From: Eubacterium sp.
Lineage (GTDB): Bacteria; Bacillota; Clostridia; Lachnospirales; Lachnospiraceae
Reading direction: 5' to 3'
Assembly (NCBI GenBank): GCA_017477505.1
Contig: JAFUVQ010000020.1
Location: 1 to 62,783 of the forward strand
DNA: 62,783 bases
Positions within the stretch are counted from its first letter, which is position 1; the number at the start of each line of letters is the position of its first letter. The notes under the pieces are model-generated. The model did not search any database. It was given only the letters and a program-made list of their open reading frames with translations, and was not told the DNA's origin. A program made the translations under genes and the position numbers. Shown here in pieces: positions 1-62,783 of this stretch.

Positions 1-58
1 AACAGAGTTTATAGAGACAGTATGGGGTATCGGATATAAGCTGAAGAGCATAGGGTGA
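1..58 (+). CDS. Response regulator, OmpR/PhoB family (C-terminal end only)
   Basis: Only the last 18 codons are in the window. The reading frame ends ...TVWGIGYKLKSIG before a TGA at 56-58. The T-V-W-G-I-G-Y-K pattern is the wing of the winged-helix DNA-binding domain that ends OmpR-family regulators. The stop lies three bases before the histidine kinase start, so the two form a two-component operon. The kinase probably phosphorylates this protein, and the ABC transporter downstream is its likely target. Confidence 0.85.
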   Translation, partial: TEFIETVWGIGYKLKSIG

Positions 59-61
59 TAT

Positions 62-967
62 ATGAAGATAATGACTGCCGGGCTGGTTATTCTGAGTCTT
101 CTGGTTATATATCTTCTTGTAAAAGTAATTACAATGAAGAGCAGCATACGGAATATCAGAATAGAATTAGCTAAAACTAAAGAGGAAAACTATAATCGCC
201 AGATAAGAACTACACTTAATGACAGGGATGTTGAAAAGCTTGCTGTCGAAATAAATGAAAACCTTGATTATCAGAAAAATCTTAAGTTAGAGTCAGCCGG
301 ATCCCGCCGACAGCTGGAGAAATCGATATCGGACATAGCTCATGATCTGAGAACTCCACTTACTGTTGTAAAGGGAAATCTTCAGATGATGAGAAATGAG
401 AATCTAAGCGATAAGGGACGTGAATATCTTGATATCAGTTTTAAGAAGGTTGATACCCTGAAGGAAATGGTGGATGAGTTTTTTGAGATGTCCGTTCTGG
501 AAAGTGATCAAAATGCACCTCCGCTGCGTAAGATAGATGTTCCTGTTTTTTTATCAGAATTTATCATCGAAAATGAGGCGCTGATAAGAGAAAAGAATCT
601 AACCCCCAATATTAGTCTGCCGGAGAAATCAATCTATATAAAGGCAGATTCGAAGAGTCTGTCAAGAGTGTTCAGCAACATATTTGGAAATATATATAAA
701 TATGCGAAAGGCGGGTTTGACGCCGGGGTAGAGGTGGCAGACGGTAGTTGCGTTATAACGATAGCAAATGAGGTTTCAAATCCGGAGGAAATAGATATAA
801 ACCGTATATTTGACAGAACTTACCGGGCAGATAAGGCAAGAACAGCCGGTGGAGCGGGACTGGGACTCTATATAGCAAAGCTTTTAGTAGAAAAACAAAA
901 GGGCAGCATCGAAGCTAAGTTAGAAGCTGATAAACTAAAGTTTGAGATTACATTTGCAATTGAATAA
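62..967 (+). CDS. Sensor histidine kinase
   Basis: 301 residues: one N-terminal membrane segment (about 5-23), a short linker, then a HisKA domain with phospho-acceptor His94 in DIAHDLRTPL, an N-box-like segment (about 202-215) and a G-box GGAGLGL (263-269). There is almost no extracellular sensor domain. This resembles the kinases that sit beside peptide-antibiotic ABC transporters in Firmicutes and may sense through their transporter. It follows the response regulator directly and precedes an ABC ATPase. The substrate or signal cannot be read from the sequence. Confidence 0.93.
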   Translation: MKIMTAGLVILSLLVIYLLVKVITMKSSIRNIRIELAKTKEENYNRQIRTTLNDRDVEKLAVEINENLDYQKNLKLESAGSRRQLEKSISDIAHDLRTPLTVVKGNLQMMRNENLSDKGREYLDISFKKVDTLKEMVDEFFEMSVLESDQNAPPLRKIDVPVFLSEFIIENEALIREKNLTPNISLPEKSIYIKADSKSLSRVFSNIFGNIYKYAKGGFDAGVEVADGSCVITIANEVSNPEEIDINRIFDRTYRADKARTAGGAGLGLYIAKLLVEKQKGSIEAKLEADKLKFEITFAIE

Positions 968-1014
968 TACGATATAAAACATATAAAAAAATTAATACTG
1001 AAAGTTGTACAAAG

Positions 1015-1050
1015 GAGCTTCAGTCCCGGTTGGACAGAAGCTCTTTTATC
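1015..1050 (+). terminator. Rho-independent terminator after the two-component pair
   Basis: GAGCTTC at 1015-1021 pairs with GAAGCTC at 1037-1043. An inner GTCC/GGAC stem continues the hairpin, and TTTTAT follows. It separates the kinase from the ABC operon that starts at 1136. Confidence 0.8.
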
Positions 1051-1135
1051 GTGTAATAAGAATTTAAGAATTTCTTTAAACTTTAATTTTATAGTGATAT
1101 CAGTTGAATAGAAATTTATATCAGGAGAGTGAAAT

Positions 1136-2050
1136 ATGTCAGAAATAATCGTCGATGTAAATAATCTTACAAAGCAATACGGAAAGCAGCTGGCGCTGGA
1201 TAATGTTTCCTTCAGGATCAGGAAGGGGAGCATAGTTGGACTTATTGGTCCAAATGGAGCCGGCAAGACTACAATAATGAAGATAATGGCTGGTCTTGCA
1301 TTTCCCACAAGTGGAGAGCTGGAAATGTATGGGGCTACTGATGAGAAGGGGCTGAATCATGCCAGAACGAGAATGAGTTTCATGATTGAAACTCCGTACG
1401 AGAAGGAGAGGATGACTGCAAGGGAGAATCTGGAGAAACAGAGACTTCAGAAGGGAATCCCGGACAAGAAGAGAATCGATGAGGTGCTTGAAATAGTTAA
1501 TCTCGCAGATACAGGTAAGAAGATAGTAAAGAACTTCTCCCTTGGTATGAGGCAGAGACTGGGCCTTGCAAATGCGCTTATGGGGAAACCTGAGTTTATG
1601 GTTCTGGATGAACCGATAAATGGTCTTGATCCGGAGGGTATAGTTGAGATAAGAGAGCTATTCCGTAAGCTTAATCGGGAAGAAGATATAACTATGGTTA
1701 TATCCTCGCATATCTTAAGCGAACTCTCTCTTATCTGTACAGACTATATCTTCATCAATCATGGACAGATAAAGGGTATCTTTACAGCTGATGAGCTTCG
1801 TGCCGAGTGCAGTGAATATTACCAGATAGATACAGATAACAATGAGAAAGCCAGTGTTATTCTCACTAAAACAATGGGTATAGAGAAACTTGATGTTCAG
1901 GAGACGGGACAGATAAGAATATACGAAAAGCTGGATGATATTCATAATATTTCAAAAGCCCTCTATGAGGGTGGGGTAATACCTGTTGAGATATCAAAGA
2001 ATGAAGTCAACCTGGAAGACTATTACATGCGGAAGGTACAAGAGGGATAA
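1136..2050 (+). CDS. ABC transporter ATP-binding protein (bacitracin/lantibiotic-export type)
   Basis: 304-residue ATPase. Walker A GPNGAGKTT lies at 38-46, the ABC signature SLGMRQ at 135-140 and Walker B FMVLDEP at 154-160, followed by a D-loop GLDPEG. The C-terminal 80 residues beyond the nucleotide-binding domain are typical of the BcrA-like subfamily. A purine-rich SD (AGGAGAG) precedes the ATG. Two ABC-2-type membrane proteins follow after 3 and 13 bases, so this is the motor of a self-protection or export complex, probably controlled by the two-component system upstream. Confidence 0.94.
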   Translation: MSEIIVDVNNLTKQYGKQLALDNVSFRIRKGSIVGLIGPNGAGKTTIMKIMAGLAFPTSGELEMYGATDEKGLNHARTRMSFMIETPYEKERMTARENLEKQRLQKGIPDKKRIDEVLEIVNLADTGKKIVKNFSLGMRQRLGLANALMGKPEFMVLDEPINGLDPEGIVEIRELFRKLNREEDITMVISSHILSELSLICTDYIFINHGQIKGIFTADELRAECSEYYQIDTDNNEKASVILTKTMGIEKLDVQETGQIRIYEKLDDIHNISKALYEGGVIPVEISKNEVNLEDYYMRKVQEG

Positions 2051-2053
2051 AAA

Positions 2054-2851
2054 ATGTATAACCTGATAAAATCACATAACTTCACACTTCGCCATGACAT
2101 GCTGACGGTAATAACGGTTATCAGTTTATTTGCACTTCCATATATTGGCATGTGGTTTAACGGGGTTCTTGAAGGAGTAAGCTTCGGAGATTTAACCTCA
2201 TCTAGGTTTTTACTCTATATGGGCGCGGCATTACCGGAAATATTTGTTTTTGCCATTATGATACTGGTGGCTAAAGCAGTTGGTGGAGATAGTTCAGATA
2301 AAACAATTAATTATGAAATGGCCTCAGGCCATAGCCGTTCTCAGGTTTATTGGTCGAGAATTATTACCGGATTACTGTGGGGAGTAGGTATTGTATTTGT
2401 TGCATGCCTCGTTCCTTACGGTGTTTTAGCTCTTATAAATGGCTGGGGAGATAATATATCTCTAGAGGAAATATCAGTTAGATTTGCGATTATGATATTT
2501 CCAATGATCAGATTTGCAGGGCTTTTTATGCTGATCACAAGCCTTGTTGGAAATGCCGGAGGCGGTATGGCTTTTAGCTATGGGATAGTTTTTGTCGAGA
2601 CAATTATTGATGCGGTATTCGAAGAATTAGATGCATTTGACAGAACTTATGTTTTCGCTTTATCTAACCTTGCTAAGATTCTAAATTACAATAATTCATG
2701 GGAGTTTGTCGAAAATGGTAAAGTGATAACCTGGTTTGACTATAGTACACCGAATGAGTTTATAGTTAAGACAATAGTTGTATCATTGTTTTTAGCAACG
2801 GTTTATGTTACTGCGGGATACTTGGTTTTTAAGAAAAAAGATAAGAATTAA
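2054..2851 (+). CDS. ABC-2 type permease
   Basis: 265 residues with about six hydrophobic segments. The region KTINYEMASGHSRSQVYWSR is a hallmark of ABC-2 permeases of the bacitracin/lantibiotic immunity type. It starts three bases after the ATPase stop. The next gene encodes a protein with a matching motif (NYELMSGHSRIQFYLAR), so the two are probably paralogous halves of a heterodimeric channel. Confidence 0.88.
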   Translation: MYNLIKSHNFTLRHDMLTVITVISLFALPYIGMWFNGVLEGVSFGDLTSSRFLLYMGAALPEIFVFAIMILVAKAVGGDSSDKTINYEMASGHSRSQVYWSRIITGLLWGVGIVFVACLVPYGVLALINGWGDNISLEEISVRFAIMIFPMIRFAGLFMLITSLVGNAGGGMAFSYGIVFVETIIDAVFEELDAFDRTYVFALSNLAKILNYNNSWEFVENGKVITWFDYSTPNEFIVKTIVVSLFLATVYVTAGYLVFKKKDKN

Positions 2852-2864
2852 TCAGAGGACTGGT

Positions 2865-3656
2865 ATGAAAAATATAATCAAATCAATAATATATGAACTG
2901 ACCAAATCAAGGCTGATGATAATCCTGTTTTGTTTGATGGCTGCCGTGAATATCCTTGTGACTATTCTAAATATATCAGAAAACACATTTCACGAGGCAA
3001 CGACCAGTGCAATGCTTTCGGAGGCAAAGAATACTACATTTCTGTTTGCAGAGTTCTTCGTCATAGCAGCTGTAGGGCTTATTGCGGGATCTGATTTTAA
3101 GGATAAAGTAGCGAACTATGAGCTTATGTCAGGACATTCAAGAATTCAGTTTTATCTGGCGAGAAGTATATTTAGCGTGTTTTTTGCAGCACTAACGGGA
3201 ACTGTTTTGTCATTTATACCTCTTATAAGCGGCAATATTATCTTTGGTTTTGGAGGCAGGCTGGTTCTCGGGGATGTAATCCTTAGAACATTTCTTTTTT
3301 TCTTTCCCTTCCTCAGGCTTGCTGCTTTTATAGTGATCCTTACATTTATAGTAAAGAATCAGTATGCGGTTATGGGAATAGGATATGGAATAATAACAAT
3401 TAATACATTGTTTAGTGGAATAGTTTCAGATCATGAGAATCTGCTGACGTCGAATTTTAACCTGAATCTTCTGGCGGACTATGATGGATGGAGTGTATAT
3501 AACATCAGTAAAACAGACGGTATAGTGAACTATGCATGCTATGACAGTTCTCTATCTATAGAAAATGTAATTGGAACTATTCTGATATCTATTGCTGTAA
3601 TGGCAATATATCTGGTTATAGGTTACGGACTTTTTAGACGAGATGATCTGAGTTAA
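2865..3656 (+). CDS. ABC-2 type permease, second subunit
   Basis: 263 residues from the ATG at 2865, which has AGAGGA nearby. An in-frame start at 2805 would overlap the previous gene by 47 bases and read through its hydrophilic tail, so I reject it. It has six predicted membrane segments and the same NYE-MSGHSR-Q-Y motif as its neighbour. It completes an ATPase plus two-permease transporter in one transcript with the peptidase-like gene that follows. Confidence 0.87.
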   Translation: MKNIIKSIIYELTKSRLMIILFCLMAAVNILVTILNISENTFHEATTSAMLSEAKNTTFLFAEFFVIAAVGLIAGSDFKDKVANYELMSGHSRIQFYLARSIFSVFFAALTGTVLSFIPLISGNIIFGFGGRLVLGDVILRTFLFFFPFLRLAAFIVILTFIVKNQYAVMGIGYGIITINTLFSGIVSDHENLLTSNFNLNLLADYDGWSVYNISKTDGIVNYACYDSSLSIENVIGTILISIAVMAIYLVIGYGLFRRDDLS

Positions 3657-3671
3657 GGAGACAAGATAGAT

Positions 3672-5417
3672 ATGGATTATTCATTGGCAATAATAGAAAT
3701 AGTTCTGGCGCTTGGTTTTATAGCTATAAGCGGCCGTATAAAGAAATATCCTTCAAATAAGTGGAGACTGCTATATATAGTTCCCGTCTTACTTACTGTA
3801 ATAATCATGAGTTTTATTCCATGGGATATAGGAATGACAGGACTTTATATCGCTCCTTTTATTATGGCACTCGGACTTTTCTCTGAAAAAGTGAAGGTGA
3901 AAAGATGTATAGCCGGGGGAGCCGTAGTTGTAGCTCTTGTAACACTGGTAAATATATCGGTAAATCCTGAGTATAACAGACTAAATCTGTACGGAGATTT
4001 TGAAGAGGTTTTTGCTTCTATGGAGAAGCATTATATACTGGCAGATGAAAAAGGAATCGACTGGGACGAATTATATAAAGAGTATAAGCCAAAGTTCGAT
4101 GAGGCTGATAAAAAGCAGGATCTGACGCAGAATTATCAGCTCTGGCAACAGTATGCCCAGGAGTTTTATGATGGACATGTAGGTTATGTTCCAAATAAAC
4201 TGGATGAAAAGCAGATGTTATCAGTTATTTGTGAGTCCTACGGTAATGATTATGGATTATCACTGATAAAACTATCTACAGGTGAATATGTGGCAGTTAA
4301 TGTAGAGGGCTGTGGACAGTCTTACTCAATAAATGATAAGGATGACATTGGAAATATTGATTATTTCAAGGTAAAGGATGAATATAAAACTGCGAATGCT
4401 GATACAGACAGGCTGACACTTGTAAATGCAGGTATTAAAAATGGAACAATTATAACTAAATGGGATGGAAAAGCTATAGATGACTATTTTGATGATATTC
4501 CATTTTATTACTTCCAGGTTCCGGTTAAGGAAAATGAAGAGTTTTATCAGCCTGTGTATGTGGCAGGTATGGGCGGAGAATCAGTTGAGATAAGCTTTCT
4601 GGATGAAAGTGGTGAGGAAAAAACTGTAAGAGCACCAAAGCTTGGAGCTTATGCACCAAGGCTTGATAATACTATAACGAGTATCGATAAGGGTGTGAAG
4701 ATGACTAACCTCACATGTAAAAGTCTGAGTGATGATACAGTGATGATAAGAATCTATTCCATGGCTTATGACATGAATACTTATGACGGTGTGGATTATT
4801 CAGAAATGACAGATAAGCTGAGAAAAGAAGTTCTTGCCTATAAGGAGGCTGGGATTAAGAATATTGTTTTTGACCTGAGAAGTAATTCCGGAGGAAGTCC
4901 TTTCATGGTACAGGGAGTTGCACAGCTCTTTGCACCGGAAGGAGAGCACACAACCTACTATGCAGCCAAAATAAATGAAAATACAGCAACATTTGAAAGA
5001 GGAGCTGACGGAAAATATATAAAAGAAGATGAAATGATCACATATCAGGGAGAGGATATCTGGCATGACGGACAGATTATACTGCTTGTCAATGCCGAAA
5101 CTGTAAGTGCCGGTGATGATATGGTTTACATGATGGGAGATTATCCAAATGTAAAGATTATGGGTACAACCAGATCCAACAACTCCTGCCAGGCGGTTCA
5201 GGGGATGGGAATATCAACAGGCCATTTCACGTTCTCTGTTGTTCCAAATCTTACAGAGGAAGGTGATATAGCGATCGATACATTAACTGATCATAAGGCA
5301 AGAGTGCCTTTTGATGAATATATACCTATGACAAAAGAACTGATAACGTCTGTTTTTGATAATGGCGAAGATTACATTTTGGAATACGTAGTAGCACAGC
5401 TGACAGAAATCCATTAA
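3672..5417 (+). CDS. Membrane-anchored S41-family peptidase-like protein
   Basis: 581 residues. The first about 100 hold four or so hydrophobic segments; the rest is extracytoplasmic. The C-terminal part matches the tail-specific protease fold: NIVFDLRSNSGGSP (about 395-410), then LLVNAETVSAGDD with a nucleophile-type Ser479. The Lys expected some 25 residues downstream in CtpA-type enzymes (TxGKG) is not evident; the corresponding stretch reads MGTTRSNNS. It may use a tricorn/IRBP-like arrangement or be inactive. It lies 15 bases after the second permease, in the same operon. Confidence 0.82.
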   Translation: MDYSLAIIEIVLALGFIAISGRIKKYPSNKWRLLYIVPVLLTVIIMSFIPWDIGMTGLYIAPFIMALGLFSEKVKVKRCIAGGAVVVALVTLVNISVNPEYNRLNLYGDFEEVFASMEKHYILADEKGIDWDELYKEYKPKFDEADKKQDLTQNYQLWQQYAQEFYDGHVGYVPNKLDEKQMLSVICESYGNDYGLSLIKLSTGEYVAVNVEGCGQSYSINDKDDIGNIDYFKVKDEYKTANADTDRLTLVNAGIKNGTIITKWDGKAIDDYFDDIPFYYFQVPVKENEEFYQPVYVAGMGGESVEISFLDESGEEKTVRAPKLGAYAPRLDNTITSIDKGVKMTNLTCKSLSDDTVMIRIYSMAYDMNTYDGVDYSEMTDKLRKEVLAYKEAGIKNIVFDLRSNSGGSPFMVQGVAQLFAPEGEHTTYYAAKINENTATFERGADGKYIKEDEMITYQGEDIWHDGQIILLVNAETVSAGDDMVYMMGDYPNVKIMGTTRSNNSCQAVQGMGISTGHFTFSVVPNLTEEGDIAIDTLTDHKARVPFDEYIPMTKELITSVFDNGEDYILEYVVAQLTEIH

Positions 5418-5447
5418 AAAAATATGCAAAGAGGTCTTCTCAAAAAC

Positions 5448-5493
5448 GGTCAATGGAATATAATTATTATTAACCAATATGGTCAACGGTCAA
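5448..5493 (+). promoter_or_regulatory. Triple GGTCAA repeat and TATAAT upstream of second ABC operon
   Basis: GGTCAA occurs at 5448-5453, 5481-5486 and 5488-5493, the last two as a seven-base-spaced direct repeat. A TATAAT lies between them at 5459-5464, but no good -35 element is placed for it. The repeats could be binding sites for a regulator of the ABC pair starting at 5517. No regulator can be assigned. Confidence 0.35.
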
Positions 5494-5516
5494 CGAGTTT
5501 ATGAGAGGACGTTAAA

Positions 5517-6410
5517 ATGAAAGCAATAGAAACAGATAAATTAACAAAATCCTACGGAAAAAGCAGGGGCATAGATAAGCTTATGCTTTCTGTAGACGAA
5601 GGGGATTTCTTTGGATTTATAGGTCCGAACGGCGCCGGAAAGTCAACTACCATAAGAACTCTTCTTGGCCTTTTAAGCCCGACCGGCGGAAATGCCAGAG
5701 TTCTGGGATATGATATCCGTACAGAAAAAGACGAGATACTTAAGGAGGTAGGATATCTTCCTTCGGAGATCAATTTCTATAACGGTATGAAGGTAAAGGA
5801 CGTGATCGCATATTCCGCAGCTCTGCGCAAGGCTAAATGTAAAGACAGATCACATGAACTTGCAGAAAGACTTGGGCTTGATCCTGGCAGGAAGGTCGAC
5901 GAACTGTCTCTCGGAAACAGGAAGAAAGTAGGTATTGTATGTGCTGTGCAGCATAGCCCGAAGCTTCTGATCCTGGATGAACCGACATCCGGGCTTGATC
6001 CCCTTATGCAGCGTGAATTCTTTAATATTCTTAAAGAAGAAAATGAAAAGGGAGCCACAATATTCTTCTCGTCACATATCCTTTCTGAAGTTCAGAATTA
6101 TTGCAGGACGGCTGCATTTATAAAAGACGGAAAGATCATAATGTCTGATTCTGTAGACAGGATAGAGGAGACAGGGGCAAAGAAAGTTTCAGTAAGGGAG
6201 GCCGAAACTGAACTCAGCACTCTGCTCGAAGCTGAAGATATAAAGAAATATATCTCGGATGTCAGGATTGATACGAATATGAATTCAGCTGAATTCCTTT
6301 ATAACGGAAAGATGGCTATTCTCCTTGATATATTGAAGGAGGCAGGTCCAAAGGATCTGTCCGTTACGGAACCGAGTCTGGAAGAAATATTTATGAATTA
6401 TTATGAGTGA
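5517..6410 (+). CDS. ABC transporter ATP-binding protein
   Basis: 297 residues: Walker A GPNGAGKST (36-44), signature SLGNRK (131-136), Walker B LLILDEP (150-156) and SGLDPLM D-loop. It belongs to the CcmA/NatA-like exporter ATPases with a C-terminal extension. It pairs with the single permease that starts six bases downstream. The substrate is unknown. It is a separate unit from the first ABC system, with its own leader sequence. Confidence 0.93.
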   Translation: MKAIETDKLTKSYGKSRGIDKLMLSVDEGDFFGFIGPNGAGKSTTIRTLLGLLSPTGGNARVLGYDIRTEKDEILKEVGYLPSEINFYNGMKVKDVIAYSAALRKAKCKDRSHELAERLGLDPGRKVDELSLGNRKKVGIVCAVQHSPKLLILDEPTSGLDPLMQREFFNILKEENEKGATIFFSSHILSEVQNYCRTAAFIKDGKIIMSDSVDRIEETGAKKVSVREAETELSTLLEAEDIKKYISDVRIDTNMNSAEFLYNGKMAILLDILKEAGPKDLSVTEPSLEEIFMNYYE

Positions 6411-6416
6411 TGAGGT

Positions 6417-7211
6417 ATGGAGATGACTATATTTAAACAGGAAATAAAATCTGAGAAGCTTGCTATAGCTATATGGAGTCTTTCGATAGGACTTCTGGTT
6501 GCAGCCTGTGTACTTATGTATCCGGATATGGAATCACAGATGGCGGGTGTAAATGAAATGTTTTCTTCAATGGGAAACTTCACTGCGGCATTCGGCATGG
6601 ATCAGCTTAATTTCGGTACATTGATCGGCTTCTACGCAGTTGAGGGCGGTAATATGCTTGGTATAGGCGGGGCATTTTTCGCAGCAATCATAGGAATAAC
6701 TGCACTTATGAAGGAAGAGAAGGAACGCACGGCAGAATTCCTTTTGACACATCCTGTGTCAAGGATAAGGGTTATAACCGAAAAGCTCTGCAGTACATTT
6801 GTCATAATTATAATACTAAATGTCATAGTATTTTTATGCTCTGTGGTTTCTATACTTATGATCAAAGAAGAGATATTTTGGGAGGAACTGCTGCTTTTTC
6901 ACACAGCATATCTTCTTATGCAGTTTGAGATAGCAGGCATATGCTTCGGAATCTCGGCATTTGTCAAAAAGGCGGGAATGGGTATAGGCATAGGAATAGC
7001 CGGACTCATGTATCTTCTCAATATTGTGGCCAATATATCTGAGGATGCCAAAGCTCTCAAATATATTACACCATTCGGTTTTACAGAGGGATCTGATATA
7101 ATAAATAACAAAGAGATTAATATTGATTATCTGATTCCCGGCATGGCGATCATGGTAATATGTATAATTATCGGATATATCAAATACAGCAGGAAAGATA
7201 TTTCTGCATAA
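6417..7211 (+). CDS. ABC-2 type permease
   Basis: 264 residues with about six hydrophobic segments. MKEEKERTAEFLLTHPVSR is the coupling-helix signature of ABC-2 permeases, which touches the ATPase. ATG codons at 6417 and 6423 are both possible starts; the first overlaps nothing. No second permease follows, so the exporter is probably a homodimer with the ATPase encoded just upstream. Confidence 0.88.
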   Translation: MEMTIFKQEIKSEKLAIAIWSLSIGLLVAACVLMYPDMESQMAGVNEMFSSMGNFTAAFGMDQLNFGTLIGFYAVEGGNMLGIGGAFFAAIIGITALMKEEKERTAEFLLTHPVSRIRVITEKLCSTFVIIIILNVIVFLCSVVSILMIKEEIFWEELLLFHTAYLLMQFEIAGICFGISAFVKKAGMGIGIGIAGLMYLLNIVANISEDAKALKYITPFGFTEGSDIINNKEINIDYLIPGMAIMVICIIIGYIKYSRKDISA

Positions 7212-7248
7212 ATTTTCTCTTGACATGTAAAATGTGTCGTAGTAGTTT

Positions 7249-7297
7249 TTGTATTATATCAAGCAATACAAAAGTCTATTGTATTATTATAATACAA
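7249..7297 (+). promoter_or_regulatory. Palindromic operator of the GntR/YtrA-type regulator
   Basis: TTGTATTATTATAATACAA (7279-7297) is a perfect 19-bp palindrome with nine-base arms around one central base. It contains a TATAAT (7288-7293). A looser copy of the same half-sites, TTGTATT-N9-AATACAA, lies at 7249-7271. Palindromes of this kind are usual for autoregulated YtrA-subfamily GntR genes, and this one lies 20 bases before the gntR start. A very similar site is found at 10649-10669. Confidence 0.7.
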
Positions 7298-7316
7298 AAG
7301 ATAAGGGGACTGCAAA

Positions 7317-7676
7317 ATGGTTATAAAGATAGATGAATACTCAGATGTGCCTATCTATATGCAGATACGAAATCAGATAGTGATCGGTATCTCAAACGGT
7401 GATCTGGCGCCTGGTGAGCAGCTGCCCACAGTGCGGGCATTGGCTCTTGAAATGGGAATCAATACCATGACAGTCAGCAAAGTATATCAGCTGCTTAAGG
7501 CGGAAGGATACATTTTGACTGACAGAAAAAACGGTGCCAGAGTCAGGGAGAGCATAAATCAGTCAGGTGTTCTCAGTGAGGAGAATAAGACTGAGCTTAA
7601 ACGTATTGTATCAGAGGCAAGACTTTCGGGAGTTTCGAAGAAAGATATCATTAAACTTGTTGATGAATACTACTGA
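7317..7676 (+). CDS. GntR family transcriptional regulator, YtrA subfamily
   Basis: 119 residues: an N-terminal winged helix (DVPIYMQIRNQI... PTVRALALEMGINTMTVSKVYQLL) and a short helical C-terminal tail, the compact layout of the YtrA subfamily. Members commonly repress their own ABC transporter or membrane-protein operons. AAGGGGA precedes the ATG. The gene is followed at 18 bases by a DUF5808-like membrane protein. The palindrome in its leader suggests autoregulation, and the similar site at 10.65 kb a second target. Confidence 0.92.
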   Translation: MVIKIDEYSDVPIYMQIRNQIVIGISNGDLAPGEQLPTVRALALEMGINTMTVSKVYQLLKAEGYILTDRKNGARVRESINQSGVLSEENKTELKRIVSEARLSGVSKKDIIKLVDEYY

Positions 7677-7694
7677 TTTAGAAAGGCATAGGTT

Positions 7695-9125
7695 ATGGGT
7701 ATTATATTTAACATTATAATGCTGGTGCTCATTGTTCCGACCGTTTTACTCATATTTCTTTTAGAATACCCGGCAAACTGGAAAGAAAAGAAATATGTAT
7801 ATGGAGTACTTAACCGTACTGAGTTTAAGGAAGAGAAGGCGGCAGCAAGAGTAGATGAGATAGCTTCCGGCTGCAGAAAATCTGCAAAATGGATTTTGAT
7901 CGCATCATTTATATTCATGGGTCTTTGTTGTTTTATTCCGGACTTTACTATCAGACTTATAGTCTGGACATCATTTATCTTTGCAGATCTGGTGCTGATG
8001 ATTGTTCCTTTTACAAAAGGCAACAGCGAGATGAAGAGTCTTAAGCGTGAATTGGGAATTGCTTCAAAAAAAGGTGTGGTATACACAGATCTGAAAGGGG
8101 CGGGAGCCATTCACGCGCTGAAAAAAACTGCTATCATTATTCCGAATCTTATATCTACTGTATTCTTTTTAGTTGCACTTCTGAATGATATAGGTGTAGT
8201 GAAACTTGTGGGATTACTTCCGGGACAGTACCCATATCAGGCCCGGCTCATGACAGGTCTTACAGGAGTTCTGCTCTTTATCGGTTACATGATCATCCCC
8301 ATCGCATTTATGATGGATGGAATCAGAAATGAAGTTATATCTGAAGATAGTGACATCAATGCCAATTACAACAGAGCCAGAAAGAAAAACATGGCTGATT
8401 TTATGGTTCTGTTTTCCTGGATCAATACTGCAGTTATATTTTTTATGATGGTATTGATGTGTTTATGGGATAATCAGATCATTTATCTTGCTTTATATGC
8501 TGTATATATGCTTGCAGTTATGGTAGGTTTGTTTTTCAACGCCAAAAGGCAGAAGCAAATAGAGAAGAGATATAAGAAGGAAACTTCCGTTGAGATAGAC
8601 GATGATGATAACTGGTTACTGGGGCAGATCTACTATAATCCGGATGACAGGAGACTTAATATTACTAAGAGGGTAGGTATCGGAAGTACCATCAATCTGG
8701 CACATCCTGTGGGTAAGGTTATAGCGGCGATTTCTGTTATGCTGATCATATTTACATTTGTTGAGTTGATATATGTCGGTGTGCTCAGCCAGACCCCCAT
8801 GGTTATACGGGTTGAAGACGGAAATGTGATATGTCATCATATGAAGGACGACTACAGTATCCCCATAAGTGATATAGATGATATTGTTCTTGAGTCCGAC
8901 TCCGGCAAACTCAAGCTTCGTAAAGAGAACGGATTTGATATGAAGCCGATGTACAAGGGAAAGTTTAACGTGAATGATGAGGGCGGCTGCATAACATTTC
9001 TGAATCTGGACACAAAAAACTATATAACACTCGCCGTCGATGATAAAAAATATTATATAAACGGGGCCAGTGATGAAGAAACCGAGAAAACCTTTAATGA
9101 AGTAGTAGAAAAGTTAACAGATTAA
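7695..9125 (+). CDS. DUF5808-like multi-pass membrane protein with PH-like C-terminus
   Basis: 476 residues with about eight hydrophobic segments. DDNWLLGQIYYNPDDRRL followed by KRVGIGSTINLAHP is the signature of the DUF5808 family, often cotranscribed with YtrA-like regulators. The last about 110 residues (after a membrane segment near 350-370) look like a beta-rich bacterial PH-like domain (IPISDIDDIVL). It is in an operon with the GntR gene. The biochemical role of the family is unknown. Confidence 0.72.
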   Translation: MGIIFNIIMLVLIVPTVLLIFLLEYPANWKEKKYVYGVLNRTEFKEEKAAARVDEIASGCRKSAKWILIASFIFMGLCCFIPDFTIRLIVWTSFIFADLVLMIVPFTKGNSEMKSLKRELGIASKKGVVYTDLKGAGAIHALKKTAIIIPNLISTVFFLVALLNDIGVVKLVGLLPGQYPYQARLMTGLTGVLLFIGYMIIPIAFMMDGIRNEVISEDSDINANYNRARKKNMADFMVLFSWINTAVIFFMMVLMCLWDNQIIYLALYAVYMLAVMVGLFFNAKRQKQIEKRYKKETSVEIDDDDNWLLGQIYYNPDDRRLNITKRVGIGSTINLAHPVGKVIAAISVMLIIFTFVELIYVGVLSQTPMVIRVEDGNVICHHMKDDYSIPISDIDDIVLESDSGKLKLRKENGFDMKPMYKGKFNVNDEGGCITFLNLDTKNYITLAVDDKKYYINGASDEETEKTFNEVVEKLTD

Positions 9126-9174
9126 AAATGAGGCTGTGTACCAGGTGATTGGTATACCCGAATAATATCCGTAT

Positions 9175-9220
9175 AAAGCATGCAACAAAGATGTATCTTT
9201 GCTGCGTGCTTTATTTTTTT
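9175..9220 (+). terminator. Rho-independent terminator of the gntR operon
   Basis: A long stem runs 9175-9192 with 9195-9212 (AAAGCATGCA...TGCGTGCTTT, including CAAAGAT/ATCTTTG), followed by seven Ts at 9214-9220. It ends the GntR/DUF5808 transcript. Confidence 0.9.
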
Positions 9221-9293
9221 ATGATTATTCGAATTTATAACCAGTTATAATTTTTAAGTCATAGCGGTGGATATTTTGATGTGATAAACTCAC

Positions 9294-9329
9294 TTTGATT
9301 ATCCTATGATATTCTGTATGATTATCAAA
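9294..9329 (+). promoter_or_regulatory. Inverted half-sites upstream of the LysR gene
   Basis: TTTGATTATC (9294-9303) and GATTATCAAA (9320-9329) are complementary at nine of ten positions. They lie 30 bases upstream of the LysR start, where an autoregulatory LysR site would be expected. The rest of the 230-base gap after the terminator holds nothing else I recognise. Confidence 0.4.
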
Positions 9330-9358
9330 GAGTAGTTATCATAAGGGAGTATATATCT

Positions 9359-9979
9359 ATGACCATTTTACAATTAAAGTATGTGATAGCGCTGGCGAAT
9401 GCTTCGTCTATGCGGGAGGCGGCGAGCAAACTATTTGTGACACAACCGGCACTTTCTTCAATGATAAGGGAGCTGGAAGAAGAGCTGCAAATTCAAATCT
9501 TCAAGAGAAATAATAAGGGAATTGCTCTCACCAGTGAAGGAAGGGAATTCTTGACTTATGCTAAACAGGCTGTAAGTCAGTATCTTCTGATCGAGGATAG
9601 ATATGCGAAAAACGAGCGGGATAAGGTACATTTTTCTGTCTCCATGCAGCATTATGTTTTTGCTGTGAAAGCATTTCTCAAAGCTATTTGTGAGTTTTCT
9701 TATGACCGATACACCTACAGTGTGCAGGAGACAAAAACAGACGAAGTCCTTACCAATGTTAGAGATTTGAAGAGTGAAATAGGCATAATATCATATTCCA
9801 AGGGAAATGAGAATTTATTCAAGAAACTGTTTCGGGAGTTTGGGCTGTCCTTCCATCCGCTCATGATTAGAGATGCCTATGCATATCTCTGGAAAGATCA
9901 TCCGCTTGCAGACAGGGAAGAAATATCACTTGATGACCTTAGAGAATATCCTTGTATATCATTTGACCAGAGTACCTAA
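9359..9979 (+). pseudogene. LysR family transcriptional regulator, C-terminally truncated
   Basis: The 206-residue product begins with an intact LysR helix-turn-helix (QLKYVIALANASSMREAASKLF... PALSSMIRELEEEL, residues 5-60). The effector domain runs normally to YPCISFDQST and then stops. Family members are about 290-310 residues, so roughly the last 90-100 residues are missing. None of the three frames after 9979 continues the fold, so this looks like a deletion joint rather than a simple frameshift. DNA binding might persist; effector response is unlikely. Confidence 0.75.
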
Positions 9980-10034
9980 GCGGGAATCCTCGGTAATTCA
10001 AATGTTATCCATTTCGGAAGGGCAGGAAGTTACA

Positions 10035-10526
10035 ATGAATGAGATTAAAACCCGATACGGAAGTTTTATCCCATACAGCGGTGAAGTTGATCTTAGAAAA
10101 AAGAATAAAGAACCGGTCACGTATCATGAGAACGGTGAGATAGAGAGTAGTAATTTCGGATTCGATCTTACGGAGGATGGAAAACTGAAGTCCGTCGAGC
10201 CTGCCTTCGGAGAGAAGCTTATGACGAAAAATGGAATGTTATATCCTTTTGATACGGAGAGCTATCGTCTAAGTGCTGAGAACAATTCACTTATGTTTGA
10301 TGAAAAGGGAGATATCGTAAAAGTTAAGACTTTAAAGACAGGACTTAAGGTATCGATCGAAAATGGAATAAAGAATTTAAAGGCTTGTATGGCTCAGGAT
10401 CCGCTTACAGGATTTCCCAGACTGTTCCCGCTGGAACTATATTTCAATGGGGATATCATAGAAGTAACCTGTCTGGATAAGATCAGAGAAAGCTTTCCTT
10501 TAGAAGCGGTTGAATTTGAGTCTTGA
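10035..10526 (+). CDS. Conserved hypothetical protein, beta-rich
   Basis: 163 residues from the ATG at 10035, which has AGGAAG eight bases upstream. The open frame extends upstream to 9873, but that part lies inside the LysR gene in another frame. The protein is hydrophilic with regular short strands (YGSFIPYSGEVDLRKK, FGFDLTEDGKLKSVEPAFG, LFPLELYFNGDIIEV) and has no signal peptide or membrane segment. I do not recognise a named family. The gene sits between two truncated genes. Confidence 0.6.
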   Translation: MNEIKTRYGSFIPYSGEVDLRKKNKEPVTYHENGEIESSNFGFDLTEDGKLKSVEPAFGEKLMTKNGMLYPFDTESYRLSAENNSLMFDEKGDIVKVKTLKTGLKVSIENGIKNLKACMAQDPLTGFPRLFPLELYFNGDIIEVTCLDKIRESFPLEAVEFES

Positions 10527-10554
10527 GATTTTGAAGTTAATATTGCTTATAAAG

Positions 10555-10607
10555 ATATCATCTGTATGGCGTATATGCCCCTTTTAGATACAGATGATAT
10601 TTTTTTT
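10555..10607 (+). terminator. Rho-independent terminator
   Basis: ATATCATCTGTAT (10555-10567) pairs perfectly with ATACAGATGATAT (10588-10600), followed by an uninterrupted T run to 10607. It ends the transcript of the preceding hypothetical gene. Confidence 0.88.
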
Positions 10608-10618
10608 CACGATTTTTG

Positions 10619-10669
10619 TTGACAGGAATAAAAAAGTGGTGTATCGTCTGTATTACAATATATAATACA
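10619..10669 (+). promoter_or_regulatory. Promoter with GntR-like operator before the ABC remnant
   Basis: TTGACA (10619-10624) is followed after 17 bases by TATCGT (10642-10647), a plausible promoter. Just downstream, TGTATTA-N7-TAATACA (10649-10669) repeats the half-sites of the palindrome in front of the gntR gene at 7279-7297. This makes the ABC remnant/CPBP transcript a likely target of that regulator. Confidence 0.55.
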
Positions 10670-10746
10670 AACAATACATAGATTAGTATATGCTTGATTT
10701 TTTCTTGTAAACCAATAATACGAAATTTTGTTTCGGGGAGAAAAGA

Positions 10747-10824
10747 ATGATTATGCTGGAAATAAAGAATTTAGACAAGATTTATAAAGGAACGGATAAG
10801 GGTGTAAAGGATATTTCCATATAA
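10747..10824 (+). pseudogene. ABC transporter ATPase remnant (first 25 codons)
   Basis: The frame reads MIMLEIKNLDKIYKG... GVKDISI and then stops. That is the standard beginning of an ABC ATPase, ending just where the sequence should enter the strand before Walker A. The rest of the ATPase and any permease are absent, and a CPBP gene starts 14 bases later. It has a good start context (GGGGAG) and its own promoter/operator. It may survive as a short translated leader for the CPBP gene. Confidence 0.7.
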
Positions 10825-10838
10825 GAAAGGATACGAAA

Positions 10839-11774
10839 ATGAACAAAGAAATGGATAAGAAAAAAATAATAATGTTTGTTGTCATTACATATATAATCGC
10901 ATGGGCAATTGAGATACCCGTATCTATATATTATGTGAAGAATCCGGGGATGACCGGGAATAATGTTTTTAGAATTGGAATGGTTATAGCAATGTTTGTG
11001 CCTGTTTTGGTTGCTTTTATCCTGAATAAGACACCTAAAGGTATGGGATGGAAACCTGAATTAAAGGGAAATGTCAAATGGATTTTCTGGGCTATACTTG
11101 TTCCTGCAGTAGTTGTAATACTTGGAGCAGTGCTGTTCTATTGTTTCTATCCTGATCTTTTTGATTCTACTGCCTCATCATATTTAAGAAAACAGGGTGA
11201 GGATCTGGGAGTAGATATGATAGGGCAGCTTGAGTCTCAGGGTATTACTCCCGGATTATATGCCGGAATTTCATTGATTGCTTCTGTAACATATGGCGGA
11301 TTTATAAATATGTTCGTTGCAGTTGGGGAGGAAGCCGGTTGGAGAGGCTTTCTTTATACGGAACTTAGAAAAGGATTTGGAAGAGTATCAACCTGGATTA
11401 TAGGTGGAGTCATCTGGGCAGCATTTCATTTTCCTGTAATGATAATTGGCGGATATGAATATGGAACTGATTATCCTGGAGCTCCTGTACTTGGACTTAT
11501 AGTTTTCTCGATTAATTGTATAGCAAACGGATTGCTGCATGAGATTATTTATGATAAAACAAAATGTATATGGTTCCCGGCACTTTTACATGGGGTAATT
11601 AATGCAGTGGCAAATGTACCGCTTCTATTTTGGAACATGAATGCTGAAGAAAAAGCGAGCAGGCTTATGATTCTCGGACCTGGTGTGAATGGAATCATAG
11701 GTATGATTCCTATGGTAGTCTTCGCTGTGATAATGGCTGTGATAGTGATGCGAGGAGAAAAAGGAAAACAATAA
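10839..11774 (+). CDS. CPBP family intramembrane metalloprotease homolog
   Basis: 311 residues with about eight hydrophobic segments. The family motifs are present in order: EEAGWRGFLYTEL (the EExxxR motif), WAAFHFPVM and LLHGVINA. CPBP (Abi/CaaX-protease-like) proteins are intramembrane proteases or protease-like proteins, some linked to bacteriocin self-immunity. It is preceded by the ABC remnant and probably shares the GntR-like operator at 10.65 kb. AGAAAGGA serves as SD. Confidence 0.9.
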   Translation: MNKEMDKKKIIMFVVITYIIAWAIEIPVSIYYVKNPGMTGNNVFRIGMVIAMFVPVLVAFILNKTPKGMGWKPELKGNVKWIFWAILVPAVVVILGAVLFYCFYPDLFDSTASSYLRKQGEDLGVDMIGQLESQGITPGLYAGISLIASVTYGGFINMFVAVGEEAGWRGFLYTELRKGFGRVSTWIIGGVIWAAFHFPVMIIGGYEYGTDYPGAPVLGLIVFSINCIANGLLHEIIYDKTKCIWFPALLHGVINAVANVPLLFWNMNAEEKASRLMILGPGVNGIIGMIPMVVFAVIMAVIVMRGEKGKQ

Positions 11775-11817
11775 CCATAGACAAGAGAACAGGACAGGGG
11801 TATTGAAATAATAAAAA

Positions 11818-12573
11818 ATGCAGACAGATGTTTTGACAGAAAAAAGATTAAGAGAACTGGCGGAACGTGCTTACAGCACATCGAGGTACATTTATACTGA
11901 TTTTATGGATCTTGCCGGCCAAAGCATCTTCCATTCGCTGGAACGTGAGCTCCGCTATTCGGGAACCGAAATATTCGGCGGAGCTGACGGCTGTGAAAGA
12001 TGTGTCATACGTTTTGGAAATGAGGAAATGTGCGGCTATGTCGAGGACTTTCCCATAGTCATACTTAAAGTGGCGCCTGTTATGAAAAAGTTTGCTGAAG
12101 AACTTACACACAGGGATTTTCTCGGCTCGCTTATGGGTCTGGGAATCGAAAGGGAGAAAATCGGTGATATCATCGTAAATGAAAAAGAAGCCTTTGTATT
12201 TGCAAAGGAGGAGATCAGTGGGTATATCGCCGAAAATCTTGACTATGTTAAGCATACCCATGTTAAGACCGGAATATGTGAGACGCTTCCTGACGAGGTA
12301 AGGCCCCGATTAGAAGAAGTGAGACTGATAGTCAGCAGCAACCGCCTTGATGCAGTCATTTCCGGGCTTTATAAGCTTTCGAGAGACGCGTCATTAACCC
12401 TGATCCGTGCAGGGAAAGTATATATAAACGGAATTGAAACAACTTCAAATGCAAAAAGCCTGAACAGCAGAGATGTAATCTCTGTCCGTGGATACGGCAA
12501 GTTTATATTTGATGATGAGGGCGGAAAAACAAAAAAGGACAGATTGTATGTAGACTTACGCGTATATATATGA
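11818..12573 (+). CDS. ylmH: YlmH/RqcP2-like S4-domain RNA-binding protein
   Basis: 251 residues. The N-terminal two-thirds (AEELTHRDFLGSLMGLGI... KIGDIIV) match the YlmH family; the C-terminal S4 domain (about 170-235) carries SRDASLTLIRAGKVYING. In Bacillus this family acts in ribosome-associated quality control, binding obstructed 50S subunits with peptidyl-tRNA. It usually lies in the division (sep/ylm) cluster, but here it stands alone between a CPBP and a DUF362 gene. The start at 11818 has a weak SD. Confidence 0.85.
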   Translation: MQTDVLTEKRLRELAERAYSTSRYIYTDFMDLAGQSIFHSLERELRYSGTEIFGGADGCERCVIRFGNEEMCGYVEDFPIVILKVAPVMKKFAEELTHRDFLGSLMGLGIEREKIGDIIVNEKEAFVFAKEEISGYIAENLDYVKHTHVKTGICETLPDEVRPRLEEVRLIVSSNRLDAVISGLYKLSRDASLTLIRAGKVYINGIETTSNAKSLNSRDVISVRGYGKFIFDDEGGKTKKDRLYVDLRVYI

Positions 12574-12588
12574 TCGAATATCATTTTT

Positions 12589-12651
12589 GCAGTCCCCTGA
12601 ATGATAAGTACCGGGAATACCGGACACATATCATTCAGGGGACTGCTTTTT
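12589..12651 (+). terminator. Strong terminator hairpin
   Basis: An 18-base arm at 12589-12606 (GCAGTCCCCTGAATGATA) pairs perfectly with 12629-12646, followed by TTTTT. It ends the YlmH transcript. Confidence 0.9.
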
Positions 12652-12703
12652 GACGTTTTATGTATTATATGCTTTAAAGTATATAACAAGATTCGTTACA
12701 TAA

Positions 12704-12733
12704 TTGACTATATACGGGGAATTTAGATATAAT
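12704..12733 (+). promoter_or_regulatory. Sigma-A type promoter for the DUF362 gene
   Basis: TTGACT (12704-12709), an 18-base spacer and a consensus TATAAT (12728-12733). It leaves a leader of about 85-90 bases before the DUF362 start, in which I recognise no riboswitch. Confidence 0.75.
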
Positions 12734-12827
12734 TATAAAGAATCCCTATAGTGTTTTTTGGGGAGCCGGTAACGCTTACAATGCTGGAAAAGGCAGACGT
12801 TTTAAGTCATAAAAAGGAGGATTACAT

Positions 12828-13727
12828 ATGGGGTCTGTTTCTAAAGTTTATTTTACAAAAGATATTTCTCCCGAAAGCGTGGTCAGGTTATACGATATTC
12901 TGGGGAAAAAACTTGAAGGAAATGTGGCCATAAAGGTTCATTCCGGAGAAGCCGGAAATCAGAATTTTCTTCATCCTGAATTCTGGAAGCCTGTAGTGGA
13001 GCATGTGGGTGGCACAGTTGTGGAGTGTAACACAGCCTACGAGGGAGAGAGAAATTCCAGCAAAAAGCATATAAAGCTGATCGGTGCCCACGGCTGGAAT
13101 AATTTTTTTACTGTCGATCTTATGGATGAAGAGGGACCGGATGTTGAAATTCCAATCAAGAGGGATCACAGGCATCTTAAGTCCGATATAGTCGGAAAGA
13201 ATTTTATGAATTATGATTCCATGCTGGTGCTTTCACATTTCAAAGGGCATCCCATGGGTGGATACGGTGGAGCGCTTAAACAGCTGTCCATAGGCTGTGC
13301 GTCTGCGGCCGGAAAGGTGAATATACACTCCGCAGGAAAGTATACCACGGCTGAGGATCAGAATGTGGTATGGACCGATCTTCCGGAACAGAACGCATTC
13401 CTTGAATCTATGGCGGAGGCTGCATCGGCAGTTGTCGATCATTTTCAGGATAAGATAGTATATGTAAATGTTATGGCCAATATGTCTGTTGACTGTGACT
13501 GCTGTGCTGTTGCCGAGGATCCGTGCATGAAGGATATAGGAATACTTATCTCAACCGATCCGGTTGCGATAGATAAGGCATGTATAGATCTGGTTAAGCA
13601 GAGCGACGATCCCGGCAGGGAACATTTTCTTGAAAGAGTAACTACAAGAAATGGTGAGCATACGATCAGTGCTGCAGCAGAGCTCGGAATCGGTGTTACG
13701 GAATATGAACTTATTATCTGTGACTAA
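12828..13727 (+). CDS. DUF362 domain-containing protein
   Basis: 299 residues. The pattern EGNVAIKVHSGEAGNQNFLHP near the start, DSMLVLSHFKGHPMGGYGGALKQLSIG in the middle and ISTDPVAIDKACIDL near the end is typical of DUF362. Many relatives carry a ferredoxin domain; here there is only a small Cys cluster (DCDCCAVAEDPC, about 222-233), which could bind a metal or cluster. AAAGGAGG lies just before the ATG, and a consensus promoter upstream suggests high expression. The function of the family is not settled. Confidence 0.88.
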   Translation: MGSVSKVYFTKDISPESVVRLYDILGKKLEGNVAIKVHSGEAGNQNFLHPEFWKPVVEHVGGTVVECNTAYEGERNSSKKHIKLIGAHGWNNFFTVDLMDEEGPDVEIPIKRDHRHLKSDIVGKNFMNYDSMLVLSHFKGHPMGGYGGALKQLSIGCASAAGKVNIHSAGKYTTAEDQNVVWTDLPEQNAFLESMAEAASAVVDHFQDKIVYVNVMANMSVDCDCCAVAEDPCMKDIGILISTDPVAIDKACIDLVKQSDDPGREHFLERVTTRNGEHTISAAAELGIGVTEYELIICD

Positions 13728-13808
13728 GGTCATGGAAAGACAACATTCATACTGCTTTTCGAAAATATTATGACTTGTGGGGTAATAAGGCAGAAAGGAT
13801 TTGAAAAT

Positions 13809-13994
13809 ATGGATGAAGAAAGTAAAGATCTGGAAGCGAGAATCGCATATCTGGAGGAAAATGTAATTAAGGATGACATAGATAACCGCGGAATCTGTAC
13901 CGGTATTCCGGTAATGTCTAAAAAAGATTATATAGCCACAGGAATCTTCGCGTTGATATGCTTTATATTCATAATCATCGGAGGGCTTGTCTAA
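13809..13994 (+). CDS. Small single-span membrane protein
   Basis: 61 residues from the ATG at 13809 with AGAAAGGA upstream. The N-terminal half is acidic and helical (DLEARIAYLEENVIK); the C-terminal third is one hydrophobic span (ATGIFALICFIFIIIGG). The stop codon overlaps the next start (TAATG at 13992-13996), so translation is probably coupled to the large permease-acyltransferase gene. It may be an accessory subunit. I recognise no named family. Confidence 0.72.
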   Translation: MDEESKDLEARIAYLEENVIKDDIDNRGICTGIPVMSKKDYIATGIFALICFIFIIIGGLV

Positions 13995-16633
13995 TGAATA
14001 AAGTTGAGAAGGATATACAGCAGGAGGTGTATTTTGGTACATATCCTGTCCTTCCTAAGGAGAGAAAGTACGGCTTTATTGACGCCCTTCTTGTATTGTC
14101 GGGATATTGCATAGCAACATGGAGCTATACTCAGGGCTCTTATCTGGCTACGCTGGTTAATTTCAAACAGCTTATCATAGGAGCGTTTTTTGCAGCCCTT
14201 TTTATGCTTCTTATCTATCAGCTTCCTGTAATTCTGTCCGTAAGATACGGAATAGATATATGGATATGGCTGAGAAGCGTTTTCGGATTTAGGGGCGTAA
14301 ATCTGGTTACAATTCTTATTATACTTGTTAACTTCCCATGGTATGCGGTATGCTGTGAGCTTTTTGCTGATTCGATGGAGAATCTGCTGGGGATTTTCGG
14401 TGTGACGCTTTTTCCGGGCGGGCATCTTGTACTCAGCATTTCATGTGTTCTTCTTGGAACCATCATCGCCTACAGAGGTATAGGCAGTATTACCTGGACC
14501 ACAAGAATCCTTGTACCGCTTCTTCTCCTGGTCGGAGTGGTAGTTGTTATAGTCGGCGTGACAAGCGTACCGCTGGATGTTATATGGAACTATAAACCGG
14601 AGCTCACCGGTGATGCAGATATGACTACAAATTATATCCTCTCCATAGAGGCTAATTTTGCCTTCGTTATAACTCTCGTCGGTGGAATGGCAGAGGTTCC
14701 GAGACTTTGCAAGTCCGAACGTTCGGGTTTCTATGCGGGAGTTCTGGGGCAGGGACTTGCCGGCTCATTTTTCGTAGTAGTCGGCGCTGTTATGGCTATC
14801 GCCATGCATCATGTGACAGGTCAGATGATAGATGATCCTACATTGATGCTTGCTACATTGTCGGCACCTATACTGGGGCTTTCATCCCTCCTTCTCGTTG
14901 CATTTGCAAATATAGGTACACAGGCCGTCGGTTCATATATCTACGGAGTAATGCTCAAAACTACATTTCCGAAGATATCATACAGGACACTGATACTGAT
15001 TCTGGGAGCGTATGTTTCGGCTCTTTGTGTGTGGGGAAAGATAACGGAGTATTTCGGAAGCTTCCTTACCGTCGGAGCCTGCGTTTACGCACCGCTGGCG
15101 GCGCTGCTGGTCGTTGATTTCTTCCTCGTAAGAAAGCAGAAGCTGGATTTAAGAAGTGCTTTCGGACTTGAAGGTCATCATTCATATGATTATACCCACG
15201 GCTTTAATATAGTGGGAATGATCTGTCTTGTTTTCGGCTTTTTACTGTCACTTGTTATATATAATCCTATCAAGGGAATAGTTCATGTTCCTGCACTTTT
15301 CGTGCTGACACCTACCGGCTGTTCATTTCTTGCCACGGGAATTCTTTACTACCTTCTCTGCAGGCTTGCGCCCATCAGGCGTTATGTGAGGAAGGATGCT
15401 TACGTGATTCCGGACAAAAAGCCTTTTGACCGTGACAGGGTTCCGCCAAAGCAGAATCTGATACTCTTTCCCTTGATGCTTCTTATATGCAAGGTCATTA
15501 CTGCGAGAAATAAACTTAAGATTGACCGGCATAATATGGAGGGTATCAAGCCGCCTTTCCTTGTGCTTGGTACACATCATTCCTTCACGGATTTTTATGT
15601 GACGCCACTATGCCTTGCACCATACAGGGCAAATTATATATCGGAGCTTGAGGGCTTCGAGAATTTCGGCGAATGGATTTACCGCCAGGTGGGATGCCTC
15701 GGCACACGGAAGTTTATCAATGATCAGGCTTTGATAAAGAATATAAGAAATGTGATAAAACGTAAGGGTATCATGGTTATCTATCCTGAAGCCAGATATG
15801 CAAATGTAGGGACGCCATCCGAGCTCCCTATGTCTGTTGCAAAGCTGGTCAGGCTTCTGAAGGTTCCCGTTGTGGTGGTTAATATGCAGGGCAATTACCT
15901 CCTGTCGCCTATATGGAATCTGAAGGAGAGAAAGTCGGTACGCCTTCATGCGGATGTAAGCTGTGTGCTCAGTGCAGAGCAGGCAAAGAGCATGAGTGTT
16001 GAAGAGATACACAGTATACTCGAAAAGAATCTGGATTATGATGAATACAGATATCAGCGCGAAAACAATATGGTGATAGCTGATGATTTCCGGGCGGAAG
16101 GCCTGCATATGCCGCTATATAAATGTCGTGACTGTGGTACTGAATTCAAAATGATAACACATGGAAGTGTGATAAGCTGCGAGGCCTGCGGAGCTTCTTA
16201 TGAAATGGATGAGCTTGGGACACTGCACAGGATTAATTCTGATACTGATTCATTATATATCCCTGATTGGTATAACTGGGAAAGACAGTGTGTAAATGAA
16301 GAGATAGATGCAGGCAGATACCTGCTGGATACTAAAGTTAAGATAGAGGCACTCCCGAATTCATTTAATTTTGTTGACTGCGGCGAGGGCAGGCTGGTAC
16401 ACAGCCGTAACGGTTTTGACCTCACATTATATAATTACAGGACTTATAAAACAGAGACCTTGCATTTCTCGCCGAAATCAACTATCTCAATTCATACGGA
16501 ATATGACTACAGGGGTAAAGGACAATGTGTCACACTTTCAACATTGGATGACACATTCTTCATATATCCTCTGGAAGAAGGCTTTAATGCCACTAAGATA
16601 CAGTTTGCAACTGAATATATTGCGAAATTATAA
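13994..16633 (+). CDS. NCS1-like permease / PlsC-like acyltransferase / zinc-ribbon fusion
   Basis: 879 residues from the ATG at 13994. Residues about 25-470 form some 12 hydrophobic segments resembling a cytosine/purine (NCS1) permease, including GGMAEVPRLCKSERSGFYAG and ANIGTQAVGSYIYG. Residues about 500-690 are a PlsC-like acyltransferase: H528-X4-D533 in THHSFTDFY and YPEARY in place of FPEGTR. Residues about 710-735 hold a CRDC...CEAC zinc ribbon, then a beta-rich tail. No stop or frameshift separates the parts. An in-frame start at 13958 lies inside the previous gene and is less likely. Transport substrate and acyl acceptor are unknown. Confidence 0.85.
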   Translation: MNKVEKDIQQEVYFGTYPVLPKERKYGFIDALLVLSGYCIATWSYTQGSYLATLVNFKQLIIGAFFAALFMLLIYQLPVILSVRYGIDIWIWLRSVFGFRGVNLVTILIILVNFPWYAVCCELFADSMENLLGIFGVTLFPGGHLVLSISCVLLGTIIAYRGIGSITWTTRILVPLLLLVGVVVVIVGVTSVPLDVIWNYKPELTGDADMTTNYILSIEANFAFVITLVGGMAEVPRLCKSERSGFYAGVLGQGLAGSFFVVVGAVMAIAMHHVTGQMIDDPTLMLATLSAPILGLSSLLLVAFANIGTQAVGSYIYGVMLKTTFPKISYRTLILILGAYVSALCVWGKITEYFGSFLTVGACVYAPLAALLVVDFFLVRKQKLDLRSAFGLEGHHSYDYTHGFNIVGMICLVFGFLLSLVIYNPIKGIVHVPALFVLTPTGCSFLATGILYYLLCRLAPIRRYVRKDAYVIPDKKPFDRDRVPPKQNLILFPLMLLICKVITARNKLKIDRHNMEGIKPPFLVLGTHHSFTDFYVTPLCLAPYRANYISELEGFENFGEWIYRQVGCLGTRKFINDQALIKNIRNVIKRKGIMVIYPEARYANVGTPSELPMSVAKLVRLLKVPVVVVNMQGNYLLSPIWNLKERKSVRLHADVSCVLSAEQAKSMSVEEIHSILEKNLDYDEYRYQRENNMVIADDFRAEGLHMPLYKCRDCGTEFKMITHGSVISCEACGASYEMDELGTLHRINSDTDSLYIPDWYNWERQCVNEEIDAGRYLLDTKVKIEALPNSFNFVDCGEGRLVHSRNGFDLTLYNYRTYKTETLHFSPKSTISIHTEYDYRGKGQCVTLSTLDDTFFIYPLEEGFNATKIQFATEYIAKL

Positions 16634-18274
16634 AAGTGTCTTTGCCCATTCGATGGCATCATCTATATGAGGCCTGAAGTTTTCTTTTCCGACCTTTTCC
16701 ACGAAACCGTCTTTCTGCATTGTATTCAGCGGCTGTTCATTTACATGTGAGAACACAAGCTGAATGCCTTTAGTCCTGCATCTGTCATAAAAGCTTTCAA
16801 GTGAATGCATGGCAGTTGCGTCCAGAGCCGGAACACCTCTCATTCTTATGATGATGACCTTTGTCTCATCACGGAAGTTCATGGTATCAATCTGGCTTGA
16901 GCTTCCGAAGAACATTGGTCCGAATATCTCATAAACACGTACCTGCGCGGGAAGGGGCTTTAAGTCCATTCCATCCGGGTCATCGTCCGGGTCGTAATAT
17001 TTCCAGCCGACTACTCCTGACTCCTCACTCATTCTCTTGAGGAAGAGTATCATTGCAAGAAGCATGCCTATCTCGATGGCAAGCACCAGGTCAAAGATGA
17101 CTGTAAGTGCAAATGTGATGGTCAGGACTATGATATCGCTCTTCGGTGCTGTTTTGCAGAGGTGTACGAAGGTACGCCACTGACACATATTGTAGGCAAC
17201 TATGAAGAGTATGGCTGCTATGGTTGGCATAGGAATCAGAGCGGCATACGGCATGAGGATTACGAGTACAAGTATGAGTACTATTGAATGTACCATACCT
17301 GCTACAGGAGTACGACCGCCGTTTTTGATATTTGCTGCAGTTCTTGCTATGGCTCCGGTTGCAGGGATTCCTCCGAACAGAGCTGAACCGATATTGCCGC
17401 AGCCCTGAGCTATAAGCTCCATATTTGAACGATGATGTGAGTTGATCATACTGTCTGCAACAACACATGACAGGAGAGATTCTATAGCTGCCAGAATGGC
17501 TATGGTGAAGCCGTCCGGAAGTGCTGCATATATTGCCTCGAAACTGAGTCTCGGCACATGAAGTGTCGGAAGAGAACTGCTTATGGTGTAAAGATCTCCG
17601 ATGGTATTTACATTTATTCCCGTAAGCTTAACGATGAGAACGCCGGCTATGACTGCAACCAGTGAACCCGGAATCTTCTCTGTGATCTTCGGCATTATTA
17701 TCAGTATGGCAAGACTTATGGCACCTACAAGAAGTGCGTACGGGTTGATGGTTTTAATATTCAAGCCGAAGGCTTTAAGCTTGTCAATGGTCTCTATGGT
17801 AACTGTTCCCTTCGGATAGGTCAGTCCGAGAAAATCCTTCAGCTGGCCGATCACTATGGTAACTGCTATACCTGAGGTGAAGCCGGTTGTAATGGTATAC
17901 GGAATGAATTTGATAAGACTGCCCATTCGGAGCAGACCCATTATGATGAGTATGAGTCCGGCTATAACTGTAGCGATGATCATTCCGTCCATCCCGTTTT
18001 TGGCTATGATGCCTGCCACTATGGTGGCAAAGGCCGCCGTAGGTCCCGCAATCTGTACACGGCTGCCGCCGAGGAAGGATATGATGAAGCCGGCAACTAT
18101 GGCCGTAAATATACCTTCTGTGGGGCCGACGCCGGAAGCGAGGGCAAGGGCGATGGAAAGCGGAAGAGCAATAATGGCTACGATAATACCTGATACTACA
18201 TCCGTTCCGAACTGTTTCGCACTGTAATGTTTGAGTGTGCTGAAGAGCATTGGTTTTAATTTGTCTTTGTTCAT
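16628..18274 (-). CDS. SulP family inorganic anion transporter with STAS domain
   Basis: 548 residues: 10-12 hydrophobic segments with the SulP signature (GIIVAIIALPLSIALALASGVGPTEG near the start, then LGGSRVQIAGPTAAF), and a C-terminal STAS domain from about 430 (VIIIRMRGVPALDATAMHSLESF). The family carries sulfate, bicarbonate or related anions. It is convergent with the fusion gene, and the two coding regions overlap by six bases at their 3' ends. An AAGGAAG SD precedes the start. Confidence 0.93.
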   Translation of the reverse strand: MNKDKLKPMLFSTLKHYSAKQFGTDVVSGIIVAIIALPLSIALALASGVGPTEGIFTAIVAGFIISFLGGSRVQIAGPTAAFATIVAGIIAKNGMDGMIIATVIAGLILIIMGLLRMGSLIKFIPYTITTGFTSGIAVTIVIGQLKDFLGLTYPKGTVTIETIDKLKAFGLNIKTINPYALLVGAISLAILIIMPKITEKIPGSLVAVIAGVLIVKLTGINVNTIGDLYTISSSLPTLHVPRLSFEAIYAALPDGFTIAILAAIESLLSCVVADSMINSHHRSNMELIAQGCGNIGSALFGGIPATGAIARTAANIKNGGRTPVAGMVHSIVLILVLVILMPYAALIPMPTIAAILFIVAYNMCQWRTFVHLCKTAPKSDIIVLTITFALTVIFDLVLAIEIGMLLAMILFLKRMSEESGVVGWKYYDPDDDPDGMDLKPLPAQVRVYEIFGPMFFGSSSQIDTMNFRDETKVIIIRMRGVPALDATAMHSLESFYDRCRTKGIQLVFSHVNEQPLNTMQKDGFVEKVGKENFRPHIDDAIEWAKTLL

Positions 18275-18382
18275 GAGGTTACTTCCTTCTATAGAAAATA
18301 CAGGGCATGCTATGCATGCACAGCAACGTACGACATAATAGTATTATTTGGCGTATCTTTCAAGTACTATTTCCCTTTTTTG

Positions 18383-18411
18383 TTGAGAAATAAGCTGTAT
18401 TCAAGTAAAAT
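18383..18411 (+). promoter_or_regulatory. Predicted promoter for glgX
   Basis: TTGAGA (18383-18388), 17-base spacer, TAAAAT (18406-18411), 45 bases upstream of the coding start, in the divergent gap with the SulP gene. Confidence 0.6.
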
Positions 18412-18455
18412 TATTATGTGAATGTAATGTTGACTGTATATCGAGAGGTAGTTAT

Positions 18456-20540
18456 ATGAAACAGGCGGATACATTCCCGACAAGAGAGATTAAGGGACTC
18501 CATTACGGAATCGGAAGGACGCTTCCTTTTGGGGCTACAATCATAGATGGTGGTGTTAATTTCAGTATTTTTTCGAAAGAGGCCACAAGCTGTACGCTTG
18601 TGCTCTTTTATGATGGGGAGGAGGAACCCTTTGTGGAGATCCCGTTCCCGGAGGAATTCAGGATAGGAAATGTATATTCCATGATGGTCTTCGGTATCAA
18701 CATCGAGACCATGGAATACGGATACAGATTTGACGGGCCTTATGACCCGGTGAAGGGACTTCTTTTTGATAAGTCCAGGATTCTTATCGACCCTTATGCA
18801 AAGTCCATTTCAGGACGGACCAAATGGGGCGAGAGACCTGATGTGAAGCTTGGACTCCGAAGCCAGTTCATAAGAGAGGATTATTATTGGGACGGAGACA
18901 AGCCGCTGGAAGTACCACTGTCAGATCTGATCATATACGAAATGCATATTCGTTCATTTACCAGGCACCCAAGCAGCGGGGTGAAATATGGCGGTACATT
19001 TGCAGGCCTTATTGATAAGATTCCGTATCTTAAGGAACTGGGTGTGAACTGTATAGAGCTTATGCCCATCTTTGAGTTTGACGAGCTGGAGAACGAGAGA
19101 GTTGTGGACGGAAGACAGCTTGTTAATTACTGGGGCTATTCTACGGTAGGCTTCTTCGCACCGAAGGCGGGTTATGCCAAAAGCTCTCATTTTGCCATGG
19201 AAGCCGATGAACTGAAGAATCTGATCAAGAAGCTTCATAAAAACGGTATATCGGTAATCCTTGATGTTGTATTTAATCATACTGCGGAGGGAAATGAAAA
19301 CGGGCCGTATATATCTTATCGCGGTATAGATAACAGAACCTATTATCTCCTGACGCCGGAGGGGAAATATGTCAATTTCAGCGGCTGCGGCAATACTATG
19401 AACTGCAATGATCCTATCGTTAGAAATGTAGTTCTGGACTGCCTCAGATACTGGGTTTATTCATACCATATAGACGGCTTCAGGTTCGATCTTGCATCCA
19501 TACTTTCAAGAGATAAGGACGGCAATCCTATGATGTCGCCGCCTCTCCTCGATTCAATTGCAAATGATGCGATTCTCGGTAAGACTATTCTTATAGCCGA
19601 GGCGTGGGATGCCGGAGGACTTTATCAGGTAGGATGTTTCCCTGACTTCGGACGCTGGTCCGAATGGAACGGAAAGTACAGAGACTGCATCAGAAGATTC
19701 ATCAAGGGCGACGAGGGATGTGCACCTGAAATGTTTGTGAGGATCATGGGCTCGGAAGATCTGTACGAGCGTAGAACATCCGTTGCTTCGATTAACTTTA
19801 TCACCTGTCATGACGGCTTCACTATGTATGATCTGGTTTCCTACAATGAGAAGCATAACGAAAAAAACGGTGAAGGCAACCGTGACGGTTATGATGACAA
19901 TAACAGCTGGAACTGCGGAGTGGAAGGTGAGACTGATAATCCTGAGGTTCTGAAACTAAGATATCAGCAGATGAGGAATATGTTCACTATACTGCTTACC
20001 AGCAGAGGCGTACCGATGATTCTGGCCGGTGATGAATTTGCCAATACACAGTGGGGCAATAACAACGCCTACTGTCAGGATAATGAGATATCCTGGCTTG
20101 ACTGGACATATCTGGAGAAGAACAGAGAACTGTATGATTATGTCAGAAGACTTATCAGCTTCAGAAAGGCTCATCCTGTTATCAAAGCTCCGCTATATGA
20201 TGACGATGAATATAACGGAACAGGTTATCCGGAAATGTCACTTCATGGCACGAGACCATGGGATCTGGATAAAACCAGGCCGGGCTTCTGCCTTTCATAT
20301 TTGTATGCAGAGGACCATAAAAAATACGGAACAAAAAGAGATGAATTTATATATGTTGCGGTAAATACACATTGGGAAAATCACTACTTTGAAATACCAC
20401 GGCTTCCTGAAGGATTTACCTGGAGACTGGCATTCGATTCGAAAGGATATTCTTCGGAATCAGGAAAAGAAAAGAAGATATCAGACCAGAACGGTATAAT
20501 GCTCGGTGCCAGAACAACTATGATTCTGGTGGGAAGGTAA
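18456..20540 (+). CDS. glgX: Glycogen debranching enzyme (isoamylase-type GH13)
   Basis: 694 residues: an N-terminal CBM48 domain (VNFSIFSKEATSCTLVLF) followed by a GH13 barrel. Catalytic residues are visible: nucleophile Asp345 in DGFRFDLAS, acid/base Glu382 in LIAEAWDAGG and Asp453 in TCHDGF. It hydrolyses alpha-1,6 branches of glycogen or limit dextrins. With malQ at 47 kb it fits a glycogen/maltodextrin cycle. GAGAGG is the SD, and a promoter lies directly upstream. Confidence 0.93.
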   Translation: MKQADTFPTREIKGLHYGIGRTLPFGATIIDGGVNFSIFSKEATSCTLVLFYDGEEEPFVEIPFPEEFRIGNVYSMMVFGINIETMEYGYRFDGPYDPVKGLLFDKSRILIDPYAKSISGRTKWGERPDVKLGLRSQFIREDYYWDGDKPLEVPLSDLIIYEMHIRSFTRHPSSGVKYGGTFAGLIDKIPYLKELGVNCIELMPIFEFDELENERVVDGRQLVNYWGYSTVGFFAPKAGYAKSSHFAMEADELKNLIKKLHKNGISVILDVVFNHTAEGNENGPYISYRGIDNRTYYLLTPEGKYVNFSGCGNTMNCNDPIVRNVVLDCLRYWVYSYHIDGFRFDLASILSRDKDGNPMMSPPLLDSIANDAILGKTILIAEAWDAGGLYQVGCFPDFGRWSEWNGKYRDCIRRFIKGDEGCAPEMFVRIMGSEDLYERRTSVASINFITCHDGFTMYDLVSYNEKHNEKNGEGNRDGYDDNNSWNCGVEGETDNPEVLKLRYQQMRNMFTILLTSRGVPMILAGDEFANTQWGNNNAYCQDNEISWLDWTYLEKNRELYDYVRRLISFRKAHPVIKAPLYDDDEYNGTGYPEMSLHGTRPWDLDKTRPGFCLSYLYAEDHKKYGTKRDEFIYVAVNTHWENHYFEIPRLPEGFTWRLAFDSKGYSSESGKEKKISDQNGIMLGARTTMILVGR

Positions 20541-20610
20541 TCCTGCGGGAGATGGATAGGTGGTAATTCCGGCGGGTAGATAAAAAGGCAGTAATGTAAA
20601 CGGGGTAGAA

Positions 20611-21276
20611 ATGGCAGATAAATTAACGGGTAAAAAGACCATAGGCATTGTCGGATACTGTATGCTGATTCTCTCTCTTCAGGCGATCAATGTAAGGACT
20701 GTTGAGTTTATACTGGGGGAACGGGCGGTTTTCGGAAACGGTTTTATTTCAACTAAATCTCTGATAGTCATAGTAGTTATAGTTACTCTGATCTTCTGGA
20801 AGGCGGGGCTTATAGATATTGATATCTCGCCTCTGAAGAAGCTTCCAAAGAAGAGGGAAATCCTTATATCGCTGGGACTGGCAGCGGCTTTTATGGTAAT
20901 CCTGATCCTCTTCAGGCAGGTTATACAGGTATTCCATCCCGAGATAGCTTCAAGACCTTTCTTCAGATGGTATTTCATGTATCACACCAGGTGGTTTTAT
21001 CCTGTGAATGTTGTGATGCAGGAGGCCTTCATAAGATTTGTTGTCCAGGATAATCTGAAAAAGCTGGAGGATGAAAGTACGAAGTATGCATCACTGCTTC
21101 TCAGCGGATGTTTCTTCGCAGCCCTCCACATGGCATATCCATGGTACATGATGATTGGTACAGCATTTTACTGTATAGCATCCGGAAACTTCTATGGCAG
21201 ATATAAATGTTTCTGGGGGCTTTGTATCCTTCACTTTGTAGGAGGCTTCTTCCCGAGATGTTTCGGAATAATATGA
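20611..21276 (+). CDS. CPBP-like intramembrane protease homolog, variant motif
   Basis: 221 residues with about six hydrophobic segments. The motif region reads MQEAFIRFVVQD, with Gln in place of the first Glu of EExxxR; FFAALHMAYPW and LCILHFVGGFFPR supply the later His-containing motifs. It may still be active, since QE variants exist in the superfamily, or be a non-proteolytic member. It follows glgX by 70 bases and precedes the giant FtsX permease. Confidence 0.72.
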   Translation: MADKLTGKKTIGIVGYCMLILSLQAINVRTVEFILGERAVFGNGFISTKSLIVIVVIVTLIFWKAGLIDIDISPLKKLPKKREILISLGLAAAFMVILILFRQVIQVFHPEIASRPFFRWYFMYHTRWFYPVNVVMQEAFIRFVVQDNLKKLEDESTKYASLLLSGCFFAALHMAYPWYMMIGTAFYCIASGNFYGRYKCFWGLCILHFVGGFFPRCFGII

Positions 21277-21319
21277 CAGAATGCAGGAGACTAAATAATA
21301 CCGGCAGGGGACAAAGCTT

Positions 21320-24300
21320 ATGACTAAAACTCAGTTACTGGATTCTTATAGAAATATAAAAAAGAACTTTGTTTCTTATATATCGATTCTTTTGATAACC
21401 ATGCTCAGTGCATCAACGTTCATGGGTGTAACTTCTGCGGCTGTAAATCTTGAAAATGGAGCAAATGATTTCTATAAGGAATCGGATTTCTATGACCTTG
21501 AGGTCGTATCCACACTTCTTCTCAGTGAGGATGATGTGGATGAACTGCGAAATCTGGATTCTGTGGAATCAGTGGCTCCTTTTTATTATGTAACTGCAGG
21601 GATTGAAAAGGATGGCGCAAAGGAAAATGTAAATGTGATCACTTCGACCGGTGATATATGCATTCCTGAACTTTTATCCGGAGAGGAACCTCATAATGCT
21701 TCTGAATGTATGATAGAGGACAGGCTGGCAGAAAGCCTTTCATTTGACATCGGAGATACTATTAATCTCTATGGAAATGATGGTGGGGCTGTTACATATC
21801 TTCCGGGAGAAGAGTATGTAGTAACAGGAATCTTCCGCTCACCTCAGCATATCAAGCCTTCGGTTAAGGAGAATTCTTATATCATAGTAAGCGAAGACGC
21901 ATTTGACCGGGATGCTCTTAAAAACTGCTGGATGCGGGCTTATGTCAGGCTGAAGGATACTGAGAATGAAAATGTTTTTAAAAACACTTATACCGAAAAG
22001 GTAAGCAGGGCCAGAAAGAATTTTGAAACTCTGGCTTTGACCAGGACAAAAGTCCGGAGCTCCGAAGTAAGGGATATTTATCAGACAGATATAAATGAAA
22101 ATGCAGAGCTTCTTGAGTCGGGAAAGAAGAAGCTTGAAGATGCCAAAGCATCTCTTACGGATGCAGAGGAAGAGATAGCAAAGGGGAAGCAGGAACTGGA
22201 GGATACATCCCGGGAACTGGATGAACTGAAGGATAAACTTGATTCCGGAATGAAAACTCTTGAAGTGTCGAAGGGTAAGCTCGATTCAGGCAAGGCTGAA
22301 CTTGATGAGGCAAAGAAAACACTGGACAGCTCCAAAGCGGTTCTCAATCAAAAGAGTGCCGAGCTTCAGAACGCGAATGCAAGCCTTGCTTATTACGATA
22401 GTGAGATATCTTCCAAAGAAAAGCTTATAGCTTCGGCGGGAGAAGAACTCAAGGCTTCAGGGGATAAGCTTGACGCGGCAAAAGCAGGACTGGCATCCGC
22501 CCGTACCGGATTAGAGGATGCCTTCCGTAAGGCAGAAGATATCAAAGGGAACTTCAGATATACCATAGAGCAGATAGTTGAATCATTTATTACTTATGCC
22601 GGTATTGAACAGGATATCAACTGGAGCAGTAACATAACAGATGTAGATGTAGAGAATGCCCGGATTGAAATCTTTAGTATAACAGATGAATACAGTGTCA
22701 ATCTTCATGAGGCAAATATAAAAACTCTTGCAGATGATTATATAACCGGTGTACTGATCCCTAAGTACAAAGATACTGATAAGTATGAATATGTAAATCA
22801 GAAATATACAGAGTTCCGGCAAGCTTATGGCACAGATATCCCATGGGATGATACTAATACTCAGGATACGAGGGCAAAACTGAACAGCTGGAGCGATGAA
22901 AGAAAAAAGTACCTGGATAACCTTGCTGCTTATGAGGGAGGGCTTGCGGAATATAATAAAAAGAGTGCCGAATATACTTCAGGTAAAAATGAGACTGAAG
23001 CAGCAAGAGCCAGGTGGAATGAATCAAAGAGTTCATATGAAAAAAACTATAGGGCATATCAGGATGCCGTTTCCAAATATAATTCAAGTCTCGCGGATTA
23101 TAATACATATCTTGCCGAATGGAACAGGAAGAACAGCGAGTATCAGAAAGGACTTTCGGAATATAACGCGGCGGCAGTCATTTATAACAACGGCTGTGAC
23201 AGATATGAGGACGGCCTTAAGAAACTTGCGGAATATGAGAAGGAGTTTGAACGTAACAAAGAAGAGTATGAGAGCGGACTTGCCGATTATGAGGAGGGAG
23301 AGAATACCCTCAAAGAGATGCAGGAAAAGCTGGATTCCCTGGAAGACTGCAAGTGGTTTATAAATGATATTGAGGCAAATGTAGGTTATAAACATATGGG
23401 TATGACGGTTGTCGGACTCAGGAATATGGGTAATAACTTTACTATACTTTTTGTAATCCTTGCGTCGCTTATAATCTATGCCACCATAGCAAGGCTGATA
23501 AATGAACAGCATAAACTGGTGGGTACCTCAAAGGCTTTTGGTTTATATAAGAGAGAGATTCTCTCGAAATATCTTGTATTCGGACTTTCAGCTCTGGTGA
23601 TGGGAATTGTTCTCGGCATTCCGGTACACTTCGGATTCCAGAAGTTTGCTCTCGTTACATTTGTCAAAAAATATGCTATAGAAGTGCCTGCGGCAAGGCC
23701 GGTTCTCTATGTTATGCTGATAGTCATCATCGCGGCATTTGCCATAACTTCAACTGCAGTGCTTATGGCTACGGCAGCACTTCTGAAACAGCCGGCGGTG
23801 GAACTTTTGAGAGAGTCCAGTCCGAATGGCGTTAAAGGGGAGAGCAGGAGCAGGCTGGGGCTTACACTTTTCCAAAGACTTATATTGAGAAATGTAGTCT
23901 CGGATAAGATGCGTGTCCTGGTCACCATGATGAGTATCGCAAGCTGCTGCGCTCTGGTGAATATAGGATTCTCCATGAAGAATAACCTGGAAATGACCAA
24001 CGATCTGGAATTTGAAAGGAATATTCAGTATGATTATGATGTGAGCTATGATGTAGACAGCACGGATTCATCTCTTGAAGAAGCAGATAAGATTCTTGAG
24101 AAACACGGGGCTGAGTATTCCGACTGTATGGATTATTATTCTACATTTAAGACAGACGGCGGAAGCGAGATCGTGGAGGTAGTGGTATCCGATCTTTCCC
24201 GGGTTCAGAATTTCTACAGATTCAGATATTCAGCTAAGGACAGGGAGCTTAAGCTCGGTAAAGAAGGCGTATATCTTAAGGAAAGCTATGCAAAAACCTA

Positions 24301-24997
24301 TGATATAGAAGTCGGTGATACCATAACCATCATGAATTCAAAAGGTACAGAGGTATCCGCAGCAGTAGCCGGAACTTACGAGAATTACTTTGGGCAGAAG
24401 CTGTATATGGATTCAGAGTATTACGAAACTCTTTTCAAAGAAGAACCGGTGATGAATAAATGTATGGTGAAGATATCCGGAGGTGAAGCATCCGGTGACA
24501 GCCGTGCTCTTATCGAAGAACTTGAGGGATGTCCTTATGTTCGCGAAGTGGTGGACAGTACAGCTGACAGGACGGAAGTCGGTACTTATTTCAAAGCCAT
24601 GAACGGGCTTCTTGTGCTGATAATATTTGTGGCAGTCCTTATGGCAGGAATAATAATATCCAATCTTACGTTTATGTATATAGTACAGAAAAAGGTTGAG
24701 ATAATCATAATGAGGATAAATGGTTTCAGTATCAAAGAGGTTACGGGTTATCTCCTGAATGAATCCATTTTTACTACTTTCCTTGGCATTTTCGGAGGAC
24801 TTCTGGGTGGTTCGCTGCTTGCATCAAATATCCTGAGATCTTTCCAGAAACCGCATCTTGAACTCTATAAGGGCATCAGCTTTAAGGCGTGGCTTGAGGC
24901 AACGCTTGTAACACTTTTGTTCTCAATCGTGATCAATTTTATAGCGTTGAAAAAAGTCAGAAACTATAAGATGACTGATATAGCAAATGTAAAATAG
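21320..24997 (+). CDS. Large FtsX-like ABC permease with long coiled-coil extracellular domain
   Basis: 1225 residues. Membrane segments lie at about 17-35, three near 690-810 and three to four near 1085-1210, the layout of a two-module FtsX/MacB permease. The first extracellular part contains about 150 residues of heptad-rich coiled coil (250-400) and a second Tyr/Glu-rich helical stretch (515-680, repeated EYN/YxxGLxxY elements). The cognate ATPase is the GAF-ABC fusion nine bases downstream. Such permeases often transmit force to periplasmic or cell-wall partners rather than move solute. Confidence 0.88.
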   Translation: MTKTQLLDSYRNIKKNFVSYISILLITMLSASTFMGVTSAAVNLENGANDFYKESDFYDLEVVSTLLLSEDDVDELRNLDSVESVAPFYYVTAGIEKDGAKENVNVITSTGDICIPELLSGEEPHNASECMIEDRLAESLSFDIGDTINLYGNDGGAVTYLPGEEYVVTGIFRSPQHIKPSVKENSYIIVSEDAFDRDALKNCWMRAYVRLKDTENENVFKNTYTEKVSRARKNFETLALTRTKVRSSEVRDIYQTDINENAELLESGKKKLEDAKASLTDAEEEIAKGKQELEDTSRELDELKDKLDSGMKTLEVSKGKLDSGKAELDEAKKTLDSSKAVLNQKSAELQNANASLAYYDSEISSKEKLIASAGEELKASGDKLDAAKAGLASARTGLEDAFRKAEDIKGNFRYTIEQIVESFITYAGIEQDINWSSNITDVDVENARIEIFSITDEYSVNLHEANIKTLADDYITGVLIPKYKDTDKYEYVNQKYTEFRQAYGTDIPWDDTNTQDTRAKLNSWSDERKKYLDNLAAYEGGLAEYNKKSAEYTSGKNETEAARARWNESKSSYEKNYRAYQDAVSKYNSSLADYNTYLAEWNRKNSEYQKGLSEYNAAAVIYNNGCDRYEDGLKKLAEYEKEFERNKEEYESGLADYEEGENTLKEMQEKLDSLEDCKWFINDIEANVGYKHMGMTVVGLRNMGNNFTILFVILASLIIYATIARLINEQHKLVGTSKAFGLYKREILSKYLVFGLSALVMGIVLGIPVHFGFQKFALVTFVKKYAIEVPAARPVLYVMLIVIIAAFAITSTAVLMATAALLKQPAVELLRESSPNGVKGESRSRLGLTLFQRLILRNVVSDKMRVLVTMMSIASCCALVNIGFSMKNNLEMTNDLEFERNIQYDYDVSYDVDSTDSSLEEADKILEKHGAEYSDCMDYYSTFKTDGGSEIVEVVVSDLSRVQNFYRFRYSAKDRELKLGKEGVYLKESYAKTYDIEVGDTITIMNSKGTEVSAAVAGTYENYFGQKLYMDSEYYETLFKEEPVMNKCMVKISGGEASGDSRALIEELEGCPYVREVVDSTADRTEVGTYFKAMNGLLVLIIFVAVLMAGIIISNLTFMYIVQKKVEIIIMRINGFSIKEVTGYLLNESIFTTFLGIFGGLLGGSLLASNILRSFQKPHLELYKGISFKAWLEATLVTLLFSIVINFIALKKVRNYKMTDIANVK

Positions 24998-25006
24998 GAC
25001 GGGCTT

Positions 25007-26227
25007 ATGAACAGAGAAGAAAAATACAAAAAAGCGCAATGGACCATTATGGAGAGTCTGTTGCTTATCGATAATATTGATGACGCCATTTCCTCGGCTC
25101 TTGAAGTAATACTTGATGTAATGGATAGTGAGGCCGGAGCTATATGGATGCTGGATGACAGGAAAGGACTTCTTCATCCTATGGTATTCATGGGTCCCAT
25201 CGACCTTTCAAATATCTATATGGAGAACGGAGTTGGTATAGAGGGAGTAGTAACGGCTACCGGGGAGTCTCTGCTTATAAGTGATACTCTGAATGATTCG
25301 AGATTTGTCGGGAATATTTTTGACGATCAGGGTATGAAGACTGAGAGCCTTATCTGTGTTCCGCTGAAGGCTGTGAGTAAAACACTGGGATGTGTTCATA
25401 TAATCAACAGAAAAGACGGGGAATACTACACAGAAGCCGACATGAGACTCTGCGAGCAGATGGCTGCACTCACTGCTATGACCATAGAGGAAAAGGGACT
25501 CAGGATTGATCTTCCGGAGGAGAAGGAGGTCATGGTTTCTTTGAGGAATGTGACTAAGGAATTTGAATCGGGAGATGAAACTCTGAGAGTTCTGAACGGC
25601 ATCAATCTTGATATATATAAAAATGAATTTGTCGTGGTGCTTGGTGAGTCGGGCTGCGGTAAATCTACCATGATGAATATCATAGGCGGAATGGATGATA
25701 TGACAGGAGGAGAACTCATCATAGACGGAGAGGATTTCTCGCACCCTACTGAATTGGAACTGACAGAATACAGAAGGCATTATGTGGGATTTATTTTCCA
25801 GGCTTATAACCTGATGCCGAACCTGACCGCTTTAGAAAATATAAGATTTATAGCGGATATCAGTGACAATCCCATGAAGCCTGAGGATGCGCTGGAGCTT
25901 GTGGGACTCAGTGACAGGGCAAATAATTTCCCTGCCAAGCTTTCCGGAGGTCAGCAGCAGAGAGTCTCCATAGCGCGTGCACTTGTAAAAAATCCAAAGA
26001 TAATACTGGCAGATGAGCCGACTGCCGCTCTTGATTTTAAGACCGGTCAGGAGGTTCTGATAGTTCTTGAGGATGTTATCAAAAAGTGCGGAACCACCAT
26101 AGTCATGGTAACGCACAACGTTGAGATAGCCAAGATGGCGAATAGGGTCATCAAACTCCGCGGCGGTAAGATTTCAAGCATCAAAACAAACCTGAATCCC
26201 TTACCTGCGCGCGAGATAGTATGGTAG
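25007..26227 (+). CDS. GAF domain-ABC ATPase fusion (MacB/LolD type)
   Basis: 406 residues. Residues about 15-162 form a GAF sensor domain (MDSEAGAIWMLDD... SLICVPLKA... VHIINRKDGEYYTEAD). From 176 a complete MacB-type ATPase follows: Walker A GESGCGKST (213-221), Q-loop Gln265, signature LSGGQQQR (312-319), Walker B IILADEP (332-338) and an H-loop VTHN. A GAF domain in front of such an ATPase is unusual and suggests ligand- or redox-gated export. It pairs with the FtsX permease upstream and is convergent with the HPt gene, one base apart. Confidence 0.9.
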   Translation: MNREEKYKKAQWTIMESLLLIDNIDDAISSALEVILDVMDSEAGAIWMLDDRKGLLHPMVFMGPIDLSNIYMENGVGIEGVVTATGESLLISDTLNDSRFVGNIFDDQGMKTESLICVPLKAVSKTLGCVHIINRKDGEYYTEADMRLCEQMAALTAMTIEEKGLRIDLPEEKEVMVSLRNVTKEFESGDETLRVLNGINLDIYKNEFVVVLGESGCGKSTMMNIIGGMDDMTGGELIIDGEDFSHPTELELTEYRRHYVGFIFQAYNLMPNLTALENIRFIADISDNPMKPEDALELVGLSDRANNFPAKLSGGQQQRVSIARALVKNPKIILADEPTAALDFKTGQEVLIVLEDVIKKCGTTIVMVTHNVEIAKMANRVIKLRGGKISSIKTNLNPLPAREIVW

Positions 26228-26228
26228 A

Positions 26229-26567
26229 TTATAACATTTCTTTGAGAGCATCTCTTTTCTCGAGAATCTGAGTAAGTAATTCACTATAATCCATTTCCTT
26301 CTTCGCTCTCAGCAGTTCGGTAATCTTAACCAGAGGATCATAAAGCGGAGTGAGGGAAAGGTTGCCGGTAACGCCCTTCAGGGCATGGGCACTTTCAAAG
26401 GCAGTATTCAGGTCGCCGGCCTCTATACTGTCTTTTAGTTTGTTGAATTTATCTTCTGCGGGAATTGTAGATACCAGTCTTATATACATGGCCTCATTAC
26501 CCATGCAGCGGGTCAGACCTTCGTCAACATTGGCTCCGTACTCCCTTAATGCGTCTATTGTGATCAT
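26229..26567 (-). CDS. Histidine phosphotransfer (HPt) domain protein
   Basis: 112 residues consisting of a single HPt four-helix domain with the phospho-accepting His in SAHALKGVTGNLSL. HPt proteins shuttle phosphate between hybrid kinases and response regulators. It lies 76 bases downstream of the REC-GGDEF-EAL gene on the same strand, with GGAGGT as SD, so it probably donates phosphate to that receiver domain. No hybrid kinase is in the window. Confidence 0.9.
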   Translation of the reverse strand: MITIDALREYGANVDEGLTRCMGNEAMYIRLVSTIPAEDKFNKLKDSIEAGDLNTAFESAHALKGVTGNLSLTPLYDPLVKITELLRAKKEMDYSELLTQILEKRDALKEML

Positions 26568-26643
26568 TATATACCTCCGTGATTTTTGCGATTATGTTGT
26601 GATATTTTAAATACCGGCTTAACTATGGATCAGCTGTCATTTG

Positions 26644-28341
26644 CTATGCTGACATATCGGAGAAGAATTTTGTGAATTCATCGGCAGGAACCGGTCTCGA
26701 GAAGTAGTAACCCTGCACTATGTCACAGTCTCTTTCTTTGAGGAGCATCATCTGTTCCTCGGTTTCCACGCCCTCTGCTATGACAGGGATATGGAGGAAC
26801 TTTGCTATATCCAGGACAAGCTCCACCAGTTTCATGCTCTTTTCATCCTTCTGCATATTGCGGATGAATTTCATATCCATCTTAAGTGCGTCTATAGGAA
26901 TAGTTGTCAGCATATTGAGGGATGAGTAGCCTGAACCGAAGTCATCCATCTCAATTATAAAGCCGTCGTTACGAAGATTTTCTATTACATTTACAAGCTG
27001 TTCCGCGTTGTCCGCATAAGCGGATTCGGTTATTTCCAGCATGAGTTCTTTTGCTGAAAGGTTATTTGCTTCAAGAAGTTCCAAAAACTCCTCCCTGAGT
27101 CTTGGAGAGTAGATATCCATGCGCGATACATTTACGGAAACAGGAATTGATACTCCGTAGTCCTTCTTCCATCTGTCAATCTGCTGAGCAACCTCATTCC
27201 ATACATAACGGTCCAGCTTCTGGATAAGACCATTGCTTTCAAAAAGCGGGATGAAGTCGCCGGGGCTGATCATTCCGAGTTCAGGGTGCTTCCAGCGTAT
27301 AAGTGCTTCGGCACTCTTCAGGGTAGGCTTTTCGCCCTGTATATAGTATTTAGGCTGGTAGAAGACCAGAAGATCCTTAGATGCGATGGCATCATCGATA
27401 TCATTTATCAGCCTTTCCTGATATTTGGATTTTTCATAGAATTCGTTGTCATAAATGGCAATGTGTCTGCTGTAATCGCCCCTGATGCGGTCACAGGCAG
27501 TCTTGGCACGGTCAATCCAGTTTTCGGCAAGAAGAGTTTTATCAACATCAGGATATACGCCTATACGAAGACGTACATGGTAGGAAGGACATGTCGCGGA
27601 AAGACCTGCGAGAATCTGCTTAAGTATTCCTTCATAGTCAAGGCCATTCTCGGCATACATATAAAAATAATCAGCTTCGGTACGACATCCGATGGCATCT
27701 ATACTTTTGAATATTCCTGAAAGAATATCAGCGATGCAGATGAGAACATTGTCTCCTTCGGATCGGCCGTAAAGCTCATTTATAAGATGGAAATGTTCAA
27801 TATTGAGTACCATAAGATCACGGCTGTGATCCGGATTATATTTTTCAATCTGTCTTATATATTCCGTAAAGAAATCCTTGATGTAAAGACCTGTAAGGTG
27901 ATCTCTCTCGGCAGCATGAATAAGACTTTTATCTTCCTGAAGTTCGATGATCCTTTCACATCTGGCGAGAATGACTTCGGGCATATCATAAGGTTTTGTA
28001 ATGAAGTCGGCAGCGCCAAGCTTGATGCTCTTTACCTCTGCATCTGTTTCGGAGGTCATAACGATAACCGGGATAGCGCGGAGCTTCTCATCATTTTTAA
28101 TGATGTCTATCAGCGTAAAACCATCCATAACAGGCATCAGGAGATCAAGAAGAATGAGAGAATAAATATGTTCTCTGCCTCGAAGTATTTTGAGGGCTTC
28201 CTCGCCGTTTTCTGCGAAATGAACTTCGTATTCAGCCGAAAGAAGATTGCCCAGTATTTCACGGTTTATCATTTCATCATCAACTATCAGGATATGTCTT
28301 CTGAGACCGATGTTTTCTCTGTAATTATGCATGTGATACAC
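26644..28341 (-). CDS. Response regulator with degenerate GGDEF and intact EAL domains (c-di-GMP phosphodiesterase)
   Basis: 565 residues. Receiver domain 14-130 (ILIVDDEMINREI; phospho-Asp in LILLDLLMPVMDG). Next, a GGDEF-like domain in which the active loop reads CRTEADYFY, so cyclase activity is unlikely. From about 305 an EAL domain follows with SAEALIRW, ESAYAD and MDDFGSGYSSL, consistent with an active c-di-GMP phosphodiesterase. It is transcribed with the HPt gene. Phosphorylation probably sets c-di-GMP hydrolysis. Confidence 0.92.
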   Translation of the reverse strand: MYHMHNYRENIGLRRHILIVDDEMINREILGNLLSAEYEVHFAENGEEALKILRGREHIYSLILLDLLMPVMDGFTLIDIIKNDEKLRAIPVIVMTSETDAEVKSIKLGAADFITKPYDMPEVILARCERIIELQEDKSLIHAAERDHLTGLYIKDFFTEYIRQIEKYNPDHSRDLMVLNIEHFHLINELYGRSEGDNVLICIADILSGIFKSIDAIGCRTEADYFYMYAENGLDYEGILKQILAGLSATCPSYHVRLRIGVYPDVDKTLLAENWIDRAKTACDRIRGDYSRHIAIYDNEFYEKSKYQERLINDIDDAIASKDLLVFYQPKYYIQGEKPTLKSAEALIRWKHPELGMISPGDFIPLFESNGLIQKLDRYVWNEVAQQIDRWKKDYGVSIPVSVNVSRMDIYSPRLREEFLELLEANNLSAKELMLEITESAYADNAEQLVNVIENLRNDGFIIEMDDFGSGYSSLNMLTTIPIDALKMDMKFIRNMQKDEKSMKLVELVLDIAKFLHIPVIAEGVETEEQMMLLKERDCDIVQGYYFSRPVPADEFTKFFSDMSA

Positions 28342-28511
28342 CCCTTCTCTCTTTAATGGATTCCATGTTTAAAAGCAGTTCTGTATTACATAAAAATACT
28401 ACCATAAGAGTTGGTTGATGACAAATTATTTGTTGTGGTTTTATTGGTTTTTCTCTGTTAAAATCATCAATATATCAGTTAGGGTTTTTAAAATGATTTC
28501 GGAGGTCAGAC

Positions 28512-29084
28512 ATGAATAAAGAGGAAACACTGGTAAGCATTCTCATGGAAAAGGGATATCATATAGTATTTGCTGAGTCATGTACGGCAGGACTTGCTGC
28601 GGCAAGACTTGTAAATGTACCGAATGCATCCTCAGTCCTTGATGTAAGCTTTATAACTTATGCAAATGAGGCTAAGATAAAACTCCTTGGTGTCAATCCT
28701 GAAACCATAGACAGTTTTGGGGTAGTAAGTGAGGAGGTTGCGGGAGAAATGGCTGAAGGAGCAGCAGTATATATGGTGGAGCAGGACAATACGAATGAAT
28801 GTGCCTTGAAAAATGCGGACGGAACGATGATCGCAGCGGATGGTGTGGAGCAGGAAAAGATGTGTCAGATAAAACAGATAGGAGTTGGCATCAGCGGTAT
28901 AGCCGGACCAGGCGGAGGAACACCGGAGAAACCTGTAGGCACAGTTTCTTTCGGCATCAGTACAGGAGGAAAAAAAGCCCGTACCTGGCTTATGCATTTC
29001 GGCAATCCGGGCAGGGCTGAAGTTCGTAATATGAGCGTTGAATTTATATATGACAGACTTATAGAGGAACTGAAGGGGTTATAG
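28512..29084 (+). CDS. pncC: CinA C-terminal family nicotinamide-nucleotide amidohydrolase
   Basis: 190 residues. FAESCTAGLAA (20-30), TYANEAKIKLLGV and GVGISGIAGPGGGTPEKPVG are the signature segments of the CinA C-terminal/PncC deamidase, which converts NMN to nicotinate mononucleotide. It is a stand-alone version. About 30 extra residues (89-120, with EQDNTNECALKN) sit between the usual helix and strand. TTCGGAGG is the SD. It is convergent with the GGDEF gene, overlapping by six bases. Confidence 0.88.
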   Translation: MNKEETLVSILMEKGYHIVFAESCTAGLAAARLVNVPNASSVLDVSFITYANEAKIKLLGVNPETIDSFGVVSEEVAGEMAEGAAVYMVEQDNTNECALKNADGTMIAADGVEQEKMCQIKQIGVGISGIAGPGGGTPEKPVGTVSFGISTGGKKARTWLMHFGNPGRAEVRNMSVEFIYDRLIEELKGL

Positions 29085-29106
29085 AGACTGCCCCTTTAGT
29101 TTTTCT
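29073..29106 (+). terminator. Terminator overlapping the 3' end of pncC
   Basis: AAGGGG (29073-29078) pairs with CCCCTT (29091-29096), followed by TAGTTTTTCTTTTT. The hairpin lies across the convergent gene ends. Confidence 0.6.
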
Positions 29107-30242
29107 TTTTCTTTGTAAAGTTCCTCATCGGCTTTTGCCACAAGATCCTTGAGTGATATAGAACTGGTTGCCTTGGCGACACCGACGCTTAAAGTAAGAT
29201 CGTAGGGCACTGCGGCTTCCCTGTTCAGTCTTTCCAGCTCTGTAGCTATCGAAGTTTTCAGTAAATTGATGGCACTGATATCATTTGCCCATACAAGAAT
29301 CATAAATTCATCTCCGCCGTAACGTATGATATTTGTACGTTTTTTGTGTGCCCGGCATCCTATGGTCAGAGCTTCCGCAATCCTGATAAGAGCTGCGTCA
29401 CCTTCGAGGTGGCCATAGGTATCATTTATGGATTTGAACTTATTTGCATCCAGGATCATAAGATAGAGATCGGCAGGCTCACTTTCATTTGTCAGCCAGT
29501 GATTAAAGAAAAATGACAGCATCTTTCTGTTGGAAAGCTTTGTCAGAGGATCAACGGAGATCATGGTATCTACCCAGTTCAAGTAAAGCACAAGAGTTGA
29601 AAGGGACAGGGCAACGCACGCCAGAGGAAGTCCCGGATATATGAACTGAAGTATTCCAGCAGCTGCGGGAGCAATCGGGAAGTGCGCAAGTGAGATAAGG
29701 ACTCTGCGCTTCGAAATCTTCTTTTTGTCAAAGATTCCGACTAAAGCCCTGGTGCAGGAGAAAACCACATAAACATATGAAAGAAAATACTGAACCAGGA
29801 AGAGAGGGCCTCTCGTATAAACACCCGAGCCGTCCACATAGAAAAGTATTCCGGTGAAAATATTAATGACAAGAAGAATTCCCATGATCCAGACAAGAGA
29901 AGATGACCACAGGACTCTTTTTCTGTTTTGTACAAATGGAGATTCCTGCATATATTCAAAGTATACGAACCAGAAAAAGCACATGATGGTAGTAGAGAAG
30001 AAATATATGCTCTTCTCAATCATTACAATGGTTCTGCTGTATGGGATGATTCCCCGCACCGACAAGACAAATGCGGTATCCGACAGGAAAAAGACTATCT
30101 CAGCAAGGATAGCCATAACAAAATTACGCTGAGCGACCATTTTTGAGATTCCCGTTGTTTTGTGGTAAACTATTCCCACGATGATAACGGAAGCAAGGTT
30201 TAACTCCAGATATAGAATTGCATATGTCATGGACATGCTCAT
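29079..30242 (-). CDS. Membrane-bound diguanylate cyclase (GGDEF)
   Basis: 387 residues: seven or so N-terminal hydrophobic segments (to about 215), then a GGDEF domain with an intact active site RYGGDEFMILV and SVGVA near the end. No EAL domain is present. It should make c-di-GMP at the membrane, opposing the EAL protein at 26.6 kb. GGAGAG lies nine bases before the start. Confidence 0.92.
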   Translation of the reverse strand: MSMSMTYAILYLELNLASVIIVGIVYHKTTGISKMVAQRNFVMAILAEIVFFLSDTAFVLSVRGIIPYSRTIVMIEKSIYFFSTTIMCFFWFVYFEYMQESPFVQNRKRVLWSSSLVWIMGILLVINIFTGILFYVDGSGVYTRGPLFLVQYFLSYVYVVFSCTRALVGIFDKKKISKRRVLISLAHFPIAPAAAGILQFIYPGLPLACVALSLSTLVLYLNWVDTMISVDPLTKLSNRKMLSFFFNHWLTNESEPADLYLMILDANKFKSINDTYGHLEGDAALIRIAEALTIGCRAHKKRTNIIRYGGDEFMILVWANDISAINLLKTSIATELERLNREAAVPYDLTLSVGVAKATSSISLKDLVAKADEELYKEKEKLKGQSL

Positions 30243-30371
30243 AAACGTGCTCTCCGGATAAGAATTATCAACAAAAATGTTACGTTTCAGTATAAAACAT
30301 AAGGTTACTCATGTCAACGAAAGTACTCGGTGAAGAGTATGATACGCAAGTATTCTATGAAGAGGATGAAG

Positions 30372-31421
30372 ATGGAAAGATATACCGAACTGCATTTGCA
30401 TCTTGATGGGTCACTCCCCATACAGACTGTGCGAAAGCTTATGAAGATGAATAACATTTATCCGGAGGGTTATTCTTCGGAAGAAGAGATCGGTGATGAT
30501 CTGCTGAAGGAACTGCTCATGGTATCCCCGGACTGCAGAGACCTGAATGAATATCTGAAGAAATTTGATTTTCCACTCTTGCTTCTGCAGAACAGAGAAT
30601 CGCTTAAAGCAGCCGTCTTTGAACTTGGGATATGGCTTCAGGAGCAGAATGTGGGTTATGCTGAGATAAGATTCGCACCGCAGCTTCATACCCGCAGGTG
30701 CCTTACTCAGAGAGAAGTGGCGGATGCGGCCATTGAAGGTATACGTGAATACAGGGCGGCAGGCGGAGCAGCAGAGCTCAGGCTCATTTTCTGCCTTATG
30801 CGCGGGGATATGGGGGATGCTGAAAAATATGAAATGAATATGGAGACAGTCCGTATTGCTTCTGAAATTTTTGAAACATACAGCTCCGGAAAACATATAT
30901 CCGGGGATTCTGCATCTCCGGATCCTTTTCCCAGCGCAGCAGATACACGAGGAGTTCTGGCGGGTCTGGATCTAGCAGGAGCGGAAGCGCTCTTCCCTAC
31001 AAAGGACTACCGGCCATTCTTCTCTGTGGCGCATGAGAAAGGCATTCCATTTACGATTCATGCCGGCGAAGCCGCCGGACCTGAAAGTGTATGGGAAGCC
31101 ATAGATATGGGGGCAAAACGTATAGGTCATGGAATCGCGGCGGCAAGGGATGAGAAGCTGATGAGATACATGGCCGGTCATGGTATCGTTGTTGAAATGT
31201 GTCCTACCAGCAACCTTCAGACCGGGGCAGTACGCGATATCAGGGATTACCCTCTCAGAACCTTTTTGGAGTACGGGATTCCGGTTACTGTAAATTCAGA
31301 TAACTGTACAGTTTCGGGGACAACCATTAAAGAAGAATTTGAGCTGCTGAGAAAAGAAATCGGACTTACCCGTGACGAGGAAGAGAGAATCAGGAATTAT
31401 GCAACAATATGTATTGCATAG
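30372..31421 (+). CDS. add: Adenosine deaminase
   Basis: 349 residues from the ATG at 30372, preceded by AGAGG at a suitable distance; in-frame starts at 30330 (GTG) and 30339 add only basic residues. Metal and catalytic motifs are ELHLHLDGSL, TIHAGEA, RIGHG, VEMCPTSNLQTG and VNSDNCTVSG. The last replaces the usual SDDP with SDNC, but the catalytic Asp remains. It deaminates adenosine to inosine, or a close analogue. An insertion of some 25 residues (near GKHISGDSASPDPFPSA) is lineage-specific. Confidence 0.87.
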   Translation: MERYTELHLHLDGSLPIQTVRKLMKMNNIYPEGYSSEEEIGDDLLKELLMVSPDCRDLNEYLKKFDFPLLLLQNRESLKAAVFELGIWLQEQNVGYAEIRFAPQLHTRRCLTQREVADAAIEGIREYRAAGGAAELRLIFCLMRGDMGDAEKYEMNMETVRIASEIFETYSSGKHISGDSASPDPFPSAADTRGVLAGLDLAGAEALFPTKDYRPFFSVAHEKGIPFTIHAGEAAGPESVWEAIDMGAKRIGHGIAAARDEKLMRYMAGHGIVVEMCPTSNLQTGAVRDIRDYPLRTFLEYGIPVTVNSDNCTVSGTTIKEEFELLRKEIGLTRDEEERIRNYATICIA

Positions 31422-31475
31422 TTGCTTCATTAGTTATAAAATATTTGTTTAGTTATTTAAGAGGAGGTTCATCTG

Positions 31476-32702
31476 ATGAGAACTTTTGAAAAATCTGTAA
31501 AGCTGAATAATGTTTGTTATGATATACGTGGTCCGGTTATGGATGAAGCAAACCGTATGATAAGGGCGGGGGAAGAGGTTCTGAAGCTTAATATCGGAAA
31601 TCCTGCGCCATTCGGATTCAGGGCACCGGATGAATTGATCCGGAATATGTCCGACAATCTTGTTGATACCGAAGGATATTCGGATTCAAAGGGACTTTTT
31701 GCGGCGAGAGAGGCAATAGTCGAATATGACAAACTGAAGAATATCGACGGAGTTACCATAGATGATGTATATACCGGAAACGGTGTCAGTGAGCTCATCA
31801 CATTGTCCATGCAGGGACTTCTTGATTATGGTGACGAAATACTTGTTCCGGCTCCTGATTATCCGCTTTGGACCGCATCTGTTACCCTTGCAGGCGGAAC
31901 CGCGGTACATTATATCTGTGACGAATCATCAGACTGGCTTCCTGATATAGAGGATATCCGTTCCAAGATCACTCCAAGGACCAAGGGTATTGTTGTAATA
32001 AACCCGAATAACCCTACAGGAGCTCTTTATCCAAAGGATGTCCTTATCGATATCGTTAATCTGGCAGAGGCACACGACCTTATTATCTTTGCTGATGAGA
32101 TTTATGACAGATTGGTAATGGACGGCCTTAAGCATGTTTCTATCGCAAGTCTCACCAATAATATGTGCATTACATTTAACGGACTTTCAAAGTCTCACCT
32201 TGTGGCAGGCTACAGAGTGGGCTGGATGTCCATTTCGGGAAATAAGAAAAATGCAAAGGGGTACATCGAGGGTATCAACCTTCTTTCATCCATGCGTCTT
32301 TGCTCAAATGTTCCCGCACAGTCACTGATCGCACCTGCACTTAAGATCACTGCTGATACAGACAGTATGATACAGCCGGGCGGCAGAGTATATGAGCAGA
32401 GAGAATTCATTTATAATGCCATAAATGATATTCCGGGACTTTCCGCAGTAAAGCCGAAGGCTGCATTTTATATATTCCCTAAGATAGATATTGAGAAGTT
32501 CGAGGTCGTAAATGATGAGAAATTTGCACTTGATCTCCTCAGGAATAAGAAAATACTCTTTACTCACGGCGGAGGTTTCCATTGGGAGCAACCGGATCAT
32601 TTCCGTATAGTTTATCTTCCGGAGATAGCGGTACTGAAGGAAGCAACTGACAGAATCAGAGATTTTCTTGCAGATTATAGACAGGAAGGCGTATTTGTCT
32701 AA
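31476..32702 (+). CDS. Pyridoxal-phosphate aminotransferase, AlaA/AlaT-like
   Basis: 408 residues of fold type I. Key parts are LNIGNPAPFGF, TGNGVSELI, VINPNNPTGALYP, FADEIYDRL, the PLP lysine in GLSKSHLVAGYRVGW, and HFRIVYLPE. These match the alanine/aspartate aminotransferases of the AlaA type that make alanine from pyruvate and glutamate. GAGGAGG is the SD. It lies 54 bases after the adenosine deaminase gene, with no terminator seen between. Confidence 0.9.
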   Translation: MRTFEKSVKLNNVCYDIRGPVMDEANRMIRAGEEVLKLNIGNPAPFGFRAPDELIRNMSDNLVDTEGYSDSKGLFAAREAIVEYDKLKNIDGVTIDDVYTGNGVSELITLSMQGLLDYGDEILVPAPDYPLWTASVTLAGGTAVHYICDESSDWLPDIEDIRSKITPRTKGIVVINPNNPTGALYPKDVLIDIVNLAEAHDLIIFADEIYDRLVMDGLKHVSIASLTNNMCITFNGLSKSHLVAGYRVGWMSISGNKKNAKGYIEGINLLSSMRLCSNVPAQSLIAPALKITADTDSMIQPGGRVYEQREFIYNAINDIPGLSAVKPKAAFYIFPKIDIEKFEVVNDEKFALDLLRNKKILFTHGGGFHWEQPDHFRIVYLPEIAVLKEATDRIRDFLADYRQEGVFV

Positions 32703-32722
32703 AAAACTGCTATAGATTTTTC

Positions 32723-32751
32723 TTGCGATAAGCGCCGGGATAATCTATAAT
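32723..32751 (+). promoter_or_regulatory. Promoter of the ATP synthase operon
   Basis: TTGCGA (32723-32728), a 17-base spacer and a consensus TATAAT (32746-32751), 34 bases upstream of the first atp gene. Confidence 0.72.
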
Positions 32752-32784
32752 ATTACGGATTTTGAGTATGATTTGGAAAATGAT

Positions 32785-33060
32785 ATGAAGAAAGACCACG
32801 AAGTACTTGAAACTATATTTCTTATCCTTCAGGTAGGCATCACTATGATGGTTACCTTAGGAATATGTTTTGGTATAGGTTACCTGATAGACAGGAAATT
32901 TGGTACACACTGGATTTTCTTCTTCATAGTCCTTGGAATACTCAGCGGTTACAGAGCCGTTTATCTTCTTATAAAGAAGCATATCAAAGGAAGTAAAGAG
33001 GATGAGCCCGAAGAGTGGGTTAAAAAAGCTTTTGATAAGGTTGATGAGGATAAGACGTGA
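32785..33060 (+). CDS. AtpZ/AtpI-like small membrane protein of the ATP synthase operon
   Basis: 91 residues with two membrane segments (about 8-30 and 37-60) and an acidic tail. The FGIGYLIDRKFGTHWIFFFIVLGILSGYRAVYLL region is typical of the AtpZ family, thought to assist divalent-cation supply or c-ring assembly for F-type ATPases. I place the start at ATG 32785 (GGAAA upstream); a TTG at 32773 is an alternative. Confidence 0.78.
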   Translation: MKKDHEVLETIFLILQVGITMMVTLGICFGIGYLIDRKFGTHWIFFFIVLGILSGYRAVYLLIKKHIKGSKEDEPEEWVKKAFDKVDEDKT

Positions 33061-33457
33061 TGATGAGGCCGGAAGGACTCTCGCGGGGCTTATCTTCGGA
33101 TGCATGCTCTTTGGTATTCTGGTTATAATAATCGGACTTATATTTGTCCCCAAAAGACTTCTTTTTACAGCGGGCGTTATACTGGGTGAGATAGCGGCAA
33201 CACTCTTTCTTATCAATATGTATGACACCATAGAGACATCGCTTCTGATGAATGAGAAGCGGGCCAAAGGCTTTACATTTGGCAGAAAAACAGTAAGACT
33301 CATAATAGCTATAGCCGTACTTGTTGCAACCATCATACTTGATGTGTGGATGTTTGCCGGAGCGGCCATAGGGCTTTATACCATAAAGCTTTCAGCTCTT
33401 ACCAATCCGCTTATTGATAAGCTGATAGGTAGGATTATCGAGGAGGAAATGAAATGA
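33044..33457 (+). CDS. atpI: ATP synthase subunit I-like protein
   Basis: About 137 residues with four hydrophobic segments (GLIFGCMLFGILVIIIGLIF... VRLIIAIAVLVATIIL). Position between atpZ and atpB and the topology fit AtpI. The start is uncertain: ATG 33044 gives a 17-base overlap with the preceding gene, ATG 33002 a 59-base one. The stop overlaps the atpB start (ATGA at 33454-33457), so translation is coupled. Confidence 0.75.
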   Translation: MRIRRDDEAGRTLAGLIFGCMLFGILVIIIGLIFVPKRLLFTAGVILGEIAATLFLINMYDTIETSLLMNEKRAKGFTFGRKTVRLIIAIAVLVATIILDVWMFAGAAIGLYTIKLSALTNPLIDKLIGRIIEEEMK

Positions 33458-34200
33458 TTCCGAACATCGGAATTACACCGGAAATGCCGCTGGTTGCATC
33501 GAAGGAAGCGGATTTCTATATTCACGAACTATACCCGGTTAATTTCTTCGGAAATACGGTGTATATCACAACTACACATGTATGTACGCTGATAGTAATG
33601 GCCGCGATCATCGTGTTTGCCATCTGTGCCAGAAGAAGCTTCATGAAAGCTGAAGCGACTGGGAAGATGACGACTCTTTCCACCATTACGGAGATAGGGA
33701 TTGATACCCTGACACACTTCGTAACCGACACCATGGGTAAGAAGACAGCGAAGAAGTATATAACCTATATAGGTACGATATTCATCTTCATCTTCGTCTC
33801 TAACACCTCAGGTGTATTTGGACTGAGACCGCCTACAGCAGATTACGGCACAACGCTGGCTCTCGCGCTCATCACATTTTTCATGATCGAGTACGCGGAT
33901 ATCCGTTATAACAAATGGGGTTCGGTCAAGGCGCTTTTCGAGCCTTTCCCGTTATTCTTCCCTATGAACGTTATCAGCGTTTTTTCAACGCCGCTTTCAA
34001 TGTCGCTCCGTCTCTTCGGTAACATACTCGGCGGAACAGTACTTATGGCACTGTTCTATGGTATGGTTCCGATTTTTGCGAAGATCGGTATTCCGGCGTT
34101 TCTTCATGCATATTTCGACCTTTTCTCGGGTGCGATACAGACCTACGTTTTCTGTATGCTCACGATTACATTTATCACTGATAAACGTGGTGCCGAATAA
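33454..34200 (+). CDS. atpB: F0F1 ATP synthase subunit a
   Basis: 248 residues with five to six membrane helices. The essential Arg of the ion path is in MSLRLFGNILGGTVLM. The subunit forms the stator half-channels beside the c-ring. It overlaps the AtpI stop by four bases. Confidence 0.95.
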   Translation: MIPNIGITPEMPLVASKEADFYIHELYPVNFFGNTVYITTTHVCTLIVMAAIIVFAICARRSFMKAEATGKMTTLSTITEIGIDTLTHFVTDTMGKKTAKKYITYIGTIFIFIFVSNTSGVFGLRPPTADYGTTLALALITFFMIEYADIRYNKWGSVKALFEPFPLFFPMNVISVFSTPLSMSLRLFGNILGGTVLMALFYGMVPIFAKIGIPAFLHAYFDLFSGAIQTYVFCMLTITFITDKRGAE

Positions 34201-34282
34201 GGTTCGGAAAAAGACAGTTTCAGTTAATACGGCTGTCACATTCCAGATAACATATTGATTTTTAATTTCGGAGGAAAATGAA

Positions 34283-34546
34283 ATGAATAACTTAAGTGGT
34301 CTTGATCTTGTTCACGCTTTCTCAGCACTTGGTGCAGGAATCGCGGTTTGTTCAGGTATTGGTACCGGTATCGGTCAGGGTAATGCAGCCGGTATGGGTG
34401 CACAGGCAGTAGGTAAGAATCCGGGTGCTAAGAGCACTATCATGTCTACCATGCTTCTCGGACAGGCTGTAGCTGAGACAACAGGTCTTTACGGTCTCGT
34501 TGTTGCTCTGCTTCTTATGTTCGTTAAGCCTTTTGACGGTCAGTAG
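34283..34546 (+). CDS. atpE: F0F1 ATP synthase subunit c, Na+-type residue set
   Basis: 87 residues, two-helix hairpin. The ion-binding positions match those of the Ilyobacter-type Na+ ring with the same numbering: Gln32 (GIGQG), Val63, Glu65, Thr66 (Ser in Ilyobacter), Thr67 and Tyr70 in [11 protein letters not shown] strict proton ring would normally lack the Gln/hydroxyl pair. This suggests Na+ coupling, or at least Na+ binding. TTCGGAGG is an excellent SD, as expected for the most abundant subunit. Confidence 0.95.
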
Positions 34547-34599
34547 GATGCGTTCATAAAGAATATTGTACGCTACTCACAGTAAATGATTAGAGGTAA

Positions 34600-35151
34600 A
34601 TGAAAATGTTTTACAGCATGGAACCAGCTGTCCTGACGGGCAGGATATTCGGTCTTGATGCCCAGCTTCTGTTTGATCTCGGTATCCAGGCTATAGCTGT
34701 ATTCATTCTTTTCTTCGCAGTGGGATATATTCTTATCAATCCTGTCAGAAAGGCTCTTGAAGCAAGACAGGAGAAAGTCAAGTCCGATCTGGCAAACGCA
34801 GCAAAGGACAGGGAAGACGCAGCGAAGACTAAGGCTGAGTATGACGAAAAACTGGCCAGGGTTGACGAGGAAGCAAAGGAAATCCTCAGCGAGGCAAGAC
34901 GCAAGGCTGTTAAGAATGAGGCAGACATCGTTGCCGAAGCCAAGGAAGAAGCCGGACGTATCATCTCAAATGCAGGAAGAGAAGCTGAGCTTGAAAAGGC
35001 TAAGGTTAAGGATGAGGTACGCCTTGAGATTATAAATGTGGCTACTCTTGTTGCAGGTAAATTCGTAGAGGAAGAGATGGACTCCGCAAAACAGGAGCAG
35101 CTTCTTAAGGAAACCCTTGAAGAGATAGGTGAGGATACATGGCAAAATTAG
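34600..35151 (+). CDS. atpF: F0F1 ATP synthase subunit b
   Basis: 183 residues: one N-terminal membrane helix (about 22-44, LGIQAIAVFILFFAVGYIL) followed by a long charged helix (AKDREDAAKTKAEYDEKLA...) forming the peripheral stalk. GAGGT is the SD before ATG 34600. The 3' end overlaps atpH by 13 bases. Confidence 0.94.
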   Translation: MKMFYSMEPAVLTGRIFGLDAQLLFDLGIQAIAVFILFFAVGYILINPVRKALEARQEKVKSDLANAAKDREDAAKTKAEYDEKLARVDEEAKEILSEARRKAVKNEADIVAEAKEEAGRIISNAGREAELEKAKVKDEVRLEIINVATLVAGKFVEEEMDSAKQEQLLKETLEEIGEDTWQN

Positions 35152-35681
35152 TTGAATCCGTTTACGGAGATGCACTTTTTGCTGCAGCAAAAGAGCAGGG
35201 CTGCCTTGCCCTCGTTCGTTCTGAAGCAGAAGAGCTTCTTCAGATTCTGGATAAAAATCCTGATTATATCCGTATTCTGACACATCCTGCTATAGAGAAG
35301 GATGAGAAACTGGGACTTATAGATGAGGCTTTTTCTGAAAGACTCCACCCGCTTCTCACCGGTACGATATATACCCTTATCGACAGAGATCATTCGGCAA
35401 AACTGGAGAAGACTCTTGATGCATTTATTGCATTATCTCTTGAGGCAGAGGGTATTGGTGTGGCATATGTTACTTCAAGCTTTGAGCTTTCCGAGGCTCA
35501 GAAGAAAGCTATAGAAGATAAACTGATCGCCACTACCAGATATGACAGAATGCGAATGAATTATATAGTGGACAAATCCATCATCGGCGGGCTTAAGATA
35601 CAGCTTGGCGACAAATTGGTGGACAGTTCGATATCCACAAAACTTGAGACTCTGAGAAAGAGTCTGGAAAGGAATATTTAA
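35139..35681 (+). CDS. atpH: F0F1 ATP synthase subunit delta
   Basis: 180 residues of normal length. [17 protein letters not shown] at the start and [21 protein letters not shown] near the end are the delta/OSCP signatures. It joins the b stalk to the alpha-beta head. The start lies inside the end of atpF, and the stop is two bases before atpA. Confidence 0.94.
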
Positions 35682-35683
35682 GC

Positions 35684-37186
35684 ATGGAACTTAAACCGGA
35701 AGAATTAAGCTCTGTTATTAAAAAACAGATACAGAATTATAAGGTTAAGCTTGAAACGGCTGAGACCGGAACGGTTATCCAGGTTGCGGACGGTATCTCC
35801 AGAATACATGGTCTTGAAAATGCCATGCAGGGTGAGCTTCTGCTTTTCCCGAATGATATTTACGGCATGGTCATGAACCTTGAGGAGGATAACGTAGGTG
35901 CGGTTCTTCTCGGAGAAACCTCCAAGGTTAAGGAGGGTGATCTGGTTAAGACTACGGGTATGGTTGCAACTGTTCCTGTCGGAGATGCAATGCTCGGAAG
36001 AGTAGTAAATGCACTTGGACAGCCTATAGATGACAAAGGACCTATCGAGACATCCAAGACCAGGCCTATTGAGAGAGTAGCGCCGGGTGTTATCACACGT
36101 AAGTCTGTAGATACACCGCTTCAGACAGGTATAAAGGCTATCGACGCCATGGTTCCTATCGGAAGAGGTCAGCGTGAGCTCATAATCGGTGACCGTCAGA
36201 CAGGAAAGACAGCCATCGCTCTCGATACGATAATCAATCAGAAAGGTCTCGGAGTTTACTGTATCTATGTTGCTATAGGTCAGAAGGCTTCAACCGTTGC
36301 AAATATTGTTAAGACATTAAATGAATATGATGCCATGAGTTACACTACAGTTGTTGCATCAACTGCCAGTGAAACGGCACCGCTTCAGTATATAGCTCCT
36401 TACGCAGGATGTGCCATAGGTGAGGAATGGATGGAAAACGGAAGAGACGTGCTTATCATTTATGATGATCTTTCAAAGCATGCTCAGGCATATCGTACAC
36501 TGTCACTTCTTCTTCGTAGACCACCTGGACGTGAGGCATATCCGGGTGACGTTTTCTACCTGCATTCAAGACTTCTTGAGAGAGCTGCAAAGCTTTCTGA
36601 TGAATTGGGCGGCGGCAGCCTTACTGCACTTCCTATCATCGAGACTCAGGCAGGTGACGTTTCGGCTTATATTCCTACAAATGTAATCTCCATCACTGAT
36701 GGTCAGATATATCTTGAAACTGAAATGTTTAATTCGGGCTTCAGACCTGCGGTTAATCCCGGTCTTTCGGTATCCCGTGTCGGTGGTGCCGCACAGGTTA
36801 AGGCTATGAAGAAGATAGCAGGACCTATCCGTGTGGAGCTGGCTCAGTACAGAGAACTTGCTGCTTTCGCTCAGTTCGGTTCGGAACTGGATGATGACAC
36901 AAAGGAGAAGCTTGTACAGGGTGAGAAGATTCGTCAGATTCTTGTTCAGCCGCAGTATCAGCCTCTTGCTGTTGAGAAGCAGATAGTTATCATATATGCA
37001 GCAGTTAAACATTATCTTCTCGATATTGAGACTTCAAGAATAGCTGAATTTGAAAATGCACTTTTCGACAGAATAGGTGCACAGGCTCCTGAAATTTTCG
37101 AGTCTATCAGAAATGAAAAAGTTATAAATGATGATATAGAAAAGCTTCTTATCAAGCAGATTGAAGATACTAAGGCGAAGTTCTAG
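35684..37186 (+). CDS. atpA: F0F1 ATP synthase subunit alpha
   Basis: 500 residues. P-loop GDRQTGKTA begins near residue 169, and [13 protein letters not shown]-type sequence and [17 protein letters not shown] are present. It is the non-catalytic nucleotide-binding subunit of the hexamer. Confidence 0.97.
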
Positions 37187-37202
37187 GCGGAGGTGAAGCA
37201 CC

Positions 37203-38135
37203 ATGGCTTCCATGAGAAGCATTAAAAGACGTAAAGAAAGCGTGCAGAGCACGCAGCAGATCACCAAGGCCATGAAGCTTGTTGCTACCGTTAAGCTGCA
37301 GAAGGCGAGAGCCAGGGTTGAGGCGAATACACCTTATTTTGAAATGCTTTATAAGGTTATGTGTTCCATACTTACGAAGACCTTGATCAGCACAAATCCA
37401 TTTCTTAATGAAAATGAAGGAGGCAAGACGGTCGTTATCGTTATGTCTTCAAACAGAGGACTGGCCGGAGGCTTTAATTCCAATATCGTCAAGCTTGTGG
37501 ATTCGGCCGGATTTGACAAAGATAAGACTGAGATATACGGTCTCGGAAGAAAGGGCATCGAAGGCCTCAGGAGAAAGGGCTTCAACATCGGCAAAGATGA
37601 TTCTGATGTTATAAATGATCCGATTTATGATGACTGTATCGCCATTACGAAGGAACTTGTAGAAGCCTATCTTGCCGGTGAGATAAAAGATATATACGTT
37701 GCATATACGGATTTTCAGAATACGGTCACACATGTGCCGACACTCCGAAAGATAATTCCTATCTCAATGGAGGACTTCCCTGAAGATATGCTGGATGAAT
37801 CTGATGTAGATAAGTCACTTACCATGAATTATGGTTCCACGGGACTTAACTGGAGTACTGAGCTCGCGGCTTTTGGAACGAGAATCAACTTTGACAGTCC
37901 TGAAGAGGATATACTCAGTCAGCTCATTCCGAAGTATATGACGAATATTATATACGGTGCATTTCTCGAATCGATTGCAAGCGAGAATGCAGCAAGGATG
38001 CAGGCAATGGATTCCGCTACAGAGAATGCCGATGATATGATCAGCCGTCTCTCATTGCAGTACAACAGAGCAAGACAGGGAAATATCACTCAGGAACTTA
38101 CGGAGATCGTTGCAGGCGCAGAGGCTTTGACCTAG
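37203..38135 (+). CDS. atpG: F0F1 ATP synthase subunit gamma
   Basis: 310 residues. The N-terminal MRSIKRRKESVQSTQQITKA and C-terminal ATENADDMISRLSLQYNRAR helices are the conserved coiled-coil rotor. It is preceded by GGCGGAGG. Its stop is followed at once by the hairpin array that separates it from atpD. Confidence 0.96.
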   Translation: MASMRSIKRRKESVQSTQQITKAMKLVATVKLQKARARVEANTPYFEMLYKVMCSILTKTLISTNPFLNENEGGKTVVIVMSSNRGLAGGFNSNIVKLVDSAGFDKDKTEIYGLGRKGIEGLRRKGFNIGKDDSDVINDPIYDDCIAITKELVEAYLAGEIKDIYVAYTDFQNTVTHVPTLRKIIPISMEDFPEDMLDESDVDKSLTMNYGSTGLNWSTELAAFGTRINFDSPEEDILSQLIPKYMTNIIYGAFLESIASENAARMQAMDSATENADDMISRLSLQYNRARQGNITQELTEIVAGAEALT

Positions 38136-38136
38136 G

Positions 38137-38347
38137 CATGATTGCGCAGCAATCATGTCCGAGCGTAGCGAGGATGCTCACGCGAAGCGTGACATAGCCC
38201 TGCGAAGCAGGGATATCATATGTGCGAAGCACATATGTGGCACCATAGTCCCGATTTCGAAGAAATCGAGGATCCGAGCGTAGCGAGGACACTCGTGCGT
38301 AGCACGAATATTCGGCGTAGCCGAATCAACACCGCGAAGCGGGGTTG
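38137..38347 (+). repeat. Array of ten GNA-triloop hairpins between atpG and atpD
   Basis: Ten short inverted repeats follow one another. Stem/loop positions: 38137-38157 (9 bp, loop GCA); 38158-38174 (loop GTA); 38178-38192 (6 bp, GAA); 38198-38212 (6 bp, GAA); 38217-38237 (9 bp, GAA); 38249-38272 (7 bp core, GAA); 38273-38289 (GTA, identical to the second); 38293-38307 (6 bp, GTA); 38310-38326 (7 bp, GTA); 38327-38347 (8 bp with one mismatch, GAA). Every loop is GNA closed by C-G, and nine of ten have GC-GNA-GC. Outer stem sequences differ while pairing is kept. d(GCGAAGC) is known as an exceptionally stable mini-hairpin. No open frame or promoter is evident in the 261-base gap; AGGAGA at 38383 serves atpD. 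Confidence 0.9.
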
Positions 38348-38384
38348 GTGCATAAGGCATGATTTCGAAGCAGATAATAAATAG

Positions 38385-39803
<1,419 letters not shown>

Positions 39804-39805
39804 AG

Positions 39806-40204
39806 ATGGCAAATGTCATGCAGATAAAGATCATCACTCCTGAAAAGGTTTTCTTTGAAGGAGAGGCTGATTTTATGGAATTTAATACAGCCGATGGTGA
39901 GGTAGGTATCTACCCTATGCATGTACCTATGACGGTCATCCTTGATCCCGGTGTTCTCAGAATCTATAACGGTGATGATAAGAAGGAAGCAGCGCTTCAT
40001 TCGGGCTTTGCCGAGATTCTTCCCGATAAGATAACTATACTTGCCGAGGCTGTTGAATGGCCTTGGGAAATTGATAAGAACAGAGCAGAGAAGGAGAAAA
40101 TCAGAGCGGAGAGAGCTATGTCTGCGGATGGAGATGTCGACGGCAAGGCCGAGCTTTCGCTCAAGAGTGCTATCCTGCGAATCAGGATGGCTGATAAGAA
40201 ATAA
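39806..40204 (+). CDS. atpC: F0F1 ATP synthase subunit epsilon
   Basis: 132 residues: an N-terminal beta sandwich (MQIKIITPEKVFFEGEADFMEFNT... GEVGIYPMHVPM) and a C-terminal helical hairpin (DKNRAEKEKIRAERAM). It links the rotor to regulation of hydrolysis. It starts two bases after atpD. Confidence 0.94.
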   Translation: MANVMQIKIITPEKVFFEGEADFMEFNTADGEVGIYPMHVPMTVILDPGVLRIYNGDDKKEAALHSGFAEILPDKITILAEAVEWPWEIDKNRAEKEKIRAERAMSADGDVDGKAELSLKSAILRIRMADKK

Positions 40205-40215
40205 ATGGAGTGAAA

Positions 40216-42141
40216 ATGAAAAGAAAGAAAATCATTTCAGGAATACTCATTTTATCAATAATAGCCTCACTGGCCGCTTGCGGCAGGGAGGCTGTTTCTG
40301 ATGGTAGGGGTGGATATGAGTCAAAGAATATAAAGGAGAATCTTTCTGAAAGCCTTGGTGATGAGTATACTACAGAGGCGGATACGGAAGATGATACAGA
40401 GACTCCCGATACTTACGATCCCGAACTCGTGGCTGCCCAAAAAGAAGAATTTCATTCGTATTGTGATGCGTGGTTCAAGGAATATGTAACTTCTAATTCA
40501 TACAACTATAATGTGTATATAAAAGATGGCAGTAATTTCGGAGTGGAGAAACCTACAGCTACATGGGGCGACTCCGATGAGGACGATTATACAGAAGAAG
40601 GAGTTAAAGAGATTCTTGAATCCTATGATGAGAAAATCGAGAAGCTCGGTGAGTTTAACAAGGATATGATGGATAATGAGGATAAGATCACATATGATTA
40701 TCTCCTTAATTATCTTAAACATAACAAAGGACTTTATGAGAATAACTACTGCAGCGACCCTCTGAGCAGGGGAAATGGCTGGGTGGCAAATGTCAGCCTG
40801 ATATTTACTGATTTCAGAATTGATGACAAGGATGATGTTGAGATATATCTCGGACTGCTTGAAGATCTTGATGTACTTTTTGATGAAATAATAGAATTTG
40901 AGAAGAAAAAGTCTGAGAAAGGGACATTTATGTCCGATAATAACTGTGATGCGGTCATCAAACAGTGTGACGACTTTTTAAAAGAAAAACCAGAGAATCA
41001 TTTTCTTGTAGAAGTCTTTGATAACAGGCTTAAGGAAATGGACTTCCTTACGGATGCCGAAAGAACGGCATATTCAAAAAGGAATAAAGAAGCTATAAAG
41101 AATGCTCTTTATCCATCGATTGAAAAAGTAAAAAAGACACTCACGGACCTGAAGGGGAAGGGAGCACATCAGGGCGGACTCTGCGAGGTTGATGGTGGAA
41201 CAGATTACTATGAGCATCTCCTGGCTATGCGATGCGGCTCTGATATGGGACCGGATGCTGTAAGAGATCTGCTCACTGCCAAGATGCAGGAGCATATCAC
41301 AGAGATGATGACGATAGCTTATTCCAACCCGGAAGCCTATGAGTACTATCATGATAACAGGGATACTCTTTGGGAAGAAGTTGATAAGAAAATGGAGCCC
41401 TCTGAGATAATTGATGAACTTGCTTCCTGTGTAAAGAATGATTATCCGGATCTCGGAACAATTCCTTATGATGTGGCTTATGTGGATGAAGCATTATGGG
41501 ATATCATGGAAGGAAGTGTCGCGTATTATCATTTCCATGCGGTTGATGATCCTGATACCAATATTATCCGTGTTAACGGGAATTATGCAAAGGACCTCTG
41601 GAGTACTCTTGCCCATGAAGGTATACCCGGGCATATGTATCAGAATGCCTATTTTGACAGCAAAAAGCCGCATCCGGTAAGAAGGATATATAATCAGCTC
41701 GGATATATGGAAGGATGGGCAGTATATTCACAGTATAGATCAATTGACTATTATGATTTTGACAGCATATACAACGAGACAATAAAAAAACTCTACAAAC
41801 TTGATAACCAGATTAATTACTGCCTTCTCGGAATCTGTGACCTGGAGGTAAATTATTACGGCTGGTCGGTTGAAGATATTGATAATTATATGACGACACT
41901 CGGATTTTCCGGTGGAGACGGCAATCAGGATCTCTTTGATACACTCGCAGCCGATCCGGGTATATACCAGTCATATTCAACGGGATATTATCTTATGCAG
42001 GGTCTTCGCGACAAGGCAGAGACAGAACTCGGGGATAAGTTTAATGCTCGTGAATTCCATAAGACTATACTTGACGCAGGCCCATGTCCGTATGAGACAC
42101 TGACACCACTGGTAGAGCAGTATATAAAAGAACATAAATAA
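40216..42141 (+). CDS. DUF885 family lipoprotein (putative zinc metallopeptidase)
   Basis: 641 residues from ATG 40216 with TGGAG as SD; a GTG two codons earlier is also possible. A lipoprotein signal ends in SLAAC (Cys at about 23), followed by an acidic Thr/Asp-rich linker. The metal motif HEGIPGHMYQ lies near residue 470, with a downstream EGWAVYSQY, both typical of DUF885. It is probably a surface peptidase. It follows atpC by 11 bases with no terminator, so it may be read with the ATP synthase operon. Confidence 0.87.
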   Translation: MKRKKIISGILILSIIASLAACGREAVSDGRGGYESKNIKENLSESLGDEYTTEADTEDDTETPDTYDPELVAAQKEEFHSYCDAWFKEYVTSNSYNYNVYIKDGSNFGVEKPTATWGDSDEDDYTEEGVKEILESYDEKIEKLGEFNKDMMDNEDKITYDYLLNYLKHNKGLYENNYCSDPLSRGNGWVANVSLIFTDFRIDDKDDVEIYLGLLEDLDVLFDEIIEFEKKKSEKGTFMSDNNCDAVIKQCDDFLKEKPENHFLVEVFDNRLKEMDFLTDAERTAYSKRNKEAIKNALYPSIEKVKKTLTDLKGKGAHQGGLCEVDGGTDYYEHLLAMRCGSDMGPDAVRDLLTAKMQEHITEMMTIAYSNPEAYEYYHDNRDTLWEEVDKKMEPSEIIDELASCVKNDYPDLGTIPYDVAYVDEALWDIMEGSVAYYHFHAVDDPDTNIIRVNGNYAKDLWSTLAHEGIPGHMYQNAYFDSKKPHPVRRIYNQLGYMEGWAVYSQYRSIDYYDFDSIYNETIKKLYKLDNQINYCLLGICDLEVNYYGWSVEDIDNYMTTLGFSGGDGNQDLFDTLAADPGIYQSYSTGYYLMQGLRDKAETELGDKFNAREFHKTILDAGPCPYETLTPLVEQYIKEHK

Positions 42142-42179
42142 AACCTGCTCTTAAGTAACTGTCCGGAAGGATTTATGAA

Positions 42180-42920
42180 ATGAAATTAGAAGTTTTGTAT
42201 GAAGATGAATATATGATTGCTGTTACCAAACCTCCGGGGGTGCCGTCCCAGGGAGACAGATCCAATGATGTGGACATGGTTACCCGGGTCAGGGATTATC
42301 TGTTTGATAAGGGCGACATTGATACTGAGCCTTATGTTGCAGTGATCAATCGACTCGACAGACCGGTCGGGGGTATTATGCTCTTTGCCAAAAGTGAAGA
42401 TATGGCCGCAAAGCTGACGGATATGATTCAGATGAAGGATGAAACGGATGAGTCCGGTGACAAACACGAGATCAAGGGCATCAGAAAATATTATCAGGCT
42501 ATCCTCTCAGGCTATCTGGAAGAGGAAGAAGGGACTTATACAGACTGGATTCTCTTTGATAAGAAAAACAATATTTCCAAAGTGGTTAAAGAGGGAACTC
42601 CCGGTGCAAAGAAGGCTGTTCTTAAATATGAACTGATCGACGAGTTTGAAACGGATAAGGGTTATCTCACTTATGTACTGATTAGGCTTATTACCGGAAG
42701 GCATCATCAAATCCGCTGTCAGATGGCAGCACACGGAACGCCTATAGTAGGAGATGTACGTTATGCAGCTCCGGGGGCGGCCAGAAAAGCTTCACCACGG
42801 GAGATAGCGCTTTTCTCTTCAAGAATGGAGTTTGTTCATCCTGTGACCGGAGAGAGGATAGTGCTCCACCGCGAACCCGATACCAAAGCGTTTGAGGCTA
42901 TTGAACTGGATGAATTCTGA
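42180..42920 (+). CDS. RluA-family pseudouridine synthase
   Basis: 246 residues. The catalytic motif is INRLDRPVGGIMLFAKS with Asp60, and LITGRHHQIRCQMA and HGTPIVGD follow as in the RluA/RluC/RluD family. There is no N-terminal S4 domain. It isomerises uridine in rRNA or tRNA; the target is not determined. GGAAGG is the SD. Confidence 0.9.
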   Translation: MKLEVLYEDEYMIAVTKPPGVPSQGDRSNDVDMVTRVRDYLFDKGDIDTEPYVAVINRLDRPVGGIMLFAKSEDMAAKLTDMIQMKDETDESGDKHEIKGIRKYYQAILSGYLEEEEGTYTDWILFDKKNNISKVVKEGTPGAKKAVLKYELIDEFETDKGYLTYVLIRLITGRHHQIRCQMAAHGTPIVGDVRYAAPGAARKASPREIALFSSRMEFVHPVTGERIVLHREPDTKAFEAIELDEF

Positions 42921-42986
42921 TTGAACGGTATAGAGAAGCCGTTTGTTGAACAATTTGAATTTTAATGAAGTGTTGCTGAGGAATAT

Positions 42987-44384
42987 ATGAAGACAGAAAA
43001 TAAAGTGTTAAAAAGAATAAGCAGGATCGCAGGCATTAAGTCGGAACAGCTTATTCCTATAAGCTTTTTTGGAGCCATCCTTCTGGGGGCACTTCTGCTT
43101 ATGCTTCCTTTTTCAACGGCAAAAGGGGAGAGTACTTCATTTGTAACAGCTCTTTTTACGTCCACAACTTCTATCTGCGTGACCGGACTGGTTGTGGTGG
43201 ATACATTCTCTCATTGGTCTCTCTTCGGTAAGATTATCATTCTGATTCTGATACAGCTTGGTGGTTTTGGAATCATAGCGGTGTCATCTTTTATCATGCT
43301 TCTTTTCAAGAAGAATATTTCCTATAAAAATCGAGCACTTATACATGACACATATAACATGGATACCTTCAAAGGCGTTGTCCGTTTTCTGGTGAAGGTT
43401 TTTAAAGGCACATTTATAGTGGAAATGCTGGGAGCCTTTCTTTATATGCCGGCCTTTATTCCGAAATTCGGGTTGGCAAAAGGTATATGGGTTTCTGTAT
43501 TTAATTCCATTTCCGCATTCTGTAATGCAGGTATAGATATTATGGGACCTGACAGCCTTATCTCGTTTGCGGAAAAACCTTATGTGCTTTTTGTGACGAT
43601 GTTTCTTATCGTTATGGGTGGTATGGGATATGTTGTATGGTTTGATATTTTGACGGAAACCAGGAAGGGAATCAAAAAGAAGTTTAAACCGGTAACTATC
43701 TTTAAACATTACAGTGAGCATACGAGGCTTGTTATTCATCTGACTTTAGCCCTTATTCTGGGCGGTGCTGTTATAACTTTTATTTCTGAATATAATAATC
43801 CTGATACCATTGGCAATATGTCGCTAGTAAATAAAATCATCAATTCACTGTTCCAGTCTGTTACTTACAGGACAGCAGGCTTTGCAAGCGTTCCGCAGGA
43901 ATGTCTCAGGGACGGGTCCTGTCTGCTGGGACTTTTGCTTATGTTTATAGGCGGATCGCCAGTCGGAACAGCCGGTGGTGTCAAGACTGTGACTCTTTTC
44001 ATAGTCCTAATAAATGCTGTTTCTTATATCAGAAGCAGAAGAGAAACGACTATCAAAGGAAAAAGAGTTACCGGAGAAATGATTCAGAAGGCGAGTGCCA
44101 TAGTTTTTGTGAGTTTCACGGTTACATTTATAATGATGCTCCTTCTGATGCTTATAGATAATATAGGACTTATGAATGCGTCATTCGAAGTGGTCAGTGC
44201 CACTGCTACCGTCGGGCTGTCGCGGGCATTGACATCGTCCCTTAGCACGGCAGGACGTATTATTATAATAATATCAATGTATCTCGGAAGAATAGGACCT
44301 ATCTCTATGGCACTGTTCTTTGCAAATAAGCCATCCGGCGAGAATCTTGTAAACTATGCAGACGGTCGTTTTTATGTAGGTTAA
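42987..44384 (+). CDS. ktrB: KtrB/TrkH-type potassium transporter membrane subunit
   Basis: 465 residues, eight or more membrane helices with four pore repeats: TSTTSICVTGL, NSISAFCNAGID, SVTYRTAGFAS and SATATVGLSR. Each carries the filter glycine of the Trk/Ktr superfamily. It starts 66 bases after the pseudouridine synthase gene and is followed after 12 bases by the gating subunit. Confidence 0.93.
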   Translation: MKTENKVLKRISRIAGIKSEQLIPISFFGAILLGALLLMLPFSTAKGESTSFVTALFTSTTSICVTGLVVVDTFSHWSLFGKIIILILIQLGGFGIIAVSSFIMLLFKKNISYKNRALIHDTYNMDTFKGVVRFLVKVFKGTFIVEMLGAFLYMPAFIPKFGLAKGIWVSVFNSISAFCNAGIDIMGPDSLISFAEKPYVLFVTMFLIVMGGMGYVVWFDILTETRKGIKKKFKPVTIFKHYSEHTRLVIHLTLALILGGAVITFISEYNNPDTIGNMSLVNKIINSLFQSVTYRTAGFASVPQECLRDGSCLLGLLLMFIGGSPVGTAGGVKTVTLFIVLINAVSYIRSRRETTIKGKRVTGEMIQKASAIVFVSFTVTFIMMLLLMLIDNIGLMNASFEVVSATATVGLSRALTSSLSTAGRIIIIISMYLGRIGPISMALFFANKPSGENLVNYADGRFYVG

Positions 44385-44396
44385 TAGGAGGAAAAA

Positions 44397-45041
44397 ATGA
44401 GCAAAACTATAGCAGTTTTCGGACTGGGAAGATTTGGCAGGAGTCTTGCCACAAGCCTTTATGATTCGGGAGTGGATGTACTTGCAGTTGATAAGGATCA
44501 CGATATTGTAGAAACTATGTCGGGAAAAGTGACATATGCGGCATCTGCGGATCTTACGAATCCCAATGCGATTAAGGAACTCGGCCTCGGTGAGATGGAT
44601 GTTGTTGTGGTTGCCATTGGTTCTGACCTTAAGGCAAGTATTATCTCAGTAATGGTAGCAAAGGAAGAGGGCGTGCCGTATGTAATTGCAAAAGCTGCCG
44701 ATGAAAGAATGGGAGAAATCCTTAAGAAGATAGGTGCTGATAAAATTATTTTCCCTGAAGAGGAGACCGGTGTCAGAACCGCAAAGATACTGACCTCAAG
44801 CTCATTCCTGGAATTCTTCAGCATAGATGAGAACCTGTGTCTTATAGAGATGAAGCCAAAGGCTGAATGGGTAGGGATGACTCTTCGTGAGCTCGAGCTC
44901 AGGAATAAGTATAAGATAAATGTAGTTGCGGTGAAGGACGCTAGTGAGATGCGTTCGTTCATAGATCCCGACCGTCCGCTCGAGGAAGATACAGAGCTCC
45001 TGGTCATTCTCGATAAGAAGGATCTTGGCGGAATAAACTAG
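44397..45041 (+). CDS. ktrA: KtrA-type RCK gating subunit of potassium transporter
   Basis: 214 residues. The Rossmann motif GLGRFG is at 9-14, followed by VLAVDKDHDIVE (RCK-N), and an RCK-C domain lies near 135-214. It binds ATP/ADP or NAD(H) and opens KtrB. AGGAGG precedes the ATG. Confidence 0.93.
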   Translation: MSKTIAVFGLGRFGRSLATSLYDSGVDVLAVDKDHDIVETMSGKVTYAASADLTNPNAIKELGLGEMDVVVVAIGSDLKASIISVMVAKEEGVPYVIAKAADERMGEILKKIGADKIIFPEEETGVRTAKILTSSSFLEFFSIDENLCLIEMKPKAEWVGMTLRELELRNKYKINVVAVKDASEMRSFIDPDRPLEEDTELLVILDKKDLGGIN

Positions 45042-45085
45042 AAAGATGATTAGAAAAGATAATAAGAATAAATAATAATGGACAA

Positions 45086-45745
45086 TCAGAACAGATAGAA
45101 CACAGCGTTCATGGACATATGAAGGAGGATGCACAATATAAGTGAATCCTTCTTTTCTTTTATGAAGCCCAGGAGTATTCCGATTATGGCAGCCATGAGT
45201 CCCTGGATGAGGTTCATCTGGAAGACACCATACAGCAGTGCCTGGATAATAATGGCTGAAACCGGGGTGTAGAACTTTTTGGCAATTGAAAATGTAAGGC
45301 CGCGGAAGAGTATCTCTTCTCCGAGAGCACCTAAGGTGATCATTACAATGGCGGTGAAGAGAGTGGTTTCATCTGCACCTTTGTATAACTCCAGATTGAT
45401 AAAACCAAGGAGCGCACCTATGGCGATGACAGCCAGAGCGGGGAGAAGAACTTTACTGCCGGCTTTGTTATCGGCAGGAAGCTTACTGTCGGATTTGTCG
45501 TCATCAGGAAGTATCAGCAGGTATATCCATCCGAATATTATCAAAAACAGCAGATATTTGACCAAAAACATAGGGCCTGCATCCACCAGTTCGGTGGATG
45601 TAGCCCCTTTATAAATTGCTGTTATTGAAAGATATGCAAAGAATGCAACTGCTTCTAGAAGAAAAGCAGCTACAGTAGGGAGAATCGGAAGTGTAAGTCC
45701 GACTATAAAACTCTTAAACTGTGATTTTCTTGGCTCTTTCTTCAT
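45086..45745 (-). CDS. CPBP family intramembrane metalloprotease homolog
   Basis: 219 residues with about seven hydrophobic segments. The motifs EEILFRGLTF and a C-terminal LHMSMNAVFYLF supply the Glu and His metal ligands; the middle motif (YGVFQMN) lacks the common His. It is the last gene of a five-gene minus-strand block and overlaps the preceding gene by 32 bases. Confidence 0.83.
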   Translation of the reverse strand: MKKEPRKSQFKSFIVGLTLPILPTVAAFLLEAVAFFAYLSITAIYKGATSTELVDAGPMFLVKYLLFLIIFGWIYLLILPDDDKSDSKLPADNKAGSKVLLPALAVIAIGALLGFINLELYKGADETTLFTAIVMITLGALGEEILFRGLTFSIAKKFYTPVSAIIIQALLYGVFQMNLIQGLMAAIIGILLGFIKEKKDSLILCILLHMSMNAVFYLF

Positions 45746-46301
45746 TTTTCTTCTTCTTTTCTTTTTCAGCCTTGATCTGTTCTTTGGACTTTCTGTTTGC
45801 AGCCTCAGCTGAGAGTTCCTTCTGATATTCTGCCTGCTTACGCATGAGTCTCTGACGGAATCCGCCCTTCTTCTTTTTACCGGCTTCTTCCTCTACAGGA
45901 GCGTTCTTCTTACCTCTTACCTGCTTTACGCCTACGATATAGATTCCGCTTACCATAGCCTTGACTTCGCCTCTTGAAGGAACGTCTTCATAGATGGCAT
46001 CATCACAGAGAAGATTCATTATCTGCGGTCCAATCTTTACTTTGACAATCGGAACCTTGGCTTTGGTATATCTTTTACCTTTTTTCTCAAATTCTTCATA
46101 TACGGCTTTAGGAAGCTTGGCATCCTTCAGCGGCATTATCTTTTTATCAATAATGAGCATTGATTGAGGCTGTGCAGCCATCATCATCTGCTCTTTCTGA
46201 GCAACCTGTTTCTCCTGCATCTTGTTGCCGAAATATGTAAGTGCAGCTATAGCTGCCACGACAACTGCGAGAACTATTAACAACCAACCCCAAACAGGCA
46301 T
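45714..46301 (-). CDS. Conserved hypothetical protein with N-terminal membrane anchor
   Basis: 195 residues: one membrane segment (about 4-24), a central globular part of about 100 residues (SMLIIDKKIMPLKDAKLPK... SRGEVKAMVSGIYIVGVKQV), and a very basic Lys/Glu tail (KEQIKAEKEKKKKNEERAKK). I do not recognise the family. Its position between plsC and a CPBP gene, with a two-base gap to plsC and overlap with the CPBP gene, indicates one operon. Confidence 0.72.
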   Translation of the reverse strand: MPVWGWLLIVLAVVVAAIAALTYFGNKMQEKQVAQKEQMMMAAQPQSMLIIDKKIMPLKDAKLPKAVYEEFEKKGKRYTKAKVPIVKVKIGPQIMNLLCDDAIYEDVPSRGEVKAMVSGIYIVGVKQVRGKKNAPVEEEAGKKKKGGFRQRLMRKQAEYQKELSAEAANRKSKEQIKAEKEKKKKNEERAKKITV

Positions 46302-46303
46302 AT

Positions 46304-47041
46304 TTAATTACCGTCCTTTCTATGTGTTTCCAGCATTTTTGTGATTCTTGCCGGAATACTGTTGTAGAATTCTTTTCTCTCAGCCTTTTCCAGTTTTGAT
46401 GGATAAACAGGCGGAGCAAATTCCACTATTACTTTTCGGCTCTTCAGGAGGTGATGATTATTCTCAAAAATATCATCTATTCCGGTCATAGCCATCAGAA
46501 CTATGGCGCGTCCGGATTTTTCAGCCATCCTGTAGCCGCCTTCCTTGAATGGAAGAAGTTCTTTTCCGTGATTTCTTGTTCCCTCCGGGAAAAGACCCAT
46601 TGAAAGGCCTTCTTCAAGTCTTCTTGTTCCTTCATTTATGGTTTTCATCGCCTGCCTTGGATTCTCTCTGTCAAGATAGAGGCATCCGATATCTGTCATA
46701 TAGTAATGAAGAAGAGGGTACTTGAGAAACTCCTTCTTGGCAACAAATGCCATAGGATTTTTCGCAAGTGTCTGTGTGATTATAATATCAAAATAACTTC
46801 TGTGGTTACCTACGTATAGAACTGCTTCATCTTTCGGGATATTGTCAACTCCACGGACCTCTATCTTCGTACCTGCAAAGAAGAGGAGACCTTTGAAGAA
46901 ACCTCGAACGTACTTCCAGGCTTTTGTCCAGGATTCCATTTCTTTTCCCTTATTGAAAAGGGATTTCCAGTACGCATGTACAGGGAGTGAGAATACCATT
47001 GAAAGTATTGTGTAAAGCAGTGCAAAAATAAGTCTTATCAT
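46304..47041 (-). CDS. plsC: 1-acyl-sn-glycerol-3-phosphate acyltransferase
   Basis: 245 residues. NHRSYFD (His80, Asp85) is the catalytic HX4D motif, and FPEGTRNHG (151-159) binds the glycerol-phosphate. An N-terminal hydrophobic helix anchors it. It makes phosphatidic acid. It lies directly downstream of malQ on the same strand. Confidence 0.93.
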   Translation of the reverse strand: MIRLIFALLYTILSMVFSLPVHAYWKSLFNKGKEMESWTKAWKYVRGFFKGLLFFAGTKIEVRGVDNIPKDEAVLYVGNHRSYFDIIITQTLAKNPMAFVAKKEFLKYPLLHYYMTDIGCLYLDRENPRQAMKTINEGTRRLEEGLSMGLFPEGTRNHGKELLPFKEGGYRMAEKSGRAIVLMAMTGIDDIFENNHHLLKSRKVIVEFAPPVYPSKLEKAERKEFYNSIPARITKMLETHRKDGN

Positions 47042-47055
47042 ATTTTAGCTCCTGT

Positions 47056-48588
47056 TTAACGACCAAACATTTTTGTAGTTTCGAAAAGCCTCTTTTTGAG
47101 GTGTTCCGTCAGTACTTCTTCCTTGTAACGCCATGACCAGTTGCCTTCGCCGACGCCGGGCTTGTTGAATCTTGCCCAGGAATCAAGCTCCAGGATATCC
47201 TGCATAGGAACTATAGCCATATTTGCTACTGAACCGAAGCATGCGCGGATGAATACCCAGCATACATCGCTGGCATCTGTGCTGTAATAACGTCTCAGCT
47301 TGTCACGTGATGCTTCATAAGCATTTCTGTACCAGCCGAGAGTAGTGTCGTTGTCGTGAGTACCTGTGTAGCATACGCAGTTTCTGATGTGATTGTGAGG
47401 AAGGAAATTGTTTTCATTTGGATTTTCAAATGCAAACTGAAGAATCTTCATTCCAGGGAAACCGAACTTATCTCTGAGTTCGATAACACTGTGATCAATC
47501 TCACCAAGGTCCTCTGCTATGATAGGCATATGGTATCCGAGAGTTGCCTCAAGGTTGGTGAAGAAATTCTCGCCGGGAGCTTCCTTCCATTCTCCGTTTA
47601 TGGCTGTTTTCTCACCTGCAGGAACAGACCAGTATTTATCGAATCCTCTGAAGTGGTCAATTCTGAGGAAGTCGGTAAGTGAAAGCTGGTGACGTATACG
47701 TGAGAACCACCACTCATAGCCGGTTTTCGTATGTTCAGGCCAGTTGTAGAGCGGATTGCCCCAAAGCTGTCCTGTGGCTGAAAAATAATCCGGTGGAACT
47801 CCGGCAACTTCTGTCGGATAGCCCTTGGAATCCAGCATGAAGAGATTCTGGTTACTCCATACATCCGAGCTGTCCCATGCAACAAATATCGGTATATCGC
47901 CGATTATGGAAATGCCTTTATCATTTGCATATTTTTTAAGCTTTGTCCATTCGATATGGAAGAGGAACTGAACGAATTCGTAGAATCCGATAGAGTCGGC
48001 AAGCTTCTCAATCCATTCCTTGCGAGCCTTTTTGGTAGGATTTTTGAGGTCATCCTCCCACATGTACCATGGGGCACCCTGATGATAATCCTTGCCGGCC
48101 ATGAAGAGGGCATAATCCTCAAGCCAGTCGGCAGTTTCCATGAATTCTTTGAACTGCTCCATGAGCTTATGGTTGTTTGAAAGTCCGTCAACAATATCCG
48201 GATCCAGGTATCTTTCATAAGCTTTATGAAGAAGTCCCATTTTAAATGGAATCACATCTCCATAGCTTATATCCTCGGGATTCCACTGAGGCATATCATT
48301 AAAATCTTCGTCTCTGAGAAGACCGAGTTCTCTCAAGTGATCAATGCTTACTATAAGCGGCTGTCCCGCAAATGCGGAGAAAGGCTGATATGGTGAATCG
48401 CCGAAGCCTGTGTGTCCGAGCGGAAGCACCTGCCATGCAGTCATACCTGATGCCTTTAAAAAGTCTATAAAATTATACGCTCCTTTTCCCAGGTCACCTA
48501 TACCATAAGGTCCGGGAAATGAAGTAGGATGCAGAAGAATGCCGGCATATCTCTTCGGCCTTACTTCAGCTTCTGCTGTTAAATCCAT
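47056..48588 (-). CDS. malQ: 4-alpha-glucanotransferase (amylomaltase, GH77)
   Basis: 510 residues. GILLHPTSFPGPYGIGDLG at the start, DFLRIDHFRGF (nucleophile Asp), IIAEDLGEI (acid/base Glu) and TGTHDNDTTLGWY are GH77 signatures. It transfers maltodextrin chains, complementing GlgX in glycogen or maltodextrin turnover. It has its own promoter upstream (48655-48683). Confidence 0.95.
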   Translation of the reverse strand: MDLTAEAEVRPKRYAGILLHPTSFPGPYGIGDLGKGAYNFIDFLKASGMTAWQVLPLGHTGFGDSPYQPFSAFAGQPLIVSIDHLRELGLLRDEDFNDMPQWNPEDISYGDVIPFKMGLLHKAYERYLDPDIVDGLSNNHKLMEQFKEFMETADWLEDYALFMAGKDYHQGAPWYMWEDDLKNPTKKARKEWIEKLADSIGFYEFVQFLFHIEWTKLKKYANDKGISIIGDIPIFVAWDSSDVWSNQNLFMLDSKGYPTEVAGVPPDYFSATGQLWGNPLYNWPEHTKTGYEWWFSRIRHQLSLTDFLRIDHFRGFDKYWSVPAGEKTAINGEWKEAPGENFFTNLEATLGYHMPIIAEDLGEIDHSVIELRDKFGFPGMKILQFAFENPNENNFLPHNHIRNCVCYTGTHDNDTTLGWYRNAYEASRDKLRRYYSTDASDVCWVFIRACFGSVANMAIVPMQDILELDSWARFNKPGVGEGNWSWRYKEEVLTEHLKKRLFETTKMFGR

Positions 48589-48654
48589 GTAAATAATCCT
48601 CCGGTCTGTTAAGTGTTTTATGCATAACCCTGATGGTTAAACATATACCACAGA

Positions 48655-48700
48655 ATTATACATAAGAAATAGGTAAAAAACAAGTCAAAAACAAGACTTG
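48655..48700 (-). promoter_or_regulatory. Promoter of malQ overlapping the terminator of the upstream aminotransferase
   Basis: Read on the minus strand: TTGTTT (48683-48678), 17-base spacer, TATAAT (48660-48655). The -35 region merges with a small hairpin, CAAGTC (48700-48695) with GACTTG (48686-48681), followed by T residues, which probably ends the upstream aminotransferase transcript. Confidence 0.6.
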
Positions 48701-48712
48701 AAGCCCGATGCT

Positions 48713-49897
48713 TTATACAATTTCCAGCGCTTTCCTGAACAGAGGGATGGCTTTCTCTATAGTTTCTGTCTGAACACAGTAGGATATTCTGAAATGTCCT
48801 GGGCATTCGAATGAGTCTCCCGGTACTATAATGAGACCGAGCTCTCTGGCTGCCTTCCAGCAGAATTCATTGGCATCAGGAATTGGTGACTGAGGGAACA
48901 TATAGAAGGTTCCGCCCGGCTTAACGCAGCTGTAGCCCATTTCCGTGAGTGCATCATAGAGGAGCTTTGCATTTGTCTCATAAACCGAAAGATCACTGGT
49001 TTCGTCGATAACGGCAGCAACTGCCTGCATGATTATCGAAGGCGGGCAGTTATGTCCTGTGAAACGGGATATCTGACCGCACATCGGAACGATGAGTTCG
49101 GCGTCCTTTGCCTTGGGATTTACAGCTACATATCCGAGTCTCTCTCCGGGGATGGAGAGGGATTTGCTGTAGGAGTAGCAGCTGATGGAATTATCATAAT
49201 ATTTGGTTATATACGGTGAATCTGTTCCCTCGAATACAATCTCTCTGTATGGTTCATCGGAAATGAGGAAGATTTCATGACCGTACTCTTTTTCCTTTTC
49301 GGTAAGTATGGCAGCCAGTTTTTTGATAGTTTCCGTAGTGTAAACAATTCCCGAAGGGTTGTTCGGAGAATTGAGGAGTACTGCCATTACCTTTTCATTC
49401 ATCATTTCCTCAAATTTCTCAAAATTAATCTGAAATGAAGTGATATCTGCAGGAACAACCTTAAGTGCCGGACCGCAGCCTGTAACATACGGTATATATT
49501 CAGGGAAATATGGAGCAAATGTAATTATCTCATCTCCTTCGGCGGCAACGCATCTTATGGCATGTGCGAGAGCGCCTGCAGCACCTGTTGTAGGGAATAT
49601 ATGAGCTGCGGTATAGTTCATGCCGAATCTTCTGTTCAGAGAATCGGCAACAGTTTCACGGAAACTCATAAGCCCGAGAGTAGGGCTGTAACCGTGAAGC
49701 TTCACCGGGTCGCCTTCGGAAAGAAGTTTCTCCATTGCATCAGTAAAATTCTGCGGTGCAGGAACGGAAGGGTTTCCTATTGAAAAATTAAGAACACTGT
49801 CAGGACCCATCTCGGCTGCTCTTTTCATACTGTAGTCAAAAAAATCTCTTATAACAGACGTCCTGCCTGTCATTTCTTTATAGAATTCCGATATCAT
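48713..49897 (-). CDS. Pyridoxal-phosphate aminotransferase, class I/II
   Basis: 394 residues. The PLP lysine is in SYSKSLSIPGERLGY; FSIGNPSVPAP, TTGAAGALAHA, NSPNNPSGIVY and ISDEPYREI are the family motifs. It differs from the AlaA-like enzyme at 31.5 kb. Amino donor and acceptor cannot be told from sequence. It is monocistronic between a 260-base gap and the malQ promoter. Confidence 0.9.
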   Translation of the reverse strand: MISEFYKEMTGRTSVIRDFFDYSMKRAAEMGPDSVLNFSIGNPSVPAPQNFTDAMEKLLSEGDPVKLHGYSPTLGLMSFRETVADSLNRRFGMNYTAAHIFPTTGAAGALAHAIRCVAAEGDEIITFAPYFPEYIPYVTGCGPALKVVPADITSFQINFEKFEEMMNEKVMAVLLNSPNNPSGIVYTTETIKKLAAILTEKEKEYGHEIFLISDEPYREIVFEGTDSPYITKYYDNSISCYSYSKSLSIPGERLGYVAVNPKAKDAELIVPMCGQISRFTGHNCPPSIIMQAVAAVIDETSDLSVYETNAKLLYDALTEMGYSCVKPGGTFYMFPQSPIPDANEFCWKAARELGLIIVPGDSFECPGHFRISYCVQTETIEKAIPLFRKALEIV

Positions 49898-50024
49898 TTA
49901 TGTACTCCTTTGCTATATGAAATAATTTTTTTGTAAACATCGTCATTAATATGTGAAAACACTGCTATTTGCTGGGTTTACCACAACGATAGTTATACCA
50001 TATTTGACACATTAGTCCAATAGT

Positions 50025-50071
50025 AATCTTTTGCGGACATGTACCGGCAATCTTTTGCAGGCATACACCGG
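50025..50071 (+). repeat. Imperfect tandem repeat, two 23-base copies at 24-base spacing
   Basis: Copies at 50025-50047 and 50049-50071 begin AATCTTTTGC and end ACCGG. They match at 19 of 23 positions and all differences are transitions. They lie in the 260-base gap between the aminotransferase and rsmA, downstream of a TTGACA (50004-50009). Role unknown. Confidence 0.6.
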
Positions 50072-50159
50072 GCGTATATAAGACAGTATTCGATAGTTAG
50101 TGCAATTATATCTGAAATATGGTAAAGTATTACCAAGTATGCGTAGGATGGATTAAGCT

Positions 50160-51017
50160 GTGAAGAGAGAAGATATGCTGAGTAACCCCAGGGTTACCAT
50201 TGATGCAATTAAAAAATACAATTTTACATTTCAGAAGAAATTCGGACAGAATTTTCTGATAGATGATCATGTGATCGGCAAGATAATTGCTGCTGCGGAG
50301 ATCACGAAAGAGGATACTGTTCTGGAGATAGGACCCGGTATGGGCAATCTTACCCAGCATCTCGCTGAAAATGCGGGAAAGGTTTATGCAGTGGAGATTG
50401 ATAAGAAGCTTATTCCTATACTTCATGAGACACTTTCCTCATATGAAAATGTAGAGATTATAGAAGGCGATATCCTGAAGACTGATATCGGTGCGCTGAC
50501 TGAAGGAAGGAAACTCAAGATAGTTGCGAACCTTCCATACTACATTACCACGCCGATCATAATGAGTCTTTTGGAGGGGCATGTTCCTGCCGAATCCATT
50601 ACAGTAATGGTTCAGAAGGAAGTGGCAGAAAGGATGGCAGCAGGACCGGGAACTAAAGATTACGGGGCTATTTCCCTGGCGGTTCAGTATTATTCGGAAC
50701 CGTACCTGGCTGCAAATGTACCGCCGAACTGTTTCATACCGAGACCTGTGGTAGGGTCTGCTGTGATCAGAATGAAGATACACGAAAAACCGCCGGTTCA
50801 GGTGAAGGACGAAAAGTTCATGTTCAAACTGATAAAAGCTTCCTTCGGTGAACGCCGCAAAACTCTTCAGAACGGGATTTACAATTTCCCTGAGCTGGAT
50901 ATATCCAAGGAGGCAGTTGCTGATGCCCTTAACAAAGTGGGGCTTGACGAAAGAATACGTGGGGAGAAGCTTACTCTTGAGGAGTTTGCCCGCCTTTCGG
51001 ACATATTGGGGAGATAG
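50160..51017 (+). CDS. rsmA: 16S rRNA dimethyladenosine transferase
   Basis: 285 residues from a GTG at 50160; an ATG at 50175 is the alternative start. FGQNFLIDDHV, VLEIGPGMGNLTQHL (SAM site), NLPYYITTPI (catalytic NLPY) and FGERRKTLQN are the KsgA/RsmA motifs. It dimethylates two adenines in the 3' hairpin of 16S rRNA. It starts a run of RNA-related genes. Confidence 0.95.
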   Translation: MKREDMLSNPRVTIDAIKKYNFTFQKKFGQNFLIDDHVIGKIIAAAEITKEDTVLEIGPGMGNLTQHLAENAGKVYAVEIDKKLIPILHETLSSYENVEIIEGDILKTDIGALTEGRKLKIVANLPYYITTPIIMSLLEGHVPAESITVMVQKEVAERMAAGPGTKDYGAISLAVQYYSEPYLAANVPPNCFIPRPVVGSAVIRMKIHEKPPVQVKDEKFMFKLIKASFGERRKTLQNGIYNFPELDISKEAVADALNKVGLDERIRGEKLTLEEFARLSDILGR

Positions 51018-51058
51018 AAAATGAACGCTTCTGCGTTCGGTAATATCGGGAAATCAAC

Positions 51059-51544
51059 ATGACACAGGACGAGAAATATATGCGTGAGGCTCTGCGCCTT
51101 GCAAAAAAAGCATACGCTTACGGTGATGTTCCCATAGGGTGCGTCATAGTTTATGAAGGGCGAATCATCGCCCGGGGCTACAATCGAAGAAATAAAGATA
51201 AGACCACTCTCGCTCATGCGGAGATACTTGCTATCAGAAAGGCGTCAAAGGTTATCGGTGATTGGCGGCTGGAGGAATGTACGATGTACGTGACACTGGA
51301 ACCCTGCCAGATGTGTGCCGGAGCTATAATTCAGGCCCGTATCCCCAAAGTTGTGATAGGGTGCATGAATCCTAAGGCGGGCTGTGCGGGATCGGTCATC
51401 AATATTCTGGAAATGGATGGATTTAATCATAAGGCTGAGGTGGAAAGAGGAGTTTTAGAAGAAGAGTGCAGTGTTCTGCTCAAATCATTTTTCACCGAAC
51501 TCAGAGAGAAGAACGCAATTAAGAAAAGCAAAGGGGAGGACTGA
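51059..51544 (+). CDS. tadA: tRNA-specific adenosine deaminase
   Basis: 161 residues. Zinc and catalytic residues: His53 and Glu55 in HAEILAI, Cys83 and Cys86 in EPCQMCAGA. It converts the wobble adenosine to inosine in tRNA-Arg(ACG). A six-base-pair hairpin (51023-51038) lies in the short gap after rsmA. The GH2 gene starts two bases after its stop. Confidence 0.94.
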   Translation: MTQDEKYMREALRLAKKAYAYGDVPIGCVIVYEGRIIARGYNRRNKDKTTLAHAEILAIRKASKVIGDWRLEECTMYVTLEPCQMCAGAIIQARIPKVVIGCMNPKAGCAGSVINILEMDGFNHKAEVERGVLEEECSVLLKSFFTELREKNAIKKSKGED

Positions 51545-51546
51545 AA

Positions 51547-54039
51547 ATGACTGAAAGGATTTACCTGAATGATGGATGGGGATTTACAAAGGAATATACG
51601 GAGGAGCTTCTCGGCGATAAATACAGCGGAAAGCTTGAAGAGGTCAGACTTCCGCATACAGTAGTGGAAACTCCGTACAATTATTTTGATGAGAGCATTT
51701 ATCAGATGGTGAGCGGCTACAGGAGAGTACTCCGGGCACCAAAGGAGTGGAAGGATAAGTCAGTACTTCTTACTGTTGAGGCTGCCGGACATTATGCAGA
51801 GGTTTATCTGAATGGTGAAATGGTCAAAAGTCATGCCAATGGTTACACAGCTTTTACCGTTGATCTTGCCGATAAGCTTATTATAGGTAAAGACAATGTG
51901 ATAGTCATTAAGGTCGACAGCCGTGAAAGTCTCAATATCCCTCCATTTGGATATGTTATTGACTATATGACCTACGGAGGTATCTACAGAGAGGTTTATC
52001 TTGATATCAAAGAGAAGACATACATCAGTGATTTATTCATTAAGCCTTTGATTCCGGATGAGGAGCTGCTTCCGGGTGAAGGGGCTGACGGCGGTAAGAT
52101 GAAGGAAAGACTGAAGAACTTTACATTTACCGGCAAAATTGATTTTGATATTACATTCTCGGAGATAACCGAGGAGGATGTAAATAATTATATTTATAAA
52201 TTGAACCAGGCAGTTTATACCGTAAATCAGGATGGAAGCTTAGGTGAGGAGATACACAAATATTCTGCCGATGTAAAACCGGTTCCGGGTACGGGCGCAG
52301 TTATGAACGGCAGCTTTGAAGTTAAGGGGGTCAGTCTTTGGGATGTTACTTCTCCTAAACTTTACTGCCTTGTCACCCGCCTTATGTCTGGTGACAGACT
52401 GATCGATGAAAGACGTGATAAGTTCGGATGGAGAAAGGCTGATTTCAGAAGGGATGGCTTCTTCCTGAACGGGCGTAAGCTTAAGATAAGAGGACTCAAT
52501 CGCCATCAGAGCTTCCCATATGTGGGTTATGCCGCTCCCGAAAGCCTTCAGAGAAATGATGCTGATATAATGAAGTTTGAGCTGGGACTCAATGCGGCCA
52601 GGACTTCACATTATCCGCAGTCACATTATTTTGTTGATGAATGTGACCGTATAGGTCTTATGGTATTTACCGAACTTCCGGGCTGGCAGCATATAGGTGA
52701 TGATGCCTGGAAGGAACAGGCCGTTGTCAATCTGGAGGAGATGATCAAAGAGTACAGGAATCACACTTCGATAATTCTCTGGGGAGTTCGTATAAATGAA
52801 TCCCAGGATGATGATGAATTATATACCAGAACAAATGCGGTTGCCAGGAGGCTTGATCCTACAAGACCTACAGGAGGCGTAAGATTCCTTAAGAAGAGTC
52901 ATCTTCTGGAAGATGTTTATACATATAATGATTTTGTTCATACAGGAAAGAATCAGGGCGTTGATAAGAAGAGTGCGGTTACTCCGAATATGGAGAAGCC
53001 TTATCTGGTAAGTGAGTATAACGGTCATATGTATCCAACAAAGGCATTTGATGATGAGGAACATAGACAGGAGCATGCACTCCGTCACGCAAATGTTCTT
53101 GATTCTGTAAATGAGAACAGGGACATCGCAGGCTCTTTCGGATGGTGTATGTTTGACTATAATACTCACAGGGATTTCGGCAGCGGCGACAGAATCTGCT
53201 ATCATGGTGTTATGGATATGTTCAGAAATCCAAAACTTGCAGCAGTGGTTTATGCGGTACATCAGACCAAAACACCTGTCCTTGAGGTGAGCTCCACATT
53301 TGATATAGGTGAGCATCCGGCAGGAAATAAAGGAAATCTGTACATTTTCACAAATGCCGACAGCGTTAAGATGTATAAAAATGATAAGTTCATCAAGGAA
53401 TATACTCATAAGGATTCACCTTACAAGAATCTCAGATACGCGCCTATACTTATCGATGACTATATAGGAACAGCTATAGAGGACAATGAGGATTTCTCTC
53501 CGAATCAGGCAAAGACGATCAAAGAGCTTCTTAACTATACAGCAAGGTATGGTCAGGATTATCCTCTCAACATGAAGGCCAAGATGGTGAAGGCTCTCAC
53601 GGTTTACCGTATGACATTTGACGATGCGGTTAAGCTTTACGGCAAATATGTCGGTGACTGGGGCGGAGCAGCAACTACATTTAAATTCGAAGCCATCAAG
53701 GACGGACAGGTTGTAAAGACTGTGACGAAGTCTGCGGTTACTAAGCTTCACATCGATGCAAAAGTTTCAAAGACGGTTCTTTCGGAAACAAGTACTTATG
53801 ATGCGGCTCTGGTCCGTGTTACGGTAAAGGATGAGTTTGGAAATGTGGTTCCTTTCTATAATGAGCCTGTTGAGATAAGGACAGAGGGACCGGTTGAGGT
53901 CATCGGACCTTCATTTGCCATGATGCGCGGTGGAATGGGCGGAACCATGCTTCGTACAAGGGGAGAAAGGGGCACGGCAAGGCTGATACTCAAGTCTGCC
54001 CAGACAGAAGAACTAATCATAGATTTAGAGGTAAAATAA
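51547..54039 (+). CDS. Glycoside hydrolase family 2 protein (beta-galactosidase/glucuronidase-like)
   Basis: 830 residues with no signal peptide. Sugar-binding domain (about 20-180), immunoglobulin-like domain, then the barrel with LNRHQSFPYVGYA, acid/base Glu418 in WGVRINES and nucleophile Glu490 in LVSEYNGHMYP. C-terminal beta domains run from about 720 (VRVTVKDEFGNVVPFYNEPVEI). The sugar specificity is not determined. It is placed between tadA and a PrsW gene, touching both, so it is read in one transcript with a translation gene. Confidence 0.92.
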   Translation: MTERIYLNDGWGFTKEYTEELLGDKYSGKLEEVRLPHTVVETPYNYFDESIYQMVSGYRRVLRAPKEWKDKSVLLTVEAAGHYAEVYLNGEMVKSHANGYTAFTVDLADKLIIGKDNVIVIKVDSRESLNIPPFGYVIDYMTYGGIYREVYLDIKEKTYISDLFIKPLIPDEELLPGEGADGGKMKERLKNFTFTGKIDFDITFSEITEEDVNNYIYKLNQAVYTVNQDGSLGEEIHKYSADVKPVPGTGAVMNGSFEVKGVSLWDVTSPKLYCLVTRLMSGDRLIDERRDKFGWRKADFRRDGFFLNGRKLKIRGLNRHQSFPYVGYAAPESLQRNDADIMKFELGLNAARTSHYPQSHYFVDECDRIGLMVFTELPGWQHIGDDAWKEQAVVNLEEMIKEYRNHTSIILWGVRINESQDDDELYTRTNAVARRLDPTRPTGGVRFLKKSHLLEDVYTYNDFVHTGKNQGVDKKSAVTPNMEKPYLVSEYNGHMYPTKAFDDEEHRQEHALRHANVLDSVNENRDIAGSFGWCMFDYNTHRDFGSGDRICYHGVMDMFRNPKLAAVVYAVHQTKTPVLEVSSTFDIGEHPAGNKGNLYIFTNADSVKMYKNDKFIKEYTHKDSPYKNLRYAPILIDDYIGTAIEDNEDFSPNQAKTIKELLNYTARYGQDYPLNMKAKMVKALTVYRMTFDDAVKLYGKYVGDWGGAATTFKFEAIKDGQVVKTVTKSAVTKLHIDAKVSKTVLSETSTYDAALVRVTVKDEFGNVVPFYNEPVEIRTEGPVEVIGPSFAMMRGGMGGTMLRTRGERGTARLILKSAQTEELIIDLEVK

Positions 54040-55689
54040 ATGCAGATACTTTTAGGGCTTTCGATACTGCCCTCAATACTGATCATTTTCTACATAAGGA
54101 AAAAGGAATATCACGATAAAGAGCCTATGAAGCTGCTCCTTCTTCTCTTCGGACTGGGAGGCATACCCTGCGTTATAGGCGCAATGGTGATGGAGTTTCT
54201 GGGTGAAGCGATTCTCAACCTGGTGGTTCATCCGGGCGGTACATTTGTCACCTTGCTTTATCATATTCTTGATGCGTTTCTGGTAGTTGCACTTGCCGAG
54301 GAAGGCTGTAAATTCCTGGCAATGTATATTGCAACCTGGCACAATAAGGCATTTGATTACAAATATGATGCCATTATATATGCTGTTTTTACATCACTCG
54401 GATTTGCTACTATCGAGAATATAATGTATGTTTTTTCAGGCGGCGGAAGCTTAAGTACGGCTATAATGAGAGGAATTCTTTCAGTTCCGGGACATGCAGA
54501 GTTCGGTATCTTTATGGGATATTTCTACGGACTTGCAAAGATGTACCATGTAAAAGGACAGTACAAGCTGAGTACCAGGTATAAGTTCCTTTCGCTTCTG
54601 GTACCGATAGGACTTCATGGTTTCTATGATTGCTGTCTCTTCGTGGAGAATTGGTTTGCAACTATCATTTTCGTTATCTTTGTTATCGCTTTGGATATTA
54701 TGGCGGTTATCAGAGTCAATCGTTCCGCGAAAGAGGATGAATATCTTTTCACTCAGTTTGTTATGCAGAAGAATGGACGGCCGCTCAAACTTCAGGAAGG
54801 TTATCAGGTGGCTTACCTTGGCGGAGATTATACACAGGTCAAAAATCCGAATATGAATCTTTCCTCTATGGAAGGTATATCTGTTCTGAACCAGTCCGGT
54901 TTCAGTGTCAGCGGAAACAGACCACATCCACAGAATATGGGAATGGGAAGTCAGATGCATCAGGCTTATATGCAGCAGCAGTATATGCAGCAGCTTTCCC
55001 AGAACGGATATGCGGTATACAGAACACAGAATTACGGTGGTTACAGAATCGGAGGTTATCCGGGACAGCCGGCTTATCCGCAGATGGCGGGAAGACAGCC
55101 GGGTTATCCGCAGCAGGGATATCCACAGCAGGGCTACTATGGAAATGGTAATCAGGCCGGCTTTGGTCAGCAGGGTTATGGAAATGCTGTGAATAGAAAT
55201 AATCAGGCAGGTTATGCAGGGGCCGGTTACGGCCAACAGGCTTATGGAAACCCTGCTGTGAACCGCAATGCTCAGCCGGGCTATGGAAACGCTGCTGTGA
55301 ACCGTAACGTTCAGCCGGGTTACGGACAGCAGGGCTACGGTAATCCTGCCGGAAATCAGGCTGGTCAGCAGGGCGCATACAGACCGAATGCCCAGGGTGC
55401 ATATTCTTCTCAGAACAACGCTCAGCAGGGTTATGCCAATGCGGCCTATGGAAATATGCAGGGAGGCGCAGGTTACGGTCAGCAGAATGCCGCAAGATCA
55501 CGTTCTGGAACAGGAAGGACATTTGCACAGTTCGCACAGGATTCAATTCCGAGAACCATGGCGGCAATCGCACCTGCTCCACCGAGATTTGTATATTGTC
55601 CGAAATGCGGAGGTATCACGCCTGTCAGCTCATTTAACTGCAGAAACTGCGGAAAGCCGCTTAATCTCGGCGGTAATCAGGGCCGATAA
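54040..55689 (+). CDS. PrsW-like membrane protein with prion-like Q/G/Y tail and zinc ribbon
   Basis: 549 residues. The first about 235 are PrsW-like: [40 protein letters not shown] and GLHGFYD carry the conserved Glu and His residues of this intramembrane protease family. From about 285 to 495 there is a repetitive segment rich in Gln, Gly, Tyr, Asn and Ala (units such as [27 protein letters not shown]). The C-terminus (about 518-540) has a CPKC...CRNC zinc ribbon. It starts right after the GH2 stop. Substrate unknown. Confidence 0.85.
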
Positions 55690-55755
55690 TAAAGTAAGAA
55701 ATCTTTGGATATTTAAGCAGGAGATTCGTCAGGATTTCCTGCTATATAAAAAAAC

Positions 55756-55784
55756 TTGAAAAATACAGAGTGTTATCATATAAT
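55756..55784 (+). promoter_or_regulatory. Promoter of the SRP RNA gene
   Basis: TTGAAA (55756-55761), 17-base spacer, consensus TATAAT (55779-55784), placing the transcription start at about 55791-55793. Confidence 0.78.
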
Positions 55785-55791
55785 GTCACTT

Positions 55792-56053
55792 GCGCAGCCG
55801 GGGAGATAGCGGTGCCCTGTACCTGCAATCCGCTACAGCAGGGGTGATGGTCAGCCTAGAATCGTTCTTTGTGGTGCTGGCTCTGGTAAGTGATGTTGAC
55901 GTTTTGGTCTTACGCGACGGGAACCTGTGAACCGTGTCAGGTTGGGAACAAAGCAGCACTAAGCAGGACCTTCCGTGTGCCGTGAGGGTGCCGGAACAGA
56001 GTTAACTGCCAGAGTAACGGCCATGAAGGCTTTGCGAAGCTGACCGCGCTTTT
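55792..56053 (+). ncRNA. ffs: Signal recognition particle RNA, large Gram-positive type
   Basis: About 260 bases. The 5' part GGTGCCCTGTACCTGCAATC...GCAGGGG resembles the Alu-domain helices of large bacterial SRP RNAs. The 3' half has the domain IV core GTGTCAGGTTGGGAACAAAG followed by CAGCACTAAG, with the GGAA tetraloop. In most species that loop is closed by TCC/GGA; here TTG/CAA replaces it with pairing kept. GTGTGCCGTGAGGGTGCC follows, and CGCGC before a T7 run ends it. A strong promoter lies just upstream. It occupies the only gap over 300 bases without a protein gene (55690-56225). Confidence 0.88.
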
Positions 56054-56225
56054 TTTGTACAGTAAATGAGTTCGGTGACAGCGGCGGGGGGCGCGGTGCT
56101 CTGAACAGTTTATTCCTTGCATTTTTCATACATAAGTGTTATCATGACATGGTATGAACATGTCATGTGTTTATGAAGGTAAGGTATATAGTTACATATA
56201 GATTTTTTATAAGGGGCAGGGGGAC

Positions 56226-56816
56226 ATGAATTACTCAGAGGTTATAGACTTCGTAAAAAAGAAGACTGCCGAGAATAACAGACCGGCAAATTATCCCTTC
56301 AGAAGCCGTTTTGAACATACCATGAGGGTGTACAGATGGGCCATCAGGCTTCAGGCGAAGCTGGGTGGAAATCTGGATGTCATAGTACTTGCGGCTCTGC
56401 TGCATGATGTAGGCTGGGATGAAGAAAGAGATCATGCTGAACTTAGCGCCGAGATAGCAGTTGAGTATCTCGACAGTATAGGCATGGATCCTGATACTAT
56501 CACTAAGGTCGGTGAGATCATTATGTTCCATGAGGATAAGGATTCCGAGAGGGACTTTTCACTTGAGGCCAAGATAGTTATGGATGCGGACCTTCTAGAT
56601 GAGGTCGGAGCTATTGAAGTTCTCTGGGATGCCATGGCAGCAGCCGGCATGGAAGAGCCGAGCTACAAGAAGGCATATTACAGGATTAAGGAGTATTACA
56701 GGACTAACAAGCCTAAGATCAAGAGATGTAAGACCGATCCTGCAAGAACTGAGTATGCAAAGCGCATGCAGCTTTTAGAAAGTTATATATATCAGCTCGA
56801 GAGAGAGCTGTTTTAA
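56226..56816 (+). CDS. HD domain phosphohydrolase
   Basis: 196 residues. RFEHTMRVYRWA (His31), LLHDVGWD (His60-Asp61) and a later VMDADLLDEVG give the metal-binding HD pattern. Such small HD proteins hydrolyse nucleotides or phosphodiesters; the substrate is unknown. It starts about 170 bases after the SRP RNA and is followed after 15 bases by a small membrane-anchored protein. Confidence 0.88.
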   Translation: MNYSEVIDFVKKKTAENNRPANYPFRSRFEHTMRVYRWAIRLQAKLGGNLDVIVLAALLHDVGWDEERDHAELSAEIAVEYLDSIGMDPDTITKVGEIIMFHEDKDSERDFSLEAKIVMDADLLDEVGAIEVLWDAMAAAGMEEPSYKKAYYRIKEYYRTNKPKIKRCKTDPARTEYAKRMQLLESYIYQLERELF

Positions 56817-56831
56817 GGAGGTTTTAAAAAA

Positions 56832-57338
56832 ATGGGCGGAAAAAATGCAGGTAATAAGGTATTAAAAGTACTTTTAGGTATAGTTATTGTTGCCGGAATA
56901 TGTGTCGGAATATTCTTTGCATTACCGGCAAGTATTAAGTACAACCTTGTTCAGTTCTATCAGGAGACCTTTAAGAAGGATGAGGCAAAGGTTATGCATG
57001 AAACCCAGAAACTTATGGTTCCGGGAACTCAGGTTACTTTCAAGAGAATGCTTGAAGCTAATTTTAAGAGTACAAACTGGCATGTTGAAACTTTGGCAGA
57101 AGGCTCTTCATATGTAGTAAAGGGTGGCGGATATAAGGGTGATATCTCATATCCTAAGGAAGACGGAACAAACAATTATCATCATACCAACTGCAGTGTA
57201 ATGTATATCTTCACAGTTGATATTAATGCAGATGGTTCTCAGAAGGTAAGAAACTGGAGCCTTGAGATAGATGGAATTTTAGTATCTGAATATGAGAAAA
57301 CAACATCAGCAAAGACACTTGCTGCAAAGACAAACTAG
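56832..57338 (+). CDS. Hypothetical membrane-anchored protein
   Basis: 168 residues: one N-terminal membrane segment (about 11-30, VLLGIVIVAGICVGIFFALP), then an extracellular domain with several strands (SSYVVKGGGYKG, MYIFTVDINADGSQKVRNWSLEIDG). No family recognised. AAGGAGG lies just before the ATG. It is transcribed with the HD gene and ends at a strong terminator. Confidence 0.72.
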   Translation: MGGKNAGNKVLKVLLGIVIVAGICVGIFFALPASIKYNLVQFYQETFKKDEAKVMHETQKLMVPGTQVTFKRMLEANFKSTNWHVETLAEGSSYVVKGGGYKGDISYPKEDGTNNYHHTNCSVMYIFTVDINADGSQKVRNWSLEIDGILVSEYEKTTSAKTLAAKTN

Positions 57339-57352
57339 TTTTTGACTATAGT

Positions 57353-57381
57353 GGGAGGGCGGAAGCGTCCTCCCTTTTCTT
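57353..57381 (+). terminator. Rho-independent terminator
   Basis: GGGAGG (57353-57358) pairs with CCTCCC (57369-57374), extended inward by a G-T pair and two G-C pairs around a GAAG loop. TTTTCTTTTG follows. Confidence 0.85.
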
Positions 57382-57391
57382 TTGTCGCAGA

Positions 57392-57463
57392 GCCGCCATA
57401 TGGAATTTGGTCGGCTTATGCCGACCGGTGGCCCGCGGACGAGTAGAGCTTATACCCTACTCG
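57392..57463 (+). promoter_or_regulatory. Structured leader upstream of mnmA
   Basis: GCCGCC (57392-57397) can pair with GGTGGC (57427-57432), enclosing the perfect hairpin GGTCGGC-TTAT-GCCGACC (57409-57426). A second hairpin, CGAGTAG/CTACTCG (57440-57446 with 57457-57463), follows. Neither is followed by a T run. No clear promoter was found between the terminator and mnmA. It may be a regulatory leader or a processed structure. Confidence 0.45.
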
Positions 57464-57485
57464 ATGTGTAAAAGGAGTACTTTAT

Positions 57486-58535
57486 ATGGCAAGAGTAGTA
57501 GTAGGAATGTCAGGCGGTGTGGACAGCGCCGTTACTGCTTTCATTTTAAAAAAGATGGGATATGATGTGATCGGAGTTACCCTGAAGATATGGGACGGGA
57601 ACAGCCGCTGCTGTGAGATTGATGATGCAGCCGCTGCAGCCGAAGCTATTGGAATCCCTTATTATGCCGTGAATGCTATGGGCGAGTTCAGACGTCACGT
57701 CACGGAACCTTTTGTACAGGATTATGTGGACGGAATAACTCCGAATCCCTGTGTTGAATGTAACAGATATGTGAAATGGGACCGTATGCTGAGTGCCGCT
57801 GATACCTATGGCGCGGAATATATAGCAACCGGTCATTATGCCAGCATAGTTGAACTTCCCAATGGAAGATTTACCGTGACTCAGGCAGATTCAATCGCAA
57901 AGGATCAGACCTATATGGTATATAAGCTTACTCAGGAACAGCTGAGACGGACCCTTATGCCACTTGGAAAGCTCACCAAGGATGAAGTCAGGAATATAGC
58001 CAGAGCGGCAGGAATAGCTGTTTCGGAGAAACCTGATTCCCAGGAAATATGCTTCGTTACCGAAGGCCATTATTCGGAATATATAGAGGATAATTACGAG
58101 GGTGAACTTCCGGGTGAAGGAAACTTCGTGGATGAGGATGGAAATATCCTGGGACGCCACAAAGGCATAACACATTATACAGTCGGTCAGAGAAAAGGCC
58201 TGGGGATAGCGATGGGTTATCCTGTCTTTGTAAAAACCATAGATCCTGTTAATAATGTAGTAGTGCTCGGGGATAAAAATTCGGTATTATCCGATGTGAT
58301 ATATACTCGCGAAAACAATTTCATGAGTATTGAGGGAATAAATGACGGTGAACAGATAAAAGCGAGAGTTAAAATAAGATATCACCATCCCGGAGAAGAA
58401 GCAGTTCTTACCATGGATGGTGATGACAGGATACGTATTGAATTTGTTAAACCTGTAAGAGCCGCCACACCGGGTCAGTCGGCAGTATTCTATGATGAAA
58501 ACGGATGCGTTATCGGCGGCGGAAGAATAATATAG
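57486..58535 (+). CDS. mnmA: tRNA-specific 2-thiouridylase
   Basis: 349 residues. PP-loop SGGVDS (9-14), catalytic cysteines Cys89 in NPCVECN and Cys189 in QEICFV, and ATGHYA between them. It thiolates U34 of tRNA for Lys, Glu and Gln. AAAGGAG is the SD. It is preceded by the paired hairpins and convergent with the MATE gene. Confidence 0.95.
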   Translation: MARVVVGMSGGVDSAVTAFILKKMGYDVIGVTLKIWDGNSRCCEIDDAAAAAEAIGIPYYAVNAMGEFRRHVTEPFVQDYVDGITPNPCVECNRYVKWDRMLSAADTYGAEYIATGHYASIVELPNGRFTVTQADSIAKDQTYMVYKLTQEQLRRTLMPLGKLTKDEVRNIARAAGIAVSEKPDSQEICFVTEGHYSEYIEDNYEGELPGEGNFVDEDGNILGRHKGITHYTVGQRKGLGIAMGYPVFVKTIDPVNNVVVLGDKNSVLSDVIYTRENNFMSIEGINDGEQIKARVKIRYHHPGEEAVLTMDGDDRIRIEFVKPVRAATPGQSAVFYDENGCVIGGGRII

Positions 58536-58562
58536 TTCAGATTGAGAATCACGAAGGATCAG

Positions 58563-59933
58563 TTACTTTACGGGATCCGTAAGTTTATCGATAATTCTGG
58601 TCTTCAGCCTTATGAAGAACAGAACAGAAATAGTCAGCGACATAAGCTCGGCAATCGGAAAAGCCCACCATACATTTGTTACAACACCTGTCAAAGCGAG
58701 AAGCTTGGCTGTAGGTACAAGGGCTACCAGCTGTCTTCCGACAGAAACCACAAGTGAATAGGTGGATTTTCCGAAGGCCTGGAAGGTGGAACCTATAACT
58801 ATGCAGAGTGCCGCAACAGGAAATGAAAGGCTTATGATCCTGAGAGCCGGGATTCCTATGCGGAGCATCTCTTCATTTGCTTTAAAAAAACCCAGAAGCT
58901 GTGCAGGTATGAGATTGAATATCATCGTGCCGAACAGCATTATGCAAAGGGCAAGTATCATGGCAAAACGAATGGCCTCATTGATACGGTCCTTATTTTT
59001 TGCTCCGTAGTTATATGCGATGACCGGGATGAGTCCGTTGTTCAGTCCGAATACCGGCATGAAGATGAAACTCTGGAGTTTGAAATAAGCACCGAAAACA
59101 GCGACTGCAATCGATGAAAATACGCCGAGTATCATGTTCATGGAGTATGACATGACTGAACCTATTGCCATCATGAGTATGCTCGGAACACCTATGGCAT
59201 ATATCCTTCCTATGATCTGTCCTGAAGGATGAAGGATAGTCTTTAATGAGAAATGTATCTCTTTATTGAACTTTACATTTAATATAAGTCCCAGTATTCC
59301 TGCGATAGACTGTCCGAGAACGGTTGCATAAGCTGCGCCGGCAACACCGAGTTCAGGAAAGCCGGCAAGACCGAAGATGAGTATAGGGTCGAAGATGATA
59401 TTGATCACGGCACCTGTTATCTGGGATATCATACTGAGAAGGGTGCGGCCAGTGGACTGGAGTAGTCTCTCTGCCATCATTTGTATGAATACTCCGAGGG
59501 AAAGTACACAGCATATGGAAAGGTAGGTGGTACCATAGTCTGTTATTATCTTTGAGTCCGACTGTGATCTTATGAAGGGACCTGCCACAAAGAAACCTAT
59601 CAGTATAAATGCAAGGAAACTCATAAATGAAAGCAGCAGTCCGTTTGCAGCTGCGGCATCGGCTCTTTCCTGCTTTCTTTCGCCCAGCGCTCTGGAGAGT
59701 ATGGCGTTTACTCCTACGCCGGTTCCGCTTCCTACTGAGATTATCAGCGTCTGAAGCGGGAATGCCAGGGTTACTGCTGTAAGCGCGTCAGGGCTTATCC
59801 TCGAAACGAACATACTGTCCACAATATTATATAGAGCCTGAACCAGCATGGAGACCATCATAGGAAGCGACATTCCTACAATCAGTCTTTTTACGGGCAG
59901 AGTGCCCATCTTGTTTTCTCTTACTTCACTCAT
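58563..59933 (-). CDS. MATE family efflux transporter
   Basis: 456 residues with 12 membrane segments. Signature regions are MSLPMMVSMLVQALYNIVDSMF at the start of the first half and GLNNGLIPVIAYNYGAKN in the second. It exports organic cations or drugs with Na+ or H+. Its promoter overlaps a perfect inverted repeat (60016-60052), so it is probably controlled by a repressor not encoded here. Confidence 0.93.
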   Translation of the reverse strand: MSEVRENKMGTLPVKRLIVGMSLPMMVSMLVQALYNIVDSMFVSRISPDALTAVTLAFPLQTLIISVGSGTGVGVNAILSRALGERKQERADAAAANGLLLSFMSFLAFILIGFFVAGPFIRSQSDSKIITDYGTTYLSICCVLSLGVFIQMMAERLLQSTGRTLLSMISQITGAVINIIFDPILIFGLAGFPELGVAGAAYATVLGQSIAGILGLILNVKFNKEIHFSLKTILHPSGQIIGRIYAIGVPSILMMAIGSVMSYSMNMILGVFSSIAVAVFGAYFKLQSFIFMPVFGLNNGLIPVIAYNYGAKNKDRINEAIRFAMILALCIMLFGTMIFNLIPAQLLGFFKANEEMLRIGIPALRIISLSFPVAALCIVIGSTFQAFGKSTYSLVVSVGRQLVALVPTAKLLALTGVVTNVWWAFPIAELMSLTISVLFFIRLKTRIIDKLTDPVK

Positions 59934-60015
59934 TTTAAATCCTCTGTAACTTTTTAAGCGAATATATAATTCAATCAGAATCTTATTCGTTTTTCATAAT
60001 TAAAACTACAAATGT

Positions 60016-60059
60016 AAAACCAATTGTGTTATTATAGGTGCGTATTGGTTTTGTGTCAA
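60016..60059 (-). promoter_or_regulatory. Promoter and palindromic operator of the MATE gene
   Basis: On the minus strand TTGACA (60059-60054), 17-base spacer and TATAAT (60036-60031) form a near-perfect promoter. AAAACCAAT (60016-60024) and ATTGGTTTT (60044-60052) are perfect nine-base arms of an inverted repeat spaced by 19 bases and flank the -10 element. This is the layout of a repressor-controlled drug exporter gene. Confidence 0.75.
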
Positions 60060-60126
60060 GAAGATGTACCGCTGCAGGTACATTTTCTATGAAATGCTCA
60101 ATTTATGAAGTTTGTGAGGGGAAGAA

Positions 60127-62037
60127 ATGTATTTTTGTCCGAATTGTGGTGGAGAATTAGTTTTTGATCCTGCCAGCGGAATGCTTGTCTGTGGAAGCTG
60201 CATGTCTTCATTTGATCCGGCTACGGCAACCGGTATGACGGGTGCCCAGGAAAGCCACGAGACTATGTCTCAGGATATGGCAAATGATGTGACGGCTGCC
60301 ATGGGAACGGGTACTGCATTTGATATGCAGACCGAGCAGCAGTATCAACAGCAGCAATTTGCACAGCAACAGCAGCAGGGCTATGGCATGAATGACATGC
60401 CGGGCAATGTGCCTCAGGGGGCTGTTGGCGGAATGCAGCCGGGCTATGGTGCAGGCGGAATGCAGCAGGGCTATGGTGCAGGCGGAATGCAGCAGGGTAT
60501 GGCTCAGGGTACTGACGGTTCAGAAACCTATGCTGCAGGTGACAGTGAGCAGATGATGCGCGTCACTATTTATAAGTGTTCCCAGTGTGGTGGGGAGATT
60601 TACAGTACTGATGTTTCGGCAACCGGATTCTGCAGTTTCTGCGGAACAGCTCAGATTCTGGAAAGCAGGCTGGACAGTGTAAAAAAACCGGAACTTGTTA
60701 TTCCGTTTTCAATAACGAAGGAAGGGTGCAAACAGAGCTATCTCGGTAAACTGAAAAGGTCCTTCCTCACACCTAAAGAATTCAAGGACCCTGAGAAGCT
60801 TGACCGCTTCCGCGGTATTTATATTCCATATTGGTTCTATGATTATGAGATAAACGGACCTGTCAATCTCCGCGGCTCAAAGTCCCGCAGGAGGGGTGAC
60901 TATATATATACGGATCATTTCAATCTTACTGCTCATGTACAGGGGCAGTACAATGGAAATTCATTTGATGCATCTTCTGAATTTGATGACAGGATAAGTC
61001 AGTCCATAGCTCCGTTCAAACCGGAAGGCGCCAAGTTCTTCAGCCCTGCATTTCTCTCGGGTTATTATGCCGATCTGGCGGATGTACCTGTTGAAACATA
61101 TGCGGCTGAGGCTCAGAATTTTGTTGCTGAAGATATCGTATCCAAGGTTTCAGGTGCATTCCCGGGGTACGAGATATCTGAAACTCAGAAGAAGGCTGCG
61201 GGAAATACGCTCATCAACCACTGTGCGCAGAAAAAGCAGAGAAGTGCGATGTGCCCTGTATGGTTCCTTTCTTACAGAAATAAGGACCGTATAGCCTATG
61301 CTGTAGTAAACGGACAGACGGGCAAGATTGCGGCTGATATGCCTGTAGATAAATTCAAATTTATACTTACCGCGCTTATTGCGGCTGTGCCGATATTCTT
61401 CCTTCTGGAACTTCTGGTTACGATGATTCCAAAGTCGATACTCGGTATTTCTGCGATATTTGCATTTATAACCATGTGCATTTATAACTCCAATCTCACT
61501 ACCATTAAGAAACAGGATGAGAGGGAAGAAGATAAAGGGCTTGCGGCAAGGAAGAGAGCTGACGGAATAAAAGACCCTGATGAATATGATAAAAAGGGTA
61601 GAAAGCTTCTTCCTAACCAGAGGAAGAGTAAGAAGGAAAAAATCGGTCCGTTTATGACCGTATTCATAATAATGGCTGTAATAATCGTCGGGATACAGGT
61701 GCTGGGAATGTTCGGCAGTGAAAGTATCTCATTACTGGGAATCGGTGTTGTGGCAGCCGGTATTAACGTTGGAACCGCAGGTTATACACTCTTAAGAAAG
61801 AGTAAATACAAAAATCCGCTTTGTGCAATAATGGTTCTGGGCGGTGCACTTGTAACCATAGGACTGGCAATCTTTAAGCCGGTATCGGATATATATTATT
61901 ATATAGGTGTTATCATTAATTATGCATCCATGCTGGTTGTGCTTATCGGAATACTGAATCAGTACAATATACTTGCTACAAGACCGCTTCCACAGCTTGC
62001 AAGAAAGGGAGGTGATGACCGTGCGCCTGGCAGATAA
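60127..62037 (+). CDS. Membrane protein with two zinc ribbons and Q/G-rich linker
   Basis: 636 residues. First zinc ribbon Cys4, Cys7, Cys22, Cys25 (CPNC...CGSC), then a Gln/Gly/Met-rich segment (about 67-128, with near-repeats GAGGMQQGYG), then a second ribbon Cys151, Cys154, Cys169, Cys172. A middle soluble domain has FRGIYIPYWFYDYEINGPV. Hydrophobic segments lie near 415-450 and 515-610. The layout resembles TFIIB-type zinc-ribbon membrane proteins of Clostridia, whose function is unknown. The TPM-domain gene overlaps its 3' end by 17 bases. Confidence 0.82.
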   Translation: MYFCPNCGGELVFDPASGMLVCGSCMSSFDPATATGMTGAQESHETMSQDMANDVTAAMGTGTAFDMQTEQQYQQQQFAQQQQQGYGMNDMPGNVPQGAVGGMQPGYGAGGMQQGYGAGGMQQGMAQGTDGSETYAAGDSEQMMRVTIYKCSQCGGEIYSTDVSATGFCSFCGTAQILESRLDSVKKPELVIPFSITKEGCKQSYLGKLKRSFLTPKEFKDPEKLDRFRGIYIPYWFYDYEINGPVNLRGSKSRRRGDYIYTDHFNLTAHVQGQYNGNSFDASSEFDDRISQSIAPFKPEGAKFFSPAFLSGYYADLADVPVETYAAEAQNFVAEDIVSKVSGAFPGYEISETQKKAAGNTLINHCAQKKQRSAMCPVWFLSYRNKDRIAYAVVNGQTGKIAADMPVDKFKFILTALIAAVPIFFLLELLVTMIPKSILGISAIFAFITMCIYNSNLTTIKKQDEREEDKGLAARKRADGIKDPDEYDKKGRKLLPNQRKSKKEKIGPFMTVFIIMAVIIVGIQVLGMFGSESISLLGIGVVAAGINVGTAGYTLLRKSKYKNPLCAIMVLGGALVTIGLAIFKPVSDIYYYIGVIINYASMLVVLIGILNQYNILATRPLPQLARKGGDDRAPGR

Positions 62038-62783
62038 GAAGATATTTTTGATCACGGGCATGGTACTTTCCCTTGCTCTTATATTCATTTTCAAGATAAA
62101 TGTAAATGCAGCGGATTACGATAATGCGGAGAAAAAAAGGGATTATAATGAAGAGACAGGATATGAAGCCGTGATCATGGATGGTGCGGACCTCCTGTCC
62201 GATGCAGAAGAAAACCAGCTCATGGAGCGGATGATGCAGGTGACGGAATATGGAAATGCATATTTCGTAACTACAAATAATCCGAATCCGTCAACATCAA
62301 AAACTGCAGAAAGTATATACAGACCTTTACACGGTGGTACACCGGGCGGCCTCTATATCATAGATATGGCTAACAGAGAGCTTTATCTCTATATAGACGA
62401 TTCGGGCTATATGGGTAAGACTCTTACTGTGGCATATTGTAATACCATTGCTGATAACACTTATACATTTGCAAGCAATAAGCAGTACTTCAGGTGTGCT
62501 GACGAAACCTTCAATCAGATGTACATCATACTTGATGGAGGAAGGATAGCTCAGCCTATGAAGCATATCAGTAATGTGCTTGCTTCACTTGTTCTGGCGC
62601 TTCTCATTGTTTATATAATTGCGAGAAATGCAACTAAGATGAGAAAAGCTTCAGATAATGAAATATTGAATGCTATCGGCACGGGCATCAATGTCAGTGG
62701 TGTCAATGCCGTATTCACAAATCAGACTAAGACCTATAGTCCGCAGAGCAGCGGCTCCTCCGGTGGCGGAGGCGGCGGCGGAG
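62021..62783 (+). CDS. TPM domain membrane protein (3' end beyond window)
   Basis: At least 254 codons; the window ends inside the gene. The start is GTG 62021 with GGGAGG eight bases upstream; an ATG at 62015 is too close to that SD. A hydrophobic signal segment (LITGMVLSLALIFIF) is followed by a TPM-like domain (AVIMDGADLLSDAEENQLMERM... GTPGGLYIIDMANRELYLYID), a second membrane span (SNVLASLVLALLIVYIIARN), and a Ser/Gly-rich tail (SSGSSGGGGGGG) usual in this family. Translation is probably coupled to the zinc-ribbon gene it overlaps. Confidence 0.82.
   Translation, partial: MRLADKKIFLITGMVLSLALIFIFKINVNAADYDNAEKKRDYNEETGYEAVIMDGADLLSDAEENQLMERMMQVTEYGNAYFVTTNNPNPSTSKTAESIYRPLHGGTPGGLYIIDMANRELYLYIDDSGYMGKTLTVAYCNTIADNTYTFASNKQYFRCADETFNQMYIILDGGRIAQPMKHISNVLASLVLALLIVYIIARNATKMRKASDNEILNAIGTGINVSGVNAVFTNQTKTYSPQSSGSSGGGGGGG

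Follow-up and report, generated by a model that had tools for sequence, protein, structure and literature searches.

The spacer between atpG and atpD in this Eubacterium genome (the source genome, G000) raises the question of what a run of ten small hairpins, packed into little more than 200 bp of an ATP synthase operon, represents and how its stems come to stay matched. The array occupies positions 38137-38347 of the window, i.e. of the whole 62,783-nucleotide stretch of DNA that was analysed, and begins directly 3' of the atpG stop codon. The ten GNA triloops named in the original prediction are all present at that place and in the numbers claimed (GCA once, GTA four times, GAA five times). 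Its further claim that every hairpin is self-complementary stands for eight of the ten, which have perfect stems of 4-9 bp (38137-38157, 38178-38192, 38198-38212, 38217-38237, 38252-38268, 38293-38307, 38310-38326 and 38332-38342), and fails for the other two (38158-38174 and 38273-38289), both of the form TCC-GA-GC-GTA-GC-GA-GGA, in which tandem G.A/A.G mismatches sit between two paired blocks.

Hairpins of the C(GNA)G type with stems of at least 6 bp occur seven times on the + strand of the window, all of them in the array, and not once on the - strand; 100 dinucleotide shuffles of the window average 0.22 such hairpins and never exceed 3. Within the array, stems of at least 4 bp number eight, against an average of 0.04 and never more than 1 when the array itself is shuffled 2000 times, and its predicted fold beats 200 of 200 shuffles both as DNA (z -6.9) and as RNA (z -6.3). 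Chance or low complexity as its origin is ruled out by these shuffles. The hairpin scan finds no array in the window beyond this one, as had been stated beforehand.

The description as ten repeats of one hairpin type did not survive comparison with other copies: the array is two adjacent units of a modular non-coding element of ~110 nt. The features are as follows.

37203..38135, + strand: ORF of atpG (ATP synthase gamma); ORF call and orthologues
38137-38248, + strand: unit A (subtype A), whole
38137..38157, + strand: unit A, X hairpin, 9-bp stem, loop GCA, its 5' half recurring at the right end; repeat and hairpin scans
38158..38174, + strand: unit A, P1 hairpin TCC-GA-GC-GTA-GC-GA-GGA with tandem G.A/A.G mismatch; sequence and alignment A2
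38178..38192, + strand: unit A, P2 hairpin, 6 bp, loop GAA; hairpin scan and covariation
38198..38212, + strand: unit A, P3 hairpin, 6 bp, loop GAA; hairpin scan and alignment A2
38217..38237, + strand: unit A, P4 hairpin, 9 bp, loop GAA; hairpin scan and covariation
38238..38248, + strand: unit A, 3' end TGGCACCATAG; sequence, compared with other copies
38249-38351, + strand: unit B (subtype B), whole
38249..38272, + strand: unit B, X hairpin TCC-CGATTTC-GAA-GAAATCG-A-GGA; sequence and hairpin scan
38273..38289, + strand: unit B, P1 hairpin with tandem G.A/A.G; sequence and alignment A1
38293..38307, + strand: unit B, P2 hairpin, 6 bp, loop GTA; hairpin scan and covariation
38310..38326, + strand: unit B, P3 hairpin, 7 bp, loop GTA; hairpin scan and covariation
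38327..38347, + strand: unit B, P4 hairpin CAAC-A-CCGC-GAA-GCGG-G-GTTG, 8 bp around an A.G mismatch; sequence
38346..38351, + strand: unit B, 3' end TGGTGC; sequence, compared with other copies
38355..38372, + strand: right-hand partial copy of X, 89% match to 38134-38151; repeat search
38397..39803, + strand: ORF of atpD (ATP synthase beta), the downstream gene; ORF call

Copies laid side by side show the parts in the order X, P1, P2-P4 and a 3' end TGG(C/T)RC, behind which the 5' half of X often recurs. P1 is near-constant across units (TCC-GA-GC-GNA-GC-GA-GGA), P2-P4 are three variable hairpins, and X is a locus-specific hairpin that varies among loci within one genome. In the alignment subtypes the following loops lie ~24, 40-44 and 59-66 nt from the start of the P1 core; in the remaining units the spacing is off by a few bases or one hairpin is missing. 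The outermost C-G of P3 is paired in unit A and unpaired in all the 12 other units of A2. In its 3' arm, X repeats the left flank in inverted form, a single element thus reading X, X', P1-P4, X, and tandem units are arranged X-unit-X-unit-X. When left and right flanks were compared by local alignment (score threshold 24), 28 of 61 usable units, some of them from the same locus, had flanking direct repeats and 33 fell below the threshold, which 4.2% of 717 left/right pairs from different loci reached. Several X hairpins share, on inspection, a common internal-loop design, AAGGAGGGGCCC...GGGAAGATCCCTT or CCACGGGATTGCCC...GGGAGGGCCCCGTGG, within an outer stem that varies.

The original prediction had proposed a search for similar clusters in this genome and its relatives, and they were found in both. 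In the source genome, the triple GCGNAGC-tip pattern gives 21 overlapping matches (reversed control 0), and blastn with the array gives 14 places at E up to 1 including the window, 12 of them at E below 1e-4 and the last two at chance level; units lie at about ten further places. A covariance model trained on 23 units, belonging to subtype B and to forms related to it, recovers 20 units in the source genome, both window units included, and detects units in 50 of the 61 genomes of the genus (e.g. 34 in G006 and 20 in G059). In the family outside the genus, 7 of 297 genomes have matches, all weak (about 30-37 bits), and the full ordered unit is absent from the seven extra-genus loci inspected, one per genome, an inspection that left out L300, L301, L304 and L307. 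Four extra-genus loci (L291, L293, L294 and L295) contain GNA or tandem-GA hairpins. The model E-values are rough, and the genus and family searches were both run with stricter filters; because the family search scored fewer candidates per genome, recovering 15 of the 20 units of the source genome, weak relatives elsewhere may be missed. The exact-pattern family search undercounts, missing for instance a genus member with nine model matches (G015), and the restriction to the genus therefore rests on the covariance-model searches. The triple-GNA pattern matches 42 of the 61 genus genomes, a figure that includes coding repeats and whose reversed control is not zero in every genome. As found so far, then, the element appears to be confined to one genus of rumen Lachnospiraceae. 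Relatives that carry it include AC2029, LC2019, UBA3732 and RUG12082; some come from rumen samples and several are incomplete assemblies.

Genome contigs outside the genus were also considered as carriers and rejected: GAGCGNAGCGA hairpins are common to the matches, which come from Akkermansia RGIG1721, Lentisphaeria, Sandaracinus, Enhygromyxa, Pseudomonas and others, and the unit is absent in the loci inspected (L113, L119 and L120 were left out). A plasmid or phage origin was rejected on the absence of blastn matches to the element in both the plasmid and the phage collection, and of the 16 stretches that a pattern scan picked out in viral contigs, the five inspected lack the unit.

Orthologous sites in related genomes differ in what they hold, as a comparison of insertion sites suggested by the original prediction made clear. 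The spacer upstream of fba contains elements in G000 and G059, with a different X in each, and is short, plain and empty in G003, the Fba protein of which is 97% identical to that of G000; this comparison covers G000, G003, G059 and G035, the start-codon pattern having failed at 15 of 19 loci. At the C41 site, elements are found in G000 only, G059 having none and G003 having two X-like repeats without the core. Between atpG and atpD there are two units in G000, one in G059 and a short remnant in G003, and the unit is seen at none of the other 17 of the 20 orthologous atp loci, L128 and L130 lacking a usable spacer. A different hairpin repeat occupies the atp spacer in L132-L134 (genomes G038, G034 and G016), where it starts with GTCATCCTGA and ends with GGATCT, and still other hairpins are found in L135-L137.

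In G036, near-identical copies of one unit are found at L158-L163 (contigs C7, C48, C68, C93, C178 and C266) and at further contig ends; that several of them lie at contig ends suggests a recent spread or burst by which the assembly was broken. In several of these copies P2 reads CGATGC-GAGCGGAGCGAA-GCAGCG, compared with CGATGC-GAA-GCAGCG at L084; a GA-GC step appears to have lengthened the hairpin tip, and such growth may be the origin of tandem-GA hairpins of the P1 type.

By inspection, elements land in spacers behind stop codons, behind -10-like boxes and beside tRNA genes, with a tRNA within 150 bp of 14 of 56 elements. ORFs, called crudely and automatically, flank 42 of the 56 on both sides. 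Where the two ORFs are codirectional, the GNA strand is sense in 22 cases and antisense in 7 (p = 0.008); the remaining 13 of the 42 have convergent or divergent neighbours. A -10-like box (e.g. TGGTATAATAG) stands directly before the elements L079, L081, L161, L170, L173, L177, L178, L179 and L193, and the right end of the element (e.g. TGGTACAATAG) resembles such a box on inspection. Since elements start behind these boxes and end in a box-like sequence, they may carry or copy a piece of a promoter. Two loci of G059, L173 and L177, have a longer repeat (~200 bp) that includes a -10-like box and an X hairpin of its own, and at L173 it is found in tandem with and without the P1-P4 core.

The original prediction that hairpin shape and loop are kept and stem sequence is not was borne out. 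After exclusion of 16 loci of other taxa, which the tRNA, loop, neighbouring-ORF and flank counts leave out too, and of near copies (102 cores reduced to 89), 89 non-redundant P1-anchored sequences remained, from which the rows of two alignments were picked by loop spacing. In A1 (MAFFT, 23 units), 91.1% of cells pair and 19 of 26 pairs vary on both sides; its covariation score of 0.510, reached by 0 of 500 shuffled alignments, compares with 0.180 for the shuffles and with at most 0.112 when the pairing is slid. A2 (13 units, subtype A) scores 0.415, again reached by 0 of 500, against 0.144 shuffled and at most 0.122 slid. Among copies differing at no more than 12 positions, changes on both sides of a pair outnumber one-sided changes in all four spacing classes (63:50 in A, 17:5 in B, 14:4 in C and 6:2 in B-short), the comparisons overlapping in sequences and thus not being independent.

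A wider pair count, anchored on P1 cores and loop positions and taken at stem offsets 2-6, drops units without exactly one CGNAG loop per range and covers 60 (P2), 55 (P3) and 52 (P4) of the 89 sequences. It gives 725 Watson-Crick, 13 G.T, 11 A.C, 59 G.A and 27 other cells, and the G.A mismatches, which are common, cluster at certain stem places. The 59 distinct tRNAs that these loci contain have stems with 1188 Watson-Crick and 91 G.U pairs, by comparison with which G.T is scarce in the element (Fisher p = 2.7e-8, with cells that are not independent). A second set of 17 units, from which 3 of 20 had been dropped as near copies, gives 163 Watson-Crick, 6 G.T, 7 A.C, 15 G.A and 14 other cells; its G.T share is not significantly below that of the tRNAs (p = 0.10) and the direction is alike. 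As G.T is not favoured over A.C, the tolerance of G.U usual for RNA is not shown.

Among 97 distinct hairpins that lie no more than 110 nt from a P1 core and have stems of at least 6 bp, the loop is C(GNA)G in 73, T(GNA)A in 5, a GNRA-type tetraloop in 2 and of the reverse-complement TNC kind in 2; the rarity of flipped loops agrees with arms being copied within a single strand. Given two or more G-C pairs beneath it, a GNA loop is described as forming an extraordinarily stable DNA mini-hairpin, and d(GCGAAGC), for which unusual stability had been claimed as established, does melt at 78 C and resist nucleases in the published account (PMC4686876). The ViennaRNA DNA parameters give no bonus to a GNA loop, and the extra stability therefore rests on this published work. 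Apart from the tRNAs, no Rfam family exceeded its gathering score in 16 loci. The suggestion that the array belongs to a hairpin-repeat class acting as ssDNA or RNA can be narrowed in part: comparison of the sequences makes DNA the likelier acting form and RNA the less likely one.

Our preferred reading, to which we would assign a probability of about 0.55, is that of a dispersed, non-autonomous DNA-hairpin element in which hairpin-primed intrastrand template switching keeps the two arms matched. We infer that the element would act as folded single-stranded DNA: when the strand is exposed, as lagging-strand template, as nascent strand or in a transcription bubble, each GCGNAGC tip would close rapidly to give a very stable mini-hairpin. 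In the course of replication, such a hairpin on the nascent strand could serve as its primer, with one arm as the template for its partner, and through such intrastrand switching both arms would change together, the stem staying perfect and the loop being kept. Hairpin-primed intrastrand template switching has been argued to correct stems while keeping stable loops (PMC8794818). Because an inverted X lies beside the left X and X is met again at the far end, insertion may likewise involve a strand switch where a fork has stalled, or else an ssDNA recombinase. If the atp operon is affected at all, this is probably a secondary consequence. Against the template-switch reading it counts that no mobilising protein was found (Y1 was the one searched), that 33 of the 61 units fall below the flank-repeat threshold and that the G.T deficit is not significant in the set of 17 units, and the two-sided changes could alternatively result from strong selection with fast compensation. 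The G.A mismatches at fixed positions are unlike the outcome of pure correction, so that selection or structural tolerance is also needed.

The array can also be read, doubtful as we consider this, as a structured RNA element that is dispersed and under selection in transcripts, acting in mRNA processing or stability, attenuation or protein binding. The strong stem covariation, the very stable RNA fold and the placement after stop codons, after -10-like boxes and among clustered tRNAs would all be expected of it, as would the 22:7 excess of sense copies. The sense strand of most genes is the lagging-strand template too, and the excess fits lagging-strand DNA as well as RNA. Against RNA stand the rarity of G.U, which is not above A.C in either set (13 vs 11 and 6 vs 7), triloops of the DNA-stable type with GNRA-type tetraloops in only 2 of 97 hairpins, and the lack of any Rfam match in the 16 loci. 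Copies also lie antisense, 7 between codirectional ORFs and some more beside tRNAs, and elements are missing at some orthologous sites of sister species. Random drift of one locally duplicated hairpin, functionless and immobile, would account for the identity of the two window P1 copies across 17 nt and is next to negligible: the original prediction had named the absence of other clusters together with drift-like stems as its refutation, and what was found is copies dispersed across genome and genus and covariation far over shuffles, by which drift is refuted.

Two other ways of moving such an element have to be set beside strand switching. An attC-like folded ssDNA recombination site, at which a recombinase would exchange strands at X and the TGG(C/T)RC end, is very unlikely, even though shape is conserved over sequence, the tandem X-unit-X-unit-X copies resemble cassettes, and the left neighbour is often like the right end of the element (the tRNA 3' end GGGCACA or the -10-like TGGTATAATAG, by inspection and uncounted); no recombinase is linked to it in a search that covered Y1, gene cassettes are absent in the units read, and X varies by locus within one genome. 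Slightly less likely again is a REP/BIME-like repeat mobilised by a Y1 (IS200/RAYT) transposase. The element is of the folded-ssDNA type, extragenic and dispersed, GCGNAGC tips are reported in some enterobacterial REPs (PMC2817692), and Y1 matches are found in 36 of the 61 genus genomes, two of them in the source genome. The genome counts nevertheless do not follow Y1: unit-rich genomes without a Y1 match include G005 (19 units), G037 (16), G008 (13), G057 (13) and G007 (10), some of them incomplete assemblies with G005 100% complete, G059 with its 20 units has a partial Y1 match with an internal stop, and G003 has eight Y1 matches and six units. None of 20 Y1 loci (1.2-2.8 kb each) has the GAGCGNAGCGA core or the unit, in a scan that used this core and left out the GAACGNAGTGA form of P1; plain GNA hairpins occur at three of them (one at L252, one at L258 and two at L259). 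On inspection, P1-P4 of A1 and A2 have no constant GTAG/CGTC tag, X lying outside these alignments. Y1 as the mover is thus unsupported by both the genome counts and the Y1 loci.

Going one step beyond the preferred reading, we consider only tentatively, and with the odds well against it, that this is a selfish or domesticated element living by the folding of ssDNA, with arms that rewrite themselves and a transposase-free copying by strand switching that leaves the landing sequence behind in inverted (X') and direct (X) form. If true, GNA mini-hairpins would rewrite their arms at replication forks, sequence being free and shape inherited. The element is a natural many-copy system for the inheritance of shape rather than sequence, with presence and absence between close species, and opens tests of whether template switching produces compensatory hairpin changes in pairs and of how short bacterial palindromic repeats spread without a dedicated transposase. 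It is also a warning that strong covariation alone is no proof of a functional RNA.

Among known systems, REP/BIME sequences are likewise short, extragenic, dispersed, imperfect palindromes that fold as ssDNA hairpins. The element differs from them in having four to five different hairpins in a fixed order and one orientation, a locus-specific X, direct repeats and strong covariation of its arms, and in lacking a constant GTAG/CGTC tag in P1-P4 and an adjoining RAYT in the loci examined. Judged from these sequences, it lacks two traits that define REPs, tag and transposase. The statement that the array does not match REP/BIME is thereby upheld, with no Y1/RAYT gene adjoining a unit in 20 loci and the GCGNAGC tip nonetheless occurring in some REPs. 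CGTC repeats, as far as the cited source describes them, are seemingly also without a dedicated transposase (PMC3733652). The exclusion of CRISPR and terminators holds as well: stems differ between hairpins and linkers are short, in place of identical repeats with regular unique spacers, and on inspection none of the ten window hairpins is followed by the T run of an intrinsic terminator.

Bacterial MITEs are small non-autonomous intergenic elements with presence/absence polymorphism. The element has presence and absence at orthologous sites in common with them (fba, C41, atp) and differs in its internal hairpins with covarying arms, neither a short target duplication nor terminal inverted repeats of the ordinary kind having been recognised; X' and the right-hand X are mutually inverted, and X is locus-specific. 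Mitochondrial double- and multi-hairpin elements (DHE/RHE) are dispersed multi-hairpin intergenic sequences that likewise differ between close relatives, and several sponge RHEs are described as having conserved stems and variable loops (PMC2800124), the opposite of what is seen in this bacterial element. Hairpins maintained by template switching (Monttinen and Loytynoja 2022, PMC8794818) are alike in the mechanism proposed here, in simultaneous compensatory changes and in the keeping of stable loops; that account concerns rRNA genes, whereas the element is a dispersed repeat made almost wholly of such hairpins. No prior description of these repeats was among the matches listed from the open-licence literature, and we file the element with the bacterial palindromic repeats.

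Hairpin repeats of the GTCATCCTGAGC...GCGAAGGATCTT type are widespread in other bacteria. One of them, in the same genus, occupies the G038 spacer between atpG and atpD, with fragments of it repeated in the G038 genome; the form found in G038 has GAGCGCAGCGA as a tip, a tandem GA plus GNA, and differs from the element in that the P2-P4 series was not seen.

A repeat of the GNA-tip type seems to be dispersed in Akkermansia sp. RGIG1721 too, to judge from one GAGCGTAGCGA/GAGCGAAGCGA double hairpin near three contig ends (L095, L099 and L114). In the myxobacterium Enhygromyxa salina, one locus (L107) has three tandem GAGCGAAGCGA + GCTGCGAAGCAGC blocks with GNA and tandem-GA hairpins. The source genome has a second atpG-like gene (G000:C23:67150-68079), 32% identical to the window atpG (G000:C54:37203-38132), which would point to a second ATP synthase operon, and 41 of the 61 genus genomes yielded only a distant kind of atpG.
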